DNA of 64,000 nt from Fangia hongkongensis FSC776 = DSM 21703 (GTDB lineage: Bacteria > Pseudomonadota > Gammaproteobacteria > Francisellales > Francisellaceae). The notes beneath the pieces were generated by a model. It worked only from the letters and a program-made list of their open reading frames with translations. It searched no databases and had not been told where the DNA came from. The stretch spans positions 217,152 to 281,151 of the forward strand of contig NZ_KB902240.1 of NCBI RefSeq assembly GCF_000379445.1, read 5' to 3'. The position numbers and the translations under genes are program-made. This document shows positions 1 through 64,000 of this stretch, piece after piece. Numbering within the stretch: the stretch's first letter is position 1; every line of letters begins with the position of its first letter.

Positions 1-209
1 TTCTCTCCTGATTGGTAAAGTGGGTAGTTTACCATGACATCAGTCCAGTAGGCATTTAGCCCTCTATGTTCAATTAAAAACTTTCCAAGTGCACTTTCTT
101 TTAACTCATTAAATATATCAAGCAAAGCACTTTCTTGACCAATGCGCGATTGAATTTCATCACACGCTTTATCAAAATTTGTATAATGTTGATGCGACAG
201 ACTTGTCAT
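1..209 (-). CDS. N-terminal part of an unidentified protein (possibly a SAM-dependent methyltransferase)
   Basis: The reading frame opens at an ATG at 209-207, preceded by a good AGGAGAG ribosome site, and stays open for 69 codons to the window edge, so the C-terminus is missing. The visible part is helical and contains the segment FLIEHRGLNAYWTD. From memory this resembles the N-terminus of a family of class I methyltransferases, but no SAM-binding motif is inside the window, so that assignment is tentative. It lies 46 bp downstream of pgeF on the same strand and may be the last gene of the tal-ispG-pgeF run. Confidence 0.6.
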   Translation of the reverse strand, partial: MTSLSHQHYTNFDKACDEIQSRIGQESALLDIFNELKESALGKFLIEHRGLNAYWTDVMVNYPLYQSGE

Positions 210-255
210 ATTTCTCTCCTAGTTACCATTATTCATTTATATCATCATAAATACG

Positions 256-978
256 TTACACTTTCATAATCGCTGTAATCTGCCTGCCTGTTTCGCCCTC
301 TTTTCGGTAGGAAAAAAAGGCCGATGTATCACAGCAAGTACACAGCTGACTATCTAATATTTCAATATTGTGCTTTTTCAAAATTTCTCTTGCCACCAAC
401 TTATAATCAAACTGATAGTGTTGCGCTCTTTTAGAGGCAATAAATGCCTTTGTATAGTTCGGTGCTTTGGCAATAAAAAGATCTCTCACCTCTTCGCCGA
501 CTTCAAAGCATTTTTGACAAATGCCAGCGCCAATGTAGGCAATAGAAGGCTTATTAAAATAATCCAGTGTATTTTCAATTACGCCAGCTAACAGTCCTCG
601 CCAACCGGCATGAATGGCAGCAACTTTTGAAGCATCTTGGCTTGCCAATAAAATAGCTAAACAATCTGCCGTTTGAACGAGACAAATCGCTTGTGCTTGA
701 GTCGTAACAACAGCATCTGCGGCAATTTGATCCGGCTTTTGATAAACCCGCTCAAAATCACAAACACTACTGCCGTGAACTTGCTTTGGCCAAGCAGTTT
801 TGGCATTTTGACAATGCTGTGAAATCAATGCGCGGTTTTGCGCAACCTGCTTTTTATCATCAGCAACATGCTTGGCAAAATTCAGCGCATCGTAAGGCGC
901 ATCTGAAAAACCACCCGTCCTTGTTGTGTAAAAGGCTTTTACACCCTTTACGCCAAGATCAATATCAACAAAAGCCAT
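256..978 (-). CDS. pgeF: PgeF/YfiH-family purine nucleoside phosphorylase / peptidoglycan editing factor
   Basis: This 240-residue protein has the family's usual length and hallmarks: TADCLAILLAS, AAIHAGWRGL and, near the C-terminus, CTCCDTSAFFSYR, which carry the conserved Cys and His metal ligands. The family was once called polyphenol oxidase (multicopper oxidoreductase, laccase domain). It is now known to act on purine nucleosides and, in E. coli, to affect which amino acid enters peptidoglycan precursors. It should be cytosolic. It follows ispG by 17 bp on the same strand and is probably co-transcribed with it. No disruption is seen. Confidence 0.9.
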   Translation of the reverse strand: MAFVDIDLGVKGVKAFYTTRTGGFSDAPYDALNFAKHVADDKKQVAQNRALISQHCQNAKTAWPKQVHGSSVCDFERVYQKPDQIAADAVVTTQAQAICLVQTADCLAILLASQDASKVAAIHAGWRGLLAGVIENTLDYFNKPSIAYIGAGICQKCFEVGEEVRDLFIAKAPNYTKAFIASKRAQHYQFDYKLVAREILKKHNIEILDSQLCTCCDTSAFFSYRKEGETGRQITAIMKV

Positions 979-995
979 CTTGTCTTATCACATTT

Positions 996-2207
996 TTATG
1001 TTTCTAACGCCTTATAGGTTCTATCAACATAGTCATTCACGATATCAATAAACTCAGAGGCAATTTCCTCTCCACGCAAGGTATGTGCTTTTTTGCCATC
1101 AATAAACACTGGCGCCACAGGCACTTCCCCTGTCCCGGGCAGTGAAATACCAATATTAGCATGCTTACTCTCACCCGGCCCATTGACCACACAGCCCATT
1201 ACCGCAACCTTCATGTTTTCAACGCCCTGATAACGGGTTTTCCAGTCATGCATTTTAACGGTTAAATGTTGATCGATTGTATCGGCTAATTCTCGGAAAA
1301 AACTGCTGGTGGTTCTACCACAACCCGGGCAAGATGACACCGTTGGCGTAAATGCGCGAAGTCCCATCGATTGCAAAATTTCACGGCATACCTTCACTTC
1401 ATTGGTTCTTGGCGCACCCGGTTCAGGGGTCAATGAGACACGAATAGTGTCTCCAATGCCTTGCTGGAGTAAAATACCAAGACTCACACTGCTTGCAACA
1501 ATACCCTTGATGCCCATGCCAGCTTCGGTTAATCCTAGATGAAGTGGATATTTACATCGCTCTGCTAATTGCTGATAAACAATTACCAAATCCTGCACTT
1601 CACTGACCTTGCAAGAGATAATAATTTTATCTTCTGACAGTCCAAGCTCCTCAGCATAGCGAGCACTTTGAAGTGCTGATTCAATCAAAGCTTTGTGCAT
1701 AATCTCACGTGCTGATAAGGGTGAGCCATTTTGGTTATTCTCATCCATTAATTTAGCTAAAAGCTCCTGATCAAGTGATCCCCAATTCACTCCAATGCGA
1801 ACCGGTTTGTTATATTGCACTGCACAGGCAATAATCTCAGCAAACTGGGTGTCTTTCTTTTTGCCAAAACCGACATTTCCAGGGTTAATTCGATATTTAT
1901 CGAGTGCCTTGGCGCACTCTGGGTAAGCCTTAAGAAGCCTATGCCCATTGTAGTGAAAATCCCCCACAAGTGGCACATGAGAGCCTTTCTCTGCCAGAGC
2001 TTGCTTGATGATAGGGACCGCCTTAGCTGCAGCTTCATCATTCACGGTTATCCGAACAATCTCACTCCCAGCGCGCTCAAGCGCCAAGATTTGATTAATC
2101 GTTTTATCAATATCAGCTGTTGCTGTATCTGTCATTGACTGAACAACAACGGGCGAACCGCCGCCGATGGTGATATTACCCACTTTTACTTTTATTGCAC
2201 TTCGCAT
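996..2207 (-). CDS. ispG: 4-hydroxy-3-methylbut-2-enyl-diphosphate synthase (IspG/GcpE)
   Basis: IspG is the iron-sulfur enzyme that converts MEcPP to HMBPP in the MEP isoprenoid pathway. At 403 residues it is the short bacterial form, with a TIM-barrel N-terminal domain and a C-terminal cluster-binding domain. The cluster ligands are visible in SCPGCGRTT and in [11 protein letters not shown]. The N-terminus contains the typical [12 protein letters not shown] segment. It starts 25 bp after tal and is followed 17 bp later by pgeF, all on the minus strand, so the three are likely one transcript. The assignment is firm. Confidence 0.97.
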
Positions 2208-2232
2208 GATTATCTCTCAATAGGCCTTGGGA

Positions 2233-3195
2233 TTAATTGCCCGATATTTTATCTTCAAGCAATGCTTCAAGCTTTTCCGTATCTTCGGCAAATTTTCGAA
2301 TCCCTTCAGCAAGTTTTTCTGTTGCCATCGGACTTTGATTCATCTGCCATCTAAATTCAGTTTCTGTCATTTTTGACGTAGGGGCAGTTTGCGGTTTGAT
2401 TTTATCCCCATCCAACACTTGCTCAAGCTCACCTGTTGTTGTCTCTAATACTTTTAATAAATCAGGCGCAATGGTCAACGCATCACAACCTGCCAGCGCC
2501 GTTATTTGACCTACATGTCTGAAGCTTGCACCCATGACAACTGTTTTATAGCCGTAGGTTTTATAATATTCATAAATGGCTTTTACCGAAAGAACGCCTT
2601 GGTCTTTTTCAACTGCTGGGAAATCGCTCAGGCCATCGCTCTTTTTATACCAGTCAGTAATGCGACCAACAAATGGAGAGATAAGAAATACCCCCGCCTC
2701 AGCACAAGCAATTGCTTGGGCAATATCAAACATTAAGGTCAGATTACATAACACCCCTTCTTTCTCAAGAATCTCAGCGGCTTTAATCCCTTCCCATGTT
2801 GAGGCAATTTTAATTAGTACGCGCGAGCGGTCTATACCTGCCTCTTTGTACTTTTCAATTACTTTACGTGCAAATTTTACCGTTGCATCAGTATCAAAGG
2901 ATAGCCTTGCATCCACCTCTGTTGAAACTTTCCCCGGCACAACCTTCAAGATTTCCAAACCAAAGGCAACAGCAATATCAATCATCGCCTCAGATAAACG
3001 AGCAGCACCTTGCAAATGGGCGGATTTCGACAATGCTTCTTTGACCACAAAGTCATACTCACTCATTAACACTGCCTTTAAAAGCAGGCTTGGATTGGTG
3101 GTAGCATCTATCGGTTGATAACGCTTAATTTGTGCAAAATCCCCTGTATCGGCAACCACTTTGGTCATACTTTTAAGTGAAGCTAATTCATTCAT
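2233..3195 (-). CDS. tal: Transaldolase
   Basis: This is a TalB-type transaldolase of about 320 residues. It transfers a dihydroxyacetone unit between pentose-phosphate pathway sugars. The Schiff-base lysine lies in [12 protein letters not shown], and [12 protein letters not shown] is the conserved N-terminal strand. I chose the ATG at 3195 because AAGGG lies upstream of it. An in-frame GTG at 3207 would add four residues and cannot be excluded. It is the first gene of a minus-strand run with ispG and pgeF. A ribose-type transporter and ribokinase are transcribed divergently next door, so both sides feed pentose phosphate metabolism. Confidence 0.95.
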
Positions 3196-3298
3196 AAACT
3201 TATTCACCCTTTAAACTAATTTTACTTATTGATCTAGACTTGCCACATAGCATATAATTGATCGACAATACTCTCAACCTTTATTGTAAGTTTTGATT

Positions 3299-3331
3299 TA
3301 TACCAATCACAAACCAATTTACGGTATTTAA
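3299..3331 (+). repeat. Decayed end of the 167-bp palindromic MITE
   Basis: TATACCAATCACAAACCA and the following bases to ACGGTATTTAA resemble the left end of the MITE at 18793-18959, with five or six differences over 33 bases. No second end is recognisable nearby, so this is either an old remnant or a chance resemblance. It lies in the divergent promoter region between tal and the sugar transporter gene. Confidence 0.4.
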
Positions 3332-3368
3332 AGCTCGCTTATTATAACAAACCTATTGGAGCATTTTG

Positions 3369-4379
3369 ATGTTTTTTGCACAATCTTATTCACTGGCGAT
3401 TATTTTTTGTATTATTACCATGCTTTGCTGGGGCTCATGGGCAAATATGCAAAAAGCCACAGGAAAAATTGAAAAGAAATGGGCTTTTCAATATTTCTAC
3501 TGGGATTACGCTATCGGTGTCTTACTTGTCAGCTTTATTTTAGCAATCACCCTTGGCAGTCACGGTGAGCTTGGTAGAGGATTTTTTACTGATCTCACTC
3601 AAGCGCACTTTAGCATGATCGCACTGGCTTTTATTGGTGGGATTGTGTTTAATCTTGCCAATATTCTCTTAGTGGCGGCGATTGACATTGCAGGCATGGC
3701 TGTTGCCTTTCCAGTTGCCATCGGCATTGCTCTGGTGCTTGGAGTGATTTTAAATTATATTGTTCACCCAATAGGCAGCCCTTATTTTCTATCTGTTGGT
3801 GTTGTGGCCATTGCCGTTGCCATCTTCTTAGATGCAAAAGCCTATAAAGCACTGGGGCAAAACATCTCTGATTCACAAGTTCAAAAAGGTCTTTTAATCG
3901 CCCTTATCTCAGGCATATTAATGGGCTTATTTTACTATTTTGTTGCCGCTTCCATGGCAACGAATATCGCCCATCCTGAAACAGGGAAACTCACCCCTTA
4001 TAGCGCAGGATTTATCTTTGCTCTTGGCCTTTTTATCTCCAATTTCATTATCAACACTTGGATGATGAAAAAACCTTTAAACGGAGCTGCTGTAGCACCA
4101 TCTGGGTATTTTAAAGGCAAAGCTTTAACCCATGTTTTTGGCATTATTGCCGGCATCATATGGGGACTTGGCACGGGGCTTAATTTTATTGCAGCGGGAA
4201 CAGCAGGTCCTGCTATCTCTTATGGGCTTGGACAAGGCGCAACGATGATCGCAGCACTTTGGGGTGTTCTTATCTGGCGCGAGTTTAAATCTGCACCTAA
4301 AGAAACCAACAAAGCACTCATTGCCATGTTTATCTTTTATATCATTGGCCTTTGCTTTTTAATTGCAGCAAAAGTGTAA
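3369..4379 (+). CDS. GRP-family sugar (ribose/glucose) uptake permease
   Basis: This is a 336-residue inner-membrane protein with about ten hydrophobic segments. The conserved MLCWGSWAN near the N-terminus and GIIWGLGTGLNF in the second half are typical of the glucose/ribose porter (GRP, RbsU-like) branch of the DMT superfamily. ATG 3369 is used because GGAG sits eight bases upstream; a TTG three bases earlier is less likely. A ribokinase follows after 13 bp, so ribose or deoxyribose is the most likely substrate. That is inferred from context, since the family also carries glucose and rhamnose. Confidence 0.85.
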   Translation: MFFAQSYSLAIIFCIITMLCWGSWANMQKATGKIEKKWAFQYFYWDYAIGVLLVSFILAITLGSHGELGRGFFTDLTQAHFSMIALAFIGGIVFNLANILLVAAIDIAGMAVAFPVAIGIALVLGVILNYIVHPIGSPYFLSVGVVAIAVAIFLDAKAYKALGQNISDSQVQKGLLIALISGILMGLFYYFVAASMATNIAHPETGKLTPYSAGFIFALGLFISNFIINTWMMKKPLNGAAVAPSGYFKGKALTHVFGIIAGIIWGLGTGLNFIAAGTAGPAISYGLGQGATMIAALWGVLIWREFKSAPKETNKALIAMFIFYIIGLCFLIAAKV

Positions 4380-4392
4380 ACAAGGAGCATCT

Positions 4393-5292
4393 ATGTCTGT
4401 TGTTGTTATTGGTAGCGCAAATACCGATTTAATTATTCAAACCCCTCATATCCCCGCCCCCGGTGAAACCATATTAGGCAGCGAGTACCATATTGCCTCT
4501 GGTGGTAAGGGAGCTAATCAAGCAGTTGCTGCAAAGCGACTCGGCGCCGAGGTCAGTTTTATCGCGAATATTGGTAAAGATAATTTCGGTGATGAGCTCA
4601 TTCAAAACTACCAAAATGAAGGGATAAATATCGATCATATTACTCGATCAAATGTTCACTCTGGTATTGCAATGATTCATGTGGCTGAAGATGGTGAAAA
4701 TGCCATCGCGGTTGCCTCTGGCTCTAACGCTCAGCTGTTGCCAAATGATATTCTGAGTAACGAGGCTCTCTTTAGACAATCTAACTATGTTATCTGCCAG
4801 CTTGAAACCCCGCTTGAGACAGTGCTATCTGCGGCAAAGCTTGCTAAGAAAACAGGAAATATTTTCATCCTGAACCCTGCCCCTGCTACTACATTACCCG
4901 ATGAGTTATATCCACTTATTGATATCATCAGCCCCAATGAAACCGAAGCCAAAATGCTCACAGGTATTACAGTCACCTCTGAAGAAAGTGCAAGAGAAGC
5001 CGCCCAAGTGTTTAAAGAAAAAGGTGTTAAAAACAGCATTATCACACTGGGTGAAAAAGGCGCCTTTCTCTATAATGAGGCAGGCTTCGCACTTATCCCT
5101 GCTCATAAAGTTAAAGCGCTTGATACCACAGCTGCAGGGGATACTTTTAACGGTGCTCTTGTTGCATCGCTTGCAAGTGGAAAAACGCTGTCTCAGTCTG
5201 TTGCATTTGCAAACCTTGCGGCAAGTTTATCTGTGATGAAATTGGGAGCACAGCCTTCTATTCCTTATTTGAAGGAGCTGACCTCGAGCTAG
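4393..5292 (+). CDS. rbsK: Ribokinase
   Basis: This is a 299-residue PfkB-family sugar kinase that phosphorylates ribose to ribose 5-phosphate. GSANTDLI at the N-terminus, GGKGANQAVAA (substrate binding) and DTTAAGDTFNGAL (catalytic Asp and anion hole) are all present. The start at 4393 is set by an AAGGAG site seven bases upstream; an upstream in-frame ATG at 4363 lies inside the transporter gene and has no such site. It sits 13 bp downstream of the transporter, forming a two-gene uptake-and-activation unit. Confidence 0.93.
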   Translation: MSVVVIGSANTDLIIQTPHIPAPGETILGSEYHIASGGKGANQAVAAKRLGAEVSFIANIGKDNFGDELIQNYQNEGINIDHITRSNVHSGIAMIHVAEDGENAIAVASGSNAQLLPNDILSNEALFRQSNYVICQLETPLETVLSAAKLAKKTGNIFILNPAPATTLPDELYPLIDIISPNETEAKMLTGITVTSEESAREAAQVFKEKGVKNSIITLGEKGAFLYNEAGFALIPAHKVKALDTTAAGDTFNGALVASLASGKTLSQSVAFANLAASLSVMKLGAQPSIPYLKELTSS

Positions 5293-5356
5293 CTTATTTT
5301 ATCACTGCTATAAATACGATAAGATGAATAAATCAATGATCTAACAGGATGATAAA

Positions 5357-6115
5357 ATGATGAAACGGAACGAACTACAAAACTACTTAACGGCCCTTTT
5401 AGACCCTGATGCAATAAAAGACTACTGTCCAAATGGGCTACAAATTGAAGGCAAAAATGATATTGAGCATATTGTCACAGGTGTCACTGCCAATCAGAAG
5501 TTGATTAATGCTGCAATCGAAAGAAAAGCCAATGCCATTTTAGTGCATCATGGCTATTTCTGGAAGTCTGAACCCTACCCTATTGTTGGAATGAGATACC
5601 AGCGCATCTCTCGGCTAATAAAACATGATATCAATCTTTTTGCCTATCATTTACCGCTCGATATTCACCCGACACTGGGAAATAATGTCATGCTTGCCAA
5701 GCTTCTGGGTTTAAAAGTGCTCTCAGAGTTCAATACCAATACTTCACCGAATTACGGTATACTTTGCCAGCCTCAATCATCTCTTAGTATTGATCAATTA
5801 CAAGCGCACATTCAAAGCGCGCTTAAGCGCACCCCACTTGTGATTAACCCAACGAATAAACCTATTAGCAAAATTGCAATTTGCACAGGTGGCGCGCAGG
5901 ATTTTATCGAACATGCCTATGAAGCGGGCGCTGAGGTATATATCTCAGGAGAAGCCTCAGAGCGCACCACACATTTTGCCGAAGAGCTTGGCATCAGCTA
6001 TATCGCAGCAGGACACCATGCGAGCGAGCGCTACGGCATCCAAGCACTAGGCGAGCATTTAGCACAACACTTTAATCTACAGCATACTTTTATCGATATT
6101 GATAATCCTGTTTGA
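5357..6115 (+). CDS. Nif3-like dinuclear metal centre protein (YbgI family)
   Basis: This 252-residue member of the Nif3/DUF34 family forms toroidal hexamers with a dinuclear metal site. The metal-binding pattern is visible: ILVHHGYFW near residue 65, YHLPLDIHP near 105, and the C-terminal AAGHHASERYG segment. The cellular role of the family remains unsettled (annotated as GTP cyclohydrolase I type 2 homologue). It has no insertion of the long type. Either of the two ATGs at 5357 and 5360 could be the start. It is followed by a 135-bp gap and the CRISPR-Cas locus. Confidence 0.9.
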   Translation: MMKRNELQNYLTALLDPDAIKDYCPNGLQIEGKNDIEHIVTGVTANQKLINAAIERKANAILVHHGYFWKSEPYPIVGMRYQRISRLIKHDINLFAYHLPLDIHPTLGNNVMLAKLLGLKVLSEFNTNTSPNYGILCQPQSSLSIDQLQAHIQSALKRTPLVINPTNKPISKIAICTGGAQDFIEHAYEAGAEVYISGEASERTTHFAEELGISYIAAGHHASERYGIQALGEHLAQHFNLQHTFIDIDNPV

Positions 6116-6194
6116 GTTTTATAATCTTTTTGCCCTTCTTTTACACCACTTTTACCTGTTTTACTTTTTTCCCCCATCTCAAGTGTGACAGTAC

Positions 6195-6223
6195 TTGCCA
6201 AGTAATTTTGTATTGTAAATAAT
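6195..6223 (+). promoter_or_regulatory. Candidate sigma-70 promoter for cas1-cas2-3
   Basis: A TTGCCA element at 6195-6200 is separated by 17 bp from AATAAT at 6218-6223. Transcription would start near 6230, about 20 bp before the cas1 ATG. I see no copy of the pseudo-spacer seed (described at 10568-10642) here. Confidence 0.45.
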
Positions 6224-6250
6224 TAAGTACAATTCAAGGGCGGATATCAA

Positions 6251-7210
6251 ATGGAAATACTCAATAATTTAAAAGCGATACTGCACTCCAAACGCGCTAA
6301 TATTTATTATCTTGAAAAATGTAGAGTCATGCAAAAAGATGGACGAGTATTATATTTAAGTGAGGACAAAGCCGAAAATAAATATTGGAATATTCCAATT
6401 GCCAATACCACAGTTATTTTACTCGGCACGGGAACTTCAATTACTCAAGCTGCCATGCGTATGCTTGCACAAGCAGGCGTACTGGTTGGTTTTTCAGGCG
6501 GTGGTGCAACTCCTCTTTTAATGTCAACTGAAATAGAATGGATGACACCTCAAAGTGAGTATCGCCCCACAGAGTATGTTCAAGGTTGGATGCGTTTTTG
6601 GTTTAATGAACATTGTCGTCTTGATGTTGCAAAACACTTTCAAAATTGTCGCTTAAAGTTTATTCAAAAAACATGGTCCAATAATCGAGACTTTTCAGCC
6701 TACGGGTTTGATGCTCAGAATCAAGCGCTTAATGAACTTATCATACAAACCAAAAATAAAGTTGATCATGCTGAAAATGTCACTGAGCTTCTCACCATCG
6801 AAGCTTATCTTACCAAAAAACTGTATAAATTTGCTGCAAGTAACACAAAGTATGGTCAATTTTCTCGCCAACATGATGCTCAGGATCTTGCCAATACTTT
6901 CTTAAATCATGGTAATTATTTGGCATATGGTTTAGCAGCCTCCACATTATGGGTGTTGGGCATTCCTCACGGCTTTGCAGTAATGCATGGGAAGACAAGG
7001 CGCGGCGCTCTTATTTTCGATGTTGCAGATCTTATCAAAGATGCTGTAATTTTGCCGTTAGCTTTTATTTGTGCACATGAGAAAGCGACTGAACAAGAAT
7101 TCAGACAACAGTGTCTACAGGCTTTTACTGATTATAAATGTCTTGATTTTATGTTTAATACTGTCAAGGATGTCGCGCTTAATACCGTCCATGAGGACCT
7201 ACCATCATGA
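6251..7210 (+). CDS. cas1: CRISPR-associated Cas1, type I-F
   Basis: This is the 319-residue integrase subunit of the adaptation complex, which inserts new spacers at the leader end. Metal-binding residues expected of Cas1 lie in LTIEAYLTKKLYKF (Glu), VMHGKTRRGAL (His) and FDVADLIKDA (Asp). The I-F type is shown by its cas2-3 fusion partner, which overlaps the cas1 stop by four bases (ATGA), implying coupled translation. A GGGCGG site precedes the ATG. The gene appears intact, so acquisition should be functional. Confidence 0.96.
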   Translation: MEILNNLKAILHSKRANIYYLEKCRVMQKDGRVLYLSEDKAENKYWNIPIANTTVILLGTGTSITQAAMRMLAQAGVLVGFSGGGATPLLMSTEIEWMTPQSEYRPTEYVQGWMRFWFNEHCRLDVAKHFQNCRLKFIQKTWSNNRDFSAYGFDAQNQALNELIIQTKNKVDHAENVTELLTIEAYLTKKLYKFAASNTKYGQFSRQHDAQDLANTFLNHGNYLAYGLAASTLWVLGIPHGFAVMHGKTRRGALIFDVADLIKDAVILPLAFICAHEKATEQEFRQQCLQAFTDYKCLDFMFNTVKDVALNTVHEDLPS

Positions 7211-10200
7211 TGGTTATTTTTGTGTCTGAGTGTGAGAAAAAAGCATTAAAACGCACAAGACGTGTACTTGATGCCTTTGCTAATCGCATTGGCAATAACA
7301 CTTGGCAAACAGTGATTACACAAGAAGGCTTGCTTGCAGTTCAAACACTTCTTCGGAAAACAGCCAGTAAAAATACTGCCGTCAGCTGTCATTGGATACG
7401 TAGTCGCTCAAGAAGTCAGTTTTTATGGGTGGTTGGAAACAAATCAAAATTTAATACTGAAGGGGTTGTTGCTGTTAATTCAACAAAAAAAAATCCATTT
7501 GATACTTATATTGAGAGTGACTGGCAATATTTACCCTTAATAAAAGCGCTCGTTGCGCTATCCGCTTTATTGCATGATTGGGGTAAAGCTTCTGAACTAT
7601 TTCAAAAGAAGCTTGCACCAACAAGCAAAAACAAATATAAAGCCGACCCTTTAAGGCATGAGTGGGTTTCAATCCTATTACTTAAAGCCTTAATCGGAAA
7701 TAATGACAATAGTGATAAAGCTTGGTTATCTTGCTTAAGTGATGGAGATATACCTGAAAACGAATTAAAAGAGAACATTATAAACGAGAAAAAGCCACTT
7801 TCTCAACTACCACCTGCAGCTAAACTTATTGCCTGGCTGATTGTCTCACATCATAGATTGCCTCAAACCAAAGAAGATTACCGTGGAGAGGCATCAGCAA
7901 CTATTGATAGCCTTTTAAATCGCATTACAAAAGAATGGGGATATTGCAATAACCAATATAAGCAAGAGGATAACAGGAATGAAAATGATTGTTTAAAATT
8001 TCCAGAAGGTCTTTTAACAAAATCACGTAAGTGGTTAAAGCAGCTTAAACGCTGGGCAAAAAACTTGAGCGATATGTTACCCTTGATTGACTCTGCCATG
8101 CAAGATGGTAGTTATCGCGTTATCTTACACCATGCTCGCCTGTGTTTAATGCTGGGAGATCACTATTACTCATCACAAGATGCTGCAAAAAATTGGCAAG
8201 GTGAAATAGAGTTATATGCAAATTCAGATAGAAAAACCAATGAGTATAAACAAAGATTAGATGAACATTTGCTTGGTGTTGCTGAAAATGCCTTAAGAAC
8301 AGCTCATCTTCTGCCTGCTTTCGAGCAAGAACCTCCTGTTGTTAAAAATACTCATGAGCTGAAAAAACCAAGTCCAAACGGCTATAAATGGCAAGATAAA
8401 GCAACGGAAGAAATTCATCAGTGGAAACAGCAGGTGGATATAAATAAAGTAGGTTTTTTTGCTGTTAATATGGCAAGTACTGGGTGTGGGAAAACCTTTG
8501 CAAATGCTAAAATCATGCATACATTGTCTCTTGACGGCGAGAGCTTACGCTATATTTTAGCATTAGGTTTACGAACATTGACTTTACAAACAGGTGATGA
8601 GTACCGCAAGCGTGTTAAACTAACTAAAAAAGAGCTTGCCGTGCTTATTGGTTCAAAAGCAATTGCTGAGCTGCATGCTAATAACTCATCATTTGATGAA
8701 GATAAATCCGAAGAAGAGCTGGGCTCAGAGTCCAAAGAAAGTTTATTAGATGAATATGTGGACTATGAGTGTGATCTTCCAACTGATGGGCTAACGACCG
8801 TTTTAACAACAAATAAAGCGAAACAGTTTTTATATGCCCCTGTGTTAACTTGCACTATAGACCATATTATAGCAGCAACCGAAACTAAGCGTGGTGGCCG
8901 TTATATATTACCTTCTTTGCGCTTGATGTCATCAGATTTAGTAATCGATGAGATTGATGACTTTACAGGGTCTGACTTGGTTGCCATTGGTCGATTAATA
9001 CATTTGGCAGGAATGTTGGGTCGCAAGGTAATGATTTCTTCTGCAACCATCCCACCACACTTAGCTCAAGGATACTTTAACGCCTATCAAGAAGGTTGGC
9101 AGCTTTACTGTTTGACGCGTAGTAGCGCAAAACCTTTCATCGGTTGCGCTTGGATAGATGAGAATAATACAAAAATCTCTAGCTTAACTCATTCACAAAA
9201 TAAAGGTTCTTTAATTGATTATTTAGATACGCATAATCAATTCATTAAGAAAAGAGTATTAAAGCTCAGTAAACAAATTGCGAGACGCAAGGCTGAAATT
9301 ATTGCTTGCCCTCTAAATAATGCTGAGAATTTAAAAAACTCAATAGAAAACAGAGAAACTAAAGAACGAGAATATTTTGCAAAGATAAAAGAAGCATTAA
9401 TGCTTAAACATCAACAACATCATAGTATTGATCGAGTGACAAACAAAAAAGTTTCTTTTGGCGTGGTGCGTATGGCAAATATTACCCCTTGTGTTGCTTT
9501 GACTCGATATCTATTGCAAGAGCAGTACCCAAAAAATATACAAATAAAAGCTATGGCATATCATAGCCAACAGGCTTTATTATTGCGCCATGAGCAAGAG
9601 AAGCACTTGGATACTGTGTTAACAAGAAAAGAGCAATCAAATGAGCAGCCACAAGCATTTTCTAATGCGCTCATTCGTGAGCATCTTGATTCTTGTGTAG
9701 CTCAAAATGTTATATTTATTCTGGTTGCAACGCCTGTGGAGGAAGTTGGTCGTGATCATGATTTTGATTGGGCAATTGTTGAACCATCATCATATCGCTC
9801 AATTGTTCAGTTAGCTGGCCGTGTGCTAAGGCACCGACTTAAAGAAATTGATGCGCCCAACATTGGCATAATGCAGTATAATTTTAAGGCTTTTCAAGCA
9901 AATGATAAAACAGATTGTAAATACTTCATTCAACCCGGGTATGAGAATGGTATAAACAAAGCTTTATCAACCCATGATTTAGAAAGACTCGTAGATAAGC
10001 AGATGTTAATGCATAGTATTACGGCAATCCCTAGAATACAAATTCCCCCAGTTCCAAAAGAACAGCAACTTGCTGCACTAGAGCATTACGTGACTAAAAA
10101 CATATTAGCCCAGTTTAACGCTAAAGGACCTAATACGCTTCAAGGTTATTTAACAGAAACTTGGTATTTAACAGCTTTACCACAGGTTTTACAGCCATTT

Positions 10201-10557
10201 AGACTTAGCGAGAAAAGTCAAAACTTGTTTTTAGTTTATAACGAAAATCTATCTTGCTGTTATTTCACTGAGAAGGATAAATGGGGAGAGATATTAAGCG
10301 ATATAAATAATAATCCAGTTAATCGGGAAAAAATCTTGGATATCTCTCATGCTACACTTTCTGCTGAAGCGTTGCAAAATCTATGGTTAGTTCGTGATTA
10401 TTCAAACTTGTTATCCCAATATATTGATGTCTCTGGAGCATCACTTGCAACAAGAGCAGCAGTTTCGCTACGTTACGGTGAATTAAATATAGTTAAACGG
10501 GAAAACACAAAGTATGAATACAGTGACCAACTTGGATTAGTAGAAAAGAAAGCATGA
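7207..10557 (+). CDS. cas3: Cas2-Cas3 fusion nuclease-helicase, type I-F
   Basis: At 1116 residues this is the characteristic I-F fusion. Residues 1-90 form a Cas2 domain. An HD nuclease follows (ALLHDWGKAS near 120, RHEW near 150, SHHRLP near 215). The SF2 helicase has Walker A in ASTGCGKTFA near 423, a DEID box in LVIDEIDDF near 580, motif III SSATIPP, and motif VI QLAGRVLRH near 870. The protein acts both in spacer acquisition with Cas1 and in degrading DNA bound by the Csy complex. All catalytic motifs are intact. Its 3' end would be overlapped by read-through of the minus-strand guide RNA proposed at 10568-10642. Confidence 0.96.
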   Translation: MMVIFVSECEKKALKRTRRVLDAFANRIGNNTWQTVITQEGLLAVQTLLRKTASKNTAVSCHWIRSRSRSQFLWVVGNKSKFNTEGVVAVNSTKKNPFDTYIESDWQYLPLIKALVALSALLHDWGKASELFQKKLAPTSKNKYKADPLRHEWVSILLLKALIGNNDNSDKAWLSCLSDGDIPENELKENIINEKKPLSQLPPAAKLIAWLIVSHHRLPQTKEDYRGEASATIDSLLNRITKEWGYCNNQYKQEDNRNENDCLKFPEGLLTKSRKWLKQLKRWAKNLSDMLPLIDSAMQDGSYRVILHHARLCLMLGDHYYSSQDAAKNWQGEIELYANSDRKTNEYKQRLDEHLLGVAENALRTAHLLPAFEQEPPVVKNTHELKKPSPNGYKWQDKATEEIHQWKQQVDINKVGFFAVNMASTGCGKTFANAKIMHTLSLDGESLRYILALGLRTLTLQTGDEYRKRVKLTKKELAVLIGSKAIAELHANNSSFDEDKSEEELGSESKESLLDEYVDYECDLPTDGLTTVLTTNKAKQFLYAPVLTCTIDHIIAATETKRGGRYILPSLRLMSSDLVIDEIDDFTGSDLVAIGRLIHLAGMLGRKVMISSATIPPHLAQGYFNAYQEGWQLYCLTRSSAKPFIGCAWIDENNTKISSLTHSQNKGSLIDYLDTHNQFIKKRVLKLSKQIARRKAEIIACPLNNAENLKNSIENRETKEREYFAKIKEALMLKHQQHHSIDRVTNKKVSFGVVRMANITPCVALTRYLLQEQYPKNIQIKAMAYHSQQALLLRHEQEKHLDTVLTRKEQSNEQPQAFSNALIREHLDSCVAQNVIFILVATPVEEVGRDHDFDWAIVEPSSYRSIVQLAGRVLRHRLKEIDAPNIGIMQYNFKAFQANDKTDCKYFIQPGYENGINKALSTHDLERLVDKQMLMHSITAIPRIQIPPVPKEQQLAALEHYVTKNILAQFNAKGPNTLQGYLTETWYLTALPQVLQPFRLSEKSQNLFLVYNENLSCCYFTEKDKWGEILSDINNNPVNREKILDISHATLSAEALQNLWLVRDYSNLLSQYIDVSGASLATRAAVSLRYGELNIVKRENTKYEYSDQLGLVEKKA

Positions 10558-10567
10558 GCATAATGAG

Positions 10568-10642
10568 GAGGCAAGCTGCCTATACGGCAGTATTATCATT
10601 ATATAAAATGACATTTTCTAAGCTGCTTGTTCAGCAGTTGAC
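10568..10642 (-). ncRNA. Putative crRNA-like regulatory guide (two pseudo-repeats with a 19-nt pseudo-spacer)
   Basis: Read on the minus strand, 10642-10615 matches the array repeat at 23 of 28 positions and ends in an unchanged CTTAGAAA, the 8-nt handle of I-F crRNAs. Its stem is CTGCT/AGCAG, a compensated change from CTGCC/GGCAG. A second pseudo-repeat at 10595-10568 keeps positions 5-23 exactly (ACTGCCGTATAGGCAGCTT), including the full Cas6f hairpin and cleavage site. Between them lie 19 bases (10614-10596) instead of 32. Cas6f cutting would release a 47-nt RNA (10622-10576). The pseudo-spacer matches the csy1 promoter beside a CC PAM (see 10750-10770). A possible minus-strand -10, TACATT, lies at 10659-10654. 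Expression and function are inferred; the repeat and target matches are read directly. Confidence 0.75.
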
Positions 10643-10749
10643 AGACTCAGTCTAATGTAAAAAAGATGAGAAGAAAAGTAACAAATACGATGAGACAAAA
10701 AACTATTAGATAAACCTGAAACTTGCTTGTTTATCACATAAGAAATTAT

Positions 10750-10770
10750 TTATTATTTAAAATGACATGG
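10750..10770 (-). promoter_or_regulatory. Predicted target of the crRNA-like guide in the csy1 promoter, with CC PAM
   Basis: On the minus strand, CC (10770-10769) is followed by ATGTCATTTTA (10768-10758), identical to the first 11 bases of the pseudo-spacer. Over all 19 pseudo-spacer positions there are 17 identities, and the mismatches are at positions 12 and 18. In type I Cascade structures every sixth guide base is flipped out and does not pair, so these mismatches should be silent. CC directly 5' of the protospacer is the established I-F PAM. The site overlaps or abuts the likely -35 region of the csy operon. Confidence 0.7.
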
Positions 10771-10799
10771 ATTTCAAATAATTATATTTGATATATACT
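10762..10799 (+). promoter_or_regulatory. Promoter region of the csy1-csy4 operon
   Basis: A TTGACA-like ATGACA (10762-10767) is followed 15 bp later by TATATT (10783-10788). A second -10 candidate, TATACT, lies at 10794-10799 with only a weak -35 upstream. Either gives a start 20-40 bp before csy1. No open reading frame lies between the promoter and csy1. The ribosome site is weak (AAGGG, about ten bases from the ATG). Confidence 0.5.
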
Positions 10800-10830
10800 C
10801 CTTTGTAAGAAATAAAAAGGGCTTATTTTT

Positions 10831-12084
10831 ATGAATAAAATAATTACAGCATTTTTTACGGAAAAAAAAGAGGCGTGGTTAAAGAAAAACCTCAAAGCTT
10901 CTATGACTGACAATGAAATGGCAGTGCTCAAATCAGAATGTGAGCATACTTTTTCATTAAATGTGTGGCTGCCTAGTGCAGCAAAAAGAGCGGGACAAAT
11001 ATCTATAGCAACACACCCATGTACTTTTAGTCACCCAAGTGCCAGAAAAAACAAAAATGGCTATGTCACTTCAATAATAGCAAATATAGAACAAGCAAAT
11101 GATGGATTTTTGAAAACAGGTAATGTGTCTGTTATGAGTGATGCTTTGGGGAATGCTGCAGCATTAGATGTATATAAGTTTCTTTCGCTTGTTATGGAAG
11201 ATGGGAGAAGCCTTCTGAGTCATATCCAACAAGACTCTAAACTTGCAAAGGAGTTGCTAAATCTCGATGCTGCAAATTATGAAGAACTGAAAAGTGGTTT
11301 CTTAACCATGATAGCAAGCTCGACAGAAAATATAACCAGTTCAAAAATAAAGCAAGTCTATTTCCCTGTTGGTGATGACTATCACCAACTATCTTTATTA
11401 ACCAACTCAGGAATAGTATATGAGCTTAGAAATCGCCTTGATTCTTTGCGGTTTTCAGATAGTGTAAAAGAGCTGCGAGCTAAAAAGTATAATAATGAAT
11501 ATAGCGAACAAGGTTATAGCGAAATTTATAATTTAACAACAATAGGTTATGGTGGAACTAAACCGCAAAACATAAGTGTGTTAAATAATCAACATGGTGG
11601 TAAGGCACACTTGTTATTATCTGTGCCCCCAAGCATAGAAAAACGTAATACTTATTTCCCAAAGCGTGACTTTTTTATTGAATCCATGCAAAAAGCTCAC
11701 TATATCGGGACATTCAAAGCATTACATAAAATTTTTCAATTAGATTATAACAATATCAAAATTCGAAATGCTCGAGACTATCATTTACAAGAGCTGATGA
11801 ACATGATAGTTGAGAATATGTGGGCAGTGCGTTTAGTTTCAGTCGCTCAATATCACGAAGAAACCTCAACCTTGGAAAAATGGCAACTTATTTGGTTACA
11901 TGAGAACTTTGAAAAAGAACGAGAGGACTCAGAACAGTGGTTAGAACAGCTAGTTAAAAACATTTCTCATTGGATTTCTCAAACCTACGAAAAAATAATG
12001 GAAAAACAAGCAATAAAACTAGGTGAGGCTGAATATAAGCACATATCAAATATTGTGGAACAAAATAAGGAGGCATTACGATGA
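10831..12084 (+). CDS. csy1: Csy1 (Cas8f), large subunit of the type I-F Cascade
   Basis: This is a 417-residue Csy1 protein, which together with Csy2 binds the crRNA 5' handle and recognises the CC PAM in the type I-F surveillance complex. It is identified by size, by position as first gene of the csy operon, and by family-like stretches such as LNVWLPSAAKRAGQISIATHP and KPQNISVLNNQHGG, with a helical C-terminal region. It overlaps csy2 by four bases (ATGA). The gene has its own promoter, separated from cas2-3 by 273 bp that carry the crRNA-like guide locus, so interference and adaptation genes can be regulated separately. Confidence 0.93.
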   Translation: MNKIITAFFTEKKEAWLKKNLKASMTDNEMAVLKSECEHTFSLNVWLPSAAKRAGQISIATHPCTFSHPSARKNKNGYVTSIIANIEQANDGFLKTGNVSVMSDALGNAAALDVYKFLSLVMEDGRSLLSHIQQDSKLAKELLNLDAANYEELKSGFLTMIASSTENITSSKIKQVYFPVGDDYHQLSLLTNSGIVYELRNRLDSLRFSDSVKELRAKKYNNEYSEQGYSEIYNLTTIGYGGTKPQNISVLNNQHGGKAHLLLSVPPSIEKRNTYFPKRDFFIESMQKAHYIGTFKALHKIFQLDYNNIKIRNARDYHLQELMNMIVENMWAVRLVSVAQYHEETSTLEKWQLIWLHENFEKEREDSEQWLEQLVKNISHWISQTYEKIMEKQAIKLGEAEYKHISNIVEQNKEALR

Positions 12085-13007
12085 GCGAAATAAAAAAGTT
12101 ACTGTTGTTGCCACATATCAACATCCAAAATGCTAATGCACTCTCTAGTCCTTTAACAATTGGTTTTCCTGCTATAACTGCCTGGCTCGGTGCAGTGCAT
12201 GCCTTACAACGTAAACTTAATGCTTTAGGTTATGAAGACTTGAAGTTCATTGCAACAGGTATAGTCAGCCATCGTTGTGATATACAAACATATAAAAATG
12301 AAGGTGATTATGTTCATTCTATTATTGGCACGGCTAATCCACTAGATAAATCAGGTGCTCGTAGTGCATTTATTGAGGAAGCACGCTGTCACTTAGATGT
12401 ATCTCTTTTAATTGAATATAATGGAATTACAAAAGATGATGAAAACGAATTAATAGAAAAAATAAAACATATACTACATGCCAAGATGAAATTAGCAGGG
12501 GGCGATATTCTCTCTTTTAAGCCCCCTGCCTTTTTCAAAGTAGAAACAGGAAATGGTAAGGATATGCATACACTGAGGCGTAAACTTATGCCCGGCTATG
12601 CATTAATTGAGCGTCGTGATTTAATGGTCGCAGCAATGGAAAACGGTCAAGATGCCATTGACGGGTTGTTGGAGTATTTATGTATTCATCACACTTGTGA
12701 GTATGATGATAAGGATAAGGTTATCTGGTCAAGTGCGCGTAAAGCCAAAGGCTGGATTGTGCCTATTGCTATTGGTTTTCATGGCATTTCTGCGTTAGGC
12801 ACAGCTAAAAATCAGCGAGATCCTGATACGCCACACAGGTTTGCTGAGAGTGTTGTGACATTAGGCGAATATAAAATGCCCCATCGAATAGAGTCAATAA
12901 ATGAGATTATGTGGCACTACAAGACAACTGAACAAGACAACTTATATCTATGTACTCAGTCCAAAAGCCAACCAGAATTAGATGAATTGTTTGATTTGTT
13001 TAATTAA
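12081..13007 (+). CDS. csy2: Csy2 (Cas5f), type I-F Cascade subunit
   Basis: This is a 308-residue Cas5-type RAMP protein that forms a heterodimer with Csy1 and holds the crRNA 5' handle. The N-terminal LLLLPHINIQNANALSSPLT and the following GFPAITAWLGAVHAL are family signatures, as is the glycine-rich AGGDILSFKPP near residue 140. It begins inside the csy1 stop (four-base overlap) and ends 27 bp before csy3. The gene is intact, with no change of codon style from its neighbours. Confidence 0.94.
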   Translation: MSEIKKLLLLPHINIQNANALSSPLTIGFPAITAWLGAVHALQRKLNALGYEDLKFIATGIVSHRCDIQTYKNEGDYVHSIIGTANPLDKSGARSAFIEEARCHLDVSLLIEYNGITKDDENELIEKIKHILHAKMKLAGGDILSFKPPAFFKVETGNGKDMHTLRRKLMPGYALIERRDLMVAAMENGQDAIDGLLEYLCIHHTCEYDDKDKVIWSSARKAKGWIVPIAIGFHGISALGTAKNQRDPDTPHRFAESVVTLGEYKMPHRIESINEIMWHYKTTEQDNLYLCTQSKSQPELDELFDLFN

Positions 13008-13034
13008 AGATAATTAATAAGAGGAAGCAAAAAT

Positions 13035-14066
13035 ATGGCAAAAAATAATAATACTGTATCTGTTCTAGCGTTTGAGAAAAAATTAGTCCCATCCGATGGC
13101 TATATGTATGGTACTAATTGGCATGATAGATCAAAACAAGTGCCATTGAAGTTAACGGAAAAATCTGTGCGTGGAACCATCTCGAATCGTTTAAAACCCG
13201 CAATTAAAAATGACCCAGTTAAACTCAATGCAGAGGTAGAAAAGGCAAACTTACAAACGGTCGATACCTGTGCGCTTTCTCCTGAACATGATACGTTGCA
13301 ACTGCGTTTTACGTTAAAAATTCTTGGTGGGCTTCAGGAGCCATCAGCCTGTAATAATGTAGAGTTTAAGCAAAGCTATGCTAAAGCGGTGAGTGATTAT
13401 ATTGAAAGAGAGGCTTTTACTGAACTCGGTAAACGTTATGCACAAAACCTTGCCAATGCTCGTTTTTTGTGGAGAAACCGTGTTGGTGCTGAAAATATTG
13501 AGGTACAAATCCATATTTTAAATAACAATATTGATCAAAAATGGACGTTTGATGCAACCAAATTTAGTACACGTAACTTTGATTGTAATGATGACAATGT
13601 GATTGCTTTGGGTAAATACATAGCCAAGGCGTTGGCAAGTAAAGATGATTTTCTAATGCTTAAGATAAATTGTTTTGTGAAAGTTGGCAGCGGGCAAGAG
13701 GTATATCCTAGTGAAGAATTAGTGTTAGATAAAGGAAACAGTAAAACTAAGAAAAGCAAGATACTATACTCAGTCAATGGAATTGCAGGCATGCATTCAC
13801 AAAAAATAGGTAATGCACTAAGAAGTATTGATACATGGTACGCCGAGTTTCATGACCCTGAGAAGACGGCAGGTGTGATTGCTATCGAGCCTTATGGCGC
13901 AGTAACTAATTTGGGCAAAGCCTACCGAACACCTAAAGAAAAACAAGACTTTTATACTTTTTTTGATCAATGGGCTAGAGGTACTAACCTTAAGCGCATT
14001 GAGGATGAGCACTATGTTATGGCTGTACTTGTTCGTGGCGGTGTTTTTGGTGAGAGCGATAAGTAA
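13035..14066 (+). CDS. csy3: Csy3 (Cas7f), backbone subunit of the type I-F Cascade
   Basis: The 343-residue Csy3 protein normally oligomerises as six copies along a 32-nt spacer and flips out every sixth base of the guide. The start VLAFEKKLVPSDGYMYGTNW, RGTISNRLKPA and ANARFLWRNRVGAE are recognisable family segments. AGGAAGC precedes the ATG, a stronger site than that of csy1, consistent with higher copy number in the complex. It is followed by csy4 after eight bases. The unusually short pseudo-guide upstream of csy1 would hold fewer Csy3 copies, if it is used. Confidence 0.95.
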   Translation: MAKNNNTVSVLAFEKKLVPSDGYMYGTNWHDRSKQVPLKLTEKSVRGTISNRLKPAIKNDPVKLNAEVEKANLQTVDTCALSPEHDTLQLRFTLKILGGLQEPSACNNVEFKQSYAKAVSDYIEREAFTELGKRYAQNLANARFLWRNRVGAENIEVQIHILNNNIDQKWTFDATKFSTRNFDCNDDNVIALGKYIAKALASKDDFLMLKINCFVKVGSGQEVYPSEELVLDKGNSKTKKSKILYSVNGIAGMHSQKIGNALRSIDTWYAEFHDPEKTAGVIAIEPYGAVTNLGKAYRTPKEKQDFYTFFDQWARGTNLKRIEDEHYVMAVLVRGGVFGESDK

Positions 14067-14074
14067 GGTAAGAT

Positions 14075-14668
14075 ATGAAATATTATATTGATATAACAAT
14101 ACTGCCAGATGCAGAGGCAAGTTTAGATTTTCTTTGGCGCAAAATATTTCAACAAATTCATTTAGCGCTGGTTGAAAATAAAAACAAGGATAACAGCTCA
14201 TCCATTGCTATTAGCTTCCCACTCTACTGTAAGGCTACGTTTCCATTGGGAAATAAACTAAGGCTATTTGCACTATCAGAGAGCCCATTGAAAACAGCAA
14301 ACATTGATTATTGGCTGAAGAGATTAAAAGACTACTGTCATATCACATCAGTTAAAGCTGTTCCTATTCAACATACATTTGCTTGCTTTAGTAGGAAACA
14401 GGTGAAATCCATAGAAAATAAAGCTAGACGACGAGCTAAAAAATTGAACGTTGACTATAAAGAAGCTCTTAAGTTTTTTAAGCATAAAGAATCAGAATTA
14501 TCATGTACACTCCCTTTCATTCAAGCAGTCAGCCAGTCTACATCTACCCCGCAAAAGCACCAAAACACTTTTCCTTTATTTATTGAAAAAAAAGAAAGTG
14601 ATGTAGTAATAAATGGATCATATGATTGCTATGGTCTAAGCAAAACTGCAACGGTCCCAATATTTTAA
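14075..14668 (+). CDS. csy4: Csy4 (Cas6f), crRNA-processing endoribonuclease
   Basis: This is a 197-residue Cas6f that cuts 3' of the repeat hairpin and stays bound to it. His29 (IFQQIHLAL) occupies the position of the catalytic histidine of P. aeruginosa Csy4. An arginine-rich helix (ENKARRRAKKLN) for the RNA major groove is present near residues 120-130, and the C-terminus carries the typical YGLSKTATVP motif. It ends the csy operon and is followed by the array leader. A short inverted repeat (AACCTT/AAGGTT) overlaps the stop codon but has no U-run after it. Confidence 0.95.
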   Translation: MKYYIDITILPDAEASLDFLWRKIFQQIHLALVENKNKDNSSSIAISFPLYCKATFPLGNKLRLFALSESPLKTANIDYWLKRLKDYCHITSVKAVPIQHTFACFSRKQVKSIENKARRRAKKLNVDYKEALKFFKHKESELSCTLPFIQAVSQSTSTPQKHQNTFPLFIEKKESDVVINGSYDCYGLSKTATVPIF

Positions 14669-14799
14669 CCTTTATTTTTGGAAGGTTGAATCAGCTCTTT
14701 AAAAATCAAGCATCTAGAGTTTAAGTAAAATTATTGGTGTTTTTATACAAATCGCCCTTAAACGCTGACTATTACTGTATTTATGGGTATAATTTTACT
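14669..14799 (+). promoter_or_regulatory. CRISPR leader with array promoter
   Basis: This AT-rich 131-bp segment lies between csy4 and the first repeat. A consensus TATAAT at 14788-14793 lies 17 bp after CTGACT (14765-14770), which places the transcript start at or just before the first repeat (14800). Leader identity is supported by the perfect repeats at this end and decayed repeats at the far end, so new spacers should enter here. Confidence 0.65.
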
Positions 14800-16748
14800 G
14801 TTCACTGCCGCACAGGCAGCTTAGAAACTTCATACGTAAAATAATCTCTAAGATCATCTGTTCACTGCCGCACAGGCAGCTTAGAAAGTCAATGATACCC
14901 TTGCAGTAGGTTGTCAACAGTTCACTGCCGCACAGGCAGCTTAGAAAGTCTGAAAAAGGGAAGTTAGCTACAATTACGTGTTCACTGCCGCACAGGCAGC
15001 TTAGAAACTTAACAATTAAATCCATCAACGAGGCGTTGAGTTCACTGCCGCACAGGCAGCTTAGAAAGCATCACTTAAGATACACTTTAAAAAGCCCCCG
15101 TTCACTGCCGCACAGGCAGCTTAGAAACACCGAGGGCTGACTTTATCTAATGGGAATTTGTTCACTGCCGCACAGGCAGCTTAGAAATTATTGTTAAAGG
15201 GCTCAGCCAGTATCTCTTAGTTCACTGCCGCACAGGCAGCTTAGAAATCATGATCTTCTTATTAACGTTGATTATATTGGTTCACTGCCGCACAGGCAGC
15301 TTAGAAAAATCTGAGTAAGGAGATAGACATGAGATTCAAGTTCACTGCCGCACAGGCAGCTTAGAAACAAAGGACGGGGGATTGTCAGACGTGGTGGAAG
15401 TTCACTGCCGCACAGGCAGCTTAGAAATAGTCAAGAAGAAGCTATTGCGTAATTGATTAGTTCACTGCCGCACAGGCAGCTTAGAAAATTGTATGTAAAG
15501 TTATCTTTAATTAAATCGTGTTCACTGCCGCACAGGCAGCTTAGAAAATATACTTCTTTAGCTGCGTCAAGATATGATCGTTCACTGCCGCACAGGCAGC
15601 TTAGAAAAGATTCTTGGTTATACGGAACTATACTTATATGTTCACTGCCGCACAGGCAGCTTAGAAAATTATATACATAGATACCACTGTGTCAACAAAG
15701 TTCACTGCCGCACAGGCAGCTTAGAAATACCAGTTGAAGTATCTCCGGTATGTCCTCCAGTTCACTGCCGCACAGGCAGCTTAGAAAAGCTTATTGCGCT
15801 TAGGCATAATGACGGTTTCGTTCACTGCCGCACAGGCAGCTTAGAAAATATCAGCAGCAATTAGCAGCTTAATAGCGTAGTTCACTGCCGCACAGGCAGC
15901 TTAGAAAACTCATTTTTATCTAGATCTGCTAAAGCTCTTGTTCACTGCCGCACAGGCAGCTTAGAAATCAATTAAAAAGTCAATATCCTGCTCACCATCG
16001 TTCACTGCCGCACAGGCAGCTTAGAAATCAAAGACATTAGTTGAAGCCCAGTTGCTACCGTTCACTGCCGCACAGGCAGCTTAGAAATCTATCTTTTCAT
16101 GAGACTTCTTTGCGATTTTGTTCACTGCCGCACAGGCAGCTTAGAAATCATCATAGGATCGAGTAACCGTTTGATTGGCTGTTCACTGCCGCACAGGCAG
16201 CTTAGAAATTCACCCACATCTTCTTTTTCGCCCACCCAGTGTTCACTGCCGTATAGGCAGCTTAGAAATTTAAAAGACATCAAGGCTCCGCAAGGATTGC
16301 GTTCACTGCCGTATAGGCAGCTTAGAAACAACTGACATAGCCCTCTACCTCTGGCGCAAAGTTCACTGCCGTATAGGCAGCTTAGAAATCTTCTTTGTAC
16401 TTTTCGCTGTGTTTTCTCTAGTTCACTGCCGTATAGGCAGCTTAGAAATCGCCATCATGATATTTGACGTTGAGTGATTCGTTCACTGCCGTATAGGCAG
16501 CTTAGAAAATGCCCTTTAAGCTTGTGGTCATATTAAGATAGTTCACTGCCGTATAGGCAGCTTAGAAATAAAGTAGGAAGGCCATCAGCAGCATTATAAA
16601 GTTCACTGCCGTATAGGCAGCTTAGAAATCGATAAAGAAATCAGGCGAGCTAAAAGTGCCGTTCACTGCCGTATAGGCAGCTTAGAAATGCAATTAATAC
16701 AGGGGTATTGACTGGAAAGAGTTCACTGCCGCACAGACAGCTTAGAAA
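14800..16748 (+). CRISPR. Type I-F CRISPR array: 33 repeats, 32 spacers
   Basis: The 28-bp repeat begins GTTCACTGCC and ends CTTAGAAA; it contains a CTGCC/GGCAG stem. Spacers are 32 bp, except the 23rd (16148-16180), which is 33 bp. The first 24 repeats have the loop GCACA, the next eight (from 16241 to 16661) have GTATA, and the last (16721) has GCACA with a stem mutation (GACAG). The perfect repeats lie next to the leader at csy4, so transcription is on the plus strand. One spacer (starting 15328) reads AAGGAGATAGACATGAGA, which looks like a ribosome site with a start codon of a targeted gene. I see no spacer matching the rest of this window. Open frames inside the array are artefacts. Confidence 0.99.
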
Positions 16749-16779
16749 GGTTGTAGAAATCATATAATATTCATGAGTT

Positions 16780-16807
16780 TTTCACCACCGCATAGAGTGA
16801 AAACGAC
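16780..16807 (+). repeat. Degenerate 34th CRISPR repeat converted into another hairpin
   Basis: It starts 59 bp after the last clear repeat, leaving a 31-bp spacer-like interval. Positions 2-6 (TTCAC) and CCGCATAG still match the repeat, while the 3' half has diverged. The new sequence can form TTTTCAC/GTGAAAA. It looks like the oldest, decayed end of the array. Confidence 0.55.
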
Positions 16808-16811
16808 TAAT

Positions 16812-16831
16812 GCATTGCGCTAAAGCAATGC
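16812..16831. terminator. Stem-loop downstream of the array
   Basis: A perfect inverted repeat, GCATTGC/GCAATGC, has a six-base loop. It could end array transcription, but no U-run follows, so intrinsic termination is uncertain. A looser inverted repeat (CTTCCCCTTT with AAAAGGGAAAG) follows near 16871-16908. Confidence 0.35.
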
Positions 16832-16919
16832 GCGTTTGAGGGCCATTTGTTATGGATTTTCAAATTGAGTGCTTCCCCTTTAAGGCATGGATAACCGAAA
16901 AGGGAAAGGCTTAGAAATA

Positions 16920-17714
16920 TCAGCTCTCTTTTTGAGTCACCAACATCCCCTTTTGCACCGCTTCTCTTTGCGCTACTTCATTTGCCCATCTGATAAGCGA
17001 TGGATAGCTTTTCACATCTAAAAACCTCGCTGCTTCATAGACTTTATTCAGCACAACACCGCCATACCATGGGAAAATAGCAATATCGGCAATGGTGTAT
17101 TGATCCCCACAAATATACTGATTGTTTTTAAAATGCTGATTTAACACATCCAGCTGCCTTTTTGCCTCCATGGTAAAGCGATCAATACAATACTCGATTG
17201 GCATCGGTGCATATTTATAAAAATGACCAAAACCTCCGCCTAAATAAGGCGCACTCCCCACCTGCCAAAATAGCCAAGATAAACACTTTGTTCTATTTGT
17301 TATATCCTCCGGCAGTAGCGTGCCAAATTTCTCAGCCAAATACAGCAAAATGGCGCCTGATTCAAAAATAGAGATATGTGGCGTGAGTGATTGATCAACC
17401 AATGCTGGAATTTTAGAATTTGGATTAATCTCAACAAAGCCACTTGAGAACTGATCCCCTTTTCCTATATCAATGAGATGTGCATCATACTTTGCGCCTT
17501 GATAACCTAATGCTAAAAGCTCCTCCAACATAATCCCAACCTTGACACCATTGGGTGTTGCTAGTGAATAAAGCTGAAGTGGGTTACCCCCAACTGGCAG
17601 CTTCTGTTGATATCTTGCACCAGCTGTTGGCTGATTAATTGAGCCCCATGTGCCGCCTAAATCTTCTTTTTGTTGCCAAACCTCTGGCACAACATAGTCT
17701 TTTTCAGTTGTCAT
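16920..17714 (-). CDS. yghU: Glutathione S-transferase family protein, YghU type
   Basis: This is a 264-residue GST-like protein with an extra N-terminal arm. The thioredoxin-fold domain begins near LQLYSLATPNGVKVGIMLEE, and the PNG replaces the usual catalytic Ser/Tyr segment as in YghU, a disulfide-bond reductase binding two glutathiones. FESGAILLYLAEKFG is the GST signature around residue 130. I chose the ATG at 17714, preceded by AAGGTGG, over a GTG 12 bases upstream. The gene begins 13 bp after the stop of the MDR oxidoreductase and is likely co-transcribed with it, suggesting a joint role in dealing with reactive carbonyl compounds. Confidence 0.9.
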   Translation of the reverse strand: MTTEKDYVVPEVWQQKEDLGGTWGSINQPTAGARYQQKLPVGGNPLQLYSLATPNGVKVGIMLEELLALGYQGAKYDAHLIDIGKGDQFSSGFVEINPNSKIPALVDQSLTPHISIFESGAILLYLAEKFGTLLPEDITNRTKCLSWLFWQVGSAPYLGGGFGHFYKYAPMPIEYCIDRFTMEAKRQLDVLNQHFKNNQYICGDQYTIADIAIFPWYGGVVLNKVYEAARFLDVKSYPSLIRWANEVAQREAVQKGMLVTQKES

Positions 17715-17727
17715 ATTTGCTTCCACC

Positions 17728-18720
17728 TTATAGTTTAACCAACATTTTGCCTATATTTTCACCCTTGAATAAGTTAATAAATGCTTCAGGGGCCTTATCA
17801 ATTCCTTGATAAACATGTGTTTTATAATGAACTTTCCCCGTTTCAAGCCATTTATCCATCTGAGTATAAAACTCAGGCTTCACATCATCATAATCAGAAA
17901 CGATAAAGCCTTTAAGTAACAATCTTTTACCAATAATTTGTGCTAAGTTAGTGGGTCCTGGCTCTGGGTGATCTAGATTATATTGTGAAATCATCCCACA
18001 TACGACAATACGCCCATGAGCATTCATATGATTAATCGCAGCCTCAAGGTGTTTGCCCCCAACATTTTCAAAATAAACATCAATACCATTTGCTGCCACC
18101 TTCTTTAATATACTATTCAAATCAGGGTGCTTTTTGTAATTAAATGCTTCATCAACACCAAGCACTTCTTTTAACCACTTGACCTTTTCATCACTGCCAA
18201 CACTGGCAATCACCTTGCAGCCTTTTAGTTTTGCAATTTGACAGACAAGCGAGCCCACAGCGCCTGAAGCCGCAGAGACAAAAACACACTCACCTTCTTT
18301 TGGTTTACCAATTTTCAAAAGACCGGTATAAGCGGTCATCCCCGGCATCCCCATCACGCCAAGATAGTCCTCCTCATGCGCCCTTGCTGGCAGTTTAATT
18401 AACTCTCGCTCATTAGCAATAAACGCCTCTCGCCAGCCTTTCATGCTAAGCACCATATCCCCTTTTTGATAGCGTTGACTTTTTGACTCTTGAACAATAC
18501 CAACAGCTGAACCCTCCAGTGCTTGTTTAAGCTGAAAAGGTGGAATATAGGATTTTCGATCAATCATTCTGCCGCGCATATACGGATCAACCGACATCCA
18601 GTTATTTTTCACTAAAACTTCACTTTCCTGAAGCGCAGACAGCGTTTTATCAACAATCGCAAAATCGCTTAATTTGACCTCGCCTTGAATATAATGCTTA
18701 AGTGTTACTTCTTTTGTCAT
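17728..18720 (-). CDS. NADP-dependent oxidoreductase of the MDR superfamily (CurA/leukotriene B4 dehydrogenase type)
   Basis: This 330-residue zinc-free medium-chain reductase belongs to the group that reduces alkenals, enones and curcumin with NADPH. The nucleotide-binding motif is in VSAASGAVGSLVCQIAKLKG near residue 150, followed by the family's NYKK segment, and the N-terminus has MSVDPYMRGRM. AGGTGA precedes the ATG. It lies upstream of a YghU-like GST and downstream of an ArsR-type regulator on the same strand, but a 167-bp MITE separates it from the regulator. Confidence 0.9.
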   Translation of the reverse strand: MTKEVTLKHYIQGEVKLSDFAIVDKTLSALQESEVLVKNNWMSVDPYMRGRMIDRKSYIPPFQLKQALEGSAVGIVQESKSQRYQKGDMVLSMKGWREAFIANERELIKLPARAHEEDYLGVMGMPGMTAYTGLLKIGKPKEGECVFVSAASGAVGSLVCQIAKLKGCKVIASVGSDEKVKWLKEVLGVDEAFNYKKHPDLNSILKKVAANGIDVYFENVGGKHLEAAINHMNAHGRIVVCGMISQYNLDHPEPGPTNLAQIIGKRLLLKGFIVSDYDDVKPEFYTQMDKWLETGKVHYKTHVYQGIDKAPEAFINLFKGENIGKMLVKL

Positions 18721-18792
18721 ATTTTCACCTTTGAGAATATTTCCATCGCGTAAACTAAAGATATGTCAAAGTGACAGGCAAAACAAATGGTT

Positions 18793-18959
18793 TATACCAC
18801 TCACGAATCATTTTACGGTGTTTAATGTTGAAGAAGTTTTTGATAGTTTTGAGTCATTGGGTTGCAGGTAATAGCTTGGACTATTAGCAATATCTGATGA
18901 CTTAAAAGAACAAGAAATTCAATGGCAGAAATAGGGTAAAGTGGTTTGCGGGTGGTATA
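18793..18959 (+). mobile_element. MITE, full-length copy A (167 bp)
   Basis: The element begins TATACCACTCACGAATCATT and ends with the near-complement GTGGTTTGCGGGTGGTATA, giving terminal inverted repeats of about 22 bp. An inner inverted repeat (TTTTGAGTCAT with ATGACTTAAAA) and a central TAATAG/CTATTA hairpin make the whole element fold on itself. It matches copy B at 35529-35695 over the full length with six differences (96% identity). TA at both outer edges suggests TA-target insertion, as in the Tc1/mariner-IS630 group. It encodes no protein. It lies between arsR and the promoter of the MDR gene. Confidence 0.9.
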
Positions 18960-18989
18960 CCCCCCTAATGGGATCTTAAGGGATATCAG

Positions 18990-19283
18990 TTAACTCTCTT
19001 TGGAGCAGCAATCCTTTTCAAGATAGTCTATTACCGAACGAATAACGTTAAAATCAGCGCTACAAAAAAGCGTTTGTTTTTCTCTAGATTGATGAATCAA
19101 ACCCACTTTAACCATCCGACTAATATGATGAGATAAAGTTGATGCTGGGATATTTAACTCAGCCTGAATCTCGCCGACAGACACACCTGTTTTGCCATAT
19201 TCAATGGCACAGCGTAGTATTTGTAATCTTGCAGGATGCCCAAGCTCAGCAAAGATAGCTGCCGCTTTATTTGTCGTTAGCAT
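18990..19283 (-). CDS. ArsR-family transcriptional regulator
   Basis: This 97-residue winged-helix repressor reads NKAAAIFAELGHPARLQILR at the N-terminus, with the recognition helix in IPASTLSHHISRMVKVGLI. The usual metal-binding CxC motif is absent. Two cysteines near the C-terminus (KDCCSKES) and one in helix 2 (ILRCAI) could sense redox or thiol stress instead, which would suit the downstream oxidoreductase and GST; that is inference. It precedes those genes on the same strand, with a MITE in between. Confidence 0.88.
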   Translation of the reverse strand: MLTTNKAAAIFAELGHPARLQILRCAIEYGKTGVSVGEIQAELNIPASTLSHHISRMVKVGLIHQSREKQTLFCSADFNVIRSVIDYLEKDCCSKES

Positions 19284-19382
19284 TTATTGATCTATTGTCA
19301 TTGACATTACTCTCTAGTCTAGCTGAATTCTTTATTTGATAGCTAGCATATCTTTTAGGTTTTCACTCTATTTTCTCTAGGA

Positions 19383-20579
19383 TTAATTTGCTCTGCCTCT
19401 TTGCAAGATAAGCAAAAACACCCCTCCGATGCACACCAAAACACCTTCTAAATAATAATGGTGAATGGATATATAAGACTCGACAAATACAATCACTCCA
19501 AAGGCGAAATATTGAATGAGCGAGAATAAACCGGATGCTGCATTAAAGGCTGTTTTCACATGTGTGAACACTTTGGTGCTGGCAATTGCAAATGCCATGG
19601 CAGAGGCAAGATTTAACAATACCCCTGGAATAATATAGATCACTGCACTATCCCATAGTTTCACCCCTAAAAATATCGCCAAAACCCCAGCTATTAAGAA
19701 AATAATCACACTTAATTTCATAATGGCTTCTTTACTCATAAAACGCTCAAGAAAGCTGACAATAATGGGACATAAAAGCCCCGGAAGCGCCAAGGGAAAC
19801 AAGTATAAAGCAAGGTATTTAGAGCCGATAGTAAAGATGCTTGCCAACCAAAATGGCAGCGCAATAATATACGTCCATGCCAAGCCGTTTAAAATGGCGA
19901 CAAATAGTGCATAACGCAAAAAACCTTTGGTTCTCATATGCATAAAAATCATCATTGCATTTTTAAGAAAACCCACCTTTTCAATCGCGACTGGCTCAGT
20001 GTTGCTCTTTAGTCTATACATTGCAATAAAGACAATAAAAAGCCAAAGGAGCACAAGTGAATAACCAAACTCCCAGCCTAAATAAAACCCTATCCATCCT
20101 GAAAAAAGTGGAATCATAAATGAGCAAAAATAAACGCCCATAAATGTAATGCCTATTGCTTTTTGCTTTTGCTCCAATTGATCAAAATAAATAAAGGGAA
20201 AGCTCCTTGAGCAGACGGATAAGGAGAAAATAATACTTGTTGCAATGATATAGGTAATGGTAAATATCGTTACACTTGTTGTAATCAACATCAATATTGT
20301 GATCACAAAACTGAGCACACTTGCAATGATAGCAAAGCGCTTGAGGCTTATATAATCAATTAATGGCCCCCATAATAAAGGGGATAACGATGAGATGATT
20401 AAAGAGAGAGACAGTATCTGTTGAATACGCTGATGAGAGACAGCAAAAAACTGACTCATCTCATCAACAAAAGGCAACCCTGCTTTTGTAATCACCCAAT
20501 AGGCAATCATTAAAATCATTGGATAAAAAACTAATGATTTATTTGACTGCATGCTTTCACCTGTTTTTGTTTTTTCCAT
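19383..20579 (-). CDS. MFS transporter (Bcr/CflA-like drug efflux)
   Basis: This is a 12-segment major facilitator of about 398 residues. The loop between segments 2 and 3 reads WGPLIDYISLKRFAI, a variant of the MFS motif A, and the general layout resembles Bcr/CflA multidrug exporters. The substrate cannot be told. Two starts are plausible: ATG 20579 (GGAG eight bases upstream) or ATG 20552 (AGGTGA upstream), the latter giving MQSNKS. It is downstream of the phosphorylase-hydrolase fusion by 67 bp on the same strand and may be co-transcribed. Confidence 0.85.
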   Translation of the reverse strand: MEKTKTGESMQSNKSLVFYPMILMIAYWVITKAGLPFVDEMSQFFAVSHQRIQQILSLSLIISSLSPLLWGPLIDYISLKRFAIIASVLSFVITILMLITTSVTIFTITYIIATSIIFSLSVCSRSFPFIYFDQLEQKQKAIGITFMGVYFCSFMIPLFSGWIGFYLGWEFGYSLVLLWLFIVFIAMYRLKSNTEPVAIEKVGFLKNAMMIFMHMRTKGFLRYALFVAILNGLAWTYIIALPFWLASIFTIGSKYLALYLFPLALPGLLCPIIVSFLERFMSKEAIMKLSVIIFLIAGVLAIFLGVKLWDSAVIYIIPGVLLNLASAMAFAIASTKVFTHVKTAFNAASGLFSLIQYFAFGVIVFVESYISIHHYYLEGVLVCIGGVFLLILQRGRAN

Positions 20580-20646
20580 GTACGCCACTCCATTTACATA
20601 CAGCTTAACGCAAACTATTTATATTAACGACTAAACAAGGGTTTTG

Positions 20647-22470
20647 TTATTTCAACCTCAAGAACTTATCGATTCTCTCATAAAGCATCGCTGTCTCTTG
20701 TGGCACAATTTTCGCAAAGTTAATAAAGGCATGAATCATATTATCAAAATGATAGTGATGCGTTTGCACCCCCGCTTTTAATAGCTTTTGCGCATATAAG
20801 AGCCCCTCATCTCTAAGTGGATCATACCCCGCAGTAAACACAAAGGTTCTTGGAATATTGCTCAAATTTTCCTCATAAAGTGGTGAGATATTTGCTGCAC
20901 GTAAATCAGTCTTCTCAGGCAGATATTGTGTTTGATTCCATAGCACTTGTTTTGCTTCTAATAAATAGCCTTGGGCAAACTCTTCCATAGACGCTGTCTC
21001 ATGCGATAAATCAGTAGTTGGGTAAATCAGCACCTGATCACTTACCACAAAATCTCCTGTTTTTGCCGCTTTATTGACACAAAGCGCGGTATAGTTTCCA
21101 CCAGCACTATCTCCGATCATGGCAAATTTTTCATTTGTCGCTTTGATATCAGCTGCATGTTCAAAAGCCCATTTTGCCACCGTGTACACATCATTAAATC
21201 CAGCTGGATATTGATGCTCTGGTGCTAATCGATAATCTACTGCAACCACCACACAGTTTGTTGCCTTGGCCAAAGAGCGACATGGTGCATCAAAGCCATC
21301 TAAAGTGCCAGATACAAATCCGCCTCCATGTGTGTATACAATAATTGGCAGCCTCTTAGCTGGATTTGGATGATAAAGCCTGACTGGAATATCATGATCT
21401 GCCCCTTTGATGCTGAAATCTCTAACCGAAGCAATCTCTTCGACTTTTCCGGCATACAACATCAAAGATGCCGCGCTCTTACGAATAGAATCAAGCTTAT
21501 AGTCAGTTCCTGTTCGGTATTTATTAACAAAACTTAAGAGGTTTTGCAGCTTTTCAGGAATGGCTTTTGTTCCATGATAAAGCGTCAGTTTCTCAGCTTT
21601 AAACGCTTTTGAATAAGTGCGCTTGGCATTAGATCGTGCCAAGACATCAAACCAGCTTGATTGGCGCGGTGTTAGCTTATCACTTAGACTACTGATACTC
21701 CCTGCAATTCCAAGATCATTACAATCTTCTTTTTCATATTGTGTAAGATTTTCAAGCACCCACAAAATAAGATTTTTTGCTTTATCATAATTTTCAATGC
21801 GTGTTTGTAAAATACAATCGTTATTGGTAATTTCATCAGACCATGGGACATAGTCCACAATAAAGTTACATGGCAAATAGTGCATCCCTGCCTCTCTTGC
21901 CAAAGCGAACTCTGGAAAAGCGGTCATTCCCATCACGCCAGCGCCCATTGTTTGATAACATCTAGCATCAATCATAGTTGGAAACTGCGGTCCATCGATA
22001 CATGTATAGGCTTGCCCAAAGTGCATTTTAAAGTCAAATTGATCTTTGTGCTTTTTAACGGTATCGGCAATTTCTTCACTTATTGGATGTGTCAGTGAGA
22101 CATAAGCCAAAAGCCCATCATCACAAAAGGTAGATTGCCTCACACCCTTTGTTCGATCAATATATTGATAAGGGATTACCATATCCCCTGGCGCCAATGT
22201 TTTAAGTAAGCTTCGCACTGATGATAAGGCCAAAATAGCCGTTGCACCATGTTTTTTAAGCGCATAGATATTTGCACGATAATTAATCTTATCAGGCAAC
22301 AAGCTCTCGTTTTGCCCTGTACGGCACAAAAAAAGTGCCTCTTTGTCCGCTATTTTAATGCGATAAAAGCCATTTGAACACAAACCAAATGGTGTTTCTC
22401 TTGGTAATCTCTCAATGATTTCAAACTCGTCGAAATCTTCAAATCCACTACTACCTGTAATTGCCCACAT
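20647..22470 (-). CDS. Fusion of a purine nucleoside phosphorylase (MTAP-like) and an HSL-family alpha/beta hydrolase
   Basis: The 607-residue protein joins two unrelated enzymes. Residues 1 to about 265 are a PNP/UDP-family phosphorylase resembling methylthioadenosine phosphorylase: AITGSSGF at the start, ATAILALSSVRSL, and CIDGPQFPT with MGMTAFPEFALAREAG. Residues about 310-607 are a hormone-sensitive-lipase-type hydrolase with the oxyanion motif YTHGGGFVSG, nucleophile elbow GDSAGGN, and the late Asp (AGYDPLRDEG) and His (MIHAF) of a catalytic triad. No stop or frameshift lies at the junction. Both halves look catalytically complete, although GPQF replaces the common GPRF in the phosphate site. 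An FAH-family gene precedes it and an MFS gene follows. Confidence 0.85.
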   Translation of the reverse strand: MWAITGSSGFEDFDEFEIIERLPRETPFGLCSNGFYRIKIADKEALFLCRTGQNESLLPDKINYRANIYALKKHGATAILALSSVRSLLKTLAPGDMVIPYQYIDRTKGVRQSTFCDDGLLAYVSLTHPISEEIADTVKKHKDQFDFKMHFGQAYTCIDGPQFPTMIDARCYQTMGAGVMGMTAFPEFALAREAGMHYLPCNFIVDYVPWSDEITNNDCILQTRIENYDKAKNLILWVLENLTQYEKEDCNDLGIAGSISSLSDKLTPRQSSWFDVLARSNAKRTYSKAFKAEKLTLYHGTKAIPEKLQNLLSFVNKYRTGTDYKLDSIRKSAASLMLYAGKVEEIASVRDFSIKGADHDIPVRLYHPNPAKRLPIIVYTHGGGFVSGTLDGFDAPCRSLAKATNCVVVAVDYRLAPEHQYPAGFNDVYTVAKWAFEHAADIKATNEKFAMIGDSAGGNYTALCVNKAAKTGDFVVSDQVLIYPTTDLSHETASMEEFAQGYLLEAKQVLWNQTQYLPEKTDLRAANISPLYEENLSNIPRTFVFTAGYDPLRDEGLLYAQKLLKAGVQTHHYHFDNMIHAFINFAKIVPQETAMLYERIDKFLRLK

Positions 22471-22513
22471 CGTTATACCTTTATTAGATATTTGTTATCA
22501 TTGTAATCTAAAT

Positions 22514-23155
22514 TCAGATTAATTGTACCTGCCAGCTCCCTTTTAGCACAACAGTTTCACCCAAATATAGCTGCCAAGAAAATACATCAAAAGCCCTAAT
22601 CACACCGACACCTTCAGGTGTGCCTGTCATGAGGATATCATTCTCTTCAATACTGAAATAATCTGTTATATCATCTATAAGCGATAAAGGCTTATGAATC
22701 ATATATGGGGTGCTGCCATGTTGCACTAATTGATCATTAATCCACAATTTAAAGCTTAATTTATCAATATTCTCGACATTGAACTCGATAAACTCAGAAA
22801 AGACAGCAGAGCCATCAAATGCTTTGGCTTTCTCCCATGGCAAGCCTTTTTCTTTCAAGGAAGATTGAAGGTTTCTATCGGTAATATCAAGGCCAATTCC
22901 AACGCCTTTAATGCTTATTGTATTTGACTGATCTTTCTTATTTGAAAGCAAAAAGCAAAGCTCAGTCTCATAGTGATAATATTGATCTTTTTTAACCCTA
23001 AGCTCACTTGAAATGCTGGAGTTGGGTTTGATAAAAATAACAGCTGAATCAGGCACTTCATTGCCAAGCTCTTCTATATGCTTTAAATAATTACGCCCAA
23101 CACAAAGCACTTTTGAAGGCGTTAAATGTGCTGTCTTTAAAATAACTGAATTCAT
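22514..23155 (-). CDS. Fumarylacetoacetate hydrolase family protein
   Basis: This is a compact FAH-fold enzyme of about 213 residues. VLCVGRNYLKHIEELG at the N-terminus, the metal ligand glutamates in YHYETELCFLL, GLDITDRNLQ, KAFDGSAVF and the C-terminal MTGTPEGVG are the family's signature segments. Such proteins act as acylpyruvases, oxaloacetate decarboxylases or related hydrolases. The start is not secure: the frame is open back to 23278, but MNSVILKTAHL at 23155 fits the usual family N-terminus, though it lacks a clear ribosome site. It lies 43 bp upstream of the fusion gene. Confidence 0.85.
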   Translation of the reverse strand: MNSVILKTAHLTPSKVLCVGRNYLKHIEELGNEVPDSAVIFIKPNSSISSELRVKKDQYYHYETELCFLLSNKKDQSNTISIKGVGIGLDITDRNLQSSLKEKGLPWEKAKAFDGSAVFSEFIEFNVENIDKLSFKLWINDQLVQHGSTPYMIHKPLSLIDDITDYFSIEENDILMTGTPEGVGVIRAFDVFSWQLYLGETVVLKGSWQVQLI

Positions 23156-23350
23156 TATGCGTACATCAATGTGTGTTTTTCTCAGTCTAACAAGACCAAA
23201 GGGAAGTTCAATAGAAATAAGTACACTGTGTATCTTCTGCTTCTTTTTAGCTTCAGAAAGCGTTATAGTACATTCCAAGCGATAAGATCCGCTCTATCGA
23301 CTTATATTTAATACAAAAAACAAATTTAACTTACATAAGGAACTTGATCC

Positions 23351-24133
23351 ATGCGACAGGTATCTAGCATCACCACCAATAACCCCTGTTATGGTATTAT
23401 TGGCCAAGGGCGTTTAGCGCGCCATTTAATCCATTACTTTTCATTAGTGGACATCCCCTTTATATCCACATCATCACGCGATGATAAAGGCATTAAAACT
23501 GTTGCCACAAAATGCGATATTATCCTTTTGGCAATAGCTGACAAGGCACTTTTAGATCTCTATCACACTCATAGCATCTTACAAATAAAGCCTTGCGTTC
23601 ACTTTTCAGGGGCGCTTTATCTTGAGAATATTATCGGTTGTCATCCACTTATGACTTTCTCTTATGAGCTTTATCCACTTCAAACCTATCAAAGTATTTT
23701 ATTCACACTGGATAGTGATAGTCATTTTAGTACCCTTTTTCCAAAGCTGAATAACCCACATATTCTCATTAATGCCAAGGATAAGCCTTACTATCATGCA
23801 CTTTGCGTCATGGCAAATAATTTCACTACCTTGCTGTGGCAGCATTTTTTTGATCAGATGCAAAGCAAATTTGGCGCAGCACAAAAGGCGCTTTCCCCTT
23901 TTTTAATGCAAACACTTCAGAATATTAACCAAGATTATAAACATGCACTAACCGGTCCGCTTGCAAGAGGTGATCAAGACACCATAGAGAAAAATCTAAG
24001 CGCACTTAATAATGATGCATTTAAGCCTGTGTATGAGAGTTTTATCAATGCTTATACCCAACAACAAGCCAGCGACAAGCTGCAACACACCCATAGAAGA
24101 GACCATATAACTGAAAAGGAAGTAATATTATGA
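23351..24133 (+). CDS. panG: PanG-type ketopantoate reductase
   Basis: This 260-residue Rossmann-fold protein has CYGIIGQGRLARHLIHYF at the N-terminus and a DUF2520-like C-terminal helical domain. It resembles PanG, the alternative ketopantoate reductase first defined in Francisella, which replaces PanE. Its position as first gene, overlapping panB by four bases, is the same as in the Francisella pan operon. It would reduce ketopantoate to pantoate between the PanB and PanC steps. AAGGAAC precedes the ATG. Identification rests largely on context plus the fold; the DUF2520 family also includes other dehydrogenases. Confidence 0.85.
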   Translation: MRQVSSITTNNPCYGIIGQGRLARHLIHYFSLVDIPFISTSSRDDKGIKTVATKCDIILLAIADKALLDLYHTHSILQIKPCVHFSGALYLENIIGCHPLMTFSYELYPLQTYQSILFTLDSDSHFSTLFPKLNNPHILINAKDKPYYHALCVMANNFTTLLWQHFFDQMQSKFGAAQKALSPFLMQTLQNINQDYKHALTGPLARGDQDTIEKNLSALNNDAFKPVYESFINAYTQQQASDKLQHTHRRDHITEKEVIL

Positions 24134-25017
24134 GCGCACAAGGAAAGACAAAACACCCCTCAAAGCTATCTGCTGGAATGCTGCAAAACTTAAAAAAAGA
24201 ACATCGCAAAATCTCAATGCTGACTTGCTATGACTATAGCTTTGCCAATATTGCCAATCAAAGTGATATTGATATTCTCCTTGTCGGTGATAGTGGGATT
24301 ATGACGCTTTTTGGTTACCCCGATACAACCTATGGCACTATTGAGCTTATGGAGATGATGACAAAAGCAGTGGTTACCGGTGCGCCTGATAAATTCATTA
24401 TTGCTGATATGCCCTTTCTATCGCACAGAAAAGGCATTCATCATGCTTTAGATTCTGCTGAAAGACTCATTAAATGTGGTGCACAAGCAGTTAAAATAGA
24501 GGGACTATCAGGTCATAAAGATGTTATTGCCTATCTCATTGAATCTGGCATTCCTGTCATGGGACATTTAGGGCTCACACCGCAATCTGTCCATGCTACA
24601 GGTTACAAAGTCCAAGGAAGAAATACAGATGATTTTCAAGCAATTATTGCCGATGCGATGATGCTACAGGAACTGGGTGTTTTTGCAATGGTACTTGAGT
24701 GTGTGCCAACTGAGTTGACTGAGAAAATAACCCAAATGCTTGATATCCCTGTCATAGGCATTGGCGCTGGCAATGCAAGTGATGGACAAGTGCTTGTGCT
24801 TCAAGATATGCTTGGGATGACACAAAATATTAAACCTAAATTTGTGCGACATTATCTAAATGGTTTTCACACGATTCAAACAGCGCTCAATCACTATCAT
24901 CAAGATGTCAAAAACGCCAGCTATCCCGATGCAACAGAAAGCTATCATCTTAGAAATAATCAAGTTCAAGGGAATACTGCCACAAAAATCAAGCAATTAA
25001 TGGAGCAACTATCATGA
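24130..25017 (+). CDS. panB: 3-methyl-2-oxobutanoate hydroxymethyltransferase
   Basis: PanB makes ketopantoate from alpha-ketoisovalerate and methylenetetrahydrofolate. The protein is 295 residues, slightly longer than usual because of a C-terminal tail rich in His, Asn and Gln. Conserved segments include MLTCYDYSFANIANQ, DILLVGDSG (metal-binding Asp), GHLGLTPQSVH and VIGIGAGNASDGQVLV. It overlaps panG and panC by four bases each, so translation of the whole operon is coupled. Confidence 0.96.
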   Translation: MSAQGKTKHPSKLSAGMLQNLKKEHRKISMLTCYDYSFANIANQSDIDILLVGDSGIMTLFGYPDTTYGTIELMEMMTKAVVTGAPDKFIIADMPFLSHRKGIHHALDSAERLIKCGAQAVKIEGLSGHKDVIAYLIESGIPVMGHLGLTPQSVHATGYKVQGRNTDDFQAIIADAMMLQELGVFAMVLECVPTELTEKITQMLDIPVIGIGAGNASDGQVLVLQDMLGMTQNIKPKFVRHYLNGFHTIQTALNHYHQDVKNASYPDATESYHLRNNQVQGNTATKIKQLMEQLS

Positions 25018-25808
25018 AAATTTGTCAAGAAATTGATGACTGGAAGGCAATAAAAGAGACCCTTCCTAAAGATAAAACCCTAGGGGTCGTGATGACCATG
25101 GGCGCCCTTCATAGTGGGCATGCGAGCTTGATCAAACAAAGCCAAAAAGACAATGATTACACTTTGGTCAGTATTTTTATCAATCCCACACAATTTAATG
25201 ACAAAAAAGACTTCGATCACTACCCAAATACTTGGGAAAGTGACATTCAATTATTAAAATCACTCAATGTTGATTTTGTGCTCTCACCTCATAAAGAAGC
25301 GCTTTATCATGATAACTATCATTATCAAATCAATGAAAAACACTTCAGTCATATCCTGTGCGGGCGTGCACGTCCTGGGCACTTTGATGGTGTATTAACC
25401 ATTGTGATGAAACTGCTTCTTATCTCTGGAGCAACGCGTGCCTATTTTGGTGAGAAAGACTATCAGCAATACCAGTTGATTAAAAAAATGGCTGAAGCAT
25501 TTTTTGTGCCAACCAAGATCATATCATGCCCCACTGTCCGTGAGAAGACTGGCCTTGCCTTAAGCTCTAGAAACTTGCGCCTAAATAATCAAGCAAAAGA
25601 AAAAGCCATCCGCTTTGCTCATATTATACAAACGCATCATTGCCTTACTGATGCCATTACCCAACTTGAAAAAGAGAATATTCAAATTGATTATTTAGAG
25701 GAACATAATCAAAGGCGTTATGCTGCTGTATTTATTGATGGCATTCGCCTAATCGATAATTTCCCCATTTCAGAGATTCACATGACACAAGATAAGGAGC
25801 CTTCATGA
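25014..25808 (+). CDS. panC: Pantothenate synthetase
   Basis: PanC condenses pantoate with beta-alanine using ATP. At 264 residues it has the standard motifs: MTMGALHSGHASLI (HxGH nucleotide site), SIFINPTQFN, FGEKDYQQYQLIKKM, and the KMSKS-like ALSSRNLRL. It overlaps panB and panD by four bases. No anomaly is seen. Confidence 0.97.
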   Translation: MKICQEIDDWKAIKETLPKDKTLGVVMTMGALHSGHASLIKQSQKDNDYTLVSIFINPTQFNDKKDFDHYPNTWESDIQLLKSLNVDFVLSPHKEALYHDNYHYQINEKHFSHILCGRARPGHFDGVLTIVMKLLLISGATRAYFGEKDYQQYQLIKKMAEAFFVPTKIISCPTVREKTGLALSSRNLRLNNQAKEKAIRFAHIIQTHHCLTDAITQLEKENIQIDYLEEHNQRRYAAVFIDGIRLIDNFPISEIHMTQDKEPS

Positions 25809-26209
25809 AGCGCACATTACTTAAATCGAAAATTCACATGGCACATGTAACCGAAGCCAATCTTACCTATTATGGCTCAATTAGTATTGATAAAAAACTA
25901 TGTGATGCAGCGAACCTTGTCCCTTTTGAACGCGTTGAAATTTACAACTGCAATAATGGTGCACGCTTTGCAACTTATGTCATTCTTGGTGACGATGGCG
26001 AGATTTGTCTCAATGGTGCCGCTGCAAGGCATGTTCAAAAAAATGATGTTGTCATTATTGCCTCTTATGCAGAGTTTGAAGAAGAGGAGCTACAAACACA
26101 CAATCCTGATTTAGTGTTTGTTAATCAAAGTAACTATATTCAAGAGATTCGAAAATATATTGATTCATCGATTAACAAGGCAGATGCCTTAGCTGAACCA
26201 ACAGTTTAA
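25805..26209 (+). CDS. panD: Aspartate 1-decarboxylase precursor
   Basis: PanD makes beta-alanine from aspartate with a pyruvoyl cofactor formed by self-cleavage. The Gly24-Ser25 cleavage site is in TYYGSISID, and Lys9 and Tyr22 are at the expected places. NGAAARHV is the conserved C-terminal strand. At 134 residues it is slightly longer than the E. coli protein. It ends tail-to-tail with the MerR-type gene on the other strand, overlapping by four bases. Confidence 0.97.
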   Translation: MKRTLLKSKIHMAHVTEANLTYYGSISIDKKLCDAANLVPFERVEIYNCNNGARFATYVILGDDGEICLNGAAARHVQKNDVVIIASYAEFEEEELQTHNPDLVFVNQSNYIQEIRKYIDSSINKADALAEPTV

Positions 26210-27162
26210 ACCAACTGCTCAAAGTATTTTTTTATCCAGTTTTTAGATTTATCTGGCACTTCTTCTAAGCTTAATACATGCTCTAAAAGCTCAGCTTTTA
26301 ACTTAGACTCATTACCATACATCTCCATAAGCGCTGTCTGAAACTCATTTAATATTAGCTCATCGGCTTTTTCACCAATCTGCCTGAGAATATTGCGATT
26401 TCTATTTTGCCAATAAGCACCCATTGCTTGATCTAGCCATTCAACCATTTCAGGGGTTAGGCTCTTGCTGTCACTTTTTTGAGTAGCGCCAGATTTAAAG
26501 CCTTTTTCCCAAATACTATGCTTTAAACCCGCATATTTTTTGCCATAGAGATTATAAATAGCATGATGTGTTTTCTCAGCAATTTTAATGCCAATTTCAC
26601 TTTTAGGGTCATCATCGATGTGCTCAGCAATTTGCTGACAAATCGCATACCATCTTTTTTCAAAAGCCGCTTTTGTTGCAGGTCGCTTTTGACTCAAGTC
26701 ATACTCAAGTTCAGCATATGATTTAAGCTCATCAGTATTGAGAACTTCTCCAGCCCATGTATTTTCTAATTTTGTTACCATTTGATACACCTCTATTAAC
26801 GCTAATGTTGCTTGCCAGTCGATAGAGTTATCCTCTTTCAAGCCATTTACTGTCTTTCTTAACACTTTAATAAGGTTGTTAAGCGCATTTGTCTTTTGTT
26901 CAAGAAAATCTAACTGTAATGGTAAAGATTGTGCCAAATTGGAGCGATTGGTTATCAAAAGCTTAATTTGGGATAACTTGAAGCCAAAAGACTTAAGCGC
27001 GATAATCTCTTGAAGTTTGGATAAATCCATCTCAGAGTACTTACGATAGCCATTTTGATGACGTATTGACGGACATAATAAATGAATTTTATCATAATAA
27101 TGAAGGGTTCTTACTGTCACCCCTGTTAACTGACTGAATTCTTTTACATACCAGTGCATCAT
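26206..27162 (-). CDS. MerR-family regulator with a TipAL-like effector domain
   Basis: The 318-residue protein starts with a MerR DNA-binding domain (TVRTLHYYDKIHLLCPS, then the recognition wing GYRKYSEMDL), followed by a coiled-coil dimer helix near residues 80-120. The remaining 190 residues are helical and contain the pattern of TipAS-type ligand-binding domains (LTPEMVEWLDQAM...YW). TipAL-type activators bind drugs and switch on multidrug genes. No divergent efflux gene lies beside it, so its target is unknown. A truncated MITE sits directly upstream of its start. Confidence 0.85.
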   Translation of the reverse strand: MMHWYVKEFSQLTGVTVRTLHYYDKIHLLCPSIRHQNGYRKYSEMDLSKLQEIIALKSFGFKLSQIKLLITNRSNLAQSLPLQLDFLEQKTNALNNLIKVLRKTVNGLKEDNSIDWQATLALIEVYQMVTKLENTWAGEVLNTDELKSYAELEYDLSQKRPATKAAFEKRWYAICQQIAEHIDDDPKSEIGIKIAEKTHHAIYNLYGKKYAGLKHSIWEKGFKSGATQKSDSKSLTPEMVEWLDQAMGAYWQNRNRNILRQIGEKADELILNEFQTALMEMYGNESKLKAELLEHVLSLEEVPDKSKNWIKKYFEQLV

Positions 27163-27226
27163 CAGCGCCTTGTTTTCCTCTTAATTTGGCAGTTTATGGT
27201 ATGACGTAGCGTTAGAGTCAAGCAGC

Positions 27227-27291
27227 ATGACTAAAAACTATCAAAAACTTCTTCAACATTAAACACCACAAAATGATTCGCGGGTGGTATA
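27227..27291 (-). mobile_element. Truncated MITE (copy C, one end only)
   Basis: Read on the minus strand from 27291, it repeats the first 65 bases of the MITE, from TATACCACCCGCGAATCATT through the GAAGAAGTTTTTGATAG segment, and then breaks off. The other end is absent. It lies between the 3' end of deoD and the start of the MerR gene. Confidence 0.8.
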
Positions 27292-27318
27292 GAAGTTAAA
27301 TAATCGTTTGTGATTGAT

Positions 27319-28038
27319 TTACAGCTCAAGCGCTGTTTTTAGTGCAATTTCAATCATCTGTGTAAAGGAGTTTTGACGCTCTTCACTGGTAGTCACTTCA
27401 TGTGTGACCAAATGATCTGAAACCGTTAATAAACAAAGCGCATTCTTGCCAGCGGCTTTTGCATTAGCAAAAAGCGCCGCAGATTCCATTTCAACCACTT
27501 TGCACCCATGCTCTTTTGATATCATTTTATAGTCATCAAAATTTTTGCGATAAAACACATCTGTACAGTGAACTTTAACGCTGTGTAACGGAATCTCAAG
27601 TGTACTTGCCGCAGCTTTTGCCTTATCAACCAAAACTTCTGATGGGCGTGCTAAGCGTGTTTTCTCTCCTGTGACAATCTCAATAAAATCAGATTCCGAA
27701 TAAGACTCTGTCGCCAAAATAACATCATAGACATTAATCTCTTTGACATAAGCACCACAAGAGCCAATACGGATAATGCTCTTTACATCATAGTTTACAA
27801 AAAGCTCGTGCGAGTAAATCCCCATGCTTGGCATCCCCATGCCTGAGCCCATAATGGTCAGTTTTTTCCCTTTATATTCACCTGTGAAGCCCAGCATATT
27901 ACGCACGTGGTTGACTTGTTGTATATTAGATAAATATTTCTCGGCAATTAACTTTGCACGAAGCGGGTCACCCGGCATGATAACCGTCTCAGCAATAAGT
28001 GATTTCTCTTTCGCTTCAATATGTGGTGTTGGAATCAT
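27319..28038 (-). CDS. deoD: Purine-nucleoside phosphorylase DeoD-type
   Basis: This 239-residue hexameric phosphorylase cleaves purine (deoxy)nucleosides to base and pentose 1-phosphate. MPGDPLRAKLIAEKYL, GSGMGMPSMGIYSHEL, IRIGSCGA and KVVEMESAALFA (substrate-binding Met-Glu) are present, as is the catalytic Asp in TVSDHLVT. With ribokinase and transaldolase elsewhere in the window, the cell appears able to use nucleoside pentoses. It follows an APC permease gene on the same strand after an 89-bp gap. Confidence 0.97.
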   Translation of the reverse strand: MIPTPHIEAKEKSLIAETVIMPGDPLRAKLIAEKYLSNIQQVNHVRNMLGFTGEYKGKKLTIMGSGMGMPSMGIYSHELFVNYDVKSIIRIGSCGAYVKEINVYDVILATESYSESDFIEIVTGEKTRLARPSEVLVDKAKAAASTLEIPLHSVKVHCTDVFYRKNFDDYKMISKEHGCKVVEMESAALFANAKAAGKNALCLLTVSDHLVTHEVTTSEERQNSFTQMIEIALKTALEL

Positions 28039-28127
28039 ATGTTGTTCTACTCTCTATTACTCCTATTAACAGAAGAGAAATAGTAACATATCCGCTGGCT
28101 ACACACTATAGCCAGCATTTGAGAAAA

Positions 28128-29630
28128 TTAATCTTCAATCACCCTATCTGTATCACCATGCTCTTTACACATTGCAACATAACGCTTTGAGGTGATAAGG
28201 ATGTAAAATACGATAGAGATAACAATAACAAACCAAATTTTAGGCACAAAATACAACAGCCATAAATAAAGAATAAATGGCAGAATAAACAATAGAAGCT
28301 TTTGTAAACCTACTTTGTGTTGGACACAGGCATAAATCACAAGAAGCACGGTTAAAGTTGCATTCACCAGCATTAAATCATGAAGCGGAATTGTCATCAT
28401 AATCAAACTTAAAATCACAAAGACGATCAAGCCAAAAATACGTGTTTTAGGTGAGATTGCCCCCATACTAATTGGTGCAGCCATATAACCGATGACATGA
28501 TAACCTGTTACAACAACCATCAGCGCAGCCCAGCTATCTGCATTGAAAAGCACAATGGCTGCAAGCACCCAGTTAACAAGCATTGAACGCTTTGAGAAAT
28601 TGTAAATTGGATCTAATTTTGCAATCCAACGCGGCATTTGCCCTTCTGCTGCCATTGCATAAAGCATGCGAGATGAAGCACCAAGATACGTATATCCTGT
28701 TGCTGATGGACTAATCACACTATCAGCAATCAGCAAAATGGCCACAAAGTTAAGTCCTAATAGCATCGCTAAGTTTAAAAGTGGAGAGGAAAAATTAAGC
28801 CCCTGCCAACCCCCTGATTTCACTAAAACATCGTGCGGCACTGCTGACATAAATGCATATTGAAGCGCCATGTATAAAATCATAATCACAATCACCGATA
28901 GAATAATCGATAAAGGGACATTACGCTTTGGATTTTTAATTTCACTTGCAAACGATGCACTGACCTGAAAGCCATTAAATGAATAGACAAGACCTGCACC
29001 AATAATGGCCCAAATAGCACTTGTTGGCCCAAAGGCATCGTTGGTTTCAAGATGAAAATTATTTGTGATCCCTGTATGATCCAAGCCTGCTATCAAAAAG
29101 ATAATCACGGTAAAGATAGGCACAAAAATCTTAAGTACCGTCACAACGTTATTCACTCTTGCTAACAGCTTGACGCCATAATAGTTAATCACAAGATAGA
29201 TAAATAGAATAAAAAGCGCTAATAGCTTTCCTGTATAGGTTAAAGCACCATGTTCCATTAATACAGCAGAGCCTGAAGCCGCTGATAAATACTGTGTTGT
29301 CGCCTGCGCCTCAGTTGCAATCACCACCATAATCCCAAACCAGTTTGCAAAAGCAAAAGGCATTCCAAATATACCGTTATGCGATAGCGAACTTGAACGC
29401 GTTGTCGCACCTCTAACAGGATATACTGCAACCACTTTTGATAAACACATCCCCACTAAAAGCACTAAGATAGCAGCTAAAACCCAAGCTAGAAAGGCCC
29501 AGTTTCCTGCAATTTTCGCTGATAATTGTGCACTAAAGAGCCAACCTGAGCCCACCATACAAGTGGCACTTAGCATTGTGGCACTTAATAGTGACACATT
29601 CGATTTTTTTGGTGTATATTCAGCACCCAT
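28128..29630 (-). CDS. APC-superfamily amino acid permease
   Basis: This is a 500-residue inner-membrane transporter with about 12-13 predicted segments. The first segment has the substrate-site pattern TCMVGSGWLFSA, equivalent to the GSGIF-type unwound helix of APC carriers. SFASEIKNPKRNVPLS after segment 6 is the typical intracellular loop. The final residues are charged and cytosolic. The substrate is not clear from sequence; amino acids are most likely. GGGG before the ATG serves as the ribosome site. Confidence 0.88.
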   Translation of the reverse strand: MGAEYTPKKSNVSLLSATMLSATCMVGSGWLFSAQLSAKIAGNWAFLAWVLAAILVLLVGMCLSKVVAVYPVRGATTRSSSLSHNGIFGMPFAFANWFGIMVVIATEAQATTQYLSAASGSAVLMEHGALTYTGKLLALFILFIYLVINYYGVKLLARVNNVVTVLKIFVPIFTVIIFLIAGLDHTGITNNFHLETNDAFGPTSAIWAIIGAGLVYSFNGFQVSASFASEIKNPKRNVPLSIILSVIVIMILYMALQYAFMSAVPHDVLVKSGGWQGLNFSSPLLNLAMLLGLNFVAILLIADSVISPSATGYTYLGASSRMLYAMAAEGQMPRWIAKLDPIYNFSKRSMLVNWVLAAIVLFNADSWAALMVVVTGYHVIGYMAAPISMGAISPKTRIFGLIVFVILSLIMMTIPLHDLMLVNATLTVLLVIYACVQHKVGLQKLLLFILPFILYLWLLYFVPKIWFVIVISIVFYILITSKRYVAMCKEHGDTDRVIED

Positions 29631-29790
29631 TTTTTTCCCCTATTAGTTCCCGTTTGTAACTATCTTACTGATAGATACAACATTCTCGATTTACCCCTAG
29701 ATGCTCGAGTGTATCTAAGTTAAATAATTTTGTAAATTGAGATTACATAGATTATTGTGAAAAAATCACACCAAATGTAGAAAACAAAAA

Positions 29791-30972
29791 TTAAAGCGCT
29801 TGCGCTGCAGCCCAGCCAGAAGCCCACGCCCACTGGAAATTATACCCTCCAAGCCAGCCTGTTACATCCAACACTTCACCAATAAAGTACAAGCCTTTAA
29901 CCTTGTTACTTTCAAATGTTTTGGAGGAGATTTCATCTGTACTCACGCCACCTAAAGTCACTTCAGCTGTACGATACCCCTCGGTTGAACAAGGCATAAT
30001 TTGCCATTTTTGAAATAAATCTGAAATATTTTGGATATCAATCGCTTTTAACGCAGCAATTTTGCTACTAAGCAGCTTCTCATCAACAAAATGAGAGACT
30101 AAGCGCTTTGGAAACACGCTCTCCAAAATAGTTTTCAATTGCTGTTTAGAGCCCTCTTTTTGCTGCTTTAGGATATATTCCACTAGGGCAATATCTGGCC
30201 GTAAGGTGACAGTGATATGATCCTTTGGCTGCCAAAAGGAAGAAATTTGCAAAATAGCAGGTCCACTTAGCCCTCTATGAGTAAAAAGAATATTCTCCTC
30301 AAAACTCATTTGATTACAGCTGACATTGGCAAACACTGAAACACCTGCAAGTTCACTGTAAAGGCGCTTATCTTTCTCGGATAATACAAATGGCACAAGC
30401 GCCGCTCTTGTCGGAAGTACCTTCAAGCCAAATTCCCTAGCAATATCATAGCCAAAACCGCTCGCACCCATCGTCGGAATCGACAAACCGCCTGTCGCAA
30501 TGACAAGCTTATCGGCTAAATACTGACAATCATTTGTCGTAACAGAGAAGTTCTCTGTTTGAGCATTTTTATTGATCTTAGTGACTTTTGTATTCAGTTT
30601 AATGGTGATGTTATACGCTTTGCATTCATCAAGCAAGATATCCACAATCTCTTTTGATTTCCCATTACAAAAAAGCTGCCCCAAGGTCTTTTCATGATAT
30701 TGAAGCTGATAGCGCTCAACGAGTGAAATAAAATCCCACTGCGTGTAACGCGTCAATGCAGATTTACAAAAGTGCGCATTTTGTGAGAGAAATTTCTCTG
30801 GAGCAACATAGTAATTGGTAAAATTACAACGCCCACCGCCTGACATCAGGATTTTTTTGCCCACCTTATTGGCATGGTCAATCACAAGCACATTTTTCCC
30901 TCGTTTTGCTGCTTCTATTGCGCACATCAAACCCGAGGCTCCTGCACCGATAATGATAACTTGTTGTTTCAT
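29791..30972 (-). CDS. HI0933/YhiN-family flavoprotein
   Basis: This 393-residue FAD-binding protein starts with IIGAGASGLMCAIEAAKRG, followed by GKKILMSGGGRCNFTN, the signature of the HI0933 family (NAD(P)/FAD-dependent oxidoreductase, YhiN). The C-terminal LYFIGEVLDVTGWLGGYNFQ closes the FAD site. The physiological reaction of the family is not established. It is divergent from recN with 123 bp between them. Confidence 0.93.
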   Translation of the reverse strand: MKQQVIIIGAGASGLMCAIEAAKRGKNVLVIDHANKVGKKILMSGGGRCNFTNYYVAPEKFLSQNAHFCKSALTRYTQWDFISLVERYQLQYHEKTLGQLFCNGKSKEIVDILLDECKAYNITIKLNTKVTKINKNAQTENFSVTTNDCQYLADKLVIATGGLSIPTMGASGFGYDIAREFGLKVLPTRAALVPFVLSEKDKRLYSELAGVSVFANVSCNQMSFEENILFTHRGLSGPAILQISSFWQPKDHITVTLRPDIALVEYILKQQKEGSKQQLKTILESVFPKRLVSHFVDEKLLSSKIAALKAIDIQNISDLFQKWQIMPCSTEGYRTAEVTLGGVSTDEISSKTFESNKVKGLYFIGEVLDVTGWLGGYNFQWAWASGWAAAQAL

Positions 30973-31095
30973 ACTAATAACTTTTCATCACAAAGTTGTG
31001 AATTTCATTTGCTTAATATCGTGCAAAACTATCATAATTAGCACAAGTTCCTAAGCATTTTTATTGTATTCATAGAAAATAAAAGAAAAAAGATT

Positions 31096-32757
31096 ATGTT
31101 AAACTACTTATCTATCAGCAACTTCACCATAATCAAACAAACTGAAGTACATTTTAAAAAAGGCATGAGCACCATTACGGGTGAAACCGGTGCTGGAAAA
31201 TCGATATTAATTGATGCTTTAATGATTGTGTTAGGCGCTCGCATAGACAAAACACTTATCCCAAAAGAGCTGCCCTCTGAAATCTCAGCAATTTTTGAAA
31301 TCGCTAAAATCCCTAAAGCCAAAGCCTTTCTCAAAGAGCATGCCTTAGGTAGTGATCAGGAGTGTATCTTACGACGAGTGATCTACAAAGATGGTAAAAC
31401 ACGAGCTTTTATCAATGGCACACCCGTGACACTTACACAGTTAAAAGCTATCTCTCAGCATATTATCAGTATTTATGGACAAAATGCGCATCACTCTTTG
31501 AAAGAAAACTCCACACAACTGGAACGCTTAGATAGCTATGCTGGCATTACACTTGAGGTTCAAGCGCTTGCGACACTTTATCACAAAATCACACAGCTAC
31601 AGAAAAAAATTGATCATGAAAAAAGCCACATTGAAAAAGAGGCTTTAGAGAAAGAATTACTTAGCTATCAACATGAGGAGCTAAATGAGCTTAGCCTAAA
31701 AGACGATGAGTTGGAAACGTTAGATCATGAGCATAGCGCATTGGCAAATGCTGAAAATAAAACACAAACACTCTCTCAGATTATTGAACATTTGTATGAG
31801 AGCGATCAGAGTATTATCAACCAGATTTCTCAATTAACACAGCTTCTTAGTTCACACAATACACATGATGAGTTTAAAACATTAAAAGAGCTGTTTGAGC
31901 AAAGCATTTTATATCTAAATGAGACACATGATGAGGCCAAGCAACAGCTTGAATCGCTTGAAATTAACCCACAAAAGTTAGGAGAGATTGAATCTAGACT
32001 TGAGCAAATTTATGCTCTAGCACGCAAGCATAAGATTGAACCTTCAAGACTATCAGAGCATTTGGCTCATATTGAAAAAAGATTAGCTCAAATGCATGAT
32101 AGTCATTTGAAGTTACATACGCTTATTAAAGAGCAACAGGTAATTGCTGAGACATACCAAAAAGAAGCGCAAAGCATTTCAACAAAGCGCCATGCAGCAA
32201 GCAAAGGATTTGCCAAAGAAGTCCTTAAAATATTAAGAGAGCTTAATATTAAAACGGGCAGTTTCAATGTTCAGCTTAAAACCTCAGCGCAAAAAGGCGT
32301 CACTGGAATAGATCACTGTGAATTTCTAATCAACTTCAATAATAATACTGAGGCTGGCAGTCTCGATAAAATCGCATCAGGTGGCGAGTTAAGTCGAATT
32401 GGTCTTGCTATTCATGTGGTAGCCTCCAAACGAATTGCACCACCAACACTTATTTTTGATGAGGTGGATGTTGGGATCAGTGGTGCTACAGCTGAAATTG
32501 TCGGCAGTCTTTTAAAGGAAGTTTCCCAAAATGCACAAATTATCTGCATCACCCACCAAGCACAAGTCTCCATTCAAGGAGATCAGCAATATCATATTAG
32601 AAAAAAACATCTTAAAAATGAAACCTACTCTGAAATTATTGAGCTGAATCCACAAGAGCGCATAGAAGAAACCGCGCGCATTATTGGAGGCATTGATTTA
32701 ACTGAAAAAACCCTTCAACATGCAAAAGAGATGTATGAGCGCTTTCACTCACACTAA
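31096..32757 (+). CDS. recN: DNA repair protein RecN
   Basis: This is a 553-residue SMC-like protein of double-strand break repair. The N-terminus has ITGETGAGKSILIDALMI (Walker A). A long coiled coil follows (about 150-370), and the C-terminal ATPase half has the signature ASGGELSRIGLAIHV with Walker B LIFDEVDVGISG. The arrangement is complete. I see no obvious LexA box upstream in the 123-bp divergent region. It ends three bases from the convergent gene on the minus strand. Confidence 0.96.
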   Translation: MLNYLSISNFTIIKQTEVHFKKGMSTITGETGAGKSILIDALMIVLGARIDKTLIPKELPSEISAIFEIAKIPKAKAFLKEHALGSDQECILRRVIYKDGKTRAFINGTPVTLTQLKAISQHIISIYGQNAHHSLKENSTQLERLDSYAGITLEVQALATLYHKITQLQKKIDHEKSHIEKEALEKELLSYQHEELNELSLKDDELETLDHEHSALANAENKTQTLSQIIEHLYESDQSIINQISQLTQLLSSHNTHDEFKTLKELFEQSILYLNETHDEAKQQLESLEINPQKLGEIESRLEQIYALARKHKIEPSRLSEHLAHIEKRLAQMHDSHLKLHTLIKEQQVIAETYQKEAQSISTKRHAASKGFAKEVLKILRELNIKTGSFNVQLKTSAQKGVTGIDHCEFLINFNNNTEAGSLDKIASGGELSRIGLAIHVVASKRIAPPTLIFDEVDVGISGATAEIVGSLLKEVSQNAQIICITHQAQVSIQGDQQYHIRKKHLKNETYSEIIELNPQERIEETARIIGGIDLTEKTLQHAKEMYERFHSH

Positions 32758-32760
32758 TGA

Positions 32761-33345
32761 TTAATATTTACACTTAATAAGCACATTATTGGATGATTGA
32801 GTGGTCGTTGCGCGGCAATTTAATCCAGCAAATGAAAAGGCAGGCTTTTTAGTTTTTCTATCAACCACTTTCAGCTTTCCTTTATCCCACATTACCGACA
32901 ATAGCGCTGCCTTTGACTGATTGGGCGATAAAGCCTGCATTGGTTTTTTAACGATAAGACCAAGTGTACCAAGGTGGGCTCTCTTTGAGGTACTGTTTAT
33001 TAAATTCTTAGCAATGGTTAAATGTACCAAAGGATAGTTTTGCGGCTTTGGACTTGCACACAACAATTGTAAATAAGAGATATCTGCATTGTTGATTATA
33101 TAGTTAGTCAATTTCTGTGATATATAACTAAACTGACTCTCTGCCTCTACGCCACCATGATTTTTGTATTTAACATACATTTTGCTTTCAGAAGAAGCAC
33201 AATAAGCCGGCATAAGCACTGTGATGCTTGCTTTGGTCTCTTGAACTACGGAGGTGGAGCTGTTTTGAGTAGCATAGGCATAACTTGCTCCCCCAACAAG
33301 AGCGCCCAAAGCTACACAAAGTTTTAATCGTTTAATTAACTTCAT
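32761..33345 (-). CDS. Unrecognised exported protein
   Basis: The 194-residue product has a clear Sec signal peptide (basic start MKLIKRLK, hydrophobic core, cleavage after YAYA near residue 25). The mature part is about 170 residues with four or more cysteines (MPAYCASS, LLCASP, LNCRAT, and a terminal KCKY), which could form disulfides in the periplasm. I do not recognise the family. The start at 33345 is an ATG; a GTG just before it is less likely. It converges on recN. Confidence 0.7.
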   Translation of the reverse strand: MKLIKRLKLCVALGALVGGASYAYATQNSSTSVVQETKASITVLMPAYCASSESKMYVKYKNHGGVEAESQFSYISQKLTNYIINNADISYLQLLCASPKPQNYPLVHLTIAKNLINSTSKRAHLGTLGLIVKKPMQALSPNQSKAALLSVMWDKGKLKVVDRKTKKPAFSFAGLNCRATTTQSSNNVLIKCKY

Positions 33346-33701
33346 CACATATCTATCTTTATATTTTCACTCAGTTATAGCGCTTTAAAAAAGTGCTACT
33401 ACTCTATATTTACTCTATAACAAGTTTAACAAGCCAAAACATCATTACTAATAAAGCTTGGCAAAATTTCAATAAACCACTTTCAACTTTACCATTAACT
33501 GAATAAACGGCTTATAATGCTACAAGTTTAAGTATAGCTTATTTTGCTTTCCCTATAATAATCACACTTGCAGGCATAATGGAAGTATAAAGTTGTAAAC
33601 TTGTATTTATTATAACCAAACAACCCACTTCGGTTTTGTAATATTACTGTAACAATTCACTGTTACGCTATTAATAGGTGCAGAGCTTAATAAGGGAAAT
33701 G
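33346..33701. other. Divergent intergenic region, 356 bp
   Basis: No gene is seen. It is AT-rich and serves as the promoter region for both flanking genes. Small inverted repeats are visible (AGCGCTTT/AAGTGCT near 33380, GTAACA/TGTTAC near 33650), but no clear operator. Confidence 0.5.
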
Positions 33702-35348
33702 ATGAGTAAATTACATATGCAAAAGGTCATGGATTACCGTCCTTTGCAGCGTGATATTGTGGATGGCTCACAACGGCGAGACTATAAAAAAATCTTTGAA
33801 TCTGTCATTGCCGCAGTGAATAAAGCGACCTCACTTTATCATAACAAATGGAAAGAGAATCAGGAAAACGCACTGAAAATCAATCTGATTTTACTCAAGT
33901 TTAACGTTAGAATGAGCTCACATAACAGACTTATTTGCTCTGATCCAAAGCTAGTTATGGGGCTTTTGGGGACTGGGTTTAAAGAGCACATGTTCTCTGG
34001 AATGAAGCATCTAAGTCAAAAGCACTTTACCCATAGTGAATATCTCTATGATCTGGATAATGATTTGAAGTTTATGGAAACTGAGCGAAATAGTGGTGCG
34101 AATCTTGGTAGAACCTCTTGCTATCATTTTATTCGTTTTTTAGTAGACCCGATGATTAATCTATTTAACCTATCAGACTATGGTCATAGAAAGTGCAGCG
34201 CTCAAGTCTCTGACGCTAATATTCGGCGGTTTTTCCAATCATGGGTGAATTTTTCACACATGCCACACCATCACCGCTCAGATAATCCTTTTATTTCTGA
34301 TCATGGTGGCTGGATGTCAAAATCTGAACATCACAGTAGAAACAAATGGCAGCACTTTATTACACAAATTGCTAAATGGGAGACTTCCCTTAGCGAAAAA
34401 ATTTCAACTGGCTGGGAAGAAGGCACTGAAATTGAAATGTATAATGGAACAGGAAAAAAGAAACTTAAGGCCATCCCTCAGCAGGTAGCACCAGAGGAAA
34501 TGCTTTTACCTACCTATGACAGAAACCTAAATAATATTCTTCTCAAGTTCAAAGAATTACTTGTTCAAGCAGCGCCACAAACCAGACAAACCATTGATAC
34601 AGATCCACTTTTATATAACTTTTTTACCGCACTTGAAAGCGAAGTCAATAAAGAAAATCTAAGAGCCAAGTTAGACACATCCGCTAATGGCAGCTTTAAG
34701 CAAAATGTTGATAGTGATTATTATCTCTATCAATACGCCACTTATTTTTTAAGCATCTTCCAACAGAGTATTGATCAATATCACCATCATACTGATAATC
34801 AAAAAGATGCTTGGAATTATAAATTTGCACGCACTGGTGAAGAGCTAGAATTTAAGGCAGAGTATTTATTAGATCCTTTTACCACAGAAGGCAGAATCAA
34901 TTTTTGGGGTGAAGCAACCCTTGCAAATTCACTTCACTACCGTGATGGATGGCATGGGAAAACAGGACGAATCCGTGTGATTTATTATGCACTTTTTATT
35001 ACACAGGTGGAAATCATTATTAAAACCACACGCATCTTGCGCGACAAGCTTGACGCCTCTTTCAAGAAAAAATTATATCAACATGCGATCTATCAAATTA
35101 TAGATTGTCTCAAATATAGCTTTAAACATTTAAAAAATACCAGCATGTTTGGTGGATCAAAGGGCGAGTTTTCATTTTATACACTCCTTGAGAATAACAC
35201 TAAGGCCTTTGCGCATGAACTAAATACAACCATTGTAAATGATGCTGTTATCGCATCAACTAAAAACAAAGAACTGACTTATTTGCGCGATATATTTAAC
35301 TATTGGAATCAAAGCCTTGGTACGATCGCAACGCTCAAGCTCGCATAA
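33702..35348 (+). CDS. Large unrecognised soluble protein
   Basis: The product is 548 residues from ATG 33702, chosen because AAGGGA lies four bases upstream; the frame is open a little further back. There is no signal peptide or membrane segment, so it should be cytosolic or exported by another route. It is rich in His, Tyr, Phe and Lys, with a His cluster near residues 190-215 (SHMPHHHRS, SEHHSRNKWQHF) and long helical stretches. I find no recognisable catalytic motif. A MITE and a metalloprotease follow downstream. No function is proposed. Confidence 0.75.
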   Translation: MSKLHMQKVMDYRPLQRDIVDGSQRRDYKKIFESVIAAVNKATSLYHNKWKENQENALKINLILLKFNVRMSSHNRLICSDPKLVMGLLGTGFKEHMFSGMKHLSQKHFTHSEYLYDLDNDLKFMETERNSGANLGRTSCYHFIRFLVDPMINLFNLSDYGHRKCSAQVSDANIRRFFQSWVNFSHMPHHHRSDNPFISDHGGWMSKSEHHSRNKWQHFITQIAKWETSLSEKISTGWEEGTEIEMYNGTGKKKLKAIPQQVAPEEMLLPTYDRNLNNILLKFKELLVQAAPQTRQTIDTDPLLYNFFTALESEVNKENLRAKLDTSANGSFKQNVDSDYYLYQYATYFLSIFQQSIDQYHHHTDNQKDAWNYKFARTGEELEFKAEYLLDPFTTEGRINFWGEATLANSLHYRDGWHGKTGRIRVIYYALFITQVEIIIKTTRILRDKLDASFKKKLYQHAIYQIIDCLKYSFKHLKNTSMFGGSKGEFSFYTLLENNTKAFAHELNTTIVNDAVIASTKNKELTYLRDIFNYWNQSLGTIATLKLA

Positions 35349-35528
35349 AGGCAGATACTAATTACTGTAAATTATTTTTCTTGCCTTTTTTATATATTCA
35401 TCGCTATAGGCATAGTTACAACAAAACTCATAAAAACTGTCTGATTTTGTCAATATATAGTCCTTTTATGATAAAAAATTGGATTTTTTTGGTCTACATT
35501 TGCATTTACAAACAACTTATACCTATCA
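35349..35528. other. Intergenic segment before MITE copy B
   Basis: This AT-rich stretch holds no gene. An in-frame ORF overlapping the end of the previous gene (35303-35596) runs into the MITE and has no ribosome site, so it is not taken as real. Confidence 0.5.
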
Positions 35529-35695
35529 TATACCACTCGCGAATCATTTTGCGGTGTTTAATGTTGAAGAAGTTTTTGATAGTTTTGAGTCATTAGGTTG
35601 CAGGTAATAGCTCGGACTATTAGCAATATCTGATGACTCAAAAGAACAAGAAATTCAATGGCAGAAATAGGGTAAAATGGTTTGCGGGTGGTATA
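35529..35695 (+). mobile_element. MITE, full-length copy B (167 bp)
   Basis: It starts TATACCACTCGCGAATCATT and ends TGGTTTGCGGGTGGTATA; the outer 22 bases are inverted repeats with three mismatches. The inner inverted repeat TTTTGAGTCAT/ATGACTCAAAA is perfect in this copy, and TAATAG/CTATTA forms the tip. It has the same length and orientation as copy A, with six base differences. It carries no coding capacity. It lies 69 bp upstream of the metalloprotease start, so it probably contributes to or separates its promoter. Confidence 0.9.
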
Positions 35696-35764
35696 TCAAC
35701 TCCCATTTAACCCCGACTACCAATTATCGTCTTTTTACAGCTGCCAGCTGAGGAGGTAATACTT

Positions 35765-37261
35765 ATGGTTTCTCTTTTTAGAATTTTCATGGCTATTGTG
35801 TTAAGCGGTATGCTTATACTTGCTTATGCGCAACTTCCACAAGATGAAAAAATAAGGCATATAGAATCACAAGATCAGGCATTATTACAAGATATTTGTA
35901 AATATCAATCGGCATTTAGTGGTAACCAGCTCACTACAGGAAAAAGTATTTGTTTAGCAGATGATAATATCAATTATTTGTATCTTCCCGAGGCTTCTAA
36001 TTATAGCTCACTTAGTATCACTACAGGTTATGGAAGTGGTGATCTTTCGATATATACAAAAAACAACAGTTGGCCAACAAGCGACACATATGATTACCAA
36101 TCAGCAACGCTTGGCAATAATGAATGTATTGTTGTTTCATCCCCCAAGGGATATTGGCAGTATATTATGATACAAGGTGAAAAGCATGGCGCCTCCTTGG
36201 TTGTTGATTTAGGTGCAACGAGTTGTCGCACGCTGGGTAATGGATCTCAAGGCAATAAAGGCTATCCTTATAACTTTGCTCATATCAAAGTTTTTCGTTT
36301 TTCATTTATTGATGCTGATTTCAGCTGGAACAATATTTTAGCGGATTTACAAAAAGCTCAAATATATTATAGCGCACAATCCTATCACAAATTTAACCTC
36401 ACCTATGATCTATCAGAACCTGTCATTGTAATCGATCAACCCAAAGCAACATTTGATGATAATTATCATGCTTGGCGAGAGGTATACAGCGCAAAAATTA
36501 AAGAGCGCGGTGTTGATATTAACGCGCCAGGTGAAGGAAATGTGATTATGATCACAGCACCACAAGTAGGAAACTACAACTCCAGTGCTGCGCCACCTAT
36601 TATGGAACTCTATCATTATCATGCAGGTGTGATTGCACATGAGCTAGGACATGCACTTGGTCTTCGCCATGCCAAAGCATTAGAGGCGGGAGAAGGTAGA
36701 GTTATTGGCGATGGGAACTATGAAAAAGAGAGCCTTAACTATGGCAATGTATACAGCATGATGGGAATGGGTGCTTATTCTATGCAAGAATATAACCTGC
36801 TTTATAAAAAGTATTTCAACTGGGTCTCTGAACGTGAGGTGCCTTTAGTTCAAAGCTCAGGCACCTACCGCATTTATGCATTTGACCAAAAAACCAATGA
36901 GCATTTGCCACTTGGACTTAGAATTCAATCAGGCAATAAACGCTATACATACTGGCTAGAATATAGGACAACAAATGCGCATTATCCAAACACAAAAAAT
37001 GGGATACTTATTAACCTTGAGGGCTATTTTGCTAATGAAAAAGATAAGCGTTTTTGGGAAACCACATCGTATCTTTTAGATATGACACCCGGCTCCAAAA
37101 CACCTGGTTGGTGGGCTGAAGATCAAACAGACTCTGAGTTACAAATCAACCAAACTTACGAAGATCATTGGGGTGGTTTTCGCATCACCCCCATCGCCAA
37201 AGGCACTCACCCAACAGATAAGCATCCTTGGATTGAGGTATATGTTGAAATATTAAAATAA
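35765..37261 (+). CDS. Secreted zinc metalloprotease (PPC domain plus metzincin catalytic domain)
   Basis: The 498-residue protein has a signal peptide (cleavage around AYAQ, residue 22). Residues about 60-150 resemble a pre-peptidase C-terminal (PPC) beta-domain (GSGDLSIYTKNN, LGNNECIVV). The catalytic domain contains the extended zinc motif AHELGHALGLRH (near residue 291) and a following SMMGMG that fits the metzincin Met-turn. The pattern is closest to the M11 gametolysin type or related matrixins, but the exact family is uncertain. AGGAGG precedes the ATG. It is likely secreted to degrade extracellular protein. A PPC domain at the N-terminal side is less common than at the C-terminus. Confidence 0.85.
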   Translation: MVSLFRIFMAIVLSGMLILAYAQLPQDEKIRHIESQDQALLQDICKYQSAFSGNQLTTGKSICLADDNINYLYLPEASNYSSLSITTGYGSGDLSIYTKNNSWPTSDTYDYQSATLGNNECIVVSSPKGYWQYIMIQGEKHGASLVVDLGATSCRTLGNGSQGNKGYPYNFAHIKVFRFSFIDADFSWNNILADLQKAQIYYSAQSYHKFNLTYDLSEPVIVIDQPKATFDDNYHAWREVYSAKIKERGVDINAPGEGNVIMITAPQVGNYNSSAAPPIMELYHYHAGVIAHELGHALGLRHAKALEAGEGRVIGDGNYEKESLNYGNVYSMMGMGAYSMQEYNLLYKKYFNWVSEREVPLVQSSGTYRIYAFDQKTNEHLPLGLRIQSGNKRYTYWLEYRTTNAHYPNTKNGILINLEGYFANEKDKRFWETTSYLLDMTPGSKTPGWWAEDQTDSELQINQTYEDHWGGFRITPIAKGTHPTDKHPWIEVYVEILK

Positions 37262-37262
37262 A

Positions 37263-37349
37263 TGGTGCCGGGAGAGAGACTCGAACTCTCACATCCTTTC
37301 GGATACCGGATTTTGAATCCGGCGCGTCTACCGATTTCACCACCCCGGC
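37263..37349 (-). tRNA. tRNA-Leu (anticodon CAA)
   Basis: On the minus strand the sequence starts GCCGGGG and ends with CCCGGCA plus an encoded CCA. The anticodon arm is CCGGA-TTCAAAA-TCCGG, giving anticodon CAA. The long variable arm (TATCCGAAAGGATG) and the GAGTTCGAGTCTC T-arm are those of a class II leucine tRNA. Length is 87 nt with CCA. Confidence 0.97.
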
Positions 37350-37366
37350 AAGTTGAAGCGTTTTTC

Positions 37367-37394
37367 ATTCTAACGAAATCTCTTTACATGTCAA
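37367..37394 (-). promoter_or_regulatory. Promoter of tRNA-Leu
   Basis: A perfect TTGACA (37394-37389) is separated by 16 bp from TAGAAT (37372-37367) on the minus strand. The start of transcription would be about ten bases before the mature tRNA 5' end. Confidence 0.75.
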
Positions 37395-37536
37395 ACACTA
37401 TTTCCACTTTCAAATAAATATCTATCAGCCCTTAGAATCTCTGTATAAATCGCATACTACCCAGTTTATATTTTTAGCAAATATTAAAAGCATATTGACC
37501 ATGAAACCGCTTGCAATAATGATCTAATCCCTACGC

Positions 37537-38370
37537 TTATAGAATTTGTAAATCACATCGATAACCTGCAAATTTGCGAAGGTTAATCACCCCATTATCT
37601 AAAATTAAATATTGGCCTTTAATTCCCAAAAGCTGCCCTTCCACGAGTGGGTCTTTATCCAAATTAAATGATTTAACCTTCTGTGGATAACTTAACACTG
37701 GATAGCGAATACGAACTGGTTTTTTATCAACAAATGAAACTGCGTTTTGACCATAATCAGATGTGATATCATCTAGTATTTCAGCAACTTCATTTAAAAA
37801 CATCTCTTTATAAGATAATAAATCCACTTCTTCAGGCGCGCCTTTAAGCATCTTTTGCCAGCTTGTTTTATCAGCCACATGCTTTTTAAGTGCAACCTCT
37901 ATAACACCTGACAAAAGGCGCTGGTTTACTTCAAGAATAGGAAGCGCCTCTACCGCACCTTGATCAATCCAACGCATGGGGACATTTTTCTCGCGCGTAA
38001 TCCCTACTTTCAAACCTGATGTATTTGCCAAATAAATATAATGAGGCTTTAGACAGTGAGCCTCCCCCCAAGTGGGCTCTCGACACGTTCCCTCATCATA
38101 ATGACAAAGCTCCGGCTTAATAATACAACTATCACAAGCCGCTTTAGAACGAAGACAAACAAAACAATAGCCTTGATTAAAGCTTTTCTTTGTTTTCCTA
38201 CCACAACCAATACAGTTTATCTCAGAGAGAAATTGAATCTTTATTTGTTTAGAAAGATAGTCATTTACTACAATTTCTTCGTTGTTACTTCTCAGTGCAT
38301 ATTGAGCCATATTCTCAGCATCTAAAGCACTATCCATTTTATGTAAATGTAGTGTCGTATTAATTAACAT
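37537..38370 (-). CDS. DUF2797 zinc-ribbon protein
   Basis: This 277-residue protein has many cysteines in the first half: CIGCGRKTKKSF, YCFVCLRSKAACDSCIIKPELC and EGTCREPTWGEAHC. These form treble-clef or zinc-ribbon sites. KPHYIYLANTSGLKVGIT and PMRWIDQGA follow, resembling the GIY-YIG-like core seen in DUF2797. The function is unknown. Its start overlaps the stop of the QueC-like gene by seven bases on the same strand, so the two are translationally coupled and may act together. Confidence 0.85.
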   Translation of the reverse strand: MLINTTLHLHKMDSALDAENMAQYALRSNNEEIVVNDYLSKQIKIQFLSEINCIGCGRKTKKSFNQGYCFVCLRSKAACDSCIIKPELCHYDEGTCREPTWGEAHCLKPHYIYLANTSGLKVGITREKNVPMRWIDQGAVEALPILEVNQRLLSGVIEVALKKHVADKTSWQKMLKGAPEEVDLLSYKEMFLNEVAEILDDITSDYGQNAVSFVDKKPVRIRYPVLSYPQKVKSFNLDKDPLVEGQLLGIKGQYLILDNGVINLRKFAGYRCDLQIL

Positions 38371-39188
38371 GCACTACTTTTCCTTTTAAACTCATCAATC
38401 ACCACTGAGGCATGTTCACAAACTCTCTGCCAATCAACAGGACCATTTTCATCGGCATAGTTAATAGGATCTTCAATATCTTGCAGCATAAAAGCCTCTA
38501 TTCGCTCAATAGACGAGCTGGATTTATAATCACTATAGATCTCTCCGGCATGCATAATTGGTTTATATGAGGTGAAGGTATTTCGATATATCACTTTATA
38601 ATCTAGATCCAGACTCTGGCAGGCCAAAAGCCCATCTTCTAGCACCTGTGATTTATCAACATTAATATAAGGCAAATAGTAACTAACCTTCTCACTGTCC
38701 CAGTTTCCCTCTAAAAAAGCTGCATAATCTTTATCTCTAAAGCTTTCTGTGCAATCTGGATATACTTGATGATCTCCCGCATGCACTCCCATAGCAATCT
38801 CAACCTGAGTGTCTTTTGCTACTGCCAGTGAAAGTGCTACCGATTGAATAATTGAGCTAAAAATCTTATTTCTATTTGGCACAACTGTTTGGCGCATTGT
38901 CTCTTCTTGATAATGCCCTTCTGGCACCTCAGCATTATTTTCAATTAGGGTTGAACTTAAAAGCGAAGAAAGTCCCTCTAATGTAATCACTTTATAGTGA
39001 ATATCAAAGCCTTTATCTTGAAGCAACTTCACTTGCTTTTGCGCGCACATAAGCTCAGTCTTATGTTTCTGACCATAATCAAAAGACAAGGCAAAGACAC
39101 TATAGTTATGGGCAAGGAGATGTAGTAATAAAGAGCTTGAGTCCATGCCACCTGATAGTGACAGCACTGCATATTTTTTTGTAGTCAT
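38364..39188 (-). CDS. QueC-like PP-loop enzyme lacking the zinc-binding cysteines
   Basis: This 274-residue protein has the PP-loop ATP-pyrophosphatase motif LSLSGGMDSSSLLLHL and other QueC hallmarks (SFDYGQKHKTEL, VVPNRNKIF, GVHAGDHQVYPDC). QueC makes preQ0 for queuosine. However, the C-terminal zinc motif of QueC (Cys in a TxSCY segment, then CxxCxxC) is replaced by NTFTSYKP and DYKSSSSIERIEAF, with no cysteines. It may have lost zinc yet kept activity, or perform another PP-loop reaction. I start it at ATG 39188; a TTG 12 bases upstream is possible. It is coupled to DUF2797. Confidence 0.8.
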   Translation of the reverse strand: MTTKKYAVLSLSGGMDSSSLLLHLLAHNYSVFALSFDYGQKHKTELMCAQKQVKLLQDKGFDIHYKVITLEGLSSLLSSTLIENNAEVPEGHYQEETMRQTVVPNRNKIFSSIIQSVALSLAVAKDTQVEIAMGVHAGDHQVYPDCTESFRDKDYAAFLEGNWDSEKVSYYLPYINVDKSQVLEDGLLACQSLDLDYKVIYRNTFTSYKPIMHAGEIYSDYKSSSSIERIEAFMLQDIEDPINYADENGPVDWQRVCEHASVVIDEFKRKSSAC

Positions 39189-39375
39189 ATTATTTGGCAA
39201 ATTTGGTTTTTAGCTATGCCAAAATCCTACCACGCTTTAAGTATTTTTACCATTTCTGACATAAAGAAAAGCCTTCCACCTAGGCAATATCACGCTTTTT
39301 TAACTGTCAATATCTAGCGGTAAGCTATTTAACAGTCAGTTTGCGCATAATGATAGGTTTATACGAAGGCTTTTC

Positions 39376-39609
39376 TTATGATGCCCCCACGGCATAAGGT
39401 GGATCTGAAGTCATTCTGAGGCCATTTAGATCATTCTCAGCTGTCACCGAAGCGTTAAAAAACTGCTTTTCTTCTGCTTTATTTTCACGAGAATCTGTTA
39501 GCAAAAACGAAACAATCACTCCATAAAACAAAGCGACCGTAATAACAGAGCAAGGTAGCCACACCCATATAAATAATCTGTTTTTTCTTTTTTTATCTAC
39601 CACTGGCAT
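39376..39609 (-). CDS. Small single-pass membrane protein, fourth of four in an operon
   Basis: The 77-residue product has a basic N-terminus (VDKKRKNR), one hydrophobic segment (about 14-37) and a polar C-terminal tail of 40 residues, probably periplasmic. The tail contains NDLNGLRMTSD, similar to DINNLHMNV in the preceding small protein, so the two may be paralogues. It starts eight bases after the preceding stop and lacks its own clear ribosome site, suggesting coupled translation. The family is not recognised. Confidence 0.6.
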   Translation of the reverse strand: MPVVDKKRKNRLFIWVWLPCSVITVALFYGVIVSFLLTDSRENKAEEKQFFNASVTAENDLNGLRMTSDPPYAVGAS

Positions 39610-39617
39610 ATCAATAC

Positions 39618-39851
39618 TTAATCCACATTATCAACTGACGATTTTTTTACATTCATATGTAAATTGTTTATATCTCCAGCCTCTTTCGATCCAGTATTTA
39701 ATGGCACAGGCGCCGCTGACTCATTTTTATCAGACTGCCCCGTTTTTATAACGAAAAAAAACACGGCAAAATAAAGCACAAGCATAACCACAAAAAAGCA
39801 TAATAGTTTTATGCATAGAGATAACTTTCCCTGCTTTTGAGCCCTCAGCAT
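39618..39851 (-). CDS. Small single-pass membrane protein, third of four
   Basis: The 77-residue product has a basic start (AQKQGKLSLCIK), a very hydrophobic segment (about 15-36) and an acidic-polar outer tail with DINNLHMNV near the end. It begins six bases after the stop of the 41-residue gene and has no clear ribosome site of its own. I do not recognise it. Confidence 0.6.
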   Translation of the reverse strand: MLRAQKQGKLSLCIKLLCFFVVMLVLYFAVFFFVIKTGQSDKNESAAPVPLNTGSKEAGDINNLHMNVKKSSVDNVD

Positions 39852-39857
39852 CTAATG

Positions 39858-39983
39858 TTAACCATAAAGGTATCTAAATTGCTCTGCATAAGTCAGATAC
39901 AGTAATGCACTAAAAAACCCGACAAAAATACTTGTCATAGCTACTACAATAAACTTCGTTGCTTTTTTGACTTTATTTAGCAT
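39858..39983 (-). CDS. Tiny single-pass membrane protein (41 aa), second of four
   Basis: From ATG 39983, preceded by AGAGG, it encodes MLNKVKKATKFIVV followed by a hydrophobic segment and a short tail ending YLYG. A longer open frame back to 40055 would overlap the previous gene entirely and is less likely. It starts one base after the preceding stop. The small size puts it below most gene finders' limits. Confidence 0.55.
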   Translation of the reverse strand: MLNKVKKATKFIVVAMTSIFVGFFSALLYLTYAEQFRYLYG

Positions 39984-39984
39984 A

Positions 39985-40188
39985 TTACACGCCTCTGGCA
40001 AAAATACTGCTATATTTGCCAATATCATGCCCTTGAGACAATAAGTACTGATCATCTACTTTTTGATAGTCAAATGACTCACGCTCAGCGGTAATAACAA
40101 ATAATTCAAATAGGACAAGTAATGCGAAAATTACTGTAAAAGCAAACGCACTTAGTTTAAGCTTTTGATATCTATTTCTTTTCTTCAC
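39985..40188 (-). CDS. Small single-pass membrane protein with GTG start, first of four
   Basis: The 67-residue product starts at a GTG (40188) with AGGAG seven bases upstream. It has a basic tail (KKRNRYQKLK), one membrane segment (about 12-32), and an outer tail rich in charged residues. An upstream TTG at 40230 would extend it but has no ribosome site. It leads a tightly packed run of four small membrane-protein genes. Confidence 0.6.
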   Translation of the reverse strand: MKKRNRYQKLKLSAFAFTVIFALLVLFELFVITAERESFDYQKVDDQYLLSQGHDIGKYSSIFARGV

Positions 40189-40278
40189 GGTCAAGCTCCT
40201 AGCATTCAACAACTGCAACAATGCTAACAAACTTATTCAATAAATACAGTTTCAGATATGTATCATCATGTAACATTT

Positions 40279-40309
40279 TTTATACACAAAACAAATATTA
40301 AATTGTCAA
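40279..40309 (-). promoter_or_regulatory. Candidate promoter for the small membrane-protein operon
   Basis: A perfect TTGACA (40309-40304) is followed after 19 bp by TATAAA (40284-40279) on the minus strand. The spacing is longer than ideal. The start of transcription would be about 85 bp before the first small gene. Confidence 0.45.
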
Positions 40310-40365
40310 ATTATTGTTTGAAAGCCCTTCATCTTGCTATGCTCAAAAGCTTGTAAATCTGCTGA

Positions 40366-41151
40366 TTACTTGATTAAGATAATAGATTTCACAGGAACAA
40401 GCTCACTATGAGAAAGTATCTTGTTATCTGTTTGAATACGAAAAGCCGCAGCCTTGCCACCATCAAAATTCACAGCAAGATGAATCTGAAGCTTGAGCTT
40501 ATTAGCGACGCTTGTAAGAATATTGGCACTTTCATTTAAGGTTGCGCCATCCAATAGCGCAAGATATAAACCTTGATTGGTAGTGATATAGATAACTCGC
40601 CTTGCAATTGCACTATCATCAAGCTTTTGTTGAGGGTGATTATTGTCAACCAAAATAGGTCCTGCTTGAAATGCCCAAAAAGCATCATTATAACCGCTAT
40701 CCCCTATTTTATAGAGATTAATTATCCCCTTTTGGCTAATCGTAACAACCGCAGACAGTAATGAGTTTTTAACAAGACGAGAGTATTTTTTATCATGGCT
40801 AATCAAAAGGCCATTAACCAAAAAGTTTTCACGATAAAAACCACCATTTGTGGCAATAATCGCGCCACTTTGCATGGCAATTTCCTGTAATGGTTGAATA
40901 TTTGATTTATCTTGTATAACAAGCGATGCACGCGCTTTATCTTGATTGATTTTAATCAGCGTAAGCGCAACGGGAAAGTGCTTATATTGATAGGCATTAA
41001 AGTGATACAACATCCCTATATTATTTAAAAGTCTCTCGGTGCTTTTCTCTTTTAGCTGCCATGTACTACTGTGATCATAACCAAAGGCATTGGTGAGACC
41101 AACAAGACCAACAAGAGCCACTGCAATAAGTGCTATTATAAAGCGCAACAT
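40366..41151 (-). CDS. Exported phosphodiester glycosidase (NAGPA/DUF2233) domain protein
   Basis: The 261-residue protein has an N-terminal signal or anchor segment (about 4-24). The NAGPA-domain signatures are IIATNGGFYRENFLVNGLLI in the middle and VNFDGGKAAAF near residue 235. Bacterial members are thought to act on sugar phosphodiesters in the envelope. It is nine bases downstream of purC on the same strand and so may be co-transcribed with purC and bamC. The specific substrate is unknown. Confidence 0.85.
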   Translation of the reverse strand: MLRFIIALIAVALVGLVGLTNAFGYDHSSTWQLKEKSTERLLNNIGMLYHFNAYQYKHFPVALTLIKINQDKARASLVIQDKSNIQPLQEIAMQSGAIIATNGGFYRENFLVNGLLISHDKKYSRLVKNSLLSAVVTISQKGIINLYKIGDSGYNDAFWAFQAGPILVDNNHPQQKLDDSAIARRVIYITTNQGLYLALLDGATLNESANILTSVANKLKLQIHLAVNFDGGKAAAFRIQTDNKILSHSELVPVKSIILIK

Positions 41152-41159
41152 TCAGATAA

Positions 41160-41867
41160 TTATAAGCTTAAGCCAATACGACTTGCCACTTCTTTATAAT
41201 GCCCGATAACATCACCCATATCTTGGCGAAAGCGATCCTTATCAAAGCTCTCTAACGTGTTACTATCCCATAAGCGCATACCATCTGGTGAAATCTCATC
41301 ACCTAAAAGCACCTTGCCATTAAAGCGTCCAAATTCAAGCTTATAATCAACAAGCAACAAACCTGCCTTTGCAAAAACATCTGACAATATCTGATTTACC
41401 TGTAAAGTGACTGCTTTCATCCAATCAATTTCTTTTTGACTCGCCCAATTAAAGGTTAAAATATGCGACTCATTAATCATAGGATCCCCAAGCGGATCAT
41501 CCTTAAGAAAGAACTCAAACACAGGGGTGTCAAACTTCAAGCCCTTTTCAAGTCCAAGACGTTTGCATATTCCACCCGCTGCATAGTTTCTAACAACGCA
41601 CTCAACTGGAATCATCTCAAGTTTCTTCATTAAACTTTCATGATCAGATAAGCACCTTACAAAATGTGTGCTTACATTTTCTTTTTCAAGCAGCTCCATA
41701 ATATAGGCATTAAAAAGATTATTCACACGTCCTTTATCTTGCAAAGAGGCTAACTTAACACCATTAAATGCACTGGCATCATCACGATATTCAATGACAA
41801 CTTCATGGTCATTTTCTGCTTCATATACTGACTTTGCTTTACCTTGATGCAGTAATGCTTTTTTCAT
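41160..41867 (-). CDS. purC: Phosphoribosylaminoimidazole-succinocarboxamide synthase
   Basis: PurC joins CAIR with aspartate in purine synthesis. At 235 residues it has the standard motifs: LLHQGKAKSVYEAEN at the ATP site, ECVVRNYAAG, LLVDYKLEFGRF and LGDEISPDGMRLWD. It lies 41 bp downstream of bamC on the same strand, an order also seen in E. coli (bamC-purC). Confidence 0.97.
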   Translation of the reverse strand: MKKALLHQGKAKSVYEAENDHEVVIEYRDDASAFNGVKLASLQDKGRVNNLFNAYIMELLEKENVSTHFVRCLSDHESLMKKLEMIPVECVVRNYAAGGICKRLGLEKGLKFDTPVFEFFLKDDPLGDPMINESHILTFNWASQKEIDWMKAVTLQVNQILSDVFAKAGLLLVDYKLEFGRFNGKVLLGDEISPDGMRLWDSNTLESFDKDRFRQDMGDVIGHYKEVASRIGLSL

Positions 41868-41908
41868 CTTTGTATCATCTCAATTGTGTTGTTTTTAACT
41901 TTTTAGTT

Positions 41909-43000
41909 TTAAGATTTATCTGTTGTTGATAACGCTTTTTTATTCATTGGCAGTTTTTCAGCAATCGCATCCAAAATCGGACGTGATTGATCTATTGGAA
42001 GCAGTATCTTTTTCGTATCAAACACTGAGACACGAATCTGCTGCTGCTCTTCTCTAAAGAAAGTACGCCAATTTGTCATGTCACTGAAGATAGAGCCTGT
42101 GACTGTATGATCATAAATATACAATAGATAGCTTTGATCTTTTTTATCTTTAATGAGCACTGTTTGATCATTTTTATTATACGCTACATACTTATAGCCA
42201 GCACTTTCAACTGCCTGCTTCAACGCCTTTTCAACCGCAGCTTTTTCGCCAACAAACACAAGTGAGGCCACCTTATCATCAATATAGACTTGATACTTAA
42301 ACCCTAATGTTGTGTTGATAAATCCATAGCTTGTTGATACCAACATTGATTGAGTTAATTTTTGCCCTGAAATAAGTTTTTCCAGTGATTTTATAAGCGC
42401 ATTTCCCTTGTCATTGGTAACAGGCTTTTCATCCATATCGAATAATGAAACTTCTGTTTTTCTAAACTCATTTTTAACATGTGATAGGAAAACATAGTAC
42501 GAAACTTTATCTTTATTACTTTGGATAACAAATCGACTATTGTCTTTATCTTCTTTTAAGAGCTTAACATCGAGTGATTTTTTATTAAGCGCCTCTTTTA
42601 CCAGCTCCCAGCTTAGTTTATATGGCTCATCGATAGTTAATTTTGCTTGATTATCACTATCGTAATGAACTGTCGCATTCACTACCATCATCTGTTGTTG
42701 AAGGAGATAATTGGTATCATACTCATTCTGATAGCCTGGTGGTAATAAAGAAGATTCAGCTTTATCAGGCTCACTGGTTGTGAAACTTGTTTCTTTGGCT
42801 TGTGGCAAAGTTAATACTGGGTGAATGTCTGGATTTTCAGAGACGGATTTTGGCACTTCAAGCGGCTTACTTTGTGTTACATTTTCACGCGAATAATCAA
42901 AGTCTCGATTGCGGAAAAAGTTTCCAAGGCTTGAGCATCCGGCAAGGGTAACCACAGTTGTGGCAATAAGCGCTAATGCTGTAACTCTTTTAAACTGCAT
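41909..43000 (-). CDS. bamC: Outer membrane assembly lipoprotein BamC
   Basis: This 363-residue lipoprotein has the signal MQFKRVTALALIATTVVTLAGC, with the lipobox LAGC and lipidated Cys22. An unstructured proline-containing stretch (about 25-85) follows, as in BamC, where it binds BamD. Two helix-grip repeats make up the rest (about 105-220 and 235-355). Its position before purC supports the identification. It is a nonessential accessory of the beta-barrel assembly machine. The dapA gene that usually precedes it is absent. Confidence 0.88.
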   Translation of the reverse strand: MQFKRVTALALIATTVVTLAGCSSLGNFFRNRDFDYSRENVTQSKPLEVPKSVSENPDIHPVLTLPQAKETSFTTSEPDKAESSLLPPGYQNEYDTNYLLQQQMMVVNATVHYDSDNQAKLTIDEPYKLSWELVKEALNKKSLDVKLLKEDKDNSRFVIQSNKDKVSYYVFLSHVKNEFRKTEVSLFDMDEKPVTNDKGNALIKSLEKLISGQKLTQSMLVSTSYGFINTTLGFKYQVYIDDKVASLVFVGEKAAVEKALKQAVESAGYKYVAYNKNDQTVLIKDKKDQSYLLYIYDHTVTGSIFSDMTNWRTFFREEQQQIRVSVFDTKKILLPIDQSRPILDAIAEKLPMNKKALSTTDKS

Positions 43001-43358
43001 ATCATACTATATTAAAGAAATTTAGCTCATTATACACAATCTTGAAAAAAACACTTATGGTTTGTTGGCAATTTCTCTTTCAACTTAGCAGCTTGAGTTT
43101 TATAAAGATAACCAAGCAAACGCCATAAGAGCTATTTTGTTAAGCTAAATACTTCTGACAAAAACCACACCCACAATCAATAAATACCACTTATTAAAAT
43201 TAAATATAACCATAAGTTATGAGTTGCATAAAAATTAGTGATTTCACTTTTCCACTGACAACAATTACTATAGAAACATAAGCAAAACAAATTACAAAAC
43301 GAAAAACAATTTGTTTTACATATAGAACAACCGATCAATTATTTGAAGGAGAAGTACC
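43001..43358. other. Intergenic region, 358 bp, between bamC and the small secreted peptide
   Basis: It is AT-rich with no gene. It should hold promoters for bamC (minus) and the small peptide (plus). I see no convincing consensus promoter or operator. Confidence 0.4.
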
Positions 43359-43538
43359 ATGAAAAACTTAATTAACAAACTAGTCATTATCTCATTATCT
43401 GCTTTTGCTGTTGGTGCCATGAGTCCAGCATTTGCACATGATAACGATTTTTTACCTAATACAAATCCCACATATTATCACAGCGTATCACAAGATCACG
43501 GTGGCAGCGCAAGTGTGAACGCAGAGAGAAGTATTTAA
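43359..43538 (+). CDS. Small secreted peptide (59 aa)
   Basis: A strong ribosome site (AAGGAG) lies seven bases before the ATG. The first 26 residues form a clear Sec signal peptide ending in SPAFA, so cleavage leaves a 33-residue mature peptide starting HDNDF. The mature part is polar, with His, Asp, Tyr and Gly-Ser (QDHGGSAS), and has no cysteine. It stands alone on the plus strand between bamC and fadA. The family is not recognised; it could be an exported structural or signalling peptide. Confidence 0.7.
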   Translation: MKNLINKLVIISLSAFAVGAMSPAFAHDNDFLPNTNPTYYHSVSQDHGGSASVNAERSI

Positions 43539-43587
43539 TTTAAACAAAGATAATAGGTGAAAGAAAAAGATGCGCTTGCTTTTATAT

Positions 43588-44778
43588 TTAACAAGCCTCA
43601 ATAATTCCAGCAGCGCCCATTCCTGTACCAATACACATAGTAATCATTGCATATTTTTTATTGGTCCTTTTTAATCCATGAAGCGCTTTTACGGTTAAAA
43701 TTGTCCCTGTTGCACCAAGTGGATGCCCAAGTGCAATCGCACCACCACATGGATTTACTTTAGCTTGATCCAAATTCAGCTCATTAATCACAGCCAAAGA
43801 CTGTGCAGCAAATGCCTCATTAAGCTCAATCCAATCAATATCTTTTAGCTCAAGGTTTGTTTGCTTTAATGCTTTTGGAATCGCTTTAATCGGTCCAATT
43901 CCCATAATCTTAGCAGGAACACCAGCCACTGCAAACCCTAAAAATTTACCTAATGGCTTTAGGTTATGTTTTTTTAGGTAAGCTTCACTCACAAGCACAA
44001 CAGCACCAGCACCATCAGATACTTGGGAGCTATTACCAGCTGTGACACTACCGCCTTTTGCAAATACAGGCTTCAAGCGAGAAAGCGCCTCAATGGAAGT
44101 ATCTTTTCTTGCCCCTTCATCTGTATCAATGGTCACTTCATGATCGACAATTTTATGTGCTTTCATATCGGGTTTTCGATGATGAACATGAACAGGGATA
44201 ATTTCCTCTTTAAAGTCGCCTCTTTCAATGGCGGCTAATGCTTTTTGATGACTTTTCAGTGCAAACTCATCTTGTGCTTGGCGGGAAATATCCCACTTGT
44301 TGGCAACATTTTCAGCAGTAATTCCCATTCCATAAGCAATCGCCACATTTTCATCTTTTGCAAACACATCATTACTAAATGAGATATTATGCCCGCCAAA
44401 TGGAATCATACTCATGCTTTCAACACCCCCTGCGATAGCAACATCCATATTGCCTTGTGCAATTTCATTCGCTGCAATTGCAATGGATTGAATCCCTGAG
44501 CTACAATAGCGATTAATTGTAAAAGCAGGCACACTATCTGGAAGCCCTGCAAGCAACGTTGAAATACGTGCTACATTCATGCCTTGCTCCGCCTCAGGCA
44601 TAGCACAACCAATGACAACATCACCCACATCTTCAGGGTTCACCTTGGACTCTTTTAGGGTTTCTTTTAATACATCAGCCAAAAGATCATCTGGGCGTTT
44701 TTTAGCAAAGCCGCCACGTTTACCTTTTGTTACAGCTGCACGCTTTGCGGCAACAATATATACTGTTTGTTCACTCAC
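43588..44778 (-). CDS. fadA: Acetyl-CoA acyltransferase (thiolase, FadA)
   Basis: This 396-residue degradative thiolase cleaves 3-ketoacyl-CoA to acetyl-CoA. The nucleophilic cysteine is in NRYCSSGIQSIAIA (about residue 88), the His in GGAIALGHPLGATG, and the second Cys in MCIGTGMGAAG. It is the last gene of the minus-strand beta-oxidation run and lies 118 bp downstream of the fadN-like gene. It is the natural partner of that multifunctional protein. Confidence 0.95.
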   Translation of the reverse strand: MSEQTVYIVAAKRAAVTKGKRGGFAKKRPDDLLADVLKETLKESKVNPEDVGDVVIGCAMPEAEQGMNVARISTLLAGLPDSVPAFTINRYCSSGIQSIAIAANEIAQGNMDVAIAGGVESMSMIPFGGHNISFSNDVFAKDENVAIAYGMGITAENVANKWDISRQAQDEFALKSHQKALAAIERGDFKEEIIPVHVHHRKPDMKAHKIVDHEVTIDTDEGARKDTSIEALSRLKPVFAKGGSVTAGNSSQVSDGAGAVVLVSEAYLKKHNLKPLGKFLGFAVAGVPAKIMGIGPIKAIPKALKQTNLELKDIDWIELNEAFAAQSLAVINELNLDQAKVNPCGGAIALGHPLGATGTILTVKALHGLKRTNKKYAMITMCIGTGMGAAGIIEAC

Positions 44779-44896
44779 CTTTCGGTTCTCCTTTTAAAAA
44801 TCTCAATCTCTATTGATCATATGATTTCAAATTTAAATACCAACGCTAGTTAGCCAAAAACTAGCCGTTTTATAGTTTACATTCTTAGCTCTCTTA

Positions 44897-47254
44897 CTAG
44901 TTTCTAAGTGGTTTTCCTGTCTCTAGCATATATTGCATACGCTGTGCTGACTTCTCAGATAATGCAAGCTCCACAAAGTTTTCAAGCTCTCTCTCAAGTA
45001 CCCAATCCTCTGAAACCAATGTGTCTTTTTCAATATTACCACCACACATTGCATCGGCAAGATTACAAGCAATCTTATAATCATGCTCTGAGATCTGATT
45101 GCCATCTTTCATATTCACCAAAAGCCCTTTCACTGTAGAAATCCCAGCCTCACCAAACACTTTAAACGGACGTTTAAGCGGTGCTCTATAGCCCTTAAAG
45201 GCTAAATATTTGGCCTTCTCGATTGCCACAGATAAAATCTCTTTTGTGTTCATAACCACAGTATCGCTGTCTCTTAAAAAGCCTTTTTCAATTGCCTCAT
45301 AGGCACTTGTTGCCACCTCTGCCATTGCAAGGTTTTTATAACGGCGTTCAAAGTCTTTCCATGGTGCTTGCGCTTCTGAGGCACGCTTAGCCATCTCTTT
45401 AGAGCCGCCCCAACCAGGAATAATTCCAACACCTGCCTCAACAAGTCCAATATAACTTTCATGTGCAGCAACAGCTGCATCACAGTGAAGGATGATTTCA
45501 CAGCCACCGCCAAAAGCAAACCCTTTAACAGCTGCAACGACTGGAATCTTACTATAGCGAAGCTCTTGTGTGATAACCTGATGACCACGTTTAATAACAT
45601 CATAAACCGCATCTTTTCCATTCATCATAAATAAAAAGCCAAACTCCTCTAGATTGGCCCCTGCTGAGAAAATATCTTTCTCCTGCCAAATCACCATGGC
45701 GCTACATTTTTTCTCAGCAATTTTAATAGCCTCTGAAATACCTGTCAGCACTTCTTGACCTATAGAACACATTTTACTTTTAAATGATAAAATACCCACT
45801 TCAGAGTCAATACTCCAAAGGCGAACACCTGAATTCTCATAAAGCGTTGTTTCATTTAATTGATTTGTCTCACCAACGACCTTATCTTTTACCAGTTGGC
45901 GCTGATAGACAGCTAATTCACTACGATGAATCAGTTTTTTATCAAGATAGCTAAACTCTTTATTATCATGATAAACACCTTCATTTAGATCATAAATCCA
46001 TGCTGGCAATGGAGCGTTAGAGAGGGATAAGTTTGACTCAATATCACTTTCCAACCACTTAATGACTTGCTGCCAACCTGCCTGCTGCCATATCTCAAAT
46101 ATGCCTTCTTTCCAACCAAATCCCCAACGGATAGCCATATCCATATCTTTTGGATAATCAGAAATATCGCCACAAAGCGCTGCTGCATAGTGAAACATTT
46201 CACGAAAACATGACCATAAAAACTTCGCCTCTGGGTGATCACTCTCGCGTAACTTTTGAAGCTTTACGCCCCAGTCTTTTTCTTGCAATATCTCAAGCAC
46301 TGCTTTATCTGCTTTTTTCTCAGATGCTCTATAGCTTTTTGTTTCTAAATCAAGCACCTTAATGCCATCTTTTTCTTTAACATAAAGCCCTTTTTTGGTT
46401 TTTTGCCCAAGCGCACCTTGCTCAACCAAAAGATGAATCCAATCAGGCAGTTGATAGATTTTTTCCCAACCATCTTCAAGGTTATCTTTCATCGTATTTA
46501 CTACATGAGCAAAGGTATCCAAACCGACAACATCGGCAGTTCTAAAGGTAGCACTTTTGGCTCTTCCCAATTTCTTTCCTGTCAAAGCATCAACCACCTC
46601 AAGTGGAATATTATACTTTTCGGTATAATAACAAGTGACTAACATCGAGAATACGCCTAAGCGATTGGCAATAAAATTTGGCGTATCTTTTGCACGAATA
46701 ATGCTTTTTCCTAAACTGTGCACAAGAAAACTTTCAAGCACATCTATAATTTCAGGCTTAATATTTTGATGTGGAATCAACTCCACAAGTGGCATATAAC
46801 GTGGCGGGTTAAAAAAGTGTACCCCACAGAATTGACTTTGCAGCGCTTTTGGTAAGCTTTGTGTTAATTTTTCAATACTAAGACCTGATGTATTACTTGC
46901 AATGATCGCCTCTTTTTTTACATGAGGGGCAATTTTTTGATACAGCGCTTCTTTCCAATCTAAGCGCTCAGCAATCGCCTCTATCACAAGATCACATTCA
47001 CTTAGTTTCTCTAAGTCATCATCATAGTTAGCAGCAGTAATATATTCAGGGCTTAAACTTGAGCTAAACGGGGCAGGTTTTAGCTTAAGCAGTTTTTTTA
47101 GTGATCCTTCAATCAGTGCATTTTTAGGCCCTTCTTTTGCCTTTAAATCATATAAAATGACAGGAATCCTCGCATTAGCGAAGTGTGCGGCAATTTGCGC
47201 ACCCATAACACCTGCGCCGAGAACAGCTACTTTATTAACTGTATATTTGTGCAT
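44897..47254 (-). CDS. fadN: 3-hydroxyacyl-CoA dehydrogenase / enoyl-CoA hydratase (FadN-type)
   Basis: The 785-residue protein has the dehydrogenase first: KVAVLGAGVMGAQIAAHFAN (NAD site) and EAIAERLDWKE, with a dehydrogenase C-domain to about 470. A crotonase domain comes last (about 500-700; GFAFGGGCEIILH). This order matches Bacillus FadN rather than E. coli FadB, where the hydratase is first. It carries out hydration and oxidation of enoyl-CoA. The start at 47254 is supported by AAGGAG upstream; the frame is open to 47305. Many bacteria with this type, like this one, place thiolase next to it. Confidence 0.93.
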   Translation of the reverse strand: MHKYTVNKVAVLGAGVMGAQIAAHFANARIPVILYDLKAKEGPKNALIEGSLKKLLKLKPAPFSSSLSPEYITAANYDDDLEKLSECDLVIEAIAERLDWKEALYQKIAPHVKKEAIIASNTSGLSIEKLTQSLPKALQSQFCGVHFFNPPRYMPLVELIPHQNIKPEIIDVLESFLVHSLGKSIIRAKDTPNFIANRLGVFSMLVTCYYTEKYNIPLEVVDALTGKKLGRAKSATFRTADVVGLDTFAHVVNTMKDNLEDGWEKIYQLPDWIHLLVEQGALGQKTKKGLYVKEKDGIKVLDLETKSYRASEKKADKAVLEILQEKDWGVKLQKLRESDHPEAKFLWSCFREMFHYAAALCGDISDYPKDMDMAIRWGFGWKEGIFEIWQQAGWQQVIKWLESDIESNLSLSNAPLPAWIYDLNEGVYHDNKEFSYLDKKLIHRSELAVYQRQLVKDKVVGETNQLNETTLYENSGVRLWSIDSEVGILSFKSKMCSIGQEVLTGISEAIKIAEKKCSAMVIWQEKDIFSAGANLEEFGFLFMMNGKDAVYDVIKRGHQVITQELRYSKIPVVAAVKGFAFGGGCEIILHCDAAVAAHESYIGLVEAGVGIIPGWGGSKEMAKRASEAQAPWKDFERRYKNLAMAEVATSAYEAIEKGFLRDSDTVVMNTKEILSVAIEKAKYLAFKGYRAPLKRPFKVFGEAGISTVKGLLVNMKDGNQISEHDYKIACNLADAMCGGNIEKDTLVSEDWVLERELENFVELALSEKSAQRMQYMLETGKPLRN

Positions 47255-47445
47255 TGAATTTTGCTCCTTCGTATTCTTATCTCTTCTTTTTACAAAATGA
47301 CTCAAACTTAAAGACTATGCTTTTACGACCAACATCAAAACACGATGAAATAACCATTTGGCAAAATAACAAGCTTATGAGGAGTGTTCACTTTTATTTA
47401 GGTCATTTGTAAACATCATCAAATAATCTCTAAGTTAACCTTTTT

Positions 47446-47700
47446 TTACTCTTCAAAAACTTTTAAATAGCCTTCCATCGCTTCTTCTTTTGATTTTCCC
47501 TTTATTGCATTCCAAGCCATCCACTTTGCCCGCTCAACCATTTTGATAGCGGATGGACAATCACCTTGTACATCACCTTCTGTCGCCTGTTTATAAAAGG
47601 CATAAAGCTTTAGTTTTTGCGTATTATTTGGCTTAAAATCAATACTTGCATCACGAACAGCGGTTAACATCTGTTGAAATTTTGTTTCTAAATCACTCAT
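47446..47700 (-). CDS. Acyl-CoA-binding protein (ACBP)
   Basis: The 84-residue four-helix protein has the ACBP pattern: LKLYAFYKQATEGDVQGDCPS and WMAWNAIKGKSKEEAM, including the Tyr and Lys residues that hold acyl-CoA. ACBPs are universal in eukaryotes and patchy in bacteria. Sitting between fadE (30 bp upstream) and the fadN-like gene, it probably buffers long-chain acyl-CoA for beta-oxidation. Confidence 0.95.
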   Translation of the reverse strand: MSDLETKFQQMLTAVRDASIDFKPNNTQKLKLYAFYKQATEGDVQGDCPSAIKMVERAKWMAWNAIKGKSKEEAMEGYLKVFEE

Positions 47701-47730
47701 TTATATTCCTTAATTTTTATACTTAAAGCT

Positions 47731-50010
47731 TTAAACTGTTTCTGGGTTTTTCTCATTTTGATAGTAGCTTTGCCATTCAGGGTGGGCGTTTTTAGGGCCT
47801 AACACATAAGGGCCAAATTCATCCACTTGAATAACCGCATTGGTTGTTTTTGCCACCTCTTTTAACAGCATGATCTCCTCATCAGAAATCACACCACTAG
47901 CGCGCGCTTTATCAATAAGAGACTGCCATGGACCTTTCTCGAGTTTTTTTGCTTTTATGGCATCTTTTATCTTCTGCTGAATAGGAATGGCCTTCAGCAT
48001 CATCTGATAAGCATGCTCAACTCGGCCAACTGGATCTTTTTCATCTTCAGGGACATAGCATTTTGCTTTCATTCTTTGACGTGTTTTAGCATCTTTTAAT
48101 AGTGCATGTGAGATTTTTTTCTCTAATATATCTTTTGGCTTTTTATATGGCTTTCCATAAGGGAACGCAATAAACTTCAAACTTGCAGCCAACATTCTAT
48201 TGGGAAAGTTTCTTAAGGTTTCAACCAACGCATCTTGCGCCTGATATAAACAGTGCTGAAGCGCCCATTCAACAAAGATATCATCCTCACTTTTCTCGCC
48301 TTGATCTTTATAATATTTCAATACTGCACACGCCATATAAAGATAGCTCATCACATCGCCCAAACGAGAAGACAGACGCTCTTTTCTCTTAAGCGCACCG
48401 CCAAGGCTAATTAAAGCGATATCATTGATAGCAGCATATGCCGTACTTAAGCGTGTGATTCTTTTATAATACACATTAAATTTAGAGTGATAACCAGTTG
48501 CTGTTGCGCCACAACTTATCCCATACCAAAACGTTCGTAGAATATTTTTAGTCAGGTAGCCCATATGCTTTTTCATGAGCTTAGAAAAGGCCTCATAGCC
48601 TTCTTTCTCATTAGGATTCATCAAACTTTCTGACTCTTCACGAATATAGGGATGACAGCGCATCGCGCCTTGACCGAATATCATTAAATTGCGCGTCATA
48701 ATATTCGCCCCTTCAACCGTAATGCCAACGGGCGTTGCTTGATAACCACGTGCAAGATAGTTATTGGGACCCATAATGATACCGCGACCACCATGAATAT
48801 CCATTGCATGATTAAGGACAACTCTGCCAGTTTCCGTTAAATGATATTTTGATATCGCTGAGGCAACCGATGGCTTAATCCCGGCATCAACAGCAGCAAC
48901 CGTAAACTGTCTTGTTGCATCAGCAAGATAGGCCAAGCCACCCATTTGCCCTAAAAACTCCTCGACACCTTCAAAATAACCAATCGGCGTTTTGAACTGC
49001 TCTCTGACCATTGAATATGCTGAGGTAATCACTGTTGATAACAGCGCATTTGCTGTTCCGCAAGCAGGAAGCGAGATAGCACGGCCAATAGAGAGGCACT
49101 CCACAAGCATACGCCATCCATCGCCTGCCATTTTCTGCCCACCGATAATCCAATCGATTGGAATAAACATTTTCTCAGCACGGATAGTGCCATTCATAAA
49201 TGCCTGTGACAGTGGTAGTGCACGATTGCCAATTTCAAGCCCCGGATGATCGTGAGGTAATAATGCACAGGTAATCCCTTCTTGACCCTCTTCTTTCAAC
49301 AATCCCTCTGGATCACTTAACTGAAAGGCAAGCCCAACAAGTGTTGCAACTGGCGCCAAAGTAATATAACGCTTATTAATATTCTCAAGCCTAATGCCTA
49401 AAACTTTTTTACCTTGGTACTCACCATAGCAAACCGTGCCTTTATCTGGCAAAGAGGTTGCATCTGAGCCTGCAGTTGGTCCTGTTAGGGCAAAGCATGG
49501 AATATCAACACCTGATGCTAAGCGCGGCAAAAACATATCTTTTTGCTCTTTTGTACCATAATGGTGTAATAACTCACCTGGCCCTAAAGAGTTTGGCACC
49601 ATCACTGTCACCGCTGCCGAGACACTTTTTGTGGCGATCTTCATGACAATCTCTGAGTGCGCCGCAGCTGAAAACCCTTTACCGCCATATTCTTGACGTA
49701 TCACTAAGCCAAAAAAACCTTTCTCACGGATATAATTCCATACTTCCACTGGCAAATCACGATCCACATGCGTAATCTGCCAATCATCGAGCATCGAGCA
49801 TAATCTCTCAGTTTCGTTATTTAAAAAGTCTTTTTCTTCTTCAGATAATTCAAACTTTTTAGCACTATGTAGTTGATTAAAGTTTGGTTTGCCTTGGAAT
49901 ACTTCTTTTTCATACCAGCAATCACCTGCATCTAATGCAACTTGTTCGGTCACAGAAATAGGCGGCATCGATTTTTTGCTAGACTTGTAGATTCTTCTAA
50001 TCATGAGCAT
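47731..50010 (-). CDS. fadE: Acyl-CoA dehydrogenase (FadE type)
   Basis: At 759 residues this is the large E. coli-like FadE, with an acyl-CoA dehydrogenase core (about 60-480) and a long C-terminal FadE-specific domain. Motifs include LTGPTAGSDATSLPD and MDIHGGRGIIMGPNN. It catalyses the first, flavin-linked step of beta-oxidation. It lacks the two N-terminal membrane segments of E. coli FadE. It follows the SDR gene by 21 bp and precedes ACBP by 30 bp on the minus strand. Confidence 0.93.
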   Translation of the reverse strand: MLMIRRIYKSSKKSMPPISVTEQVALDAGDCWYEKEVFQGKPNFNQLHSAKKFELSEEEKDFLNNETERLCSMLDDWQITHVDRDLPVEVWNYIREKGFFGLVIRQEYGGKGFSAAAHSEIVMKIATKSVSAAVTVMVPNSLGPGELLHHYGTKEQKDMFLPRLASGVDIPCFALTGPTAGSDATSLPDKGTVCYGEYQGKKVLGIRLENINKRYITLAPVATLVGLAFQLSDPEGLLKEEGQEGITCALLPHDHPGLEIGNRALPLSQAFMNGTIRAEKMFIPIDWIIGGQKMAGDGWRMLVECLSIGRAISLPACGTANALLSTVITSAYSMVREQFKTPIGYFEGVEEFLGQMGGLAYLADATRQFTVAAVDAGIKPSVASAISKYHLTETGRVVLNHAMDIHGGRGIIMGPNNYLARGYQATPVGITVEGANIMTRNLMIFGQGAMRCHPYIREESESLMNPNEKEGYEAFSKLMKKHMGYLTKNILRTFWYGISCGATATGYHSKFNVYYKRITRLSTAYAAINDIALISLGGALKRKERLSSRLGDVMSYLYMACAVLKYYKDQGEKSEDDIFVEWALQHCLYQAQDALVETLRNFPNRMLAASLKFIAFPYGKPYKKPKDILEKKISHALLKDAKTRQRMKAKCYVPEDEKDPVGRVEHAYQMMLKAIPIQQKIKDAIKAKKLEKGPWQSLIDKARASGVISDEEIMLLKEVAKTTNAVIQVDEFGPYVLGPKNAHPEWQSYYQNEKNPETV

Positions 50011-50031
50011 ATCCTCATCTTATTGTTATTA

Positions 50032-50871
50032 TCAGCTATGCACTTGTAATTCTGTCTCTTCCACATATAAATCGACATACGGCTTATTTCCCGGAACAGT
50101 AGCATAGCTATCTGGATCTTTCCCCATTTCTCTAATAACTTGATCATCTAGAAAATACTTTCCAGTAACATTCTTTTTGATCACCTCGCTTAAAGCATCG
50201 GCCATAATCTTAGGATCGCGTGTATGAGCAAGTGCAGCATCGCCGCCTAAAACAAACTTAACCGCCGCTGTATTTAATAAGGTTGCAGGCCAAAGTGCAT
50301 TAACACTGATTTTGTCAGCTTTAAACTCATGCGCAAGCCCTGTTACCATCATTGAAGAGGCAAACTTGCATAACGTATAAGCCGTATGGTTTCCAAACCA
50401 CTTTGGCTTCATCTCAACACTTGGCGCAATATTAATAATTTGTCGTAAATCTGAGTTTTTAAGGTATGGCAATGCATATTTACTAGCAAATAAGCTACCT
50501 CTAACAATAATTTGGTGCATTAAATCAAATGCCTTCTCTGTCAGTGCTTCAGTCGGTAACAAATAAAGTGCACTTGCATTATTCACCAACACATCAATGC
50601 GACCAAAACGCTCACCAACTTGATCTATCGCTGCCTTCAACGATTCTAAATCTCTTACATCACAAACAATGGCTGTCACACTTTTAGCGCCAGCTGCCTC
50701 AATTTCCTCTTTAGCACTATGAATGGTACCGGGTAGTTTAGGGTGTGGTTTATCTGTTTTCCCTGTAATAACAACATGCGCCCCTTCTGCTGCCGCTTTC
50801 ATTGCAATCGCTTTGCCAACCCCCCTTGTCGCACCGCCAATAAAAACCACCTTGTCTTTTAATAATGTCAT
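50032..50871 (-). CDS. Short-chain dehydrogenase (HSDL2-like)
   Basis: This 279-residue SDR has the cofactor motif FIGGATRGVGKAIA, the NNAS segment and the catalytic YTLCK. The KTDKPHPKLPGTIHSAKEEIEAAG stretch, given here only by its ends KTDKPHPKLP and EEIEAAG, is typical of the hydroxysteroid-dehydrogenase-like HSDL2 group associated with fatty-acid metabolism. I start it at ATG 50871, with AAGGAG eight bases upstream. It leads the minus-strand fad run. The substrate is not known. Confidence 0.88.
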   Translation of the reverse strand: MTLLKDKVVFIGGATRGVGKAIAMKAAAEGAHVVITGKTDKPHPKLPGTIHSAKEEIEAAGAKSVTAIVCDVRDLESLKAAIDQVGERFGRIDVLVNNASALYLLPTEALTEKAFDLMHQIIVRGSLFASKYALPYLKNSDLRQIINIAPSVEMKPKWFGNHTAYTLCKFASSMMVTGLAHEFKADKISVNALWPATLLNTAAVKFVLGGDAALAHTRDPKIMADALSEVIKKNVTGKYFLDDQVIREMGKDPDSYATVPGNKPYVDLYVEETELQVHS

Positions 50872-51250
50872 GTAACAAACTCCTTCAGTTAGCTTAATCA
50901 AGTGTTAATATCTTTAATCTTATTCTATAAGTCCTTGCTGTATTTATTTTCATCTGGTTTATTTTTTACACCTAACGAATATATCACTTATTGGAAAAAA
51001 AATAACTAGAGTGCATCAAATTCTTCCATATAAATGCTGCACTTGCAATATTTTTCATTTTTTCAGTTATGAATTTATTTACAAAACAACCTCTTAAGCC
51101 ATACAATTACTTACTATAATCAGAATATCATTACACTAACACTTACGTTTTATAAGATTTTAGAGAAAAACTACAAAATTATTGAAACACATGAGTACTG
51201 ACTGAGAAATACTTTAAGTAGTACTTGTTTAACCATACGGAGCATGATAT
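50872..51250. other. Divergent promoter region of the fad island, 379 bp
   Basis: No gene is seen. A consensus -10 TATAAT lies at 51115-51120 on the plus strand, with only a weak -35 upstream; it would leave a long leader before fadD. Palindromic AGTACT elements occur near 51190-51225 in this leader. No recognised fatty-acid regulator operator could be identified by eye. Confidence 0.4.
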
Positions 51251-52939
51251 ATGAACAACAAGCCTTGGCTGCAATATTATCCTGACAATGTCCCAGCAGA
51301 AATAAGTCCATCGGAAGATACGTTGATTGATTTATATGATGCTATTACGCAAAAATGCCCATCTAAAGCGGCAATATCCTGTCATGATCATAGCCTAAGC
51401 TTTGCTGAAGTGGATCGCTATGCTGAGCATTTCGCTGCCTACCTTCAGCATGAGCTTGGCATTAAAAAAGAAGACCCCGTTGCCATTATGCTGCCCAATT
51501 TACTGCAATTTCCTGTTGTACTTTTTGGGCTGTTAAAGCTCGGCTGTATTTTTGTCAGTATCAACCCACTTTACACTGAAGTTGAAGTCAAAGAAATTCT
51601 TGAAGACTCAGAGGCAAAAGCTATTATTGTTCTTTCAACCTTTGCCCACTTAATTGAACCCTCCCTTGGTACCTTACCCCACTTAAAACATGCAATGACA
51701 ACGGATTTGGTTGACCTATATCCCTTTCCTAAAAAGCAATTAATTCACTTTGTTGCAACCTATTTAAAAGGGATGAAACCACACTATAGCAAAGGGAAAT
51801 TTCATCACTTTAAAGATACACTTAACTACCAAAAGCCCCTAAATAAAGCAAATATTAGCCCTGATGATATTGCTTGTTTACAATATTCAAGCGGAACGAC
51901 CGGTAAGCCTAAAGGGACGATTCTTTTACATCGAAATATTGTTGCTAATGTTCATCAGGTTTGGGCATGGCTTAGAGGTGATGTTGAACTTGATAAGCAG
52001 GTTATTATCGGTGCGTTGCCGCTATATCATATCTTTGCGCTCACAGCGAATCTATTTACTTTTTATCTAATGGGCTCAAAACAGGTGTTAATCCCTAACC
52101 CAAGAGACATTAAATCACTTGTTAAAACCTTGCAAAAAACACCTTTCACCATCTTTAACTGTATTAATACCTTATATATGGCACTACTGCATAACGATGC
52201 CTTCAGGCAATCCACTTTCCCGCACTTTAAGCACACTTTAAGTGGCGGCATGAGCACAACTGAGCGAGTTGCCAATGACTGGAAAGCCGTGACAGGCATT
52301 GAAATCAAAGAAGCCTATGGTCTATCTGAGATGTCCCCTGCGGTCACGATGAATAAATTTGATGATGGTGATGGCTTTAATGGCACAGTGGGTTATCCAC
52401 TTTCCAGCACAGAGCTCACCATTAGAAATGACCAAGGCGAAATTTTAGCACAAGGAGAAGTTGGAGAAATTTGGGTGAAAGGACCACAACAAGCCCAAGG
52501 CTATTGGAAGCTTGAAGAGGCAACCAAAGAGCATTTTTTAGCCGATGGATGGCTTAAAACAGGTGATTTAGGTTATCTTGATCACAAAGGGAGACTCACC
52601 ATTTCCGGTCGCTCTAAAAATATGCTGATTGTCTCAGGGTTTAATGTCTTTCCAAAAGAAGTTGAAAATGCCATTTTAAAAATGCCTGAAGTTGACAATG
52701 TTGCCGTCGTTGGCGCCCCCTCTAAAAGCTCTGGAGAAAAACCAGTCGCCTTTGTTGTATTAACTGAAGGCGCCTCCATTAGCGCAAAAGATATTACCGA
52801 GTTTTGTTACACCCAGCTTGCTCATTACAAGACCCCTAAGGATATTTTCTTCCTTGATGAGCTGCCTAAAAATACGGTTGGTAAAGTGATGAAAGAAAAG
52901 CTAAAAGAGGAGTATATTCTTAATCAGGGTGAAGCCTGA
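51251..52939 (+). CDS. fadD: Long-chain fatty acid-CoA ligase
   Basis: This 562-residue adenylate-forming enzyme activates fatty acids to acyl-CoA. The P-loop YSSGTTGKPKGT, the EAYGLSEMSP motif, LKTGDLGYLD and the C-terminal GRSKNMLIVSGFNVFPKEVE with the catalytic Lys in NTVGKVMK are all present. It is transcribed divergently from the SDR-fadE-ACBP-fadN-fadA run and supplies their substrate. Confidence 0.95.
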   Translation: MNNKPWLQYYPDNVPAEISPSEDTLIDLYDAITQKCPSKAAISCHDHSLSFAEVDRYAEHFAAYLQHELGIKKEDPVAIMLPNLLQFPVVLFGLLKLGCIFVSINPLYTEVEVKEILEDSEAKAIIVLSTFAHLIEPSLGTLPHLKHAMTTDLVDLYPFPKKQLIHFVATYLKGMKPHYSKGKFHHFKDTLNYQKPLNKANISPDDIACLQYSSGTTGKPKGTILLHRNIVANVHQVWAWLRGDVELDKQVIIGALPLYHIFALTANLFTFYLMGSKQVLIPNPRDIKSLVKTLQKTPFTIFNCINTLYMALLHNDAFRQSTFPHFKHTLSGGMSTTERVANDWKAVTGIEIKEAYGLSEMSPAVTMNKFDDGDGFNGTVGYPLSSTELTIRNDQGEILAQGEVGEIWVKGPQQAQGYWKLEEATKEHFLADGWLKTGDLGYLDHKGRLTISGRSKNMLIVSGFNVFPKEVENAILKMPEVDNVAVVGAPSKSSGEKPVAFVVLTEGASISAKDITEFCYTQLAHYKTPKDIFFLDELPKNTVGKVMKEKLKEEYILNQGEA

Positions 52940-53064
52940 AAATAAACTTTTTTGCCATTACAAGGTAGTGCCCATTTAACTGTGTCAGTTTAATTTTAAC
53001 TTTCCTGTTTTTAACATCTAAAACACAGATTGGCATAAATCTAACAAATAGAGTTAGGTGCACA

Positions 53065-55188
53065 CTACCATCTACCCTCTCCAAAACCTTTAAATTGATA
53101 CTCACCAGAGTTTTCTAAAAGAAGACTCCTAGCACTCATGCCAAAACCCAGATTATTTAGGGGTGAGCTATTACTCTCAACCATAGATAAGGGAGGGTGC
53201 TCTTCAATATACAGTGCCTCAGAATATATAGAGCCCCTCCTATTTTTTAATACAACTCTATCGACATCAGTTATTACTGGATTTCCATTTAAATACCCGA
53301 CATTATCAGCCCTTAAGTCATCCATAGTCCTACCACTTATAGCAAGTTGTTGATGAATGAAATCCTCTGTAGCTTTTGACAGCATCGACTTAAACTCAAG
53401 TCTAGGCATCTCTAAAATATCCAAATGTTCCCCTACGGCTTTTATAGATAAGCCTGCTTTTTGGTTTATACTTAGAGAGTTGACTACTCTTGCAGCCCTT
53501 AACGCCATAGTTTCATCTCCATCCAACCTACTTACATATTCACTATTAAATAATTTATATACTTTCCCCTCATACTCATATACATCTCCATGATGTCCTG
53601 CCCCTAGCTTCTGCCCTCCCTTAAGAATATTATCCCTCATTTTAGACTTTTTAGGTTGCGAGCTACGAGATATAGATTGGTTCATACGACTTCGCATCAT
53701 ATGTCCACTCGGATCACTATACATAATAGGGTTTGCTTGTGATAAATAGGCATACCTATTGATACCACCTCTCCCAAAAGGACTCCATGTGTCGCTACTT
53801 GTAAACTGCCTGATTCTTGGGTTATAGGCTCTTGTTCCTTTTCCTAATAGCTGCCAGCTTGTTGACTTATCAGTAAGCTCTCCATTATAACCTAATGTAC
53901 TGCTTTGTTTATTTGCTTCAGTTTGTATCTTTGTGAGTTTTCCATAGGGCGTATAACGATAACTTTGTACAATCTCACTCATAGCCTCATCTGTTCTTTC
54001 GACTAAAGCCAATATACTTCCTGCATAATCTTTAATATACCCCTGATAACTTGCTTGATTGTCCTGAGTATAGTTAAACACCCCAACCTTATCACTCCCC
54101 GCATAAAGATAACGTTGTGTAAGAGTTATCTCACTATTTGTACTATCAATTGAATCAACCCCCATTAATCCCAACTGACTATAAAGATACTGCTCATAGT
54201 GGTTGTTATGCTTAACACTTATAAGCTCATTCAATCCATTGTAATAATAGTCACTGCTTTGATTTGTGTTTGGTTGAATTACCTGATCAATGCGGCCAAA
54301 GCCATTGTAATGAATCTCGCTCCCTATATCATCTATCACCATATTACCCATTTGATCATAGCTAAAGTGGTAACTTGTATTATCTTTACTGTAGTTGTCC
54401 AAGCGATCAGGATAATCATTATTATACTGATAGGCCATCTCACTATAACCCCCATTGGCATAATGACTCTCTACAGACAATAAACTCCCCATTGCATTAT
54501 AGTAATAGCTCTCTGATACTACCCCATCATCTTCAGGACAAAGCGACCCTGAACAGCTATACTCACTTAACTGATTCATCTGATCATAAATATAGCTTTC
54601 AGTTGAGTTCACTCCTTCAGCATTCACTCGAACCTTCTTAACAATACGGCCTAAAGCATCATAGTGATAACTTAAAGATGAAAGAAGCACACTTCTCTCG
54701 CCAGAAACGCCCTGATATACCAACTGAGTCACTAAACGACCCAACCCGTCATACGACAGCACTTCTGTTGTATTCGATAAATAAGAAAGTCGCTCAGTTA
54801 ACTGAGCTTTTTGGTTATACTTAAGCGATACTGCATCTTGTAACAAACTGCCTGAAGCACTTTGATACTGTACTGATATCAAATGTCCTAACGCATCATA
54901 AATAAAATGACTTTGACCACCTTTACTATCTTTAATCAATACCAAACGATTGATATCATCATATGTATAATCAAAGCCACTTTGTGTGCTGGTTAAATGA
55001 AAGCTGGTCTTTGAATCCGACATTTGCCCTGTAGACAAATAGCCATACTCAAGCTCTGATACTCCATTATCAACTGATTTTAATTGGTTATATTCACTGT
55101 AATTATAATTGATACTCTCTGATGCCAGTGCGACATTACATAAACAACCGCCCAATAATAAAACACTTAACTTCTTTGTGAAATTCAT
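53065..55188 (-). CDS. RHS/YD-repeat protein with a kinase-like C-terminal domain
   Basis: The 707-residue protein has a signal peptide (cleavage near VALA, residue 23; a lipobox-like LGGC overlaps). About ten YD repeats follow (YDALGHL, YDGLGRL, YDALGRI, YDQMNQL). The RHS core ends in NPIMYSDPSGH near residue 492, the usual border of the variable tip. The last 215 residues look like a minimal protein kinase: Gly-loop LGAGHHGDVY, a Lys in VYKLF, catalytic-loop DDLRADN and metal-site ITDVD. This suggests a toxin or effector tip. No immunity gene follows, since fadD converges 126 bp away. The kinase assignment is by motif only. Confidence 0.8.
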   Translation of the reverse strand: MNFTKKLSVLLLGGCLCNVALASESINYNYSEYNQLKSVDNGVSELEYGYLSTGQMSDSKTSFHLTSTQSGFDYTYDDINRLVLIKDSKGGQSHFIYDALGHLISVQYQSASGSLLQDAVSLKYNQKAQLTERLSYLSNTTEVLSYDGLGRLVTQLVYQGVSGERSVLLSSLSYHYDALGRIVKKVRVNAEGVNSTESYIYDQMNQLSEYSCSGSLCPEDDGVVSESYYYNAMGSLLSVESHYANGGYSEMAYQYNNDYPDRLDNYSKDNTSYHFSYDQMGNMVIDDIGSEIHYNGFGRIDQVIQPNTNQSSDYYYNGLNELISVKHNNHYEQYLYSQLGLMGVDSIDSTNSEITLTQRYLYAGSDKVGVFNYTQDNQASYQGYIKDYAGSILALVERTDEAMSEIVQSYRYTPYGKLTKIQTEANKQSSTLGYNGELTDKSTSWQLLGKGTRAYNPRIRQFTSSDTWSPFGRGGINRYAYLSQANPIMYSDPSGHMMRSRMNQSISRSSQPKKSKMRDNILKGGQKLGAGHHGDVYEYEGKVYKLFNSEYVSRLDGDETMALRAARVVNSLSINQKAGLSIKAVGEHLDILEMPRLEFKSMLSKATEDFIHQQLAISGRTMDDLRADNVGYLNGNPVITDVDRVVLKNRRGSIYSEALYIEEHPPLSMVESNSSPLNNLGFGMSARSLLLENSGEYQFKGFGEGRW

Positions 55189-56164
<976 letters not shown>

Positions 56165-56168
56165 AGCA

Positions 56169-56384
56169 TTACAGCTCTTCAGCCTCTTGATATTCCAACA
56201 GGTCACCTGGCTGACACTTAAGCACTCTACAGATTTCTTCAAGCGTTGAAAAGCGCACAGCTTTGGCCTTATTATTTTTTAAAATTGATAGATTTTGCTC
56301 AGTAAGTCCAATCGCCTTGGCTAAATCTTTTGAGCGCACTTTGCGTTTAGCCATCATTACATCTAAATTAACAATAATACCCAT
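56169..56384 (-). CDS. XRE-family (YozG-like) small regulator
   Basis: This 71-residue helix-turn-helix protein reads MVNLDVMMAKRKVRS-like at the N-terminus (MGIIVNLDVMMAKRK) with the recognition region SKDLAKAIGLTEQNLSILKNNKAK and CQPGDLLEY, shown here in part only. Such proteins commonly accompany DUF2975 membrane proteins, as here (nine bases downstream). It converges on adk, ending four bases after its stop. The target is probably its own operon. Confidence 0.85.
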   Translation of the reverse strand: MGIIVNLDVMMAKRKVRSKDLAKAIGLTEQNLSILKNNKAKAVRFSTLEEICRVLKCQPGDLLEYQEAEEL

Positions 56385-56392
56385 GTTAAACC

Positions 56393-56953
56393 TTAAATCG
56401 TTAATTCTTGTTCTTCTGAAACAACTTGCGCAATTCTCATCACTCGCGAAATAAGAATAATTACAAATCCTGTAATAAGTGCCACAATATCAATGCCACT
56501 TAATGTAAGTGATAAAACACGCTCCCCTGTTGGATTATGATAGCTTAGAATGACTGAGATCAGACCACTGTATATTACCCCAGCAATCACCCAAGCAAAC
56601 AAAGTATAGCCAAGTGCTTGATAACATCGCGTATTTTTTAAAGTAAAAATGTCGCCTTTTTCATAAGATCGAAAAAGCACAATAAGTTGCCTGAGTCCAT
56701 ACATAACAACACCCGCCGGCAACATTGAGCTAATAAAAGCAAGCAGCTTTGTCACAAGCGTTATGCTATCTGTCTTAATATAACTCAAAAAGTCTGCACC
56801 AATGCCAACATCAAGCATCCAGTTTCCACTATTGCCAGAATTAGTAGGATAAAATGTTAGCCAATAATACAAAATAGCAATTGGAATAAGGTAAAAACAA
56901 ATCTGGAAAAATATTCGATAAAAGCGACTCAAATTTTCTATCTTGTCATACAT
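56393..56953 (-). CDS. DUF2975 membrane protein
   Basis: This 186-residue protein has four predicted membrane segments, matching DUF2975. It contains LRQLIVLFRSYEKGDIFT, the characteristic loop of the family. It precedes the YozG-like regulator and is likely co-transcribed. Function is unknown; the pairing suggests a membrane sensor or accessory whose level is set by the regulator. Confidence 0.85.
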   Translation of the reverse strand: MYDKIENLSRFYRIFFQICFYLIPIAILYYWLTFYPTNSGNSGNWMLDVGIGADFLSYIKTDSITLVTKLLAFISSMLPAGVVMYGLRQLIVLFRSYEKGDIFTLKNTRCYQALGYTLFAWVIAGVIYSGLISVILSYHNPTGERVLSLTLSGIDIVALITGFVIILISRVMRIAQVVSEEQELTI

Positions 56954-57148
56954 AATAATAACCCTCTGTTAGTGATTTCCTGAATAATCATATCAAGAAT
57001 AAAATACAAATCAATAATTTATTATCGAATATCAATAAAATATAATCGTTAAACTTTATTTTTCCTTGAAAAAATATAGTATCATATACCTTCATACACA
57101 CCTCATTGGTTCTTAGAATATACAAAAAACTGTGAAATCGCGTGTGCT

Positions 57149-60100
57149 ATGTATACAATAGAGAGCATTAAAAGATGCCTTCATAGTAACGTTAATATAT
57201 TTATGCTCATCTCTAAGCTTGATCACAAACGTGATATCTACTCCAATGCAATTTTGCCGACACTTTCTTTGAACTTGGTTGAGTTTTTCACAACACATCA
57301 AGATGATACCCAGCTTATTATTACCCCTGATGCACAAAAAGCGCAGCAGCTATATCATGAAATAAACTACTTACTGCCTGATAAAAATATACACCTTTTC
57401 CCAGATCTAGAAATTCTTCCATTTGACTATTTCTCTGCCTCAGAAGACATTCATTCAACAAGGCTTAAAACGCTATATGCAATCAGCAATCATCAGGCAG
57501 ATATTATTCTGATAGCAGCCACAACATTGTTAAAACTGCTCCCCCCTGTCAGTTTTATCCAAGGGCAGTCCTTGGTGTTAAAAAAAGGCGATACGATAGA
57601 GCTCACTGAGAAAAGAAAAATCCTTGAGATGGCAGGTTACCGCTTAGTGACACAGGTTCTATCAAGGGGTGAATTCAGCGTTAGAGGCAGCATTTTAGAT
57701 ATCTTCCCAATGGGCGCCAACACCCCCTTTAGAATTGATTTATTTGATGATGAAGTAGACAGTATCCGAATCTTTGACATTGAGTCACAGCGCTCCTTAA
57801 GCCCAATTAATGCGATTGATATTTTACCTGCCAATGAATTTATATTTGATGAAAGAACATTAGATACCATCGCCGAGAATTGGCAGCAATTTTTCCCTCA
57901 TATTGCAACAAATGCGAGTATTTATCAGGATTTAATGAGCAAAAAATCAATCGGTGGCGTTGAGTTTTATTTAAAACTATTTTATGAGCAATGCGCAAAC
58001 TTCTTTGACTATTTACCCGAAAATACCATTGTTCATCAAATTTATAATATCGATGAAGCCAAGCAAAAATACTTTAGTGACATTGTGGCTCGCCATGAGC
58101 AATTACGCTACGACCGAGAGCGTCCACTTTTAGAGATTGATCAGGTTTATCTTCCACTTGAGCAAATCACCAAAGCACAAAAAGCATTCAAGAATATTAA
58201 ATGGCTTGCATCTACAAAGCAAAAATCAACTATTTTACCCTATCAAACAATCGATGATATCCGCGTACATTATCAATACAAAGAACCCTACAAGCATTTG
58301 CTTAATTTTCTTGAATCCCATCATTTCAAAAAGGTTGTCTTTTGTGCTGACAGCATTGGGAGAAAAGAGGTTCTATTAGAGAATCTTACCAAGTTAAATA
58401 TAAGAGCCACTTCTTGCAATAACTGGCTGGAGGTTAATCAAACAAGTGCTCAATATATCATAATAAGCGCCCCTTTCATTGAAGGTTTTTTTACTCAAGA
58501 CAGTGCACTTATTACAGAATATGATTTATTTGCCAATCATGTTGCAAGCTATAAAACACAAAAAACCGAAAGCAAACACCCAAGTGTTGCGATTAAAGAT
58601 CTCTCAGAGATTACCCCAGGCGCTGCTGTCGTACATATTGAATATGGTGTTGGTCGCTATCAAGGCTTAACCAAACTTGATATTGCCAATCAGGAAAATG
58701 AATTTTTAACATTGAGTTATAAAAATAATGAAAAGCTCTATGTGCCCATTCATGATATCCACCTTGTCAGTCGCTATAGTGGAACAGAGCTAGAGCATGC
58801 GCCTTTAAATAAGCTTGGCACTGAAAAATGGGAAAAGGAAAAAGAAAAGGCAGCTAAGAAGCTCAATGATATTGCAGCAGAGCTCCTTGCAATTTATGCT
58901 GAGCGCAACTTAAAAAAAGGCTTTGCTAATATATTTGATGAAAAAGCCTATCTATCATTTTGTGAAGGGTTTCCTTTTGAGGAAACAGATGATCAGCTGA
59001 CAGCCATTAATGATGTCATCAAAGATATGATCCGCGAGAGACCAATGGATCGCTTAGTCTGCGGTGATGTTGGCTTTGGTAAAACAGAAGTTGCAATGCG
59101 TGCAGCATTTATGGCAGTACATAACAATAAACAAGTGGCCATTTTAGCACCAACTACACTTTTAGCTCAACAGCATTATGATAACTTCAAAGATCGCTTT
59201 AGTGAGCTTGGCGCTAATGTTGAGCTGTTATCACGCTTCAAAACCATCAAAGAGCAAAATAAAATCATTGATCAGCTACAAACAGGCACAATTGATATTA
59301 TTATTGGCACACATAAGCTGCTCTCTGAAAAAATCAGCTTCAATAACCTCGGTCTTCTGATCATCGATGAAGAGCATCGCTTTGGTGTTGCTCATAAAGA
59401 AAAAATGAAAGCAATGCGCGCCAATATTGATATTCTAACGATGACCGCAACTCCAATCCCACGCACACTTAATATGGCCTTCTCTGCCATTCGCGATTTA
59501 TCAGTGATCTCTACTCCGCCTGCAAAGCGCTTGTCTGTGAAAACATTTATTAAAGAAAGAAAACAAAATGTGATACGTGAAGCAATCCTTCGTGAAGTGC
59601 TGCGCGGTGGTCAGGTCTATTATCTTCATAATCAAGTTGATACCATTTATGATAAGGCAGATGAGCTCCGTCAACTTTTCCCTGAATATAACATTGCTGT
59701 CGGTCATGGACAAATGCGCGAGCGAGAGCTTGAAAAGGTCATGTTTGAGTTTCAACAAAACCGCTATAGCATCCTTGTTTGCACCACTATTATTGAAACA
59801 GGCATTGATATTGCCAATGCCAATACCATTATTATTGAACGAGCGGATAACTTTGGTCTTGCCCAACTTCATCAACTTCGAGGACGTGTTGGACGCTCTC
59901 ACCATCAAGCTTATGCTTACCTGCTAACACCACCTTTTCAATCCTTGCAAAAAGATGCTAAAAAACGCCTTGAGGCAATCTCTGAAACGGCCTCTATTGG
60001 TGGAGGGTTTATGCTTGCGAATCATGATTTAGAAATTCGCGGCGCGGGTGAGCTTCTTGGAAAAGAGCAAAGTGGAAATATGCAAGGCATTGGCTTTAAC

Positions 60101-60631
60101 CTTTATATGGACTTGTTAAATAAGACAATCAAAGCACTACAAAATGGTGAGAAGTTTGATATCCATGCGATCAATCAGTCCTTTAGCAACCAAAGTGTTA
60201 TTGAGCTTCGTATTCCGGCTTTACTACCTGAGGAATACATCTTTGATGTCCATACTCGCCTTGATTTATATAAACGCATATCAAGTGCAGAAAATCACAA
60301 TGAGCTGAATGATATCAAGATTGAAATCATTGACCGTTTTGGTCCTTTGCCTAATCACGCCCATTATCTATTTAAAGTTGCGCATTTAAAACTTGATGCA
60401 ACTTCACTTGGCATTCAGCGCATTGAAATGCACTCATCTGGTGGAAAAGTGATCTTTAACCAGCCTCTTTCCTTTGACCCAATGATTTTAATCAGCTTTA
60501 TTCAACGGCATGCTCAACATTATCGAATTAATAAAGATCAGCATATTTTTATCTTAGCAGCATTAAAGCAAGCTCATGAGCGAATTGAGTTTATTGAGAA
60601 TTTTCTACAGTCGCTTCTAAAAAAACAATGA
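57149..60631 (+). CDS. mfd: Transcription-repair coupling factor
   Basis: Mfd removes RNA polymerase stalled at DNA lesions and recruits UvrA. The 1160-residue protein has the UvrB-homology N-terminal domains, the RNAP-interaction domain (PGAAVVHIEYGVGRYQGL near 490), the translocase with Walker A CGDVGFGKTEVAMRA and DEEH box LLIIDEEHRFG, motif VI QLRGRVGRS, and the C-terminal TRCF domain. The start is uncertain: neither ATG 57149 nor the in-frame ATG 57203 (MLISKLDHKRD) has a good ribosome site. The later one gives a more family-like N-terminus. Confidence 0.95.
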   Translation: MYTIESIKRCLHSNVNIFMLISKLDHKRDIYSNAILPTLSLNLVEFFTTHQDDTQLIITPDAQKAQQLYHEINYLLPDKNIHLFPDLEILPFDYFSASEDIHSTRLKTLYAISNHQADIILIAATTLLKLLPPVSFIQGQSLVLKKGDTIELTEKRKILEMAGYRLVTQVLSRGEFSVRGSILDIFPMGANTPFRIDLFDDEVDSIRIFDIESQRSLSPINAIDILPANEFIFDERTLDTIAENWQQFFPHIATNASIYQDLMSKKSIGGVEFYLKLFYEQCANFFDYLPENTIVHQIYNIDEAKQKYFSDIVARHEQLRYDRERPLLEIDQVYLPLEQITKAQKAFKNIKWLASTKQKSTILPYQTIDDIRVHYQYKEPYKHLLNFLESHHFKKVVFCADSIGRKEVLLENLTKLNIRATSCNNWLEVNQTSAQYIIISAPFIEGFFTQDSALITEYDLFANHVASYKTQKTESKHPSVAIKDLSEITPGAAVVHIEYGVGRYQGLTKLDIANQENEFLTLSYKNNEKLYVPIHDIHLVSRYSGTELEHAPLNKLGTEKWEKEKEKAAKKLNDIAAELLAIYAERNLKKGFANIFDEKAYLSFCEGFPFEETDDQLTAINDVIKDMIRERPMDRLVCGDVGFGKTEVAMRAAFMAVHNNKQVAILAPTTLLAQQHYDNFKDRFSELGANVELLSRFKTIKEQNKIIDQLQTGTIDIIIGTHKLLSEKISFNNLGLLIIDEEHRFGVAHKEKMKAMRANIDILTMTATPIPRTLNMAFSAIRDLSVISTPPAKRLSVKTFIKERKQNVIREAILREVLRGGQVYYLHNQVDTIYDKADELRQLFPEYNIAVGHGQMRERELEKVMFEFQQNRYSILVCTTIIETGIDIANANTIIIERADNFGLAQLHQLRGRVGRSHHQAYAYLLTPPFQSLQKDAKKRLEAISETASIGGGFMLANHDLEIRGAGELLGKEQSGNMQGIGFNLYMDLLNKTIKALQNGEKFDIHAINQSFSNQSVIELRIPALLPEEYIFDVHTRLDLYKRISSAENHNELNDIKIEIIDRFGPLPNHAHYLFKVAHLKLDATSLGIQRIEMHSSGGKVIFNQPLSFDPMILISFIQRHAQHYRINKDQHIFILAALKQAHERIEFIENFLQSLLKKQ

Positions 60632-60655
60632 TACTTTGCTTTTAATTTGCAATGG

Positions 60656-61903
60656 TCAATCAAATCTAAGTATAAAGTTTTCTTTAGCCCAATTATCAAA
60701 CACTTTAAAATGCTCTTTTGCTTGCGCCTCATTGTCACTACTAAACACACCATGACAAAGTCCTTGTATATTAGAAATGGCAGGTTCAAGTAAATCACCT
60801 TCGCTTACCAGAGCTTTATATGCCTTTACAAACGATAAGTCACACTCGTGTGGCATCTCTTTGATCTTTTTAGCTTCATGACCTATGCTATGCACAATCC
60901 AGCCACCACTATATTGAATATTTTTAGCTGAAACCTCTTTTGGCTCTCTATCAAATGAGCTACACAAAAGCCAACTGTTAATATCAATATTTCTTAATAA
61001 ACGATTGGCAAGGTTAATCTCAGCACCTCCTGTTCTACAGGCGATCTCACACAAGGTTACTTTCCCTTCATGAATAAAATACTCAGCATGAAAAGAAAAT
61101 AGCGTATTTAGCTCACAGACATCTATCACGTTTTGATGATACTTTTTTAATAAATGGAATATTTCGGATTGCTCAGATAATAAAATCGAGCCCAAAGAGC
61201 GCCCTGCATCAAAGTCCTGAATAAAACCATTTATATACTCCCCGCAAGATAAATACAGTACTTTATTGCTGCATGCAAATCCATCGACATGATATAACGC
61301 CCCTTTCGTATAACACTCAACCATCAATGCCGGCTCTGTAAAGGCATTGATTTTAAAATTAGACGGTGACAGTTTTTCGATATCTTCCTCAGAGCACAGA
61401 ATTTTTGTACCAACCCCACCGCCACCTTCTTGTTGTTTAAACACAAGTGGAAAGCCATGACAATCTGCAAATTGATACAAATCGAGAACTGAATGGACTG
61501 CTTGATAGTTTGTTACGTTAACTCCTTTAGATGAGAAATAATCTTTCATTCTAATTTTATTTCTAAAACGTTTTAATACTTCCTCATCAATATACTCAAG
61601 CCCAAGCCAAGCTTTGATTCGCTCAGCTCTATACATATCAAACTCCGCACAAGCAAAAACACACTGAATCGTCATTTTTTGAGATAACTGATAAATGCAT
61701 TGCTCTATTTTGGAGCTGCAATCATAGCGTTCAATAACATGAAATGATTGTGTTAGCGCCTCTAATTTCTTTAATTGGCCCATGCAGAGTTTTGAGAGTT
61801 TCTCTTTTGATAACAACACCGTGACTTGCTTGGCAAAAGGTATAGATTCAAGTAAATGAATCAGCTCTAAAACATATCCCCGATGAAGAATAACTACGCT
61901 CAC
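60656..61903 (-). CDS. ATP-grasp ligase (second of two)
   Basis: This 415-residue protein belongs to the ATP-grasp carboxylate-amine ligase group. FPLVFKQQEGGGGVGTKIL binds ATP and LCEIACRTGGAEINLANRLL carries the metal-binding Glu and Arg. It starts with GTG 61903, which overlaps the stop of the previous ligase (GTGA) and has AAAGGAG upstream. With an NRPS condensation fragment and another ligase, it is probably part of a small peptide-metabolite pathway. The substrate is unknown. It converges on mfd. Confidence 0.82.
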   Translation of the reverse strand: MSVVILHRGYVLELIHLLESIPFAKQVTVLLSKEKLSKLCMGQLKKLEALTQSFHVIERYDCSSKIEQCIYQLSQKMTIQCVFACAEFDMYRAERIKAWLGLEYIDEEVLKRFRNKIRMKDYFSSKGVNVTNYQAVHSVLDLYQFADCHGFPLVFKQQEGGGGVGTKILCSEEDIEKLSPSNFKINAFTEPALMVECYTKGALYHVDGFACSNKVLYLSCGEYINGFIQDFDAGRSLGSILLSEQSEIFHLLKKYHQNVIDVCELNTLFSFHAEYFIHEGKVTLCEIACRTGGAEINLANRLLRNIDINSWLLCSSFDREPKEVSAKNIQYSGGWIVHSIGHEAKKIKEMPHECDLSFVKAYKALVSEGDLLEPAISNIQGLCHGVFSSDNEAQAKEHFKVFDNWAKENFILRFD

Positions 61904-63090
61904 ACTAACTCCTTTTGTTGTAGTTTTATTGATCCTTGCAATACTTCATTTACCTTATCCATATGTTTTTGACATACACTATAACTGTCACCATAAACTA
62001 CATATAAGCAGTGGCGATCATAAGAGCTCTTCGGTGTTTGCGCCACCTCACTAATGCTTAAATTAATGGTAATCTCATCAAGATTAAGTTCTTCTAATGC
62101 CATAAGGTTTATTGGCTTATGATAAATCGCACCCTCAGGGAAATTATAAAAGCAGACACTCGCAACCAAGGCCTTTTTTTCTTTAGCCGGATAACTTATA
62201 TGAGCTAGATCATATAAATACTTCTCGACTAAATCTATCCCTGTTGCTAAGCGAACCAAACTTACGATCCGATCCCCTCCCACCCTTGGGTGTCCCTCTA
62301 TAATATATACACCTTTTTCATTCACCATAACCTCGGTATGAGAAGGCCCTTCGTAAAGCTCGACTATATTGAGAAAAGCCTCCACAGCTTCATTTATCTT
62401 CTTCTCTCGCTTTGAGGATAACGCTGCCGGCACCAAATGGCCACACTCAATAAAAGCACTATCAATTCTTTTTTCTGTTATCGCTAGTATTTGATGCTTA
62501 CCTGCTTTAGTATAGGCCTCAATACTATACTCTTTCCCTATTATAAACTCCTCAATTAAAACCACCTCTAACCCTTGGTATCGCTGTATAATGTTGGGGA
62601 TCTCATCTATATTCTGACTAAAGCGCGTAATCAGCTGACTGCCTGTACCATCAACTGGCTTGATAATAATATCTTGTTTAGTTATATGTAAAAAACTCTC
62701 TAGCTCCTCTATACTGAGCACTTGACTCCAAAGTTTATTAATCTTATTACTTGAGGCTAATAACGCGCGCATTTTTGCCTTATTACACAAACTTTGCACG
62801 CACTTAACACTATTTCCACTAAGCTTATATGCTTGATTTAGCTTAGCTGCAAGTACAAGATATTTTTCAGTAAAGGATACAAATTTCGTGATACTAAATA
62901 TTTGATTGGTTTTAGAGATAAATGAGATGATCTCTTGCACCTGCTCGAAGTCGATACTATCTAAGGAAACTTTAATATAGTTTTCTTGGAAAGAATAAGA
63001 CGCTTTTCCCTCTCGAATATCAATTATTTTAGCCCCTTTTGGCGCTCTTTGTAAGATTGCCTCTATCGCTCCAATTAACACAAACCACAT
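61900..63090 (-). CDS. ATP-grasp ligase (first of two)
   Basis: This 396-residue ATP-grasp protein has IIIKPVDGTGSQLITRF (nucleotide site), LIEEFIIGKEYSIEAYT and YIIEGHPRVGGDRIVSLV (metal site). This layout resembles L-amino-acid ligases of the BacD type, which make dipeptides or amides. It starts at ATG 63090, with AGGAGG five bases upstream, and overlaps the NRPS fragment by 16 bases. The tight overlaps imply one operon. Confidence 0.85.
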   Translation of the reverse strand: MWFVLIGAIEAILQRAPKGAKIIDIREGKASYSFQENYIKVSLDSIDFEQVQEIISFISKTNQIFSITKFVSFTEKYLVLAAKLNQAYKLSGNSVKCVQSLCNKAKMRALLASSNKINKLWSQVLSIEELESFLHITKQDIIIKPVDGTGSQLITRFSQNIDEIPNIIQRYQGLEVVLIEEFIIGKEYSIEAYTKAGKHQILAITEKRIDSAFIECGHLVPAALSSKREKKINEAVEAFLNIVELYEGPSHTEVMVNEKGVYIIEGHPRVGGDRIVSLVRLATGIDLVEKYLYDLAHISYPAKEKKALVASVCFYNFPEGAIYHKPINLMALEELNLDEITINLSISEVAQTPKSSYDRHCLYVVYGDSYSVCQKHMDKVNEVLQGSIKLQQKELV

Positions 63091-63725
63091 ACAGCCTCCT
63101 CACGACAACAAATTTGCTTCAGTTTTTTGATAAAGTTCCGCCAAAAGTTCTCTTGATCTTTTTCAGAGAATAAAGCGCGTCGATACTGGGAGCGTAATAC
63201 ATAGAGATCCTCATAATTATCAACATAAAGCATCATATCGAATTTAACATCATTGCCCATTGGTTTATGTATAAATGCATCATCCATGTTATCAGCTCTG
63301 CTGCCTCGCTTATCTAGCATACTGATAAAGAAAGTTGTAAGCGGAAAGCTGTCTTGTTCTAACTCTAGGCCAAGTGAAAATAACAACTCATCATATTGAT
63401 AACTTTGATGCTTTATTGCCTGAAATACGCCTTTATGAATCTTGTTAATATAATCATTTATACTCTTATTCAATGAGTTGTCATACAAACTACGGATAGT
63501 CACTAAAGAGATAAAGTTACCGACCATTTTCTCTTCAATCTCACCTATACGACCCAATGCCGGGGTTCCAATCACAATATCATCTTTGGCACAATACTCA
63601 TGTAAAGATAAGAAGTATACCGCCAGAATAATTGAAAATGGCGTACAGCCTATTGCTTTGGCTGTAAGTTGAATATCTGCACTCAATGTTTTGGTAAGTG
63701 AAAAGCAAACCTCATACCCGTGGAG
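63075..63725 (-). pseudogene. C-terminal half of an NRPS condensation domain, cut by an insertion element
   Basis: About 215 residues of coding sequence match the second half of a condensation domain: IVIGTPALGRIGEIEEKMVGNF is the usual latch and floor region (shown here by its ends IVIGTPALGR and KMVGNF), and LTTFFISMLDK follows. The first half, with the catalytic HHxxxDG, is missing because an IS3-family end abuts at 63726. The nominal start codons upstream lie in the element. The rest of the gene may continue beyond the element outside the window. It is probably inactive or expressed only as a fragment, though the downstream ligases keep intact frames. Confidence 0.8.
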
Positions 63726-64000
63726 TGTCAACACTAATCCGGACAGTTTTCTTAAGCAAATTTAGATTTTCTCTCAAACTCTACAGGGGATAAATAATCA
63801 TTATGTGTATGCCTCCTTTTACGGTTATAAAATACCTCAATATATTCAAAAATAGCTTTTTTAGCTTGCTCTCGTGTCTTAAAGTTTTCATGGTAAGTAC
63901 ATTCAGTCTTTAAGGTTCGAAAAAAGCTTTCAGCCACAGCATTGTCCCAGCAGTCTCCCTTACGACTCATGCTTTGTTTAATTTGATGTTGTTGAATGAT
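63726..64000 (-). mobile_element. IS3-family insertion sequence (3' end; continues past the window)
   Basis: The outer end reads TGTCAACACTAATCCGGACAG, a plausible terminal inverted repeat (21 bp; first bases TGTCAACAC). The transposase stop lies about 25 bp inside it. The element interrupts an NRPS gene. The other end and any target duplication are outside the window. Confidence 0.8.
63752..64000 (-). CDS. IS3-family transposase OrfB, C-terminal part
   Basis: The frame runs from the window edge to a stop at 63752. [20 protein letters not shown], with the last Glu of the DDE triad in NAVAESFF, and [12 protein letters not shown] are diagnostic of IS3-family (IS150/IS3 group) integrase-type transposases. 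The reading frame continues upstream of the internal ATG at 63970, so the N-terminal part lies outside the window. Confidence 0.93.

Follow-up and report, generated by a model that had tools for sequence, protein, structure and literature searches.

A predicted CreR-like type I-F1 mini-array upstream of csy1 in Fangia hongkongensis

A minus-strand mini-array lies between cas2/3 and csy1 in a type I-F1 CRISPR-Cas locus of Fangia hongkongensis, within the 64,000-nucleotide stretch of DNA that we analysed (the window). It most likely encodes a cas-regulating (CreR-like) RNA of type I-F1 that makes the Csy complex repress csy1-cas6f. CreR are RNAs that regulate cas genes (Liu et al. 2023, as described in the available text of PMC12737573 and PMC13131331). 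Our reading draws on the repeats, hairpins, handle, guide, target, PAM and predicted promoter boxes, and on the co-variation of guide and target in related loci.

Results

The window contains a complete type I-F1 locus (cas1, cas2/3, csy1, csy2, csy3, cas6f and an array). The cas operon and the array appear intact.

6251..7210, plus strand: cas1f
7207..10557, plus strand: cas2/3 fusion, its end just 5' of the mini-array
10831..12084, plus strand: csy1 (cas8f), the predicted regulated gene
12081..13007, plus strand: csy2 (cas5f)
13035..14066, plus strand: csy3 (cas7f)
14075..14668, plus strand: cas6f (csy4), predicted to cut the mini-array RNA
14800..16688, plus strand: ordinary CRISPR array with 32 exact repeats, 24 of the GCACA type and then 8 of the GTATA type (a looser search gives 33 copies)

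We judged the host from one housekeeping protein in the window. Among the 120 matches listed, this protein is 98% identical to its best record, 80-81% identical to proteins of Cysteiniphilum, Caedibacter and Facilibium, and 72-77% identical to those of Francisella and Allofrancisella, which suggests that the host is related to the Cysteiniphilum/Caedibacter group. Besides the window's own Csy1, the 119 relatives listed (the best of 2286 matches) show 62-69% identity, and those with names come from Thalassotalea, Colwellia, Pseudoalteromonas and other marine genera. A csy1 match is present in 3 of 30 genomes of the host's family, the window's own genome counted. Because Csy1 is closest to marine genera among the matches listed and csy1 occurs in so few genomes of the family, horizontal gain of the I-F1 locus would fit.

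The gap between cas2/3 and csy1 (10558-10830) is 273 nt long, has 28% GC and holds the mini-array on its minus strand.

10615..10642, minus strand: R1, the first repeat-like unit, with a hairpin at 10623-10637 and the 5' handle CTTAGAAA at 10615-10622
10596..10614, minus strand: 19-nt guide (pseudo-spacer) ATGTCATTTTATATAATGA, 17/19 to its target
10568..10595, minus strand: R2, the second repeat-like unit, with a hairpin at 10576-10590 and a decayed handle part
10576..10622, minus strand: predicted 47-nt processed crRNA-like RNA, with inferred cut sites

Re-reading the sequence bore out the anatomy proposed in the initial annotation, namely two repeat-like units at 23/28 and 19/28, a compensated stem in R1, an intact Cas6f hairpin in R2, and a perfect 8-nt handle. 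No other segment of the window outside the array matches the array repeat as well as R1 does (23/28; the next best reaches 19/28). For R2, the GTATA-type repeats fit better (19/28) than the GCACA type does (17/28), as had been claimed. The R1 stem reads CTGCT/AGCAG where the array has CTGCC/GGCAG, a compensated pair change. Both hairpins are predicted to fold as the array repeat does, that of R2 being an intact Cas6f-type hairpin. Cas6f cuts after the hairpin in type I-F. The predicted 47-nt RNA would start with CUUAGAAA at 10622 on the minus strand, and its coordinates agree with the RNA of about 47 nt placed at 10622-10576 by the initial annotation. An ordinary immune array has spacers of about 32 nt and near-identical repeats; here the spacer is 19 nt long and the repeats match at 23/28 and 19/28. 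Two repeat units enclosing a spacer near cas genes are the arrangement of a cas-regulating mini-array. In the array at 14800-16688, the last eight exact units, which follow the GCACA-type repeats, are of the GTATA type that R2 resembles. Read on the plus strand, R2 also scores as an intrinsic-terminator-like site 3' of cas2/3 (10575-10591).

The target of the guide lies upstream of csy1.

10750..10768, minus strand: target (protospacer) ATGTCATTTTAAATAATAA, matching the guide
10769..10770, minus strand: CC PAM (GG on the csy1 strand)

As first described, the guide matches 10768-10750 at 17/19 positions, with mismatches only at positions 12 and 18 and CC at 10770-10769. All 15 informative guide positions and the CC PAM are intact. 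The spacer is partly complementary to a predicted cas promoter beside the PAM of the subtype, which is the second feature of a cas-regulating mini-array. When the guide was shuffled 2000 times, no version attained a seed as long as the observed one at CC-flanked sites between 700 nt upstream of csy1 and 60 nt inside it. Searching the 2.95-Mb genome (37 contigs) for CC followed by guide positions 1-17, any base being allowed at 6 and 12, returned one exact match, the csy1 promoter; the same search at one mismatch returned no match. The guide's own locus carries AA in place of CC, i.e. two differences from the searched pattern.

We surveyed related loci for the same element. Homologues of Csy1 led to 80 named loci. 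A structural search for two hairpins and one handle, with a start-to-start spacing of 40-66, was run on 79 named loci and the window; it found the element in 20/80 loci, and 17 of these 20 had a CC-flanked match at first ranking by seed. A joint search for guide and target, which scores positions 1-18 without 6, 12 and 18 and needs only one hairpin and a handle, picked the same 20/80. The scans did not include L030, whose csy1 sits at a contig start, or L011 (26% identity). We then defined set 1 as 140 loci: the 79 named loci, the window, 58 loci from class and order samples, L010 and L012. With CC and a score of at least 12/15, the joint search found 26/140 loci, or 25 after we dropped L042, whose target overlaps its own repeat unit. 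Eleven other dinucleotides at 12/15 gave 0-2/140 each, and three altered handles gave 0-1/140. Extra sampling by order brought little gain.

Set 2 consisted of 44 upstream regions, mostly from csy1 matches that are 22-40% identical, with a few fragments; the exceptions are L189 (64% identity over 84 residues) and L220 (53%). The joint search with CC found 19/44. Other dinucleotides gave 0-7 at score 12; at score 14, CC gave 14, CT gave 2 and all others gave 0. CT is also accepted as a PAM by the Aggregatibacter I-F1 Cascade, according to the available text of PMC7296934. In L195 and L208, the best target of the guide has a CT rather than a CC PAM (score at least 14/15).

The element is missing from 115/140 loci of set 1. 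It occurs in 0/65 loci with a cas3-csy1 gap below 150 nt and in 25/53 with a gap larger than 150 nt, 22/140 loci having no assignable upstream gene. This contrast is partly trivial, since the element (about 75 nt plus the target) hardly fits the shortest gaps.

Guides and targets change together across these loci. Set 1 guides share a median of 6/18 identical letters between loci, L040 and L134 having identical first 18 letters. Each guide matches its own target at a mean of 14.1/15 informative positions (selected at 12 or more), compared with a mean of 5.8 against the targets of other loci, where 7/600 cross pairs reach 12. For a pairing profile we removed similar guides from sets 1 and 2, which left 35/44. 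The unscored positions 6, 12 and 18 match in 36/105 cells (34%), against a cross-locus level of 33.8%. The remaining positions up to 17 match in 489/525 cells, a figure raised by the selection itself, and at the unscored positions 19-24 matches fall to 13-18/35. With positions 6, 12 and 18 at background and a drop past 18, guides pair up to about position 18 and no constraint is seen on every sixth base, a pattern that would be expected for a type I backbone. L204, L205, L206 and L209 have similar guides, and in these loci position 2 of guide and target changes together (T in two, G in two), which looks like a compensatory change at short range.

The initial annotation had named co-variation of pseudo-spacer and promoter in relatives as a check, and the survey bore it out. 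Conservation with co-variation of guide and target, the third feature of a cas-regulating mini-array, was found in 25/140 and 19/44 loci, and the rule that every sixth base goes unread held. The CC PAM was specific. With other dinucleotides at no more than 2/140 and CC at 26/140, AT-richness, which had been named as a possible source of the matches, is not the explanation. A chance match beside a decayed piece of array might be suspected in so AT-rich a gap (28% GC), but the shuffled guides, the genome search, the dinucleotide controls and the pattern at the unscored positions all speak against it; we regard its probability as negligible.

Co-variation also bears on the idea that the RNA acts chiefly as a decoy, its repeat-like parts titrating Cas6f or Csy proteins, with the promoter match secondary. 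Decoys of this kind are known among RNA anti-CRISPRs (Racrs): in the available text of PMC10651486, a repeat mimic is processed by Cas6f in type I-F and can trap type I-F Cas6f and Cas7f. Those Racrs are solitary repeats on viruses or plasmids (PMC10651486), whereas here two repeats enclose a guide inside a complete cas locus. A decoy would need no promoter match, yet both the match and the PAM persist as guide sequences diverge, and we consider this explanation very unlikely.

The initial annotation called the guide unusually short. This is true against the 32 nt of the array but not within the window's clade, where 15/25 guides are 19-20 nt long, the window counted. Guide lengths in set 1 are 14-15 (3 loci), 19-20 (15), 25-28 (6) and 33 nt (1). 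They fit 6N-4 (n=25, Rayleigh R 0.70, p about 5e-6), with the lengths for L039 and L068 taken by hand and relatives that are not independent. Set 2 guides are 20-21 (4), 26-27 (3), 30-31 (8), 36 (2) and 38 nt (2) long. Their fit to 6N-4 is R 0.40, p 0.05, with the bulk at 30-31, off the 6N-4 steps. As set 2 does not clearly repeat the pattern, we confine the claim of length steps to the window's clade.

These lengths can be compared with published biochemistry, cited here from the available text of PMC7296934. The Cas7 number in the I-F1 Cascade follows L = 6N-4, and Cascades with 14-26-nt guides assemble, bind and form R-loops. Truncated Cascades with R-loops below 32 bp do not trigger Cas2/3. 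Shorter spacers bind more weakly, with reduced suppression in vivo. The truncated-spacer Aggregatibacter Cascade of that study was engineered; the window's short guide is predicted to be a natural regulator. We tentatively suggest that in the window's clade the regulatory guides have evolved towards set lengths, about 14, 20 and 26 nt, each of which would accommodate a whole number of Cas7f subunits (6N-4). The cell may then assemble a dedicated small Csy complex with roughly four Cas7f rather than six. Too small to call Cas2/3, this complex would serve purely as a repressor, its PAM end lying against the csy1 -35 box. Among the matches listed, our literature search, with most subscription papers outside its coverage, found no account of stepped guide lengths among natural I-F regulators.

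The same data argue against a self-targeting immune spacer that causes cleavage or priming. Such a spacer would show the PAM and seed match seen here, but it would be expected to have 32 nt and not 19. In relatives the pairing ends near position 18, and I-F1 R-loops cut to less than 32 bp do not trigger Cas2/3 (available text of PMC7296934). We see only a very slim chance for this reading.

Predicted promoter boxes lie beside the target and before R1.

10771..10776, plus strand: csy1 -35-like box ATTTCA, directly after the PAM
10794..10799, plus strand: csy1 -10-like box TATACT, with a 17-nt spacer to the -35
10649..10654, minus strand: weak -10-like box TAGACT (4/6) before R1

For each locus we took the highest-scoring -35/-10 pair whose start falls 0-2 nt past the PAM's GG complement and compared it with pairs at nearby positions. 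The test took in 19 minus-oriented targets of set 1; 6 plus-oriented targets and set 2 were left out. Over the 19 loci combined, the pair adjoining the PAM stands out with p 3e-11, a rough value because neighbouring positions are not independent. It ranks in the best tenth in 12/19 loci, and its spacer is 17 nt in 16/19. L145, one of the 19 loci tested, had no -35/-10 pair beside the PAM. In the window the csy1 -35/-10 pair taken alone is not significant, as 11% of nearby positions score equally well. The combined result supports the proposal that the guide is aimed at the csy1 promoter. Csy bound at this site might also activate or insulate csy1 instead of repressing it, given that the protospacer is upstream of the -35-like box and not over the -10. 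Against such an effect, the -35-like box follows the PAM end without a gap, and repression is what has been described for relatives of this design (available text of PMC12737573); we consider it remote.

A cas-regulating mini-array would also be transcribed on its own and processed by Cas6. A TATAAT-like box (5-6/6) ends within 9 nt of R1, typically at 2 nt, in 18/25 loci, and the same box is found in 25/100 background windows. The weak TAGACT (4/6) of the window is the main doubt about mini-array activity in this genome. A general promoter scan of the minus strand at 10500-10900 gave two matches, where shuffles give 2.0. One overlaps the mini-array. The other, at 10809-10781 (10/12), is about 140 nt before R1 and could serve the mini-array, its match being at chance level. 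The match at 10809-10781 overlaps the csy1 promoter region. If this promoter is real, Csy bound at 10750-10770 would likewise occupy the point where the mini-array transcript begins.

Repeat decay also relates to activity. We scored the 23 loci in which a script had assigned R1 as well as R2, requiring an R1 handle of at least 6. R1 has kept its handle (7.7/8) and lost its first five bases (1.8/5); R2 has kept its first five bases (3.7/5) and lost its handle (4.0/8). Judged by position, the kept parts would be those of the mature crRNA-like RNA, and the lost parts lie outside it. In the window, R2 retains 3/8 of the handle part and 1/5 of the first five bases, the latter being the most decayed among the 23 loci scored. 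The guide is predicted to fold on itself with 7 base pairs, which could slow loading; some pairing within the guide is found in 14/23 processed RNAs, the window counted. The weak -10, the decay of R2 and the folding of the guide would all suit a regulator that has recently become a relic in this genome, its guide-target match remaining after transcription or loading was lost. The 15 informative positions and CC PAM are intact, however, and so are both hairpins, one of them through a compensated change. We consider a relic unlikely and favour an active CreR-like regulator.

Other short-spacer mini-arrays and hairpins came up in the searches. With a pattern of 12-23-nt spacers and a fixed repeat, we found 18 viral stretches (L171-L188) with short-spacer I-F mini-arrays, their spacers 14-21 nt long and some guides present twice. 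Viral guides scored at most 10-13/15 against the available csy1 upstream regions, with no control run; a score of 15 for L178 was discarded as apparently repeat matching repeat. L175 (viral contig IMGVR_UViG_3300007188_000005) has four consecutive 20-nt spacers between I-F-like repeats at about 7803-7947, and no convincing csy1 target for them was found among the csy1 upstream regions compared. The gap at 10558-10830 had no match in the phage collection. In Campylobacterota, six loci (L026, L039, L044, L051, L057 and L092) have a further repeat-like hairpin 46-89 nt upstream of csy1, and another csy1-leader hairpin was seen by eye in L036. These hairpins are of the ATACT-GAATA-AGTAT type; the stem in L057 is changed and still pairs at 4/5. 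The Campylobacterota leader hairpin is possibly a Cas6f site in the csy1 mRNA. Six loci outside Campylobacterota that pass the leader-hairpin filter probably do so by chance.

Discussion

We propose a self-control circuit in which Cas6f would cut the mini-array transcript to a 47-nt crRNA-like RNA that is loaded by the Csy proteins. The loaded Csy complex would bind the DNA immediately upstream of the csy1 -35 box, abutting it, and there block transcription of csy1-csy2-csy3-cas6f. Judging from published I-F1 biochemistry, the guide of about 20 nt would hold about four Cas7f and form a short R-loop with no Cas2/3 trigger. When ordinary crRNAs or anti-CRISPRs take up Csy proteins, repression would presumably fall and more Csy would be made.

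Standalone repeats that form mini-arrays, mostly in type I, and whose spacers match cas8 promoters in part were reportedly described by Shmakov et al. in 2023, and an I-F1 mini-array is said to have been shown experimentally in that work to be a regulatory guide. The kind of element that we analysed is already described, as CreR and reportedly also as an I-F1 regulatory mini-array. The initial annotation knew of no description of this locus; our literature search also found none on it among the matches listed (most subscription papers lie outside its coverage). As portrayed in the available text of PMC12737573, CreR share with our element a mini-array within the cas locus and a guide that is complementary to a cas promoter only to a limited extent, and their autorepression is said to track crRNA abundance and anti-CRISPRs, as we predict here. 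They differ in type: the available text of PMC13131331 gives types I-B, I-E and V-A, whereas our element is of type I-F1 and has a 19-nt guide.

CreTA and CrePA resemble the mini-array in that their crRNA-like RNA directs the effector to a promoter through partial matching (available text of PMC12737573), but the promoter targeted here precedes csy1 itself. In CreTA a toxin gene lies under the targeted promoter. Only 31 nt separate the -10-like box (ending at 10799) from csy1 (starting at 10831); we rejected CreTA because this leaves no room for a toxin gene.

Our analysis places a predicted self-control circuit in a relative of the Cysteiniphilum/Caedibacter group and identifies 44 loci in which the guides of type I-F systems vary together with targets that lie upstream of csy1. 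The guide-length steps, if true, would offer a direct test of how the number of Cas7f separates binding from cutting. If the circuit operates as predicted, it would explain how the Csy complex is kept low until crRNAs or anti-CRISPRs use it up.
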